A DNA stretch of 33,319 bases, taken from NCBI RefSeq assembly GCF_000160135.1, contig NZ_GG729933.1, positions 221,397-254,715 on the forward strand. The letters are read 5' to 3'. The notes under the pieces are model-generated. The model made no database searches. It was not told the DNA's origin and saw nothing but the letters and a program-made list of their open reading frames with translations. The stretch is from Oribacterium sp. oral taxon 078 str. F0262. GTDB lineage: Bacteria; Bacillota; Clostridia; Lachnospirales; Lachnospiraceae. How positions within the stretch are numbered: position 1 is the first letter of the stretch; the number at the start of each line of letters is the position of its first letter. This document shows positions 1 through 33,319 of this stretch, piece after piece. A program made the translations under genes and the position numbers.

Positions 1-306
1 CCAATGGAGGAGCGGAACAAGCGTCTTAGTATCTCCAAAGTGATGAAGCAAAAGCGACAGGAAACGCTGGAGAGGATCACAACGGAATACGGGACTCAGC
101 TCCGAATGAACCGGAGCATTCAGGCTGAAGGCAGCTTTGCCGTTATAAAAGAAGATATGAACTTCCGGCGGTATCTTTACCGGGGGAAAGAAAATGTGCT
201 GGCCCAGAGCGTTCTTTTGGCCATTGCCTACAACATCAACAAGCTTCATTTTAAGATCCAGGGAGGCCGGACAGGCCAGTTCTTGACCGAACTGAAAGCT
301 TCATAA
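1..306 (+). CDS. IS1182-family transposase, C-terminal fragment (truncated by window edge)
   Basis: The frame is open from base 1, so the start lies outside the window. The visible 101 residues contain the typical C-terminal end of DDE transposases of the IS1182 group, including NRSIQAEGSFAVIKEDMNF and the hydrophobic stretch ending AYNINKLHFKI. In this family the RSIQ.EG.F...K.D segment carries the last catalytic glutamate of the DDE triad, here in QAEGSF. The gene would cut and paste or copy the element; nothing else in the fragment can be judged. The stop is TAA at 304-306. Family assignment is from memory of the motif, not a search. Confidence 0.85.
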   Translation, partial: PMEERNKRLSISKVMKQKRQETLERITTEYGTQLRMNRSIQAEGSFAVIKEDMNFRRYLYRGKENVLAQSVLLAIAYNINKLHFKIQGGRTGQFLTELKAS

Positions 307-413
307 TCAAGGCCATTCAAAACACAGATCAGGAGAAGGCGCTTATTCAATGAGCGGCTTTAGTTGACGTTTGCCGAATCAAGAAACATGTAAAAAACAT
401 ACCTGAAATCGGA

Positions 414-440
414 AAAATCCGGCCATCAAGGCCGGATTTT
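414..440 (+). terminator. Subterminal IS hairpin, possible transposase terminator
   Basis: There is a perfect 11-bp stem (AAAATCCGGCC at 414-424 with GGCCGGATTTT at 430-440) and a 5-nt loop. The trailing T-run makes it look like an intrinsic terminator for the transposase. An equivalent hairpin lies at 33121-33144 near the other IS end, so it may belong to the end structure rather than, or as well as, termination. Confidence 0.55.
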
Positions 441-454
441 CACCGATTCGTGAG

Positions 455-483
455 GGCTGTCGCAACACTCTATTGCGACAGCC
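455..483. repeat. Terminal palindrome at IS right end
   Basis: GGCTGTCGCAA (455-465) pairs perfectly with TTGCGACAGCC (473-483) around a 7-nt loop. The matching structure at the other IS end is at 33075-33106, imperfect there. Each IS end therefore consists of a palindrome plus a subterminal hairpin. Confidence 0.8.
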
Positions 484-502
484 TCCTTTTATGTGCTATA
501 AT
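473..502 (+). promoter_or_regulatory. Putative hybrid promoter across the IS right end
   Basis: TTGCGA at 473-478 lies inside the IS terminal palindrome. It sits 18 bp upstream of TATAAT (497-502), which is preceded by TG one base upstream (extended -10). The -10 lies just outside the element. The arrangement resembles outward hybrid promoters formed when an IS end supplies a -35 box. It would read into 503-743, a GC-rich leader in which I recognise no known RNA motif, and then the secreted protein gene at 744. Confidence 0.5.
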
Positions 503-743
503 CTGGGGCATTGGCTGTATGGATGAGTACCGAGTACCGACACATGGCCAGGGGATGGACCGACAGCGGGGAGCAAAGAGGGCGAAGGCCCGAAATGCGG
601 ATCGCTTCGGCTCCTGCGGAAGGCATGGCCCGAAGCAGGCGGCTTTTATCCCGGACGGATTCTCCAAAGTGAGGGACCCGGTCCGTTTCATGGACGGAAG
701 CTCCGGGATGGAAAGGTATGGCATCAAAGGAGGAAAGGAAGAG

Positions 744-1232
744 ATGAAAATCAGGAGACTTGCGCTTTCGCTCATGGCGTTTACGCTTATCGGAAGCTTT
801 GCCGCGTTTGCCGGAAGCTGGAAGAAGGGAATCAGCCGCCCGAATAACTGGTGGTTTGACAATGAGGACGGGACCTATCCGCACGATGGCTGGGCCTGGC
901 TCGACGGGAACAAGGACAATATCGCGGAGTGCTACTATTTCGATAAGGACGGCTGGATGCTCGCGAATACGAAGACGCCGGACGGCTATCTCGTAAATGA
1001 GGGCGGCGCCTGGGTCGTGGACGGAAAGGTCCAGACGAAGGAGGTTCCGAAGCAGAATACCGATGTGAAGGTCGGAGGCTATGATGTGGTGCAGAGAGGA
1101 AATTCCAGCGGCTCCAGAGGGGGCGGCGGGGGATCTTCCTCCGGCGGCGGCTCCTCTTCCGGCGGCGGATCGGGATCCGGCAGCGGCTCAGGCGGCGGCT
1201 CCAGACAGGCTACACCGTCGAATCTCTCCTAA
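744..1232 (+). CDS. Small secreted protein with cell-wall-binding-type repeat and Gly/Ser tail
   Basis: The 162-residue product starts at the ATG preceded by GGAGGAAAGG; an upstream in-frame extension to 450 would begin in the IS end and is unlikely. Residues 1-23 form a signal peptide (basic MKIRR, hydrophobic core, cleavage after AFA). Residues 25-100 carry aromatic and glycine-rich repeats such as DGWAWLDGN, CYYFDKDGW and TPDGYLVN. These resemble the cell-wall- or glucan-binding repeats of many secreted Lachnospiraceae proteins. The last 45 residues are almost pure Gly and Ser. The protein is probably exported and attached non-covalently to the wall or to a glycan; no catalytic domain is visible. 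Transcription may come from the IS-edge promoter upstream. Confidence 0.75.
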   Translation: MKIRRLALSLMAFTLIGSFAAFAGSWKKGISRPNNWWFDNEDGTYPHDGWAWLDGNKDNIAECYYFDKDGWMLANTKTPDGYLVNEGGAWVVDGKVQTKEVPKQNTDVKVGGYDVVQRGNSSGSRGGGGGSSSGGGSSSGGGSGSGSGSGGGSRQATPSNLS

Positions 1233-1379
1233 TGGCGGGGGAAGGCTCTGACTTTCACCCCGGAGAAGACGAGACAGGAGCGATAGGATAACGGCTCTTT
1301 TGTCTGTCGCTCCGGGAATAAAGCTCCCGCGCTGTAAAGGAAGGCAGTGCTGCGGCTTTGCTCCTTTGGCCTCTTAGAT

Positions 1380-1409
1380 GCCGGAATGTCCTACAGCGTA
1401 CATTCCGGC
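1380..1409. other. Perfect hairpin in the gap before rpmG
   Basis: GCCGGAATGT (1380-1389) pairs perfectly with ACATTCCGGC (1400-1409) around a 10-nt loop. No T-run follows on either side, so it is not a classical terminator. The gap 1233-1555 otherwise holds only a weaker GGAGCGA/TCGCTCC pairing, the promoter at 1441 and the hairpin at 1483. No gene was found in it. Confidence 0.5.
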
Positions 1410-1440
1410 GTCCGGCGGGGATTGATACAGCAAGAAATAC

Positions 1441-1469
1441 TTGACCTGTGGGGTCGGCCATGGTACACT
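1441..1469 (+). promoter_or_regulatory. Promoter of rpmG-secE-nusG
   Basis: TTGACC (1441-1446) and TACACT (1464-1469) are separated by 17 bp, close to the sigma-A consensus. Transcription would start near 1476, about 80 nt before rpmG. Confidence 0.7.
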
Positions 1470-1482
1470 TCTCTCAGTTCCA

Positions 1483-1502
1483 GGGGCAGGGCCCCATTTT
1501 TT
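1483..1502 (+). terminator. Terminator-like hairpin right after the rpmG promoter
   Basis: GGGGC (1483-1487) and GCCCC (1491-1495) form a short GC-only stem with a 3-nt loop, followed by ATTTTTTAT. It falls within about 25 nt of the predicted transcription start, so it could attenuate the operon. The short stem makes the strength uncertain. Confidence 0.4.
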
Positions 1503-1555
1503 ATGCACTAATTTCGTAGTCATGCGGAGTTAAAAATCATTGGAGGTGAACAGCC

Positions 1556-1705
1556 GTGCGCACAAAGATTATTTTAGCATGCACAGAGTGTAAGCAGAGG
1601 AATTACTTCCTCACGAAGGAGAAGAAGCTCCACCCGGATCGCATGGAAGTGAACAAGTACTGCCGCTTTTGCAAGAAGCATACGCTTCATAAGGAGACAA
1701 AGTAA
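1556..1705 (+). CDS. rpmG: 50S ribosomal protein L33
   Basis: This 49-residue protein starts at a GTG codon seven bases after GGAGGTG. It is a small zinc-ribbon protein of the large ribosomal subunit. Two CxxC pairs are visible (CTEC near the N-terminus and CRFC near residue 37), so it is the zinc-binding (C+) form. The length and the pattern [10 protein letters not shown] are typical of L33. Its stop TAA overlaps the secE ATG by one base (TAATG), indicating translational coupling. Order rpmG-secE-nusG-rplK is the standard one in Firmicutes. No tRNA-Trp gene is seen next to it. Confidence 0.95.
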
Positions 1706-1902
1706 TGCAGGAAGAGAAGACATCCTTTCTTAAGTCGTTTACGAATGGCCTGAAGACGGAGTACCAGAAGATCGTATTCCCCGACAGACAGGATGTTGCA
1801 AAGCAGTCGGCGGCGACGATCGCGGTCAGCATCGTAATCGGTGCCATCATCGCGGGGCTGGACATCATCATGAAGTGGGGGCTCGGACATATTCTTAAGT
1901 AA
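1705..1902 (+). CDS. secE: Preprotein translocase subunit SecE
   Basis: The protein has 65 residues, the short single-helix form usual in Gram-positive bacteria. The N-terminal half is amphipathic and charged and includes LKTEYQKIVFPDRQ, the conserved segment that lies on the membrane and contacts SecY. The C-terminal half is one transmembrane helix from about residue 36 to 58. SecE clamps SecY in the SecYEG protein export channel. The gene is coupled to rpmG upstream and lies 12 bases before nusG. Confidence 0.95.
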   Translation: MQEEKTSFLKSFTNGLKTEYQKIVFPDRQDVAKQSAATIAVSIVIGAIIAGLDIIMKWGLGHILK

Positions 1903-1914
1903 AGGTGGGGGACA

Positions 1915-2445
1915 ATGTCAGAAACGAATTCCGAAGCGCGCTGGTATGTGGCCCATACCTATTCCGGGTATGAGAACAAGGTCAAGATGGATCTGGAAAA
2001 GACCATCGAGAACCGCGGACTTCAGGATCTGATCCTGGAGGTCAGCGTACCGATGCAGCCCGTCATCGAGATGAAGAACGGCGTTGAGAAGAAGACCGAC
2101 AAGAAGATGTTTCCGGGCTATGTCCTCGTCAACATGGTTATGAACGATGAGACCTGGTATGTCGTCCGAAATACCCGGGGCGTCACAGGCTTTGTCGGGC
2201 CCGGGTCCAAGCCGGTGCCCCTCTCAGAGGAGGAGATCCGGATACTGGGCTACCGGGAATCGGAGATCCTCGTGGATTTCGCGCTGGGAGATACCGTCAA
2301 TGTGACCTCCGGCGCCTGGAAGGACACCATCGGCGTCATCACGGAGATCAACGAGCAGAAGAGAACCGTCACGATCAATGTCGAGATGTTCGGCCGGGAC
2401 ACTCCGGTGGAGCTGTCCTATGGAGAGATCCAGAAACTGAGATAA
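1915..2445 (+). CDS. nusG: Transcription termination/antitermination protein NusG
   Basis: The 176-residue protein has the NGN domain (residues about 8-110, starting RWYVAHTYSGYENKV and including MFPGYVLV and VRNTRGVTGFVG). A C-terminal KOW domain follows at about 124-176, with the signature VNVTSGAWKDTIGVI. NusG binds the RNA polymerase clamp, modulates pausing and links transcription to translation or Rho. Length and motifs are complete. A GGTGGGGG ribosome binding site precedes the ATG. Confidence 0.97.
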   Translation: MSETNSEARWYVAHTYSGYENKVKMDLEKTIENRGLQDLILEVSVPMQPVIEMKNGVEKKTDKKMFPGYVLVNMVMNDETWYVVRNTRGVTGFVGPGSKPVPLSEEEIRILGYRESEILVDFALGDTVNVTSGAWKDTIGVITEINEQKRTVTINVEMFGRDTPVELSYGEIQKLR

Positions 2446-2596
2446 ATAAAGATAAATGGGAATCCCCGGGACAGCGCTCCCGGATCACAAGATAGCCACC
2501 GCCCGGAGAAGTCCGATCAAAGCCGACGGCTTCTGGGATGGAGATCCCGGGCTCGTGGGAGGGTTTACCCGCAATCACCACAAGGAGGTGCCTGAA
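2446..2596 (+). promoter_or_regulatory. rplK-rplA leader, likely L1 autoregulatory site
   Basis: This 151-nt spacer contains a hairpin (CCGGGA at 2466-2471 with TCCCGG at 2478-2483). Just before the ribosome binding site it also holds a nested stem: GTGG at 2555-2558 with CCAC at 2578-2581, enclosing GGG-TTTA-CCC. In bacteria L1 represses its own operon by binding a leader structure mimicking its 23S site. That function is inferred here from position and shape. Confidence 0.5.
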
Positions 2597-3022
2597 ATGG
2601 CAAAGAAAGTAGAAGGTTATATCAAGCTTCAGATTCCGGCTGGAAAAGCGACCCCGGCTCCCCCCGTAGGACCGGCACTTGGACAGCACGGCGTAAATAT
2701 CGTTGCATTCACAAAGGAGTTCAATGCGAGAACCGCCAATGAAGGCGATGTCATCATCCCTGTCATTATCACGGTCTACGCGGATCGCAGCTTCAGCTTC
2801 ATCACGAAGACTCCTCCCGCGGCGGTCCTGATCAAAAAGGCCTGCAAGCTGCAGAAGGCCTCCGGCGAGCCCAATAAGAACAAGGTGGCGACGATCTCCA
2901 GGGAGGATCTCCAGAAGATCGCCGAGACCAAGATGAAGGATTTGAATGCCGCATCTTTGGAAGCTGCCATGTCTATGATCGCAGGAACCTGCCGGTCCAT
3001 GGGCGTCGAAGTAGAGAAATAA
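2597..3022 (+). CDS. rplK: 50S ribosomal protein L11
   Basis: The start is the ATG after AAGGAGGTG; earlier in-frame ATGs lie in the leader. The product has 141 residues, exactly the usual L11 length. The N-terminal domain opens [20 protein letters not shown] and contains [14 protein letters not shown]; the C-terminal RNA-binding domain ends with [18 protein letters not shown]11 forms the base of the GTPase-associated stalk with 23S rRNA and L10. It is followed 20 bases later by rplA. Confidence 0.97.
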
Positions 3023-3042
3023 GGAGAGGGAGGAGAAAGCGA

Positions 3043-3735
3043 ATGAAAACCGGAAAGAGATATGCTGAGCTTTTGAAGGCTGTCGACAGACAGACAAAAT
3101 ATGCGGAGCTCGACGCGATCCAGCTCGTAAAGAAGAATGCCACCGCGAAGTTCGATGAGACCATCGAGCTGCACATCAGGACCGGCTGCGACAGCCGTCA
3201 CGCTGACCAGCAGGTCCGCGGCTCCGTCGTGCTTCCCGCCGGGACCGGAAAAAAGGTCCGGATCCTTGTATTCGCAAAGGGCGCCAAGGCCGATGAGGCT
3301 CAGGCAGCCGGTGCGGATTTCGTGGGAGCGGAGGAGCTTCTCCCGAAGATCCAGGGCGGCTGGTTCGACTATGATGTCGTGATCGCCACTCCGGATATGA
3401 TGGGCGTCGTCGGACGGATCGGACGTCTCCTCGGACCGAAGGGCCTCATGCCGAACCCGAAGACCGGAACGGTCACGATGGATGTCACGAAGGCGATTGA
3501 GGACACGAAGGCCGGTAAGATCGAGTACAGGCTGGACAAGGCGAACATCATCCACGTGCCGGTGGGGAAGGCCTCCTTCACAGAGGAGCAGCTGAAGTCC
3601 AATCTGGACACGCTGATGAACGCGATCGCGAAGGCGAGACCCGCGACCCTGAAGGGCGTGTACATGAAGTCCGCGACGCTCACCTCCACCATGGGGCCCG
3701 GCGTGCGGCTTGACACAGTGCCCTTTGGTGCCTGA
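3043..3735 (+). CDS. rplA: 50S ribosomal protein L1
   Basis: At 230 residues this is full length for L1. Recognisable segments are [20 protein letters not shown] near residue 33 and the signature region around [19 protein letters not shown] near residue 130. L1 forms the mobile stalk at the ribosomal E site and usually autoregulates its operon by binding its mRNA leader. A GGAGAGGGAGGAG ribosome binding site precedes the ATG. Confidence 0.97.
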
Positions 3736-3779
3736 TCGAGGCGCAGAGAAGGAAGAATTTCAGAGCATTCCGGCGGCGC

Positions 3780-3808
3780 TTGACATTTTGAGTCCGGGAT
3801 GCTAGCAT
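3780..3808 (+). promoter_or_regulatory. Promoter of rplJ-rplL
   Basis: Consensus TTGACA (3780-3785) and TAGCAT (3803-3808) are spaced by 17 bp, with an extended TGC before the -10. It lies directly upstream of the L10 leader, so rplJ-rplL can be transcribed separately from rplK-rplA. Confidence 0.7.
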
Positions 3809-3814
3809 AGCGAA

Positions 3815-3933
3815 GGTATTGAGCCGAAGACAGCAGGTCATGCATGGCATTGAAAGTCGATTCCGCGCCTGCCGAGGAAAGATACAGACAAGCTTTGTTT
3901 GTAGACCCCATGTCTTTTGGCATGGGGTTTTTC
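3815..3933 (+). ncRNA. Ribosomal protein L10 leader with attenuator hairpin
   Basis: The stretch contains the familiar L10-leader core: GAGCCGAAGACAGCAGGT near 3820, with a partner GCCTGCCGAGG near 3868. At its end ACCCCATG (3905-3912) pairs with CATGGGGT (3921-3928), followed by a T-run, forming a terminator-like stem. In Firmicutes the L10(L12)4 complex binds this leader and represses rplJL. The core is recognised by eye; no covariance model was run. Confidence 0.8.
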
Positions 3934-3958
3934 GTATCATAAGGAGGGAGAAAGCGAA

Positions 3959-4456
3959 ATGGCAAAGGTTGAACTGAAGCAGCCGATCATCGATGAGATC
4001 CGGGCGCTTCTGGACGGCGCGGTATCGGCCACAGTGGTTGACTACCGCGGCCTGACCGTCTCCGAGGATACTCAGCTTCGCAAAACGCTGAGAGAGGCCG
4101 GAGTACAGTACAAGGTCTTTAAGAACACTCTCATCAAGAGAGCCGCGGAGGGCACGGATTTTTCGCAGCTGGACGGATTCCTGGAGGGACCGACGGCGAT
4201 CGCGGTCTCGAGGGATGACGCGACCGCTGCGGCCCGCATCCTCGCGAAGTTCGCAAAGACGGCTCCGAAGCTGGAGCTGAAGGGAGCTGTCGTCGAGGGG
4301 AAGCTCTACGACGAGAAGGAAGTCCAGGCTCTGGCGGAGATCCCGTCCAGGGAGGAGCTGCTCGGGAGACTTCTGGGTTCGATCCAGTCTCCGGTCACAA
4401 ACTTCGCCCGCGTTCTAAAGCAGATCGCGGAGAAGGGCGAGGGAGAGGCCGCGTAG
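3959..4456 (+). CDS. rplJ: 50S ribosomal protein L10
   Basis: The start is the ATG behind AAGGAGGGAG; an earlier in-frame ATG at 3917 lies inside the leader hairpin. The protein has 165 residues. The N-terminal rRNA-binding domain carries DYRGLTV and [10 protein letters not shown], both typical of L10. The C-terminal helix that binds L7/L12 dimers follows and ends with [11 protein letters not shown]. It anchors the L7/L12 stalk. The gene is regulated through the leader directly upstream and lies 101 bases before rplL. Confidence 0.97.
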
Positions 4457-4557
4457 CTATCTTGACGGGGCGTCATGACAAAAGGCTGAAGTACAGGATT
4501 CGCCATATGGCGGAGCATCACAGATTGTAAAAATTGTAAAAATGGAGGAAAACAAAA

Positions 4558-4935
4558 ATGGCAAAGATGAGCACTGAGGAGTTTATTGCGGCGATCAAGG
4601 AGCTTTCCGTAATGGAGCTCAACGATCTGGTCAAGGCCTGTGAGGAGGAGTTCGGAGTTTCCGCCGCGGCCGGTGTCGTGGTGGCTGCGGCCGGTGCCGC
4701 CGGCGCTGCTCCCGAGGAGGAGAAGACGGAGTTCGATGTCGAGCTCACCGAGATCGGCCCGAACAAGATCAAGGTCATCAAGGTCGTCCGCGAAGCGACC
4801 GGCCTTGGCCTGAAGGAGGCGAAGGACCTCGTCGAGGCTGCTCCGAAGGTCATGAAGGAGGGTGTCTCCAAGGCAGAGGCCGAGGAGCTCAAGGCGAAGA
4901 TCGAGGCAGAGGGAGCAAAGGTCACTCTGAAATAA
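4558..4935 (+). CDS. rplL: 50S ribosomal protein L7/L12
   Basis: The 125-residue protein has the N-terminal dimerisation helices (residues 1-35), an Ala/Gly-rich hinge rich in [11 protein letters not shown], and the C-terminal domain with [20 protein letters not shown] and [13 protein letters not shown]. This domain recruits translational GTPases to the ribosome. Codon use is strongly biased to GAG, AAG and CTC, as expected of a highly expressed gene. A strong terminator follows; rpoB, its usual neighbour, is absent here. Confidence 0.97.
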
Positions 4936-4990
4936 GCCTCCACGCGCTGTATCGGCGCAGATTTTGTCCGCGTCATAATCGCGTCATAAT

Positions 4991-5036
4991 AATGCTCCGT
5001 CCATCCTTTTGAGAGATGGGCGGAGCATTTATTTTC
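4991..5036 (+). terminator. Strong intrinsic terminator after rplL
   Basis: A 15-bp stem (4991-5005 with 5015-5029, one G-T pair) with a 9-nt loop is followed by TTTATTTTC. It would end the ribosomal protein operon. Confidence 0.85.
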
Positions 5037-5077
5037 TCGAGACCTTTCCGATGTCCTTTTCTGTCTTCCCTTCCGGG

Positions 5078-5956
5078 CTAAAAGCCCTCTTCCCCGTCTT
5101 CCTCTCTCCGCCTTTCTTCTGCCTCCCGCTCTCTTTCCTCAGAGGCGGATTCCGTGGAGCGATAGGTCTCCGAGGTCCCGATGCTCTCCACGGCCTCTCC
5201 GGTGCTTATGCTGTCCAGGATGGAGCTCAGCTCCTCATCCTCATGCTGCTGCAGATACTCCCGCTGCTCCTCCTTCTTGAGCTCGGAGAGATAGCGGTAG
5301 ACGCTCGCGGAGGAGCAGGAGAGCTTGGCCGCGACCAGGGGGATGGCGCCCTTTAGGATGAAGATTCCCTTTTTGTTCAGGATCCGGATGATCTCCGCCC
5401 GCTCTGCCTTCTTCAGACGGCTCGCCGGGAGCTCGGAGCTCCGGATCACGGCATAGAGCGCCGAGCGGATCTCCGAATTGACATTCTCATAGAGAGAGCC
5501 CTCCTCCGAGGAGAGGAAGGGGACATCGGTCTTCCGGAGCGCGTGCACGGAGATATTGTCATTCACATAGTTGTCCGGGTGGCAAAGCGCGAAAAGCTTC
5601 CCCGAGAGCTCCATATAGCGGTGGTCGTCGAAATTGATGCCCAGAAGTCCCTGCAGCGCTCCTCTCTCATTTTTTAAAAAGAAGGTGGAGCAGCGCAGAA
5701 CCCGTCCGCTGGAAGAGATGCTCCGGTAGTTCAGGCGATAGGACTCGTCCTCATAGCTTCGCTCCTTGATCAGCTTCATGGCAAGCTTTGTGAGAGGAGC
5801 GCCGACGGATCGGCCGCTGATGTAGCCATTGGCGATCGCGACAGTACAGGGGTTCTTGCGCGAGAGGTCATCCAGTGTGACTTCGTAGTCTGTCCCCAGG
5901 GTTCCGGCAAGAAAATCCACCAGTACAGAATATTGATGCAGTAAAACAGAATTCAT
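5078..5956 (-). CDS. YheO/DauR-type transcriptional regulator with charged C-terminal tail
   Basis: The 292-residue product has an N-terminal YheO-like PAS domain (about residues 5-115). A helix-turn-helix region follows near 180-235, with AERAEIIRILNKKGIF and LSCSSASVYRYLSELK, as in the HTH_22 family. Related proteins (DauR in Pseudomonas) sense a small ligand and control amino-acid catabolism. The ligand and targets here are unknown, and no catabolic gene is adjacent. The last 45 residues are an acidic and arginine-rich low-complexity tail, beyond the normal family end. It lies convergent to rplL and divergent from the glyoxalase gene. The RBS is GGGAGGAGAG. Confidence 0.75.
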   Translation of the reverse strand: MNSVLLHQYSVLVDFLAGTLGTDYEVTLDDLSRKNPCTVAIANGYISGRSVGAPLTKLAMKLIKERSYEDESYRLNYRSISSSGRVLRCSTFFLKNERGALQGLLGINFDDHRYMELSGKLFALCHPDNYVNDNISVHALRKTDVPFLSSEEGSLYENVNSEIRSALYAVIRSSELPASRLKKAERAEIIRILNKKGIFILKGAIPLVAAKLSCSSASVYRYLSELKKEEQREYLQQHEDEELSSILDSISTGEAVESIGTSETYRSTESASEEREREAEERRREEDGEEGF

Positions 5957-5991
5957 GCTTACTCTCCTCCCGTAATAATACAGACATTTAA

Positions 5992-6020
5992 ATTATATTA
6001 CTATTCGACAGTAAAATAAA
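5992..6020 (-). promoter_or_regulatory. Promoter of the YheO-like regulator gene
   Basis: On the minus strand TTTATT (6015-6020) and TATAAT (5992-5997) are spaced by 17 bp. The gap 5957-6110 is markedly AT-rich compared with the rest of the window. A second TATAAT lies at 6037-6042 but lacks a good -35. Confidence 0.6.
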
Positions 6021-6111
6021 GAGCATATCGAGATAAATTATAGAATATTTAAATAAATACAGTCTTCTGCAAGGGAAAGATGGCGATTTTTTTATATTTC
6101 CCCGGAATGAC

Positions 6112-6140
6112 TTGACATTTTGCCCATAAAGTATTAGTAT
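6112..6140 (+). promoter_or_regulatory. Promoter of the glyoxalase gene
   Basis: Consensus TTGACA (6112-6117) and TAGTAT (6135-6140) with 17-bp spacing. Transcription would start near 6147 and give a leader of about 215 nt, unusually long for a small enzyme gene. Confidence 0.7.
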
Positions 6141-6204
6141 CAAAGCATGCCGATGAGGCAAATGAATATGTCGAACAGGTTTAATCGACCCTTACTACTC
6201 TATA

Positions 6205-6245
6205 CAGCGGGGAGCCCGACGAGAAATCGCCGGGCTTTCTGCTGT
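6205..6245 (+). other. Structured element in the glyoxalase leader
   Basis: ACAGC (6205-6209) pairs with GCTGT (6241-6245). Inside it AGCCCG (6213-6218) pairs with CGGGCT (6231-6236), and CGA/TCG closes a GAAA tetraloop. The T-run after it is weak, so it may be a poor terminator or part of a regulatory leader. It matches no riboswitch class I can recall. Confidence 0.4.
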
Positions 6246-6360
6246 CTTTGGCTCATCCCTTGCAATGCGGGGAAAAGTACATTACTATTAAAACAAAAAG
6301 AGGAGCGGGAGGAACGGACCGCTCTGTCGGAGTCGGCGCTTATGATGATAGGAGGAGAGT

Positions 6361-6744
6361 ATGGAGTTCAGTTTCAACCATTTTAATTTCAATGTCTTTG
6401 ATCTGGAGAGAAGCATCGCGTTCTACAAGGAGGCCCTGGATCTGGACGTCCTGACGACGAACGATCAGTCGGACTTTACGATCGTCTACCTCGGGGATAA
6501 AAGGACCGAATTTCGGCTGGAGCTCACCTACTTAAAGGACAGGAAGGAGCATTATGATCTGGGGGAGCAGGAGTTCCATCTCGCGCTTCGGACGGATGAC
6601 ATCGGTATGGCGCATGCGCGACACGAGAAAATGGGCTGCATCTGCTTCGAAAATCACGGCATGGGGATCTACTTCATCGAGGATCCGGACGGCTACTGGA
6701 TTGAGATCATACCGGACCGCACAAAGCCCATCACCTGGCAGTGA
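6361..6744 (+). CDS. gloA: Glyoxalase I-like VOC-family enzyme
   Basis: The 127-residue protein has the two beta-alpha-beta-beta-beta modules of the vicinal oxygen chelate fold. Candidate metal ligands His7, Glu54, His73 and Glu115 fall almost exactly where E. coli GloA has its four, and HFNFNV and GYWIEIIPD are typical signatures. It probably isomerises a methylglyoxal-thiol adduct. Glutathione is often missing in Lachnospiraceae, so the thiol cofactor is uncertain. A GGAGGAGAGT ribosome binding site abuts the ATG. The stop codon lies inside the first copy of the tandem repeat that follows. The exact substrate is inferred. Confidence 0.8.
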   Translation: MEFSFNHFNFNVFDLERSIAFYKEALDLDVLTTNDQSDFTIVYLGDKRTEFRLELTYLKDRKEHYDLGEQEFHLALRTDDIGMAHARHEKMGCICFENHGMGIYFIEDPDGYWIEIIPDRTKPITWQ

Positions 6745-6975
6745 TTCCGGAGAGCGGGGGAATGATCCGGCGCTGATCCCGGTGTACAGAGAATATCATC
6801 CGGTGCTGCCTTCGGGAGGGGAAAGCCCGGTATTCGGCGGTGATATCGGTGCACAGGAAATATCGTCCGGTGCTGCGATCGGGAAGCGAAACCCGTCGTT
6901 TGGCGGTGATTCCGGAGCGCGGGAAAGGTATCATGGCGCTGTCTTTGGGAGGGCGGGATCCCGGACCTTTTGGCG
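6741..6975. repeat. Degenerate tandem repeat, about 67-bp unit
   Basis: Four head-to-tail units are visible: a truncated one (6741-6772), then 6773-6839, 6840-6905 and 6906-6975. Units begin near GTGATnnCGG. Two share GTCCGGTGCTGC or a close variant, and most end in TTTGGCG or TTCGGCG. The copies have diverged by many substitutions, so the array is old. It fills the gap between the glyoxalase gene and rarA and carries no convincing gene. Confidence 0.7.
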
Positions 6976-6995
6976 GGGCGTGACAGGGGAGGAGC

Positions 6996-8288
6996 ATGGA
7001 TCTTTTTGAATATATGGCGGAGAAGCAGAAGGGAGCGGAGGCCCCTCTTGCCGCTAGGATGCGCCCGGAAAATCTGGATGAGCTGGTGGGGCAGCAGGAG
7101 ATCGCCGGAAAGGGGCATCTCCTCTACCGCGCGATTGCGGCGGATAAGCTCAGCTCACTGATTTTCTACGGCCCGCCCGGCACCGGGAAGACTACGCTTG
7201 CGAGACTGATCGCGAGGACGACGAAGGCGGAATTCTGCCAGCTGAACGCGACCTCCGCGGGAAAGAAGGAGATGGAGGAGATCGTAGAGAGGGCGAAGAA
7301 GAATCTCGGCGGATACGGGAAGCGGACGATCCTCTTCGTCGATGAGATTCATCGCTTTAACAAGGCGCAGCAGGATTATCTCCTCCCCTATGTCGAGGAC
7401 GGGAGCCTCATCCTGATCGGGGCAACTACGGAGAATCCTTATTTCGAGGTGAATTCCGCGCTCCTCTCCCGCTCAAGGATCTTTGAACTGAAGCCGCTCA
7501 CCGGAGAGGAGATCCGGATTCTCTTAAAGAGGGCGGTCTCAGATCAAAGGAGAGGTCTTGGGAGTTTCCGGCTCAGGATAGAGGAGGAGGCCCTTGACTT
7601 TCTCTCCGAGGCCGCGGGGGGAGACGCGCGCGCGGCGCTGAATGCGCTGGAGCTTGCGGCTCTTACGACGGAGCGCGGAGAGGACGGATGGATCGACATC
7701 ACTCTTTCCGTGGCCTCGGAGTGCATCCAGAAGCGGGTTTTACGCTATGACAGGGATGGGGATGAGCACTATGACACGATCTCCGCCTTTATTAAGTCGA
7801 TGCGGGGCTCCGATCCGGATGCCGCCGTCTATTATCTGGCCCGTATGCTCTATGCCGGGGAGGATATCAAGTTCATCGCAAGGCGCATCGTGATCTGCGC
7901 CTCGGAGGATGTGGGGAATGCGGATCCGCAGGCCCTGAATGTCGCGACGAGCGCTTTTCTCGCGGTCGAGAGGGTGGGCCTTCCGGAGGCGAAGATCATT
8001 CTCTCCCAGGCGGCAAGCTATGTGGCCTCCGCCCCGAAGAGCAATGCCTGCGTCAAGGCGATCATGGAGGCGGAGGCGGAGGTGAAGAGAAGCGGGAATC
8101 TCCCGATCCCCGGATATCTGCGGGACGCTCACTACCGGGGCCACGAGAAGCTCTCCCGCGGCGTCGGCTATCTCTATCCCCATGATTTTCCCGGGCACTA
8201 TGTGAAGCAGCAGTATCTCCCGGATGCGCTCCGGGAGCGGAAATTCTATCATTTCCCGGAGGAGGGGGACGGAAAAGCCCCGGTTTAA
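6996..8288 (+). CDS. rarA: Replication-associated recombination protein RarA (MgsA), AAA+ ATPase
   Basis: The 430-residue protein opens with the family-typical RMRPENLDELVGQQEI. It has Walker A GPPGTGKTT at about 59-67, Walker B ILFVDEIHRFNKAQQD near 110 and sensor 1 LIGATTENPYF near 145. A C-terminal helical tetramerisation region includes YLPDALRERKFYHF. RarA acts at stalled replication forks with SSB and recombination proteins. Length is usual. A GGGGAGG ribosome binding site precedes the ATG, and the degenerate repeat ends 20 bases upstream. Confidence 0.95.
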   Translation: MDLFEYMAEKQKGAEAPLAARMRPENLDELVGQQEIAGKGHLLYRAIAADKLSSLIFYGPPGTGKTTLARLIARTTKAEFCQLNATSAGKKEMEEIVERAKKNLGGYGKRTILFVDEIHRFNKAQQDYLLPYVEDGSLILIGATTENPYFEVNSALLSRSRIFELKPLTGEEIRILLKRAVSDQRRGLGSFRLRIEEEALDFLSEAAGGDARAALNALELAALTTERGEDGWIDITLSVASECIQKRVLRYDRDGDEHYDTISAFIKSMRGSDPDAAVYYLARMLYAGEDIKFIARRIVICASEDVGNADPQALNVATSAFLAVERVGLPEAKIILSQAASYVASAPKSNACVKAIMEAEAEVKRSGNLPIPGYLRDAHYRGHEKLSRGVGYLYPHDFPGHYVKQQYLPDALRERKFYHFPEEGDGKAPV

Positions 8289-8437
8289 GATAATGTTCAT
8301 AAAATCAGAAAGACATTTTCCGCTCCTTCATGCTAGGATTTTGAGAACGCGGTCGGGACGGGCGGAGCGGATCTATGCGAAACCGATCCGGACAACGGGA
8401 TGATAGATCATTAAGAATATAACTGGAGGGATATCAG

Positions 8438-9313
8438 ATGAAAAAAATCGTATTTTTGGCGGCGCTGGGACTCCTCGCTCTTTCTATGGCGTCCTGCGGA
8501 AAGAAGTCGGACAAGGGCGCGGCGTCGGCTGCCGAGTCGGCCACTGAGGATCCGTCGGAGAACAGCCTGGGCGCGACGATCCAGAAGATCGGGGACGGAA
8601 GCATGATGGTGCAGACCGACGACGGAAAATCCTATACCTTCGATATTTCAAAGGTAAAGATGGACCCGGTCTGGACGCTGATGCCCGGGGATGAGGTTCA
8701 GATCGGCTACAACGGCGCAGAGCCCGCGGACGGCATGGCGGTAAATACCGTTGTCATGTCGGTTCCCTTCGAGTATTCCTCCGAGGACTACAATGAGGAT
8801 CCGACGATCTACGGGGAGATCACGGCGGTGGACGACAAGAGCATCACGATCCGGGAGCAGCCGGACGAGAGAGCGGATGTCGACGAGGGAAGCAGTCAGG
8901 TGAGCCCGGAGAGCAGAATGGGGGACAGCTATACTCTCGAGAGAGCCGCCTACGGGACGGAGGTCACGAAGGACGGCGTGAAGGTCGGAGCCTTCGCTTT
9001 GGTCAGCTATACCGGGGACCTGAAGGATAAGGCTGTCGCCTATCGGGTCTGCACCGAGGACATGATGGAGGACGAGGCTTCGAATGTGATCGGTGTCAAG
9101 GGAAAGCTCGAGAAGCTTGAGGAGAGCAATCCGGATCTCCCCATTCTCTATCTGAAGGCCTCTGACGGCACGGAGCTCAAGTTTACCGTGAGTGATGACG
9201 AAAATCTGAAGAAGCTTGCGAAGGAGAATGTTGGAAAGGAAGTGGAGGTCGACTTTGCCGATTCGCTCCGGGCGAGAGTCAGCTCGGCGACGAATATCAA
9301 GCCGCTGCATTGA
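8438..9313 (+). CDS. Putative lipoprotein of unknown function
   Basis: The 291-residue product begins with a lipoprotein signal peptide: basic MKK, a hydrophobic core, and a lipobox ending LSMASC with the lipidated Cys at 20. A short Ser/Ala/Glu linker follows. The rest has beta-strand-rich stretches that look like repeated small barrels (GDGSMMVQTDDGKSYTF, GEITAVDDKSITIRE, GVKGKLEKL). They resemble DUF5666-like or OB-like modules, but I do not recognise a family. It should be anchored on the outer face of the membrane. AACTGGAGGG precedes the ATG. Confidence 0.8.
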   Translation: MKKIVFLAALGLLALSMASCGKKSDKGAASAAESATEDPSENSLGATIQKIGDGSMMVQTDDGKSYTFDISKVKMDPVWTLMPGDEVQIGYNGAEPADGMAVNTVVMSVPFEYSSEDYNEDPTIYGEITAVDDKSITIREQPDERADVDEGSSQVSPESRMGDSYTLERAAYGTEVTKDGVKVGAFALVSYTGDLKDKAVAYRVCTEDMMEDEASNVIGVKGKLEKLEESNPDLPILYLKASDGTELKFTVSDDENLKKLAKENVGKEVEVDFADSLRARVSSATNIKPLH

Positions 9314-9469
9314 TTTTTCGCCGGCGGACGGAGGAGAGTCGAGAGCCTGTCTTTCGAAGCAGGCGGAGGAGCCGGGGCGCTGCGGCCTTTGATCCGGAGG
9401 CCCTACGGCTTAGAAAAAGCGGGGAAGCCGCCGTGTATGGAGCAGGCGGAGCGTGCCCGTTTTGTGCAA

Positions 9470-9496
9470 AAGAGCAGAGGGAGAGCCTCTGCTCTT
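9470..9496. other. Perfect hairpin upstream of dtd
   Basis: AAGAGCAGAGG (9470-9480) pairs perfectly with CCTCTGCTCTT (9486-9496) around a 5-nt loop. No T-run follows. Weaker hairpins (GCCTG/CAGGC, GGCCT/AGGCC) lie earlier in the gap 9314-9530, which holds no gene start other than dtd's. Confidence 0.5.
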
Positions 9497-9530
9497 CCGC
9501 TTTCAGGATGTTCAGGAAGGAAGGGGACTT

Positions 9531-9986
9531 ATGAGATGTCTTGTGCAGAGGGTGACGGAGGCCTCCGTGCGTGTGGACGGTGCGCTGATCGGCTCCATCG
9601 GAAGGGGGCTTTTGATCCTTCTCGGAGTTTCGGAGGAGGATGACGAGGCGACAGCGGAGAAGATGGTGAGAAAGCTTCTCTCCGCCCGCATCTTTGAGGA
9701 TGGGGAAGGAAAGACCAATCTCTCCCTTTCCGATATCTCCGGGGAGCTTCTCATCATCAGCCAGTTTACGCTCTATGCGGACTACCGGAAGGGAAATCGT
9801 CCGAGCTTTATCCGCGCGGGCTCGCCGGAAAAGGCGGAGAGACTCTACGAATATTTCATAGAGCAATGCAGGAAGGAGGTCCGGAGAGTGGAGCAGGGGA
9901 GCTTTGGCGCCGACATGAAGGTCAGCCTCACAAATGATGGCCCCTTCACCATCCTCTACGACTCCGAGGAGCTCTCGCGGCACTGA
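9531..9986 (+). CDS. dtd: D-aminoacyl-tRNA deacylase
   Basis: The start is the ATG after GGAAGGAAGGGG, giving the canonical [13 protein letters not shown]; an in-frame extension to 9453 would cross the hairpin at 9470. The 151-residue protein carries both active-site motifs: SQFTLYAD (77-84) and the Gly-cisPro motif NDGP (135-138). It hydrolyses D-amino acids and glycine mischarged on tRNA, working as a dimer. In many Clostridia it sits beside relA; here its neighbours are a lipoprotein gene and a HIT gene. Confidence 0.95.
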
Positions 9987-10224
9987 GCGATCGCCCCGCT
10001 GCATTCTATCCGCGCGGCAGGCACAGCTTCCCGCCGTTGTCTTATCATTGGCTCGTCTTTACTGAGGAGAGGACCTTCCTATTTCAGCGGGCGGGACGTC
10101 CATAGTATTCGTATTTTAAAATCATAGCTCTGCCGCCTGCCTGCGAAATAAGCAGGCTGCCCGCCGTCCCGGAGGCCGGAGCGAGAGTGCCCTGTATTGG
10201 AGGAAAGGCGGCAGCATCTCTCCC

Positions 10225-10253
10225 TTGTATAAAGCCGGGATCGGCCTTATACT
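10225..10253 (+). promoter_or_regulatory. Promoter of HIT-murG-mtnN
   Basis: TTGTAT (10225-10230) and TATACT (10248-10253) are spaced by 17 bp. The 337-nt gap 9987-10323 otherwise holds a GCCTGC/GCAGGC hairpin near 10137-10163 and no recognisable gene. Confidence 0.65.
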
Positions 10254-10323
10254 GGAAGCGTTCGGAGGCCCGCATGTCCGGGCTCTCCGCGGAGCTTCGG
10301 CATCGGAAAGGAGAGCAGTTCCT

Positions 10324-10740
10324 ATGAGAGACGAGAATTGTATTTTCTGTAAGATTGCGAGCGGAGAGATTCCCTCTACGACCCTCTATGAGGATGGGGA
10401 TTTCCGCGTGATTTTTGATCTTGCGCCCGCAAGCCCCGGGCATCTTCTGATCCTTCCGAAGGAGCATTTCGCTGATCTTTTGGAGCTGGACGAGGCTGTG
10501 GCCGCGAAGCTTCTCCCCCTTTCCGCCCGGGTTGCCCGCGCGATGAAGGAGGCTCTCTCCTGCCCCGGCTTCCACCTTGTGCAGAACAACGGAGAGGCGG
10601 CGGGGCAGACGGTCCGGCATTTTCACATGCATATCATCCCAAGGTATGGGAAGGAGGAGCTCCTCCTCTGGAAACCGGGGGAGTGCACGGAGGAGGAGAG
10701 AGCGGAGCTTTGCAGGAGGATCGGGGAGAAGCTTCAATGA
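10324..10740 (+). CDS. HIT family hydrolase
   Basis: The 138-residue protein carries the histidine triad HFHMHIIPR at 99-107. It also has the N-terminal CIFCKIASGEIPS typical of the Hint/HinT branch, whose two Cys can bind zinc. These enzymes hydrolyse nucleoside phosphoramidates such as aminoacyl-AMP. The ATG behind GGAAAGGAGAG is preferred to an in-frame codon at 10225, which would overlap the promoter. Its stop overlaps the murG start (ATGA), so the two are translationally coupled. Confidence 0.92.
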   Translation: MRDENCIFCKIASGEIPSTTLYEDGDFRVIFDLAPASPGHLLILPKEHFADLLELDEAVAAKLLPLSARVARAMKEALSCPGFHLVQNNGEAAGQTVRHFHMHIIPRYGKEELLLWKPGECTEEERAELCRRIGEKLQ

Positions 10741-11840
10741 GCATAGGCCGCATCGTATTGACGGGGGGAGGTACTGCCGGACATGTCACGGCAAATCTCG
10801 CGCTCCTTCCGAGGCTTTGTGAAATGGGAGCGGAGGTCAGCTATCTCGGCTCCTACGACGGCATCGAGCGGAGGCTCATGGAGAAGGAAGGAGTCCCCTA
10901 CTATGGTGTGGATACGGGGAAGCTCCGGCGCTACCGGGACCTTCGGAACCTGACGGACCCTTTCCATGTGATACGGGGCTTTTTCGAGGCGGGGAGGATT
11001 CTGAAAAGGATAGAGCCGGACATCCTCTTCTCAAAGGGGGGATTCGTCGCGGTGCCGATCGTCTGGGCGGCCTATCTCCGGGGAATCCCCGTGGTGAGCC
11101 ACGAGTCCGATATGACGCCGGGCCTTGCAAACCGTCTGACGCTCCGCTGTGCGAGAAGGATCTGCTGTAGTTTTCCGGAGACCGTCGCGAAGCTTCCCCG
11201 GGGGAAGGCAGTGCTCACAGGCTCTCCGATCCGGGAGAAGCTCCTCAAGGGGAGCCGGGAGGCCGGTCTTGCGATGACGGGCTTTTCCGGGGAGAAGCCG
11301 GTGCTTATGGCAATCGGCGGAAGTCTCGGATCGCTCGCGCTGAACCGGGCCTTCCGGAAGCTTCTTCCGGAGCTTTCGGAGAGCTTTGATCTCGTCCATA
11401 TCTGCGGGAAGGGGAATGCGGATCCCGCTCTGGAGGGGAAAGAGGGATACCGGCAGTATGAGTATCTCACAGACGGGCTTCGGGATCTCTATGCGCTCGC
11501 AGATCTCGTGATCTCCCGGGCGGGCGCCAATGTGATCTGTGAGCTTCTCGCCCTGAAAAAGCCGAATATTTTAGTCCCCCTCCCCAGGGACGCCTCGAGG
11601 GGAGATCAGATATTGAATGCCGAGTCCTTTGAGAGACAGGGCTTCAGTATGGTTTTGGATCAGCATGAGATCGAAAAGGATGAGAAAAAGCTCCTCTCCT
11701 CTGTGCAGGAGCTCTACAGGGACCGGGCGCGCTATATCGCTTCCATGGAGAAGGCGGAGAAGACGAGCGGGCTCGATGCCGTGCTCAGGGTGCTGATCGA
11801 GACGGCGGAGAGCGGAAAGGCGAAAGGGAGGAGAGAATGA
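10737..11840 (+). CDS. murG: MurG-type UDP-GlcNAc transferase (lipid II synthesis)
   Basis: The 367-residue GT28 glycosyltransferase has the N-terminal glycine loop TGGGTAGHV (9-17). It also has FSKGGFVAVP (98-107), GGSLGS near 196, and a donor-site segment LVISRAGANVICELLAL. It adds GlcNAc to lipid I on the inner membrane face. The acceptor-site motif, usually HEQNxxPG, reads HESDMTPGLANR, a variant seen in a clostridial MurG branch. No other mur or division gene is adjacent, so this is not the classical dcw locus. It overlaps both neighbours by 4 bases. Confidence 0.88.
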   Translation: MSIGRIVLTGGGTAGHVTANLALLPRLCEMGAEVSYLGSYDGIERRLMEKEGVPYYGVDTGKLRRYRDLRNLTDPFHVIRGFFEAGRILKRIEPDILFSKGGFVAVPIVWAAYLRGIPVVSHESDMTPGLANRLTLRCARRICCSFPETVAKLPRGKAVLTGSPIREKLLKGSREAGLAMTGFSGEKPVLMAIGGSLGSLALNRAFRKLLPELSESFDLVHICGKGNADPALEGKEGYRQYEYLTDGLRDLYALADLVISRAGANVICELLALKKPNILVPLPRDASRGDQILNAESFERQGFSMVLDQHEIEKDEKKLLSSVQELYRDRARYIASMEKAEKTSGLDAVLRVLIETAESGKAKGRRE

Positions 11841-12529
11841 TAGGGATTATCGGGGCGATGGAGGAGGAGGTAAAGCTTCTCCGGAAGGAGCTTTCGGAGA
11901 GGAAAGACGAGGAGAGAGGAGGCCTTCTTTTCTCCTACGGAAGGATCTTCGGAAAAGAGCTTGCGGTCGTCCGCTCGGGGATCGGAAAGGTCAATGCGGG
12001 GGCCTGCACTCAGCTCCTTCTGGATCGCTGTCATCCCGACTGCATCATCAATACGGGGATCGCGGGTTCTCTGGACAATGAGATCAATATCGGAGACATC
12101 GTTCTCTCCGAGGACGCGGTGCAGTATGATGTGGACGCGACCCATTTCGGCTACCGCCTCGGTGAGATTCCCAGAAGCGGCAGGCTCTCCTTTCCCGCGA
12201 GCAGGAGACTTCTGGAGATTGCGATGGAGGAAAATAGGCGGGCGAATCCGGAGATACGCGGGATCGCGGGAAGGGTGTGCAGCGGGGACCGCTTCGTATC
12301 GGATCCGGAGACAAAGCGCTGGATCCGGGAGCAGTTTCAGGGAAAGTGCTGTGAGATGGAGGGCGCGGCGATCGCGCAGATCGCCTGGCAGAATTCCTGC
12401 CCCTTTCTGATCGTCCGCGCGATCTCCGATAAGGCGGATCAGTCCGCGATTTTGGATTACCCGGCCTTTGAAAAGGAAGCGATCATGCACTCGGTCCGGC
12501 TCGTGAGAGCGATGGTGCAAAGGATATAA
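11837..12529 (+). CDS. mtnN: 5'-methylthioadenosine/S-adenosylhomocysteine nucleosidase
   Basis: The 230-residue protein begins with the diagnostic MIGIIGAMEEEV. The catalytic set is present: Glu11, Glu175 in CCEMEGAAIA, and Asp198 in VRAISDKAD. It cleaves MTA, SAH and 5'-deoxyadenosine to adenine plus a sugar, recycling methionine and relieving product inhibition of methyltransferases. It overlaps murG by ATGA and is last in the HIT-murG-mtnN operon. Confidence 0.95.
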   Translation: MIGIIGAMEEEVKLLRKELSERKDEERGGLLFSYGRIFGKELAVVRSGIGKVNAGACTQLLLDRCHPDCIINTGIAGSLDNEINIGDIVLSEDAVQYDVDATHFGYRLGEIPRSGRLSFPASRRLLEIAMEENRRANPEIRGIAGRVCSGDRFVSDPETKRWIREQFQGKCCEMEGAAIAQIAWQNSCPFLIVRAISDKADQSAILDYPAFEKEAIMHSVRLVRAMVQRI

Positions 12530-12605
12530 GGAGGGGCGGAAAAGCGGGGCACAGGCAGGCAAAGTGAGAGGGACGCTCCTTCTGCCGATCGACTGCTCCA
12601 TAAGG

Positions 12606-12624
12606 AGGCCGTCTGCCGCCCCGG
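12606..12624. repeat. Dispersed fragment of repeat family B
   Basis: AGGCCGTCTGCCGCCCCGG is identical to a 19-mer in the family B repeats (for example 24779-24797), 12 kb away. Downstream sequence can pair back (CTGCCGCC with GGCGGTGCAG, two-base bulge near 12660), so it may be a diverged whole element. It lies in the gap 12530-12754 between mtnN and pgi. Confidence 0.6.
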
Positions 12625-12718
12625 CGCTGCAGCAAGGGGAGCAAGGAGCTGCGGTAAGGCGGTGCAGTAGGGGCCTGCTGGAAGCAGTGTCTTTATAGAG
12701 CTTGGAGGAAGGAGTCCT

Positions 12719-12736
12719 GCCCCGGTTTTTCGGGGC
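12719..12736 (+). other. Hairpin just upstream of the pgi ribosome binding site
   Basis: GCCCCG (12719-12724) pairs with CGGGGC (12731-12736) around GTTTTT. It stands about ten bases before the AGGAAGGAAAGG ribosome binding site. It could be a remnant terminator or affect translation of pgi. Confidence 0.4.
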
Positions 12737-12754
12737 GGAGAGGAAGGAAAGGAA

Positions 12755-14122
12755 ATGAGCGGATTACGGTTTGATCTCACGAGGGCGAAGAGATTTATCT
12801 CCGATGAGGAGATTTCCAATTTCAGGGAGCAGGTGCTTTCCGCGGAGAAGACGCTCCTCACGGGGAGCGGAGCCGGCAATGATTTTCTGGGCTGGCTGGA
12901 TCTCCCCCTGAATTATGACAGGGAGGAGTTTTCCCGGATTGAGAGGGCGGCGGAGAAGATCCGCGGGGATTCCGAGCTGCTTCTTGTGATCGGGATCGGC
13001 GGCTCTTATCTGGGAGCGCGGGCGGCAAATGAGTTTCTGAATCCCTGCTTCTATAATGAGCTCCCGAGAGAGAAGAGGGGAGGACCGGAGATCTACTACT
13101 GCGGAAACAATCTCTCCTCGAAGTACCTCTGCGGGCTTCGGGAGCTCCTGGAGGGAAGGGATTTCTCTCTGAATATCATCTCGAAGTCCGGAACGACGAC
13201 GGAGCCTTCGGTGGCATTTCGGATCTTTAAGGAGCTCCTCGAGCAAAAATACGGGAAGGAGGGGGCGGCGAAGCGGATCTATGCGACAACGGACCGCGCA
13301 AAGGGGGCGCTGAAGAAGCTCTCGGACGAGGAGGGCTATGAGAGCTTCGTCGTCCCGGATGACGTCGGCGGGAGGTTCTCCGTCCTCACCGCGGTGGGAC
13401 TTCTCCCGATCGCCTCTTCCGGGGCGGACATCGGGGCGCTCATGCGCGGAGCCGCTGCGATGCGGGAGCGCTGCCTCGAGGATCCCTATGAGAAGAATGC
13501 GGCCCTTCTCTATGCGGCGGCCAGGAATATTATGCTCCGGAAGGGAAAGGCGATCGAGATCGTCGCGAATTATGAGCCCTCTCTCCACTATATCTCGGAG
13601 TGGTGGAAGCAGCTCATGGGGGAATCCGAGGGCAAGGATCAGAGGGGGATTTTCCCGGCCTCTGTCGATCTCACGACGGATCTTCATTCCATGGGACAGT
13701 TTATCCAGGATGGCTCGCGGAATCTCTTCGAGACGGTTCTGAATGTGGAGGAATGCCCCGATACACTCTCTCTCAGAGAGGAGAAGGAGGACATCGACGG
13801 CATGAATTATCTCGCGGGAAGGACGGTGGACTTTGTCAATAAGTCCGCGATGAACGGCACGATTCTCGCGCATACCGATGGGAATGTCCCGAACTTCGTG
13901 GTGACGATCCCGCGTCAGGATGCCTTTTCCCTCGGAGAGCTGTTCTACTTTTTCGAGTTCGCCTGCGGCGTCTCCGGATACTTAAACGGGGTGAACCCCT
14001 TCAACCAGCCGGGAGTGGAGAGCTATAAGAAAAATATGTTTGCCCTGCTCGGAAAGCCGGGCTATGAGGAGCTCTCCCGGGAGCTCGGGGCGAGACTCAA
14101 GGGGGATGCTATTCCTCGATAA
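12755..14122 (+). CDS. pgi: Glucose-6-phosphate isomerase
   Basis: The 455-residue protein interconverts glucose-6-phosphate and fructose-6-phosphate. Visible motifs are [12 protein letters not shown] (79-90), the phosphate-binding SKSGTTTE (143-150), the signature [16 protein letters not shown] near 208 and, near the end, [14 protein letters not shown], which includes an active-site lysine. Length fits the shorter Firmicute form. Its last 14 bases overlap the tail of a convergent gene on the minus strand. Confidence 0.97.
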
Positions 14123-14375
14123 CCTCGATATGGAGGGCATCGAAGGGGATGTGCTCGAGAAAGCTGTCCTGTCGGAAGTCAGTCCGGCTTTTCCTCTGGA
14201 ACTCGCGGATATTTTTGGAGAGCCAGATCGGGACCGGGAGATCCAGATACTCGCTGATCTCCCGGAGCGCTTCCATCACATGGCGTGTCCGGGATAAGGA
14301 CTCGTCTTCCTGCCGGGAGACGCAGCTTCTCAGAGTTTTCCCCTCCCTTTGGATGCTTCCGCTCATTCGAAACAT
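14109..14375 (-). CDS. Small conserved protein of unknown function
   Basis: The 88-residue product has a pattern I recall from many clostridial hypothetical proteins: [14 protein letters not shown] at the start, then [28 protein letters not shown] and a C-terminal [11 protein letters not shown]. It has no signal peptide, membrane helix or catalytic motif. Two features support a real gene: an AGGAG ribosome binding site six bases before the ATG and a near-consensus promoter at 14499-14527. It overlaps pgi by 14 bases tail to tail. No function is proposed. Confidence 0.75.
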
Positions 14376-14498
14376 GCTTGGCTCCTTTCTTCCTCTGCAT
14401 ATTCGGATCCCTGATCCCTTATAGCGCTCTGCTTTTTGGGATCGGGGCGGATTCTACCGCCTGCTCTTCCCTCCGGGATCAGAGTGCTCCGGGCATGC

Positions 14499-14527
14499 AT
14501 TATACCCTCCGCCGGGGAGGAAGTCAA
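14499..14527 (-). promoter_or_regulatory. Promoter of the small minus-strand gene
   Basis: On the minus strand TTGACT (14522-14527) and TATAAT (14499-14504) are spaced by 17 bp, giving a leader of about 115 nt before 14375. Confidence 0.7.
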
Positions 14528-14559
14528 AGTGAGAGCGATACAGAAGATGGAGGAGAGAT

Positions 14560-15648
14560 ATGGGATTGGAAACGGAGAATCCTTTGGAGTTTTTGAACCA
14601 GGCGAAGCAGGCGCTCCTGGATCAAAGAGCGCTGTCGGAATCCTTACGGGAGGCCAGGGAGCAGGAGGAGAGCGCGACGAGAGCGCTGGAGAGCGCACGT
14701 AAGGAGCTCTCGGAGAGGAAGGAAAGGACCTTAAAGAACCGGAGCGAGGAGATCAAAAAGACCTATGAGAGGCAGATCGAACAGATCGATGGCGCTTTAA
14801 AAAAGGCCCGCTCCCAGAGGGAGAGGGCAAAGAACCTAGGGGTGAAGGGGAGGATTGCGTCGGAGACGGAGCCTGTAAACGAGGAGAATCAGGAGCTTTG
14901 GCGCCGCTTCAAGGCAGTGCTTCGGAAGGATAAGGCGCCGTTTTTTTGCGGGACGAGGCTTTACTACATGCTCTTTCAGCCGAGCGGCTTTTCTGAGTTC
15001 CTGGGACTCTTTTTCGCCTTTTTGCTCTTCTTCCTGCTGATCCCGATCGGGGTCTATCTCCTCCTTCCGGAGAGAAGGACCCTCTATCTGATCGCGGTCT
15101 ACCTCCTCGATATCCTGATCTTTGGAGGGCTCTATGTCCTGATCAGCAATCAGACGAAGGGAAAGCACGGGGAAGCGATCCGGGAGGGCAGAGGATTTCT
15201 GAATGAGATGCGCAAAAACCGGAAGAGGATCCGGAACATCGCGCGAGGAATCCGCTCGGACTCCAGCGAGGAGCCCTATCATCTGGAGGACTATGATTCC
15301 GAGATCGGGAAGGCCGAGCAGGAGAGAGAGCAGACGATCCGCGAGATGCAAAGTGCGCAGGACACCTTTGAGAAGGTGACGAAGAATATCATCACGGGAG
15401 AGATGGACAGCGCCGCTCAGGCGGAGCTGGATCAGCTGTCCGACCAGCTCGCGGAGTCGAGCCGGAGGAGGTCGGAGCTGGAAAAGAGGGAAAAGCTCGG
15501 GGAACAGGAGCTCTCCCTTCGCTATGAGCAGCTTCTCGGAAAGCCGCATATGAAGGAAGAGGAGATTGACCGTCTTTATGAGCTCATTCAAAGCGGGGAG
15601 GCCTCCTCGCTGATCGATGCCGTGACGAAGCTCGAGGGGAAGGGATAA
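14560..15648 (+). CDS. Coiled-coil membrane protein of unknown function
   Basis: The 362-residue protein has an N-terminal charged coiled coil (about 12-95), two closely spaced transmembrane helices (about 146-169 and 174-196) joined by LPERRTL, and a second coiled coil (about 205-340). Such a shape suggests a membrane hairpin holding two cytoplasmic coils, possibly a scaffold or curvature protein. No enzyme motif is present, and there is no signal peptide. It converges on the SbcC-like gene, whose product is also coiled-coil rich, but nothing links the two functionally. A GGAGGAGAG ribosome binding site precedes the ATG. Confidence 0.75.
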   Translation: MGLETENPLEFLNQAKQALLDQRALSESLREAREQEESATRALESARKELSERKERTLKNRSEEIKKTYERQIEQIDGALKKARSQRERAKNLGVKGRIASETEPVNEENQELWRRFKAVLRKDKAPFFCGTRLYYMLFQPSGFSEFLGLFFAFLLFFLLIPIGVYLLLPERRTLYLIAVYLLDILIFGGLYVLISNQTKGKHGEAIREGRGFLNEMRKNRKRIRNIARGIRSDSSEEPYHLEDYDSEIGKAEQEREQTIREMQSAQDTFEKVTKNIITGEMDSAAQAELDQLSDQLAESSRRRSELEKREKLGEQELSLRYEQLLGKPHMKEEEIDRLYELIQSGEASSLIDAVTKLEGKG

Positions 15649-15706
15649 GCCCTGAGGAAGCAGACGGAGAGAAGGACGGAGAAGGAGGTGGAAGAGCGCG
15701 GCTAAA

Positions 15707-17428
15707 TTATTGCGGCTCCCCTTCCTCCGCCTCCGCTGTGAGAAGCTCGATCTTTCGGAAGGGGAGCTGCTCCGCTGTGAGGATCTCCTCCTCCCTTTTG
15801 TGACAACTGAAGAGGAGGATCTGCTCCCCTGTCATATCAGAGAGAAAATGAAGACAACTCTTCAGCCGCTCCTCGTCATAGAGCGCGAAGCTTTCGTCGA
15901 GAAAAAGCGGCAGCCGCTCCGGCGCCTCCTCCTGCATGAGGGAGGATACGGCGAGACGGAGGGCGAGATAGACCTGATCCATGGTTCCGAGCGAGAGCTC
16001 CTTCAGCTTCAGCATGCGCTCCCCGCTTCCGATGAAGAGCTCCAGGCTGTCATCGACGAAGAGGGAGCGGTAGCGTCCGCCGGTAATCTCGGAGAGTATG
16101 CGTCCCGCCTTCTCATTGAGATGCCGGCCGAAGCTCTCCGAAATCCGGAGGGAGAGCTCGGAAATGCGCTCTCTTGCCAGAGAGAGGGCATCGAGATGCC
16201 GTTCTATCCGCCCATTTTCCCGGACGGAGGAGAGAAGACGAAGCTCCCTCGTTCGAAGCTGCGAGAGACGCTCCAGCTTTCCCTCAAGTTCAGTCTGGAG
16301 CTCATGCTGCCGTAGAAGCTCCTCGTCATAGCCTTTTTCGGCGTTCTCCTTCTCCTCCAGTTCGGAGAGAACGGCATTGAGCGCCCTTCTCCCCTCCCAA
16401 AGCTCCGTAAGGATTCCTCTGAGCTCCCGGTAGCGGGAGCGAAGCCTTTCCATGCTCTCCTCCTCGATCTCCCCTCCTCCGATCCGGGTGGAGAGGACAG
16501 CGCTGAGCGCTTCTCTTCGCTCCGCTTCCTCCCTCTTTCTCCTTCGGGAAAGCGGATAGAGGAGGAGCCTTAGGACAGAGCTTTTCTTTTCCTCTTGCAG
16601 CGCGCGGTAGAGCCCCTCGGCCTTTCCCTCCTCTTTTTCGATCTCCTCCTGATCGCTCAGACCGGAGAGACGGAGGACTTCCTCCTTCCCCGAGTTTCTC
16701 CGGAGGAGCTCCTCCTTCCTTCTCTGCAGCTCTGCGAGATTTTCCCTGGCCTCCTCCCGGAGAGCGGCAAAGCGGCGGATCCGGTTTTCATAGCGTGGAT
16801 TTTCGAGTTCCCTCTCCAGATTCCGGATCTCACCGGTAAGGAGGGAGAGCTCCTTTACCGCGCCGCTGTCGAGAAGCTCCCGGAGCCTTCCCTCCTCCTC
16901 GTCCAGGAAACGGAGGGCCCGCTCCCCGGAGATGGAGGAGCTCTTGCTCTCCTGCATATTTTTCACGTAGCGCCGGAGCTCTCCGGCCATTTCCCGATCG
17001 GTCTTTGCGTGAAGCTGAGCGATGGATACGGTATTCCGGTAGCCCTTCTCCGTGAGATGGCAGAGAAGCTCCGAGAGGAAGGGCCCGGGCTTATCCAGAG
17101 GGATTCCCGATTTCTCGGAGCGGATGGAAAGCCCCTCATCCGGAGCGGAAAAATCTCTTTGGATGAGGTAGCGCTCCCCCAGATAGGAGACGAGGAGCTC
17201 GCCGCCGAAGCGCTCCGGATTTTTCCAGGGGCGGATGTGGAGTCGGAATTCCCGGGCGGGAAGGCTTCCTCCGCTCGGAAGACCGTAGAACATGCTGCGT
17301 AGAAAATGATGGAGCGTGGACTTTCCGGCCTCATTCCTTCCATAGATCAGGTTCAGGCCGTCCGAGAGCGGAAGCGTATAGTCATGGAACTTTCCAAAGC
17401 CGTGGATCCTCAATTCGATGAGCTTCAT
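15707..17428 (-). CDS. SbcC/YhaN-like ABC-type ATPase, short form
   Basis: The 573-residue protein has an SMC/Rad50-type head split by coiled coil. It has Walker A YGRNEAGKST (29-38), the signature LSLGTMDQ (478-485), Walker B LPLFLDES (506-513) with its catalytic Glu, and a switch His near 543. The insertion is predicted coiled coil from about 160 to 430 and has no CxxC zinc hook. It is far shorter than SbcC or B. subtilis YhaN (about 960). Partners of this kind drive an SbcD-type nuclease on DNA ends. Its start overlaps the SbcD-like stop by 4 bases, so the two proteins are likely made together. ATPase residues appear intact. Confidence 0.82.
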   Translation of the reverse strand: MKLIELRIHGFGKFHDYTLPLSDGLNLIYGRNEAGKSTLHHFLRSMFYGLPSGGSLPAREFRLHIRPWKNPERFGGELLVSYLGERYLIQRDFSAPDEGLSIRSEKSGIPLDKPGPFLSELLCHLTEKGYRNTVSIAQLHAKTDREMAGELRRYVKNMQESKSSSISGERALRFLDEEEGRLRELLDSGAVKELSLLTGEIRNLERELENPRYENRIRRFAALREEARENLAELQRRKEELLRRNSGKEEVLRLSGLSDQEEIEKEEGKAEGLYRALQEEKKSSVLRLLLYPLSRRRKREEAERREALSAVLSTRIGGGEIEEESMERLRSRYRELRGILTELWEGRRALNAVLSELEEKENAEKGYDEELLRQHELQTELEGKLERLSQLRTRELRLLSSVRENGRIERHLDALSLARERISELSLRISESFGRHLNEKAGRILSEITGGRYRSLFVDDSLELFIGSGERMLKLKELSLGTMDQVYLALRLAVSSLMQEEAPERLPLFLDESFALYDEERLKSCLHFLSDMTGEQILLFSCHKREEEILTAEQLPFRKIELLTAEAEEGEPQ

Positions 17429-18501
17429 CCTTCCTCCTCTTCTTCCGAAAAAAGGAGTGCGCGGATCCCAAGGAGAAGTGCCTCCTCGTCCTCCTCGCTT
17501 CTCTCCTCCTTATCCTCCATGAGAAAGCTCCGAATATAGAAGCCGATGAGATCGGAGGAATGCTCCCGGCAGAGCGCCCCGAGGTCGTAGTCCGGCTTCG
17601 ACTCATCGAGAAGCTCCGCGATGGGGAAGCGCTCCCGGAGGGAGTCGAGGGAAAAGCTCTGCTCCGGCCTTCTCTTTCCGCGGATGCGGATCCGATAGAT
17701 CCGCTCCCTTCCGTGCTCCCCCATCCGCTCGGAGAGGAGACGGAGCAGAGCTTCTTCGCGGGTTCTTTGGTTCACAGTGACCTGGAGGGGAACGTAGCGC
17801 CGCCTGGCGATCGGGAGGAAGCGAAGCTTCATGAGATCTCCCGTGCCGGGATCCAGCTCTCCGAGATAGACGCCGTGCTCCCCGCTTTCCCTCGGTGAGA
17901 GCGGCTCCGGAGAGGCGGGGAAGACGATTCTCCGCTCCCCCATCTCTCTCCGCCTTTCCGAGCCGCCGAGCGCGGCGTAGCAAAAGGGAAGAGAGCTGAG
18001 AAAGGAGCTGTCCTCCGGGAAGGGATTTTTCTTAGAGCAGCTTGCGAGTAAAATCCGGGAGCTCTCATCGCAGCAGAGGGGGAAGGCGCGGATCGCCTCC
18101 TCCCAGCTTCCCTCCGGGCAGGAGAGGGCGCAGATTTCCGTTCGGATCTCATCGAAGAAAAAGCTCCCGGAGGGCTCCAGGAGACAGCTCACATTGTCGG
18201 AAAAGGAAAAACTTAAGAGGGCGGAGCTTTTCGTAATGCGGTCGCTCTCTCCGGGCAGGAGGACGACATGGGTTTTCGGTATCGTCCGAAAGAGACTGTC
18301 CAGCTCGGAGAGCTCCCGCTTTAAGGGCTGCTGATGAAAGAGATTCCCGGCGATCAGGAGGCAGTCCGCGCCGAAGTCCCTGCACAGAGATACGATATGC
18401 CGGAAGCTCTCCCGGATCTCCTCCTCCCTCTCCTTGGCCCAGGGCATATCCGGATCCGGCGTCATACCCCAGTGCACATCGGCAGTGTGAATGAATTTCA
18501 T
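17425..18501 (-). CDS. SbcD/YhaO-like metallophosphoesterase homologue with degenerate active site
   Basis: The 358-residue protein begins MKFIHTADVHWG, the first metallophosphoesterase motif (Asp8, His10). The rest of the metal site is missing. The GD motif reads GN (52-53). GNHD reads GESD (84-87). The later His motif, normally LxxHG, reads ASC (153-155). GHxH reads GGSE (179-182). The surrounding family sequence is otherwise recognisable (AGNLFHQQPLKRELSELD, EPLSPRESGEHGVYLGEL). I infer loss of nuclease activity. It starts 2 bases after the asnS stop, with only a weak ribosome binding site, and overlaps the ATPase gene by ATGA, so it is probably a structural partner. Confidence 0.8.
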   Translation of the reverse strand: MKFIHTADVHWGMTPDPDMPWAKEREEEIRESFRHIVSLCRDFGADCLLIAGNLFHQQPLKRELSELDSLFRTIPKTHVVLLPGESDRITKSSALLSFSFSDNVSCLLEPSGSFFFDEIRTEICALSCPEGSWEEAIRAFPLCCDESSRILLASCSKKNPFPEDSSFLSSLPFCYAALGGSERRREMGERRIVFPASPEPLSPRESGEHGVYLGELDPGTGDLMKLRFLPIARRRYVPLQVTVNQRTREEALLRLLSERMGEHGRERIYRIRIRGKRRPEQSFSLDSLRERFPIAELLDESKPDYDLGALCREHSSDLIGFYIRSFLMEDKEERSEEDEEALLLGIRALLFSEEEEEG

Positions 18502-18503
18502 GG

Positions 18504-19892
18504 CTAGATCTCGCAGTTTCCTACGGTGCGCGGGAAGGGGAGAACATCGCGGATATTCTGCATTCCGGTGAGATACATGACGGCGCGTTCAAAGCCGAGG
18601 CCGAAGCCGCCGTGCCGCGTCGTGCCGAATCTCCGAAGGTCCAGATAGAAGCGGTAGGCCTCGATATCCATACCGAGCTCCTCCATCCGAGAGAGGAGCC
18701 TGTCGTAGTCCTCCTCCCTCTGGGAGCCGCCGATGATTTCCCCGATGCCGGGCACCAAACAGTCCACAGCGGCGACGGTCCTTCCGTCCGGATTCTGCTT
18801 CATGTAGAAGGCCTTGATTTCCTTCGGATAGTCCGTAACGAAGACCGGGCGCTGAAAGATCTTCTCCGTCAGATAGCGCTCGTGTTCTGTCTGGAGATCC
18901 GCCCCCCAGGAGAGCTTGTATTCGAAGTCCGCATTGTGCTTTTCGAGGATTTCGACGGCCTCCGTATAGCTGATCCGGCCGAAGTCGGAGTCGAGAATGC
19001 AGCGCATCCTTTCGAGAAGGCCCTTGTCCACAAAGCTGTTCAAAAACTCCATCTCCTCCGGGGCCTCCGTGAGGACATGGCGGATGATAAATTTCAGCAT
19101 ATCCTCCGCGGTGTCCATGATGTCGGAAAGCTCCGCGAAGGCCATCTCCGGCTCGATCATCCAAAACTCCGCCGCATGCCTCTGCGTATTCGAATTCTCC
19201 GCGCGGAAGGTCGGACCGAAGGTGTAGATATTCCGAAAGGCCTGGGCGAAGCTCTCTCCGTTCAGCTGACCGGAGACGGTGAGAGAGGTCTTCTTCCCGA
19301 AAAAGTCCGCTCCGTAGTCGACACCCTCCTCCGTCCTCGGAAGCTGATCGAGGTCGAGTGTCGTCACCTGGAACATCTCTCCGGCGCCCTCCGCGTCGGA
19401 GGCGGTGATGATCGGCGTGTGGACATAGACGAAGCCGCGCTCCTGGAAGAAGCGATGGATCGCAAAGGCGATCAGGGAGCGGATGCGAAAGACGGCCTGA
19501 AGAGTATTGGTCCTCGGGCGAAGGTGCGGGATGCTCCGGAGGTATTCCAGAGTATGGCGCTTTTTCTGGAGAGGATAGTCCGGACTGCTCGGCCCCTCGA
19601 TGGAGACGCTTTCCGCCTGCAGCTCAAAGGGCTGCTTCGCCTCCGGCGTCGCGACAAGCTTTCCCTTCACGATGACAGCCGCGCCGACGCCGAGCTTTGC
19701 GATCTCCGGGAAATTCTCCAGATCCTCGTGATAAACGACCTGAAGCGGTGTGAAAAAGCTCCCATCGGAAATCACGAGAAAGCCGAAGGACTTACTGTCC
19801 CGGTTGCTCCGGACCCATCCTCCGACCGTGATTTCTCTGTCATAGTAGGCGGCGCTGTCTCTGAAAAGCTCGCGCAAACTGCTTAAATTCAT
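18504..19892 (-). CDS. asnS: Asparagine-tRNA ligase
   Basis: The 462-residue class IIb synthetase starts at the ATG behind GGGGGAGGAAGC, giving [10 protein letters not shown]; a longer frame reaching 20066 runs through the leader. The N-terminal OB fold carries [16 protein letters not shown]. Motif 2 is [17 protein letters not shown] and motif 3 is [21 protein letters not shown]. The ending, usually FPRTPGNAEF in the family, reads [10 protein letters not shown]. It is transcribed from the promoter at 20094-20122 through a long structured leader and leads into the SbcD-like gene. Confidence 0.96.
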
Positions 19893-20087
19893 GCTTCCTC
19901 CCCCTGCGTTTCCAAAAAAGCTCCGAAAGCGGAATCCCGATATGCTTCCGCCTTCGAAGTCCTGCCGCCGTAAAGAGGCGGCAGGATATGTGATACGCCC
20001 CTTATGAACATAAGGCGGGGAAAGTCCCGCGAAAATGCGAAAAAGAGGCCGCATGGACTTTGCCATGCAAGATCAGCCTTTGATGAC
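19893..20087 (-). promoter_or_regulatory. Hairpin-rich leader of asnS
   Basis: The leader of roughly 195 nt holds at least four hairpins: 20051-20068 (GCATGG/CCATGC, followed downstream by CTCTTTTTC), 20015-20030 (GCGGG/CCCGC), 20000-20015 (CCTTAT/ATAAGG) and a perfect 10-bp stem at 19960-19986. Synthetase genes in Firmicutes often use T-box leaders, but I find neither the conserved T-box sequence nor a clear antiterminator. Control by attenuation is possible but not shown. Confidence 0.4.
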
Positions 20088-20093
20088 CTGATT

Positions 20094-20122
20094 ATTATAC
20101 TAGATGGAAAGAGGCTTTTCAA
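20094..20122 (-). promoter_or_regulatory. Promoter of asnS and downstream genes
   Basis: On the minus strand TTGAAA (20117-20122) and TATAAT (20094-20099) are spaced by 17 bp. Confidence 0.75.
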
Positions 20123-20148
20123 TGAAAGATAGCTCCCCGCGCCGCGAG

Positions 20149-20176
20149 ACAGGGCGGCCTGAGAGAGCTGCCCTGT
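20149..20176. other. Hairpin between the divergent asnS and glgC promoters
   Basis: ACAGGGC (20149-20155) pairs with GCCCTGT (20170-20176) around a 14-nt loop that can pair further with mismatches. No T-run follows. It could be a protein-binding palindrome for either promoter. Confidence 0.3.
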
Positions 20177-20267
20177 TCCGGGCGGGCAAAACGGCAGAAA
20201 AGATGGAAATTTATACAGTTATTGGGGATTATTCTGCCGATTTGTATTTCATTATTTCCTTTTGAGT

Positions 20268-20509
20268 GCTATAATAGGGGCAATCGGAGCAGTCATGACG
20301 CTGAAGATCGAAAGGCTTCGGGCGAACTGCACAAGAGGATGCGCTGTTCCCCCCAGGGGAAGGGCGGCATCTTTGTCCGCATTTATCGGTCCATTGCCCC
20401 GGGAGCAAAGGGCCGGAGATCTTCGCATTATCTCTGAACCGGAGGAAGGGAGGGGAGTTCTCCCCGCAGCAGCTGTGACGCTAAACTCGATGACCAGAGG
20501 GGTGATGAT
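20268..20509 (+). promoter_or_regulatory. Extended -10 promoter and long leader of glgC
   Basis: TATAAT (20270-20275) is preceded by TGC, an extended -10; no good -35 is seen. The leader of about 230 nt holds short hairpins, including GCAGT/ACTGC, TTCCCC/GGGGAA around CCA, and GGGGA/TCCCC. It matches no riboswitch I can recall. No gene is apparent in it. Confidence 0.5.
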
Positions 20510-21784
20510 GTGATTAAGAAGGAAATGATTGCCATGCTTTTGGCTGGCGGCCAGGGCTCCCGCCTTGGTATTCTCACGAAGAATGTCGCAAAACCCGCTG
20601 TTTCCTTTGGCGGAAAGTATTCTATTATTGACTTCCCACTCAGTAATTGTATCAATTCCGGCGTGGATACCGTCGGAGTACTGACGCAGTACCAGCCTCT
20701 CCGCCTGAATGCCCATATCGGCATCGGCATCCCCTGGGATCTGGACCGGAACCGGGGAGGGGTGACGGTGCTGCAGCCCTATGAGTCCCAGGATGACACC
20801 GGATTCTATTCCGGCACGGCGAATGCGATCTTCCAAAATATCGCCTATATCGATAACTATAATCCGGACTATGTGCTGATCCTCTCGGGGGACCATATCT
20901 ACAAGATGGACTACGAGGTCATGCTGGAGTATCACAAGGCGATGAACGCGGGGCTCACCATCGCGGCGATGCCGGTGCCGATGGAGGAGGCGAGCCGTTT
21001 CGGGATCACGGTGACGGATGAGCAGAACCGCATCATCGACTTCCAGGAGAAGCCCAAGGAGCCGAGGAGCAATCTGGCGTCCATGGGGATCTATATCTTC
21101 AGCTGGAAGCTGCTCCGGGATGCGCTGCTGAAAAACCGGGATGTGCCGGGCTGCGACTTCGGGAAGCATATCATTCCCTACCTCTTCCACCAGGATGCTC
21201 CGATCTACGCCTATGAATTCAATGGCTACTGGAAGGATGTCGGCACACTGCAGTCCTACTGGGAATCCAATATGGAGCTGGTCGCGCTCATCCCGGAGTT
21301 CAATCTCTACGAGGAGTACTGGAAGATTTATACGCAGACGGACAATCCCGCCCCCCAGTACATTTCCGGAGACTCCCATGTGGAGCGCTCCATCATCTCC
21401 GAGGGCTGCGAGATCTACGGGGAGGTCTACAATTCGGTGATCGGGGCCGGTGTGACCGTGGAGGGCGGCGCGGTCATCTCGGATTCCATCATCATGGACA
21501 ATTCGGTGATCCGGGAGGGCAGCCGGGTCAATAAGGCCATTATCGCCCAGAATGTCAGCATCGGCAAAGGCTGCGTGATCGGGACCGGAGAGTATGCGGA
21601 TTCCGTCTATGACAAAAGGGTCTATTGCTCGGAACTTGCATTGATCGGAGAGAATTCCGTGATTCCGGATCAGGTCTCGATCGGGAGGAACACGGCGGTC
21701 TACGGGAAGACTGCACCGGAGGATTACCCGGACGCCGTGCTTTGGAGCGGCGGCGCGATCATCAAGGAGGACGACAGAATATGA
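20510..21784 (+). CDS. glgC: Glucose-1-phosphate adenylyltransferase
   Basis: The 424-residue enzyme makes ADP-glucose for glycogen synthesis. I take the GTG at 20510, eight or so bases after AGAGGGG, because it gives the family start (M)[19 protein letters not shown]. Motifs are the nucleotide-binding GGQGSRLG, the conserved [26 protein letters not shown] and substrate-binding [16 protein letters not shown] left-handed beta-helix domain of hexapeptide repeats ends the protein ([24 protein letters not shown]). The stop overlaps the glgD start by ATGA. Confidence 0.95.
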
Positions 21785-22902
21785 GAGCGATAGGAATTAT
21801 CCTTGCGGGCGGCAACAACAAGCGGATGAGAGAACTGTCCAACAAGCGGGCGATCTCCGCGATGCCGGTGGCGGGCACCTTCCGGGCCATCGACTTCGCG
21901 CTCTCCAACATGTCGAATTCCCATGTGCAGAAGGTGGCGGTGCTCACGCAGTACAATTCGCGTTCCCTGAACCAGCACCTCTCCTCCTCGAAGTGGTGGG
22001 ACTTCGGGCGGAAGCAGGGCGGGCTCTATGTCTATACGCCCACCATCACGGCGGAGCACGGGGACTGGTTCCGCGGCACGGCGGACGCCCTCTACCAAAA
22101 CCTTGTTTTTTTGAAATCCTCCCACGAGCCCTATGTCATCATTGCCGCGGGGGATGGTGTCTACAAGCTCGACTACAGCAGGGTCCTGGAGTACCACATC
22201 GAGAAGAAGGCGGATATCACGGTGGTGTGCACCGCGCTCAATCCCGCGGACGATGTCTCCCGCTTTGGCTGCATCAAAATGAACGATGAAAGCCGCATCG
22301 TGGAATTTGAGGAGAAGCCTGTGGCGACGGATGCGACTACGATCTCCTGCGGGGTCTATGTGATCCGGAGGCGGCAGCTGATTGAGCTTTTGGAGAAGTC
22401 CAACGATGAGGACCGCTATGATTTTGTGAAGGACATCCTGGTGCGCTACAAAAATCTGAAGCGCATCTACGGCTACCGTATGAACGACTACTGGAGCAAT
22501 ATCGCATCGCTTCCGTCCTATTACAGGACCAATATGGACTTCCTGAAAAGAGAGATCCGGGATCATTTTTTCAAGGAGGCCCCGGGAGTCTACACAAGGC
22601 TTGCGGATAATCCGCCCGCGAAGTATAATCCGGGGTGCAGTGTCCATAATGCGATCGTGGCGAGCGGGTGCATCATCAACGGTATGGTGGAGAACTCTGT
22701 CCTTTGCCGAAAGGTTTATGTCGGAAACAACTGCATTATCCGAAATTCCGTCATTTTAAATGATGTTTATATCGGAGACAACAGCGTCATTGAAAACTGT
22801 ATTGTGGAGAGCCGGGACACCATCCGGGCAAATACGACTTACATAGGGACTCCGGATGACATCAGAATAGTAATTGAAAAAAATGAAAGATATATCATGT
22901 GA
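21781..22902 (+). CDS. glgD: GlgD, glucose-1-phosphate adenylyltransferase-like regulatory subunit
   Basis: The 373-residue paralogue of GlgC starts at the overlapping ATG ([19 protein letters not shown]). Its nucleotide loop [10 protein letters not shown] departs from the GGxGxRL of active GlgC. In Firmicutes GlgD has little activity alone but activates GlgC in a heterotetramer. The core retains the family fold with [18 protein letters not shown] and a C-terminal hexapeptide-repeat helix. A spoVG gene follows 91 bases later. Confidence 0.93.
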
Positions 22903-22993
22903 CGGGATGAGATCTGAGGATGGCGGAGCAGCGGGAGCATGCGAAATCACCTTTGATATCCGAAGCGTGGTAGGAAAGGATAGGAGGATAAGT

Positions 22994-23275
22994 ATGCAGG
23001 TTACGGATGTACGGGTTCGCCGTGTGGAGAAAGAGGGGAAGATGAAGGCGGTCGCGTCCATCACCTTTGATGAGGAATTTGTCATCCATGATATCAAGGT
23101 GATCGAGGGCGAGAAGGGACTTTTCATCGCCATGCCCTCCAGGAAGACAACAGATGGGGAGTACCGCGACATCGCGCATCCGATCCGCTCCTCCACGAGA
23201 GAGTTGCTTCAGAGCACGATTTTAAGGACATACCGGGCGGAGCTGGACAGAATCAACGGAGAGAGGGTGCTTTGA
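22994..23275 (+). CDS. spoVG: SpoVG regulatory RNA/DNA-binding protein
   Basis: The start is the ATG after TAGGAGG, giving [20 protein letters not shown]; an upstream frame reaching 22874 overlaps glgD and is rejected. The 93-residue protein has the family pattern [28 protein letters not shown] split over beta strands, then a C-terminal helix [12 protein letters not shown]. SpoVG is a broad nucleic-acid-binding regulator affecting septation and sporulation in Bacillus and virulence in others. It ends at the terminator at 23308. Confidence 0.95.
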
Positions 23276-23307
23276 TTCCCGTTGCTTGGGGCGAGAGGCT
23301 CCAGAGG

Positions 23308-23342
23308 AAGGCCGTGTCGAAAGGCATGGCCTTGATTTTTTT
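23308..23342 (+). terminator. Intrinsic terminator after spoVG
   Basis: AAGGCCGTG (23308-23316) pairs with CATGGCCTT (23325-23333, one G-T pair), followed by GATTTTTTT. It closes the glgC-glgD-spoVG unit. Confidence 0.8.
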
Positions 23343-23359
23343 CTGGAGCTCGGTATAAA
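23332..23359 (+). promoter_or_regulatory. Putative promoter of the Pr6Pr-like gene, overlapping the terminator
   Basis: TTGATT (23332-23337), formed partly by the terminator stem and T-run, is spaced 16 bp from TATAAA (23354-23359). It is moderately convincing. Confidence 0.45.
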
Positions 23360-23508
23360 ATGGTCGAACGGATTGTCTGCTGTAGGAGCGGATCGAGGGC
23401 AGGATATCGGATCCGTGCTTTTGTCATCCCTATATGCCGGGGGAAGGCTTGATGGGAGATGGAGAGGGTACACTGCGCCCGGATAGGGCTTGGGAGGCGG
23501 TCGAAGGG

Positions 23509-24198
23509 ATGAGTCCGGAGAGAAGAGAGAGAGCGGCACTTTTTTGCAACCTGCTTTTGCTTTTGGCGGAGCTGATCGTGGCAAACTCCGCCTTTCACTC
23601 AGAGGGGCTCAGGACGCTCCGCTTTTATACGACGGATTCCAATCTGTTCTCGGGTGCGGTCTCGCTTCTCTATTGCTTTTTCTCGCTCCGGAGATTGAAT
23701 CAGAGCGGGAAGGGGGTGCTCGCCAGGGCCCTGTCCGGGAAGGGGGGAAGACCCGGCTTCCCCGGCTGGCTTCTCTCCCTTCGCTATCTCGCAAGCTGCT
23801 GCCTGATGCTGACCTTCTTCGTAGTGTTTTTCGTTCTGGCCCCGGAGAAGGGCTACCTCTATGAGTTTACGGAGGGTACGAAGAGCCTGAGCCATCTTAT
23901 CGCGCCGCTTCTCTCCCTCTTTTCTCTCCTTCTCTTTGAGAGGGGGGGAGAGATCCCGAGAAGCATGCCGCTTCTCGCCCTGCTTCTCACCCTGTTCTAC
24001 GGCCTTCCGATCCTCGCCCTGAACGGGATCGGACTTGTGGACGGTCCCTACTCCTTTCTCAAGATCCGGGAGCAGGCACCGGGAAAGACGCTGTTTTGGT
24101 TTATTGTGATCCTGTCCGGGAATTTCCTGATCGCAGCGGGAATCCGGCGACTTTTGAGCGTAGAAGTCTGCCATCAGGCAGACTCGGAGCGATCTTGA
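23509..24198 (+). CDS. Pr6Pr-like six-helix membrane protein; C-terminus encoded by a repeat
   Basis: The product from the ATG at 23509 has 229 residues; an in-frame start at 23434 is possible but adds a non-conserved head. Six hydrophobic segments are visible, with family-like motifs FYTTDSNLFSG, LSHLIAPLLSLFSLLLFE and NGIGLVDGPYSFLK. These match the bacterial Pr6Pr/FAR-17a-like membrane proteins of unknown function. The last 13 or so residues, after RRLL, and the stop codon fall inside the first copy of the 126-bp repeat. The original end of the gene has therefore probably been replaced. The gene stands between spoVG and pth, which lie closer together in many Firmicutes. Confidence 0.75.
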   Translation: MSPERRERAALFCNLLLLLAELIVANSAFHSEGLRTLRFYTTDSNLFSGAVSLLYCFFSLRRLNQSGKGVLARALSGKGGRPGFPGWLLSLRYLASCCLMLTFFVVFFVLAPEKGYLYEFTEGTKSLSHLIAPLLSLFSLLLFERGGEIPRSMPLLALLLTLFYGLPILALNGIGLVDGPYSFLKIREQAPGKTLFWFIVILSGNFLIAAGIRRLLSVEVCHQADSERS

Positions 24199-24576
24199 CC
24201 ACTTCTCGAAGAGAAGTGCCTCCCGAAGGGAGGTCGGCTGAAGCCACCCGGGCGAAGCCGAGTCCTTCGCGAAGCGAAGTCGAGCGTAGAAGTCTGCCAT
24301 CAGGCAGACTCGGAGCGATCTTGACCACTTCTCGAAGAGAAGTGCCTCCCGGCGGGAGGTCGGCTGAAGCCACCCGGGCGAAGCCGAGTCCTTCGCGAAG
24401 CGAAGTCGAGCGTAGAAGTCTGCCATCAGGCAGACTCGGAGCGTCCTTGACCACTTCTCGAAGAGAAGTGCCTCCCGGCGGGAGGTCGGCTGAAGCCACC
24501 CGGGCGAAGCCGAGTCCTTCGCGAAGCGAAGTCGAGCGTAGAAGTCTGCCATCGGGCAGACTCAGAGCGTCCTTGA
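24156..24576. repeat. Tandem repeat family A, 126-bp unit, three full copies plus a partial
   Basis: Copies start at 24156, 24282, 24408 and 24534 (partial). Each holds perfect hairpins: AGTCTGCC-ATCA-GGCAGACT, CACTTCTC-GAA-GAGAAGTG, CCTCCC-GAA-GGGAGG, and a self-complementary CTTCGCGAAG. The few differences between full copies fall in loops or linkers (GAA versus GGC in the third loop, GATC versus GTCC in a linker), and the partial copy changes one loop base. The unit is 42 codons, so frames stay open across the array on both strands; I regard those as spurious. No flanking coding function is seen. Confidence 0.9.
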
Positions 24577-25006
24577 AGAAGCAGCGCTGCACATGCAGAT
24601 TGGCTCCGCCGCTTTCCCCGCCTGAGCTCAGGCCATCTGCCGCCCCGGTGCTTAGCGATTTGGTCCTGTAAATCGCTTATACACCGCTGGCCGCGGCAGT
24701 CGGAGCGGGAGCGTACCTGAAGAAGCAGCGCATCGCTGCACATGCAGATTGGCCCTGCCGCTTTCCCCGCCTGAGCTCAGGCCGTCTGCCGCCCCGGTGC
24801 TTAGCGATTTGGTCCTGTAAATCGCTTATGCACCGCTGGCCGCGGCAGTCGGAGCGGGAGCGTACCTGAAGAAGCGGCGCAGCGCTGCACATGCAGATTG
24901 ACCCTGCCGCTTTCCCCGCCTGAGCTCAGGCCGTCTGCCGCCCCGGTGCTTAGCGATTTGGTCCTGCAAATCGCTTATGCACCGCTGGCCGCGGCAGTCG
25001 GAGCGG
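24565..25006. repeat. Tandem repeat family B, 144-149-bp unit, three copies
   Basis: Copies span 24565-24708, 24709-24857 and 24858-25006, followed by a stub. Each contains a long nested hairpin; in copy 2 (24786-24848) CTGCCGC, GGTGC and AGCGATTT pair in order with AAATCGCT, GCACC and GCGGCAG. Each also has the palindrome CCTGAGCTCAGG and a CTGCA/TGCAG stem. Family B takes over directly from the partial copy of family A and shares GAGCGTCCTTGA with it. The remainder to pth (25007-25189) shows only a repeat stub and GC-rich sequence. Confidence 0.9.
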
Positions 25007-25189
25007 GAGCGTCCTGAGCCGGGCGGAGAAAGCGGCAGGCAAAGCGGCGGGCGAAATACAAATCCCCATCAGATGCTAGAACAGACGCCGCATTCCCCTT
25101 TGCCGCTGCCCTCGAGCAGAGGGAGCCGCAAGTCGGAGGCATATAAAGGACATACAAAGGGCGGGGCAGCCGGAGGATAAGAGGAAAAT

Positions 25190-25762
25190 ATGTGGCTGAT
25201 TTGCGGACTGGGAAATCCGGAGAGAAGATATATCGGGACGAGGCACAATGCGGGCTTTGCCGCTTTGGATCTCCTCCTCCATGAGCTCGGGGACCTGAAG
25301 CTCTGCGACACGAAGTTTCAGGGAGCCTGTGTCAAGACGCGATTTTTCGAGGAGAGTCTCCTTCTTTTAAAGCCCCTCACCTATATGAATGAGTCCGGGA
25401 GATGTATCGCACCGCTCTCGAATTTTTACAGGATTCCGCCGGAGAGGATCATCGTGATTTCCGATGAGATCGAACTTCCCCCGGGGCAGATCCGCGTCAG
25501 GGCGAGAGGCTCTGCGGGGGGGCACAACGGCCTGAAATCGGTCGTCTCCTGCCTCGGCACGGAGAACTTCCCCCGGGTTCGGATCGGAGTCGGAGAGAAG
25601 CCGGAGTACATGGATCTCGCAGACTATGTGCTCGGGAAAATCCCGCCGGATGAGGAGAAAACGATGGCGGAGGCCTATCAAGAGGCGGCGGAGGCCTGCC
25701 TGGATATTATATCGAAGGGCGTGGACAAGTCGATGAATCTGCACAATGCGAAGAGGAAATAA
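25190..25762 (+). CDS. pth: Peptidyl-tRNA hydrolase
   Basis: The 190-residue enzyme frees tRNA from peptidyl-tRNA that has dropped off ribosomes. The active-site set is complete: Asn9 in GLGNPE, catalytic His19 in TRHNAGF, Asn67 in YMNESG, Asp92 and the Asn of GSAGGHNGLKS. These sit one position earlier than in E. coli. The usual DDLDLPxG segment reads DEIELPPG. Ribosome binding site GGATAAGAGG precedes the ATG. mfd starts three bases after the stop, the typical Firmicute order. Confidence 0.96.
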   Translation: MWLICGLGNPERRYIGTRHNAGFAALDLLLHELGDLKLCDTKFQGACVKTRFFEESLLLLKPLTYMNESGRCIAPLSNFYRIPPERIIVISDEIELPPGQIRVRARGSAGGHNGLKSVVSCLGTENFPRVRIGVGEKPEYMDLADYVLGKIPPDEEKTMAEAYQEAAEACLDIISKGVDKSMNLHNAKRK

Positions 25763-25765
25763 GAG

Positions 25766-28700
25766 ATGCTGAATCCCATCCTGAACACGGGGACGTATAA
25801 GGAACTGAAGGGGCTTCTCTCCGAGGGAGGGGGGCCGCTTTTTCTGAGCGGCGCCGTGGATTCCGTAAAGGCGATGCTCAGCGCGGCTCTTTCCGCCTCC
25901 GGCTGGGGGATGCTGGTCCTCTCCTCGGAGCAGCGGGCGAAGAGCTTCCTCCGAGAGCTTCGTTCCCTCACGGAGCAGAGCTTTTATTATCCGGCGAAGG
26001 ACCTTCTCTTTTATCAGGCGGATACACAGGGGACACTCATCACGAGGCAGAGGGTGGAGGCCCTTTCCCACCTCACGGAGGATGAGAGCGGGATCCTGGT
26101 CACGACGATCGATGCCCTGATGGACAAGATCTGGGATCGGGAGAGCTTTCAGGGCGCGGTGCTCCGTCTCGCCCCGGGGCAGATCCATGAGCTCAGTGCG
26201 CTCTCGAAAAAGCTCACTTCCCTCGGCTATCAGCGCCTCCCCGCAGTGGAGGCCATGGGAGAGTATTCTCTCAGGGGAGGGATCCTGGATATCTATCCGT
26301 TTACGGCGGAGAACCCGATCCGGCTTGAATTCTGGGGCGACGAGATCGACAATATCCGTTCCTTTGACCTCCTCTCCCAGCGCTCTGTCGAGAAGCTCGA
26401 CGAGGCGGAGATCTGCCCGGCCGCGGAGAGGGGCTGCGGGAGGAAAGGGGATGCGAGTCTTTTGGATTATCTTCCGGAACATGCCCGCATCTTCCTGGAT
26501 GAGCCCGCAAGACTCCGGGAGCGGGGAAGGATGGTGGAGGCGGAGTTTAGCGAGAGCTGCCTTGCGAGGGCGGATTCGGAAAGCCCTTTTCCTCGAGAAG
26601 AGGAGGGGGTGGATTCAGATCCCGCGGAGCTGATCTACAGCGCAGATTCCGTTATGGAGCGGCTCTACAGCGGGAGAAGTCTCTCCTTTTCGACCCTTGG
26701 GAATAATCTGGAGGCGCTCTCCGGAGGGAAGGAGGCGAGGACTCTCTCCTTTCCCAGTGCCGAGATCGAGAGCTACCGGAGCCGCTTCGATTACCTGATC
26801 CGCGATATCCGGAAGTGGCAGGAGGAGAAATATGCCCTGATCCTTTTTTCGCCCGGAAGGACAAGGGCGTCGAGGCTTGCGCAGGAGCTTCGGGACTACG
26901 GCATCCGCGCCTATTGTCCGGATGAGGGGGAGCTTGAGCAGGAGGAGAACCGGGGCTCGGTCCGCGTGCTTTCCGCCTACCTTCACACGGGATTTCTCTC
27001 CGACCGGGAGAAGCTCGCCGTCCTCACGGAATCGGATCTTTTCGGGCAGAGCAGGGAGCTCACGAAGCGCCGGAAGAAGAAAAAGTACGAGGGACAGAGG
27101 ATCGCGAAGCTCTCGGAGATTTCTCCCGGGGACTACGTCGTCCATGAGAGCCACGGCATCGGGATCTACCGCGGCATCGAGCGGATCAGCACAGACGGCG
27201 TCACGAAGGATTATATCCAGATCGAGTACGGGGACGGAGGCAGGCTTTATCTCCCCGCGACGAAGCTGGAGGGCATACAGAAGTACGGGAGCTCGGAGGG
27301 GGCGGCGCCGAAGCTGAATAAGCTAAACGGCTCCGACTGGCAGAAGACGAAGAGCCGGGTCCGGCATGCCGTGAAGGAGGTGGCGAAGGAGCTCGTCGCA
27401 CTCTACTCTGCGCGCCAGAGCGCTTCCGGGCACCGCTTCCCGGAGGACAGCGTCTGGCAGAGGGAGTTTGAGGAGCTTTTTCCCTATGAGGAGACCGCGG
27501 ACCAGCTTCTTGCGATCGAGGAGACGAAGGCGGACATGGAGAGCCGGAAGATCATGGACCGACTGATCTGCGGAGATGTGGGCTATGGAAAGACGGAGGT
27601 CGCGCTCCGGGCCGCCTTTAAATGCGTGCAGGATTCCCGTCAGGTGGCATACCTTGCGCCGACGACGATCCTGGCCCAGCAGATTTACAATACCTTTGTA
27701 GAGAGGATGAAGGGCTTCCCCGTCAATGTGACCCTGCTCTGCCGCTTCCGGAGTCCGGCGCAGATCAAAAAGTCGATCGCGGATCTCAAGGCCGGGAGAG
27801 CGGATATCGCGATTGGCACACACCGCCTTCTCTCCCGGGATGTCGCCTTCCGGGATCTCGGTCTTTTGGTGGTGGATGAGGAGCAGCGCTTCGGGGTCTC
27901 CCATAAGGAGAGGATCAAGAATCTGAAAAAAAATGTGGATGTCCTCACGCTGACCGCGACGCCGATCCCGAGGACGCTCCACATGTCTCTCGCCGGAATC
28001 CGCGATCTCTCGGTGCTGGAGGAGCCTCCGATCGACAGAAGTCCGGTGCAGACCTATGTCATGGAGTACAATGAGGAGCTCATTCGGGAGGCGGTTCGCC
28101 GGGAGCTCGCCCGCTCCGGACAGGTCTATTATGTCCATAACCGGGTCAATAATATCGAGGAGGTCACGAGGAGGGTGCAGGCCCTCGTGCCGGAGGCCCG
28201 CGTCGCATTCGCGCACGGTAAGATGAATGAGGGACAGCTCGAGGAGATCATGCTTCGCTTTATCAACGGAGAGATCGACGTCCTCGTCTCGACGACGATC
28301 ATAGAGACCGGCCTGGACATCCCGAATGCGAATACCCTCATCATCAATGATGCAGACCGGATGGGGCTCTCCCAGCTCTATCAGATCCGGGGGAGAGTCG
28401 GGAGATCCAGCCGGACAGCCTATGCCTTCTTTCTCTACCGCCGCGGAAAGCTCCTCAGCGAGGAATCGGAGAAGCGCTTAAAGGCGATCCGGGAGTTCAC
28501 GAAGCTCGGTTCCGGCATACGGATCGCCATGCGGGATCTGGAGATCCGGGGCGCCGGAAATGTGCTTGGTGCGGAGCAGCACGGCCACATGGAGGCCGTG
28601 GGCTATGAGCTCTACTGTAAGCTCCTCTCTGAGGCCGTACAGAAGGAGAAGGGAGGGGAAGAGCCCGAGGAAGCGGCGAAGACCCAGATCGAGTGTGAGC

Positions 28701-29143
28701 TCGACGCCTACCTTCCGGACAGCTATATCCGGGATGAGACGCAGAAGCTTGACATTTATAAGCGGATCTCTCAGATCTGTGGAGAGGAGGATGAGCTTGA
28801 TATCCGGGACGAGATGATCGACCGCTTCGGAGAGCTTCCGGCGCAGGCGGAGAATCTCCTCGCGATCGCAAAGCTGAAGGCCCTCGCCGCATCCTGCTTT
28901 GTGACAGAGCTCTATGCCGGACGGGGAGAGTACCGGCTCCGCTTTCAGAGGAACGCGGATATCCGTGTGGAGAAGCTCCCGGAGCTCATCCGGCTCTGCC
29001 AGGGACAGCTTCGCCTTTCTAATGGTCCGGAGCCTCTCCTTTACTTCCGGCAGAGGGATCCGAGGGAGCGCTGGAGCACGGAGAAGACGATGGAGCACAT
29101 CGAGGGGGTTCTGAAGGAGATCCGGAAAGGTTCTCCTTCATAA
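25766..29143 (+). CDS. mfd: Transcription-repair coupling factor Mfd
   Basis: The 1125-residue protein removes RNA polymerase stalled at DNA damage and recruits UvrA. The UvrB-like N-terminal module (about 1-300) includes YSLRGGILDIYPFT and LEFWGDEIDNIRSFD. The CarD-like RNA polymerase-binding domain is near 452-510 (GDYVVHESHGIGIYRG). The RecG-type translocase has Walker A GDVGYGKTEVA near 603, DEEQRFG near 703, and RIRGRVGRSS-like QIRGRVGRS. The C-terminal UvrA-binding TRCF domain ends it. Length is normal. Its last 125 bases overlap the tail of the convergent hydrolase gene. Confidence 0.97.
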   Translation: MLNPILNTGTYKELKGLLSEGGGPLFLSGAVDSVKAMLSAALSASGWGMLVLSSEQRAKSFLRELRSLTEQSFYYPAKDLLFYQADTQGTLITRQRVEALSHLTEDESGILVTTIDALMDKIWDRESFQGAVLRLAPGQIHELSALSKKLTSLGYQRLPAVEAMGEYSLRGGILDIYPFTAENPIRLEFWGDEIDNIRSFDLLSQRSVEKLDEAEICPAAERGCGRKGDASLLDYLPEHARIFLDEPARLRERGRMVEAEFSESCLARADSESPFPREEEGVDSDPAELIYSADSVMERLYSGRSLSFSTLGNNLEALSGGKEARTLSFPSAEIESYRSRFDYLIRDIRKWQEEKYALILFSPGRTRASRLAQELRDYGIRAYCPDEGELEQEENRGSVRVLSAYLHTGFLSDREKLAVLTESDLFGQSRELTKRRKKKKYEGQRIAKLSEISPGDYVVHESHGIGIYRGIERISTDGVTKDYIQIEYGDGGRLYLPATKLEGIQKYGSSEGAAPKLNKLNGSDWQKTKSRVRHAVKEVAKELVALYSARQSASGHRFPEDSVWQREFEELFPYEETADQLLAIEETKADMESRKIMDRLICGDVGYGKTEVALRAAFKCVQDSRQVAYLAPTTILAQQIYNTFVERMKGFPVNVTLLCRFRSPAQIKKSIADLKAGRADIAIGTHRLLSRDVAFRDLGLLVVDEEQRFGVSHKERIKNLKKNVDVLTLTATPIPRTLHMSLAGIRDLSVLEEPPIDRSPVQTYVMEYNEELIREAVRRELARSGQVYYVHNRVNNIEEVTRRVQALVPEARVAFAHGKMNEGQLEEIMLRFINGEIDVLVSTTIIETGLDIPNANTLIINDADRMGLSQLYQIRGRVGRSSRTAYAFFLYRRGKLLSEESEKRLKAIREFTKLGSGIRIAMRDLEIRGAGNVLGAEQHGHMEAVGYELYCKLLSEAVQKEKGGEEPEEAAKTQIECELDAYLPDSYIRDETQKLDIYKRISQICGEEDELDIRDEMIDRFGELPAQAENLLAIAKLKALAASCFVTELYAGRGEYRLRFQRNADIRVEKLPELIRLCQGQLRLSNGPEPLLYFRQRDPRERWSTEKTMEHIEGVLKEIRKGSPS

Positions 29144-30035
29144 GCCGGAGCACTAAGTCCCAGCCCGCTCTTGCCTCCCTGCAGACCGGAAAGAAGGGAT
29201 AGCAGTGGAACATCCCCTTCCCGATATGGAGATCGCATTTTACGCCGCAGCGCTTCAGCCTTTCCGTCAGGGAAGGCGCGCAGGCGGAGAGCGTCTCATC
29301 GCCCCCGTAGAGGAGGGAGACCTTCGGGCCATTCGTAAAATCCCCTCTTTGCAGCCAGATCATATAGTCTGGGACATCGTCCCTGCCGCAGCGCATGATC
29401 TCAGTCACCGTCCTCATGTACTGCGCGGGGATCAGGATATCCCGCCTATCAAGCTCCTGCATCCTCTTCCATTCCTCCTCGCCGTCCGGGCAGCTTCCGG
29501 GGGAGACCGCCATGATATATCCCGGCATGGGGACATCGCGGCGGCCGTCATTGATGTAGGGAACCATCCCGAGCGCCAGAGCGCCGCCGGAGGAGCTCCC
29601 GAGCACGGAGATATGCGAAGGGGCATAGCTTTTCAGCATCATTTGATAGCTCTCATGGATCATCTGGTAGGCCCTTGTCACAGGATACTCCGTGCAGAGC
29701 GGATAATAGGGGACAAAGACATCGAGGCCGCTCTCCTTCGCAAAGCGCAGAGCCTTTTTGATCGAGCCCGGCCTTGGAGGAGAGATCATCCCGCCTCCGA
29801 TGAGGAATAGATTGGCCCTGCCGCTTGCTTTTTTATGGATCAGCCTGAGAACGGGGAAGCCCATTACCCTCACGAGGCTGATCTCAAAATCGGGGTCGCT
29901 GAGTCTTGGGATGTGGTTTTTCGCATTTTTCCTTCGCTGCCTTTCGAGCAGCTTCTCCGCATTTTTCTCCTCCCATTGCTTCTTCAATCCGAAGGCCTTC
30001 ACCAGCCCTCTGAAGAGCGCGTATTTGACAGACAT
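29019..30035 (-). CDS. Alpha/beta hydrolase (esterase/lipase, HSL-like) with unusual C-terminal tail
   Basis: The 338-residue product starts at the ATG behind AAAAAGGAGGTACC. It has an oxyanion-hole segment LIGGGM near 100, nucleophile motif LGSSSGG, an acid segment LLYGGDETLS, and the His in GMFHCYPFFP: a full catalytic triad of the HSL-type or steryl-acetyl-hydrolase-like family. Substrate is unknown. There is no signal peptide, though the first 40 residues are strongly basic. The last 40 or so residues are Ser/Pro-rich, fully antisense to the end of mfd, and look like read-through past a lost stop. It follows the pRiA4b-like gene by 19 bases. Confidence 0.8.
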   Translation of the reverse strand: MSVKYALFRGLVKAFGLKKQWEEKNAEKLLERQRRKNAKNHIPRLSDPDFEISLVRVMGFPVLRLIHKKASGRANLFLIGGGMISPPRPGSIKKALRFAKESGLDVFVPYYPLCTEYPVTRAYQMIHESYQMMLKSYAPSHISVLGSSSGGALALGMVPYINDGRRDVPMPGYIMAVSPGSCPDGEEEWKRMQELDRRDILIPAQYMRTVTEIMRCGRDDVPDYMIWLQRGDFTNGPKVSLLYGGDETLSACAPSLTERLKRCGVKCDLHIGKGMFHCYPFFPVCREARAGWDLVLRLMKENLSGSPSEPPRCAPSSSPCSSAPSDPSAGSKGEAPDH

Positions 30036-30054
30036 GGTACCTCCTTTTTGTCGC

Positions 30055-30492
30055 CTAGTCCTCCTCCCAATCCTCCTCGTCCCATTCCTCCCCATAATCG
30101 GGATACTGCTCGATCTCACCCTTCGCCTTGATAATAACGGGACTGTGATAGGCGTCGGTCTCAGAGATCTGCATCACATGGATCGTGAACATCCAGTCAT
30201 CCCCGAAGTCATAATGCAGCGAGAAATTCTGACCCTTGTGCAGGCCGAGACTGCCGATTGCCTCCGCAGTGGAGGGTCCGCCGTCCCCGGGATCGGACTG
30301 ATAGTTGTCGTCTTGATACATTTGATTATTCATGCAAAACTCATACAGGTGTTCCTTCGAGAAAGCGAAGGCCTCCAGTACAGCATCGCAGAGCTGATCC
30401 AGGGTATCCTGTCCGCAGATCTCGAGATTTCGGTATACCTTATGCCCAAGACCGGCCGGATAGACCTTCAGGCGGTATTGTATCTTTGCCAT
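30055..30492 (-). CDS. Plasmid pRiA4b ORF-3 family protein
   Basis: The 145-residue product begins MAKIQYRLKVYPAGLG. I choose this ATG because AGGAGG lies six bases before it; an ATG two codons earlier abuts the RBS. The family pattern shows in FSKEHLYEF, GQNFSLHYDFGDDWMFTI and an acidic C-terminus (YGEEWDEEDWEED). The YDFGDDW segment is the family hallmark. Its function is unknown; relatives occur as passengers in some IS elements and as chromosomal genes. It likely forms an operon with the hydrolase and has its own promoter at 30523-30551. Confidence 0.85.
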   Translation of the reverse strand: MAKIQYRLKVYPAGLGHKVYRNLEICGQDTLDQLCDAVLEAFAFSKEHLYEFCMNNQMYQDDNYQSDPGDGGPSTAEAIGSLGLHKGQNFSLHYDFGDDWMFTIHVMQISETDAYHSPVIIKAKGEIEQYPDYGEEWDEEDWEED

Positions 30493-30522
30493 TTGCATCC
30501 TCCTATGATAAAACTTGATTTA

Positions 30523-30551
30523 AGTATAAGTCCCCGCTCCTTTGATGGCAA
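30523..30551 (-). promoter_or_regulatory. Promoter of the pRiA4b-like gene and hydrolase
   Basis: On the minus strand TTGCCA (30546-30551) and TATACT (30523-30528) are spaced by 17 bp. Confidence 0.65.
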
Positions 30552-30747
30552 TACGAAGAGATGGAAATGATGGGCCTGATATCAGAAGGCATGCGGCCAT
30601 TCTTCTCACAGCTTTGATCGAAGAGCTGAGAATTCATGAATTATAAGCGCTGCGGGAGGCTGCGGATTCAAAAGGATCCGGAACTTACGGAAAACGGAGG
30701 ATAGGATTCCTGAAAAGATGGGGAAAGGGAGGGCGGAAAGGAAGGAT

Positions 30748-31701
30748 ATGTCGATTTTAAAGTTGGAGCCTGCGGTAAAGGATTACCTCTGGGGAGGGCA
30801 TCGGCTGGTAGAGGAATATCATGTGAATTACAGCGGCCCGGTCTGCGCCGAAGCCTGGGTTCTGAGCTGCCACCCGGACGGGCCGTCCGTCATAGCAAAC
30901 GGAGAATATAAGGGAAAGACGCTCCCGGAGTATATCCAAGAGAAAGGGAAGGAGCTTCTCGGAAGCAGCTGCCGGAGATTTGAATATTTTCCTATCCTGA
31001 CGAAGCTCATTGATGCGAAGGAGAATCTGTCGATCCAGGTGCATCCCGATGATGCCTATGCTCTTAAGCATGAGGGGCAGTACGGAAAGACGGAGATGTG
31101 GTATATCCTGGATGCGGAGCCGGGGGCCTTTTTGTATTACGGCTTCCAGAGAGAGCTCTCTTCCGAGGAGTTCGAGGAGAGGATCCGGAACAATACCCTG
31201 CTGGAGGTCCTGCATAAGCTCTATGTAAAGAAGGGTGACAGCGTTTTCATAGAGGCCGGCACAGTGCACGCCATCGGAAAGGGCATCCTCCTGGCGGAGA
31301 TCCAGCAAAATTCCAATGTGACCTATCGGGTCTATGATTACGGCCGCATCGGAAAGGACGGAAGGCAGAGAGAGCTCCACATCCGGCAGGCAAAGGATGT
31401 GACAAGGCGGCTTTCGCCGTCCCGGAGAGAGACGGACTATCCCCATGTGGCGGACTGCGGATATTTTACGGTGGACAGACTCTTTCTGGACGGAGAGCAC
31501 GGCGCAAGGATCTCCGGCACGGTGGACAGCACGAGCTTCCTGCATATCCTGATTCTGGACGGGGAGGGAAGGATCAGCTGCGGAGAGGATGCTATGCCTT
31601 ATAGAAGGGGAGACAGCTTTTTCCTCCCCGCATCCTCCGCTTCCTGGACACTGGAGGGGAGCTGCGACGCTCTGCTCAGCTTTGTCCGGCCGGGAAACTG
31701 A
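30748..31701 (+). CDS. manA: Mannose-6-phosphate isomerase, class I (short form)
   Basis: The 317-residue protein starts at the ATG giving MSILKLEPAVKDYLWGGHRL; an upstream in-frame ATG at 30718 lacks a better RBS. Zinc ligands are visible in IQVHPDDAYA, in the Glu of GKTEMWYIL, and in the His of EAGTVHAIGKG. The conserved QQNSNVTYRVYDYGR follows. It interconverts mannose-6-phosphate and fructose-6-phosphate and connects with pgi. Size matches B. subtilis ManA rather than the longer E. coli form. No clear promoter was identified in the 249-nt gap before it. Confidence 0.95.
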   Translation: MSILKLEPAVKDYLWGGHRLVEEYHVNYSGPVCAEAWVLSCHPDGPSVIANGEYKGKTLPEYIQEKGKELLGSSCRRFEYFPILTKLIDAKENLSIQVHPDDAYALKHEGQYGKTEMWYILDAEPGAFLYYGFQRELSSEEFEERIRNNTLLEVLHKLYVKKGDSVFIEAGTVHAIGKGILLAEIQQNSNVTYRVYDYGRIGKDGRQRELHIRQAKDVTRRLSPSRRETDYPHVADCGYFTVDRLFLDGEHGARISGTVDSTSFLHILILDGEGRISCGEDAMPYRRGDSFFLPASSASWTLEGSCDALLSFVRPGN

Positions 31702-31737
31702 GAAGTGCAGCGCATATCATCTTTCTCTTTTTCCCTC

Positions 31738-31766
31738 TGGACAAAGTTAGATACAGCTAATATAAT
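31738..31766 (+). promoter_or_regulatory. Promoter of the DUF3793-flavodoxin operon
   Basis: TGGACA (31738-31743) and TATAAT (31761-31766) are spaced by 17 bp. The spacer itself contains one palindromic operator, and a second lies just after the -10. Confidence 0.75.
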
Positions 31767-31792
31767 TGGCTGGTAGGTTAGAAAAAACTAAC
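31747..31792. promoter_or_regulatory. Two TTAG-N6-CTAA operators flanking the -10 box
   Basis: The first is TTAG-ATACAG-CTAA at 31747-31760, within the promoter spacer. The second is GTTAG-AAAAAA-CTAAC at 31777-31792, at the transcription start. Their centres are 31 bp apart, close to three helical turns, so a dimer pair could bind the same face. TTAG/CTAA half-sites recall DtxR/IdeR-type boxes, though the spacing differs from the classical site. Repression is the likely effect. Confidence 0.65.
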
Positions 31793-31833
31793 TGATTGCG
31801 CTGGGTTCACGGCGGAGAGGAAGAGGAGAGGAA

Positions 31834-32436
31834 ATGGGGGATGCGGGGGATTGCCTGGAGCAAAAGCTTCGGGAGCTGGTCTGTCTGAATGCTCCGGTGA
31901 TCACGGGTTTAAAGCCCTGCGGGATTATCAGTGTCTCGGAGAGAGAATATTTTGCTCTGTCCCGGCTCTTTTCCGGTGGTGCGATTTCTCTGCTTCCCCT
32001 GTATTCCGGGCGGAGAGTGACCTTTCTCTTTTATCGGGAGGAGAGGCTCTCCGAGCAGCTTTCCGATCCGGAGCTCAGAGCGCAGCTTCTGGAGCTGGCC
32101 CCGTCCTATGGGGAGTTCGGCCCCGCACTTTCTGCGCTTCTCCGCCATTTCCGGGAGAGGTATCTCCGCTATAAGCGGGGAGAGCAGGGATTTCCGCACG
32201 AGCTCGGCCTCTTCCTCGGCTATCCTGCGGAGGATGTGCGGGGCTATCTCCTGCACGCGGGAACCGGGGCGAAGCTCTGCGGCTACTGGAAGGTCTATGG
32301 AGATGTGCGCGCTGCGCTTCGGACCTTCCAGGCCTATGATGTCTCTGTCCAGAGCTTCTTCTTAATGGCGGGACATGGCGTGCCTTTGGAGCAGCTGCTT
32401 TCGCTCTGTCCCAGGAGAGAAAGCTCCGTCGCCTGA
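31834..32436 (+). CDS. DUF3793 family protein
   Basis: The 200-residue product shows the family pattern: an early domain with KPCGIISV and VTFLFYRE, then the signature FPHELGLFLGYPAEDVRGYL, and a final CGYWKVYGDV. The family is common in anaerobes, often beside a flavodoxin gene as here, and its function is unknown. No signal peptide or membrane helix is seen. AGGAAGAGGAGAGG precedes the ATG. The operators upstream suggest that the pair is made under a specific, perhaps metal-dependent, condition. Confidence 0.85.
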   Translation: MGDAGDCLEQKLRELVCLNAPVITGLKPCGIISVSEREYFALSRLFSGGAISLLPLYSGRRVTFLFYREERLSEQLSDPELRAQLLELAPSYGEFGPALSALLRHFRERYLRYKRGEQGFPHELGLFLGYPAEDVRGYLLHAGTGAKLCGYWKVYGDVRAALRTFQAYDVSVQSFFLMAGHGVPLEQLLSLCPRRESSVA

Positions 32437-32449
32437 TCTTCTCTATGAT

Positions 32450-32465
32450 TGTTGCTTTTGCAACA
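32450..32465 (+). other. Hairpin between DUF3793 and flavodoxin genes
   Basis: TGTTGC (32450-32455) pairs with GCAACA (32460-32465) around TTTT. No T-run follows, so it could be an mRNA processing or stability element in the 162-nt gap. Confidence 0.35.
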
Positions 32466-32598
32466 CAAGATGGAGGGGAGAGGCCTATACTAGGATACAG
32501 AAGGAACAAAGGACTGATTCGGAGGGAGAAAGCCGGATCACGATGCTTCCGCCGCGGAAATGGGGAGCGGCGGAGAGGATGAAAGACAGGAGGGAAAT

Positions 32599-33021
32599 AT
32601 GATCTATGTAGCTTACTGGAGCGGAACCGGAAACACAGAGGCGATGGCAAATGCGGTCAGCGAGGGAGTGCAGAATGCGGGCGGTGAGGTGAAGCTCGTT
32701 TCCATTTCCGACATCTCTGCGGCGGATCTGAAGGATCAGGCGGTCTTTGCCCTCGGCTGTCCGGCGATGGGAGACGAGGTGCTGGAGGAGAGCGAGATGG
32801 AGCCCTTCTTCGCGGAGCTGGAGAGCTCTCTTTCCGGAAAGAAGGTCGGACTTTTCGGATCCTACGGCTGGGGAGACGGAGAGTGGATGCGGAACTGGGA
32901 GGAGCGCGTGAAGGCCGCGGGAGCGAGCCTGGTTTCGGAGCCCGTCATCGCAAATGATTCGCCGGACGATGCCGCTTTGGCAAGCTGCAAGGCTCTGGGA
33001 GAGGCACTCGCAAAGGCATAA
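32599..33021 (+). CDS. Flavodoxin
   Basis: The 140-residue protein starts at the ATG behind ACAGGAGGG. The FMN phosphate loop is SGTGNTEAM (8-16). GLFGSYGWGDGEWMRNW (about 95-111) supplies the isoalloxazine-binding loop. The short length fits the clostridial class. It transfers single electrons at low potential and often replaces ferredoxin when iron is scarce, which agrees with metal-type operators upstream of the operon. An IS has inserted about 50 bases after its stop. The specific partner enzyme is unknown. Confidence 0.93.
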   Translation: MIYVAYWSGTGNTEAMANAVSEGVQNAGGEVKLVSISDISAADLKDQAVFALGCPAMGDEVLEESEMEPFFAELESSLSGKKVGLFGSYGWGDGEWMRNWEERVKAAGASLVSEPVIANDSPDDAALASCKALGEALAKA

Positions 33022-33072
33022 AAAATAAAAGGGGAAAAAGAGATAAAATAAAAAAGCTTTTGGTTTAGCTTA

Positions 33073-33319
33073 GGGGCTGTCGCACTAAGTGATTAGTGCG
33101 GCAGTCTTTTTCATCGGATGAAATCCGGCCATTCAGCCGGATTTCTCTTATAAAAAACAAAGACCCGGACTTCGAAAAGTCCGGGCTTTATTGTAAAATA
33201 ATGGTATGCAAACCCCATTACATTTACAGCCCGATTATACGACATATCGAGGCTATTATCAAATCAAACTTCCATTGGAAACGGAACACATGATCCCGGC
33301 TGATGACCCGGTCCGCCTT
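33073..33319 (+). mobile_element. IS1182-like insertion sequence, left-hand part
   Basis: The left terminal repeat begins near 33073. It holds a terminal palindrome (33075-33106, with G-T and mismatch positions), a subterminal hairpin AAATCCGGC/GCCGGATTT (33121-33144), and a third hairpin CCCGGACT/AGTCCGGG (33164-33185). The first two match the right end at 414-486 in reverse complement. The start of the transposase gene follows and is cut by the window edge. Confidence 0.8.
33206..33319 (+). CDS. IS1182-family transposase, N-terminal fragment (truncated by window edge)
   Basis: From the ATG at 33206 the frame stays open for 38 residues to the window end. The start MQTPLHLQPDYTTYRGYYQ and the following KLPLETEHMIPADDPVRL are typical of the N-terminus of IS1182-type transposases (LPLxxxxxIPxDDPVR). 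An ATG five bases upstream is in another frame. Together with the fragment at 1-306 it probably represents the same kind of element, not two parts of one gene copy. Confidence 0.85.
   Translation, partial: MQTPLHLQPDYTTYRGYYQIKLPLETEHMIPADDPVRL

Follow-up and report, generated by a model that had tools for sequence, protein, structure and literature searches.

The window, a stretch of 33,319 nucleotides, carries a string of three genes on the minus strand. The upstream gene, asnS (18504..20066), encodes an asparaginyl-tRNA synthetase whose start is likely an internal Met giving a product of 462 aa. It is followed by a gene for an SbcD/Mre11-fold protein of 358 aa, referred to here as D (17425..18501), in which two of eight metal or catalytic residues (D8 and H10) are left, and by a gene for a Rad50/SbcC-like ATPase of 573 aa, referred to here as C (15707..17428), with intact ATPase motifs but neither a zinc hook nor the mid-coil transmembrane stretch of its relatives. 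Because the gap between the asnS stop and the D start is 2 nt and the D and C reading frames overlap by 4 nt, the three genes are likely read as a single transcript with coupled translation. This gene order is compatible with the co-transcription with asnS proposed in the original prediction, and an AsnRS-like open reading frame lies within the fetched flank at 86 of 163 D loci. C was detected beside D at 160 of the 163 loci of the family and genus set. The GC contents of D (0.60, 0.44, and 0.75 at codon positions 1, 2, and 3) and of asnS (0.58, 0.40, and 0.75) are similar.

The active site of D was compared with eight positions of P. furiosus Mre11, which we take to be D8, H10, D49, N84, H85, H173, H206, and H208. 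The Asp at residue 8 (codon 18478..18480, minus strand, as are all that follow) and the His at residue 10 (18472..18474) are retained. At residue 53 (18343..18345) Asn replaces the Asp of the GD motif (Mre11 D49), at residues 85-86 (18244..18249) Glu-Ser replaces the Asn-His of GNHD (N84 and H85), at residue 154 (18040..18042) Ser replaces the His of HGGD (H173), and at residues 180-182 (17956..17964) Gly-Ser-Glu replaces the His-x-His of GHxH (H206 and H208). The eight positions therefore read D8, H10, N53, E85, S86, S154, G180, and E182, with 2/8 retained. That Asp8 and His10 are all that is left of the metal and catalytic residues had been predicted, and the alignment confirms it along with each of the changes described, from GD to GN, GNHD to GESD, and GHIH to GGSE, and the loss of the HGGD His.

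The frame was also said to be intact and the flanking family sequence kept; D is indeed open over its 358 aa and retains 53 of 67 conserved non-catalytic positions as against 2 of 8 catalytic ones (Fisher p 0.0037), a conserved position being one at least 85% identical among 129 intact D rows. Positions retained near the C-terminus include D299, Y305, G320, and I323, and six of the 14 lost non-catalytic positions (155, 156, 157, 160, 181, and 202) adjoin the site in sequence.

Family membership and predicted fold

D scores 21.4 bits against the Pfam Metallophos model, just under its 21.5-bit cut-off, and 32.5 bits against the NCBIfam SbcD model TIGR00619, below the curated cut-off of 77.65, with the latter match covering residues 1-94. 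Solved Mre11 sequences are matched by residues 1-97. An AlphaFold2 model of D built from six sequences reached a pLDDT of 68.6 and a pTM of 0.62, with much of 234-304 poor, and given this modest quality it was used for fold assignment only. In a Foldseek comparison with the PDB the model gave 73 matches at E <= 0.001, of which the best 50 are all Mre11/SbcD by title (best E 6e-12, TM by query 0.43-0.49). D is thus predicted to have the Mre11 phosphoesterase fold, a modest model supporting the fold and nothing finer.

Other genera have full-length matches to D, with identities reaching 45%, and by homology over the whole length and synteny with C it belongs to the asnS-linked D group of bacterial family f1. 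It resembles SbcD/Mre11 in its N-terminal sequence, its predicted fold, and its pairing with a Rad50-like ATPase, and differs in its sub-cut-off score and in the replacement of 6/8 active-site residues. Moreover, the genome of the window encodes a separate SbcD that scores over the cut-off (G000:C9) and has the motifs DxH, GD, GNHD, and GHIH.

A role of the pair as a defence system was considered and is unsupported, since no strong full-length PADLOC match was obtained for both proteins and the neighbor is asnS. The PADLOC anti-phage models gave one match to D (E 0.017). C had 52 matches, the best being LmuB at E 3e-8; among the best 25 of the 52, most span only the first 40-90 residues, and a weak match to mad3 (E 2e-4) spans 2-544.

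Recurrent loss of active-site residues

A search with D found a match in 250 of 397 family genomes and in 16 of 17 genomes of the window's genus, the lone genus genome without a match being 87% complete. The window and 163 loci, 149 from the family sample and 14 extra from the genus, were aligned as 164 rows; 100 of the 250 matching genomes lie outside the alignment, all with weaker matches, many of which may be other paralogues. A wider contig scan also returned one distant Acidobacteriota locus, which was left out of the analysis. All eight residues are kept in 129 rows, seven in 5, six in 2, five in 3, four in 6, three in 11, two in 7, and one in 1. Rows that keep five or fewer were classed as eroded (28 rows) and those that keep six or seven as intermediate (7 rows). 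None of the 16 rows of the window's genus is complete: one keeps seven residues, two keep six, and thirteen keep two or three. Outside the genus the eroded rows are L037, L038, L039, L088, L047, L099, L145, L137, L152, L189, L131, L156, L184, L135, and L162. Whether a clade shares the substitutions, a question raised with the original prediction, is answered by these rows, in that erosion is common to the genus and recurs in the family. Misalignment or sequencing error as the source of the residue loss is already very unlikely given the common substitutions; no point in its favor was found, flanking motifs are conserved, similar losses occur in independent genomes, and we give it next to no weight.

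By parsimony the labels intact and eroded require 11 changes on a FastTree tree of D from which the active-site columns were removed, 12 on a tree of C, and 10 on a joint tree, where the well-supported branches (local support at least 95) alone demand at least seven. Parsimony leaves the direction of these changes unfixed, some joins are weak, and the pairing of L152 and L189 carries a long-branch warning. As an outside-family control, the 26 best class-wide relatives all keep 8/8, in a sample biased to close matches. Within the genus, the motifs of SbcD at 14 loci (with the H173 position outside the comparison) and those of a third paralogue at 14 aligned loci appear intact.

The eight residues were lost unequally. 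Among the 28 eroded rows D8 is kept in 27, H208 in 18, H10 in 16, H173 in 11, D49 in 7, H85 in 4, and N84 and H206 in 2 each. Six rows (L037, L088, L152, L131, L135, and L162) retain D8, H10, D49, and H208, and have Ser at N84 and Tyr at H173; in these six of the 28 the four residues make up a possible, candidate one-metal site, judging from sequence. If the ligands of the two metals of the Mre11 site are assigned correctly, with D49 presumably the bridging ligand, erosion falls mostly on the second metal and on the proton-donor His, and the site of the first metal can persist. D of the window is eroded further than these six rows. It could be argued that its site has been rewired to hold one metal, through D8, H10, and perhaps N53 and E182, for a different or weaker phosphoester reaction or as a structural metal. 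The uneven retention of D8, H208, and H10 over N84, H85, and H206 speaks for such a site, as do the six rows above. We nevertheless regard it as unlikely, because the replacements vary among lineages, so that no common new site is visible, because D49 is lost in 21/28 rows and H85 in 24/28, and because H85 is termed essential for nuclease activity in PMC4996933.

The presence of SbcD in the same genomes was tabulated by hand, with the 7 rows that keep six or seven residues left out. An over-cut-off SbcD is missing in 10/28 genomes with an eroded D as compared to 14/129 with an intact D (Fisher p 0.0025), an association that is not significant when independent pairs are used. Redundancy with SbcCD as the cause of D erosion is unsupported, as it is the eroded-D genomes that go without an over-cut-off SbcD more frequently; this same trend speaks against a simple division of labor. 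A further idea is that eroded D acts as a decoy or brake, drawing ATPase partners or DNA ends away from active SbcD-like nucleases. The intact motifs of the SbcD of the window genome would allow it, but D has an ATPase gene of its own next to it, and the 10 eroded-D genomes just mentioned have no over-cut-off SbcD, leaving this idea a slim chance.

The ATPase partner and selection on the pair

C of the window has a Walker A (GRNEAGKST), a signature (SLGTMDQ), a Walker B (LFLDES), and a switch His (SCH), so that all four elements claimed for it were found. It scores above the cut-offs of AAA_27 and AAA_23 and matches Rad50 structures. In the 40 other C loci listed, Walker A, signature, and Walker B are recognizable, and the switch His is present in 33, replaced by Gln in six, and altered in L036. 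AlphaFold2 of C alone gave a poor model (pLDDT 44.1) that was left unused.

The original prediction also pointed to a missing zinc hook and a short ATPase. The CxxC of the hook is indeed missing from C of the window, but this does not set the pair apart, because the motif is present in just 12 of 161 ATPase rows and its absence is family-wide; a tie between hook loss and nuclease loss was rejected for the same reason. C is likewise short, at 573 aa, and its shortness accompanies the loss of a membrane stretch that its relatives have, so neither feature is a sign of nuclease loss. In place of the zinc hook, family C proteins have a strongly hydrophobic mid-coil stretch, seen as two hydrophobic stretches in most of 15 aligned C rows. 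The hydropathy threshold is passed by 123 of 128 intact-D rows, the five below it being C pieces of 220-417 residues, by 7/7 intermediate rows, and by 24 of 26 eroded rows. The two eroded rows without the stretch, the window and L086 of the same genus, have a short turn there instead. The tree of C joins these two (support 0.89), as does the joint tree without support, and the tree of D groups L044 and L087 with them; since the trees differ, one loss of the membrane stretch and two are both possible. The neighboring gene at 14560-15648 was considered as a displaced membrane module of C, a reading left unsupported, as phmmer matched it to no C row. It is present in 17/17 genus genomes, including those whose C retains the stretch.

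In the genus g103 (L135 and L162) the chain of the eroded D extends through a coil and two hydrophobic stretches to a second coil; in L135 this fused gene is followed by one that we take, by reading, to be endonuclease-IV-like. C was found in neither g103 genome with a query that did match in three control genomes, including the genome the query came from.

Selection on D was estimated as dN/dS by NG86, with residues 1-220 and the C-terminal part scored separately. In eight eroded species of the genus (L076-L083), the best-sampled eroded clade, D is under strong purifying selection: pairs with finite dS give 0.01-0.07 over residues 1-220 and 0.04-0.15 over the C-terminal part, and, many pairs being saturated, six close pairs (dS of D 0.27-1.08) also give 0.01-0.07. 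For comparison, 11 of 14 intact D pairs with finite dS give 0.03-0.09. Constraint is weaker in other eroded pairs, at 0.09 (L047-L099) and 0.12 (L135-L162); L044-L087 gives 0.18 at a dS of 2.4, near saturation, and L131-L156 is saturated. The nearest relatives of D of the window are 46-47% identical to it and synonymous sites are near saturation, so that the dN/dS of this copy is not measurable. Over residues 1-220 its pN is 0.36-0.46 and its pS 0.52-0.78 against seven relatives, with the least contrast for L086 (0.41 vs 0.52), values that fit constraint, though near saturation. Intact motifs in close relatives beside a frameshifted copy, which had been held to speak against the original prediction, are not what we found, as no genus row is complete and the frame of D in the window is open.

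These data also bear on a slow decay, in which several lineages are coming to do without the pair and D is turning into a pseudogene. Consistent with it are the long branch of the window (0.84), the split of C between frames in 4 loci, including L044 of the window's genus, the two genomes without a C match, and the one of 17 genus genomes (the 87% complete one) without a D match. Conserved non-catalytic positions are also less well kept once D is eroded (80% in 18 representatives of the eroded rows vs 95% in intact rows). Yet each of the 28 eroded D copies reads as one open frame of at least 348 residues, dN/dS is low in the best-sampled eroded clade, and catalytic positions were lost far more than other conserved ones. 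We consider decay distinctly unlikely.

A putative pseudonuclease subunit

The reading that we favor, at a probability of roughly two in three, is that D is a pseudonuclease that serves C, as a structural or regulatory subunit, in an ATP-driven clamp that would hold DNA, a complex of the SbcCD/SbcE type. It draws on the 28 eroded rows among 164, the repeated loss of the site, the catalytic bias of that loss, and the low dN/dS in L076-L083, together with the intact ATPase motifs, the Mre11/SbcD fold, the intact-looking paralogues of the genus, the complete sites of the outside relatives, and the eroded D that g103 keeps with no detectable ATPase partner. Counted against it are the long branch of the window, the weaker constraint in other eroded pairs, the lower retention of conserved positions, the six candidate one-metal rows, and the absence of SbcD from some eroded-D genomes.

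On this pseudonuclease reading, the ancestor of D would have been an active nuclease of SbcD/YhaO type, encoded in an SbcD-SbcC-like pair linked to asnS; D would have lost its two-metal center and catalytic His and stayed on with the ATPase in a structural or regulatory role. A dimer of C would bind ATP and engage DNA; DNA-end sensing, put forward in the original prediction, is a putative role. D, placed at the heads of C through its C-terminal helices, may hold or position the DNA and tune the ATPase cycle with no cutting, which where needed would fall to the separate intact-motif SbcD of the same genome. In most family members the mid-coil stretch would anchor C in the membrane; in the lineage of the window the anchor appears to have been lost too, and because the stretch is missing the complex would work as a clamp that is soluble and does not cut. 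More tentatively, and at somewhat less than even odds, the main function of the pair may be nuclease-free throughout, the site having been lost several times, with the window lineage losing the anchor as well and g103 shedding the ATPase and fusing an eroded D to a module of coil and membrane segments. A main function that needs no nuclease would account for repeated, independent loss of the site with D kept.

Mre11/SbcD proteins are mostly discussed as nucleases, and among the matches listed in openly licensed PMC papers we found no report of nuclease-dead bacterial SbcD/Mre11 homologues. In B. subtilis, YhaO-YhaN is a phosphoesterase paired with an SMC-like ATPase, YhaN being SbcE. Compared by description rather than by sequence, the pair in the window has this same make-up, and differs in being without the nuclease residues. 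SbcE is described as SMC-like and as taking part in double-strand break repair (PMC4205851) and is listed among the partners of SsbA (PMC7031210). The B-subunits of eukaryotic DNA polymerases contain an inactivated calcineurin-like phosphodiesterase related to DP1 of PolD and are proposed to be scaffolds (PMC4996933). They resemble D in having a Mre11-like fold with inactivated nuclease motifs, and differ in having an OB domain and a polymerase as partner, D being paired with a Rad50-like ATPase. In fungal Ssd1/Dis3L2 the nuclease signature was lost repeatedly and independently and a second function was kept (PMC8097288). This recurrent loss with another function retained parallels that of D, although Ssd1/Dis3L2 are RNA-binding proteins of the RNase II family and are unrelated to D.

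Loss of the site time and again next to a retained ATPase, under strong purifying selection where this was best measurable, would amount to a natural experiment in which what an Mre11-type subunit does structurally is set apart from cutting, and it offers a panel of intact, possibly one-metal, eroded, and ATPase-less forms for studying the function of the pair. The repeated loss of active-site residues beside a kept ATPase suggests that the job of the pair needs no DNA cutting.

A coiled-coil membrane protein beside the ATPase gene

The gene at 14560-15648 (+) of the window encodes a 362-residue protein in which two membrane stretches are flanked on either side by a coiled coil, and which gave nothing over cut-off against Pfam and NCBIfam. 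It lies convergent with the gene for the Rad50/SbcC-like ATPase. Homologues of the product were matched in all 17 genomes of the genus, and in 15 of the 16 that carry the SbcD/Mre11-fold protein the two genes lie no more than about 10 kb apart; the exception is G404, where about 170 kb separates them. Outside the genus, a homologue also adjoins locus L039, from another genus.

In genus g103, a single fused protein joins an eroded SbcD-like domain (at most five of eight catalytic residues kept) to a coil, two hydrophobic stretches and a second coil (L135:1555-3528 and L162:1554-3527, both -). An ATPase partner was sought in both genomes and not found.

Variation in the ATPase

Nearly all relatives of the ATPase carry a transmembrane stretch in mid-coil, which has been lost from the window protein (15707-17428, -) and from that of L086, a locus of the same genus. 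At four loci (L044:3814-5860, L119:309-2467, L121:979-2465 and L028:2553-4020) the ATPase is split between reading frames, which may reflect assembly error, frameshift or decay.

Further paralogues and genes

A third SbcD-superfamily paralogue (L210-L223) is present in 14 of the 17 genus genomes as open frames of 372-438 residues with intact-looking motifs, and has no match in the window's own genome. Elsewhere in the window, two adjacent genes (20510-22902, +), read by eye, look like a putative GlgC/GlgD glucose-1-phosphate adenylyltransferase pair. A full-length SbcD/Mre11-fold homologue with its motifs present, 34% identical to its counterpart in the window, is encoded at L231:3001-4065 on a contig listed in IMG/VR.
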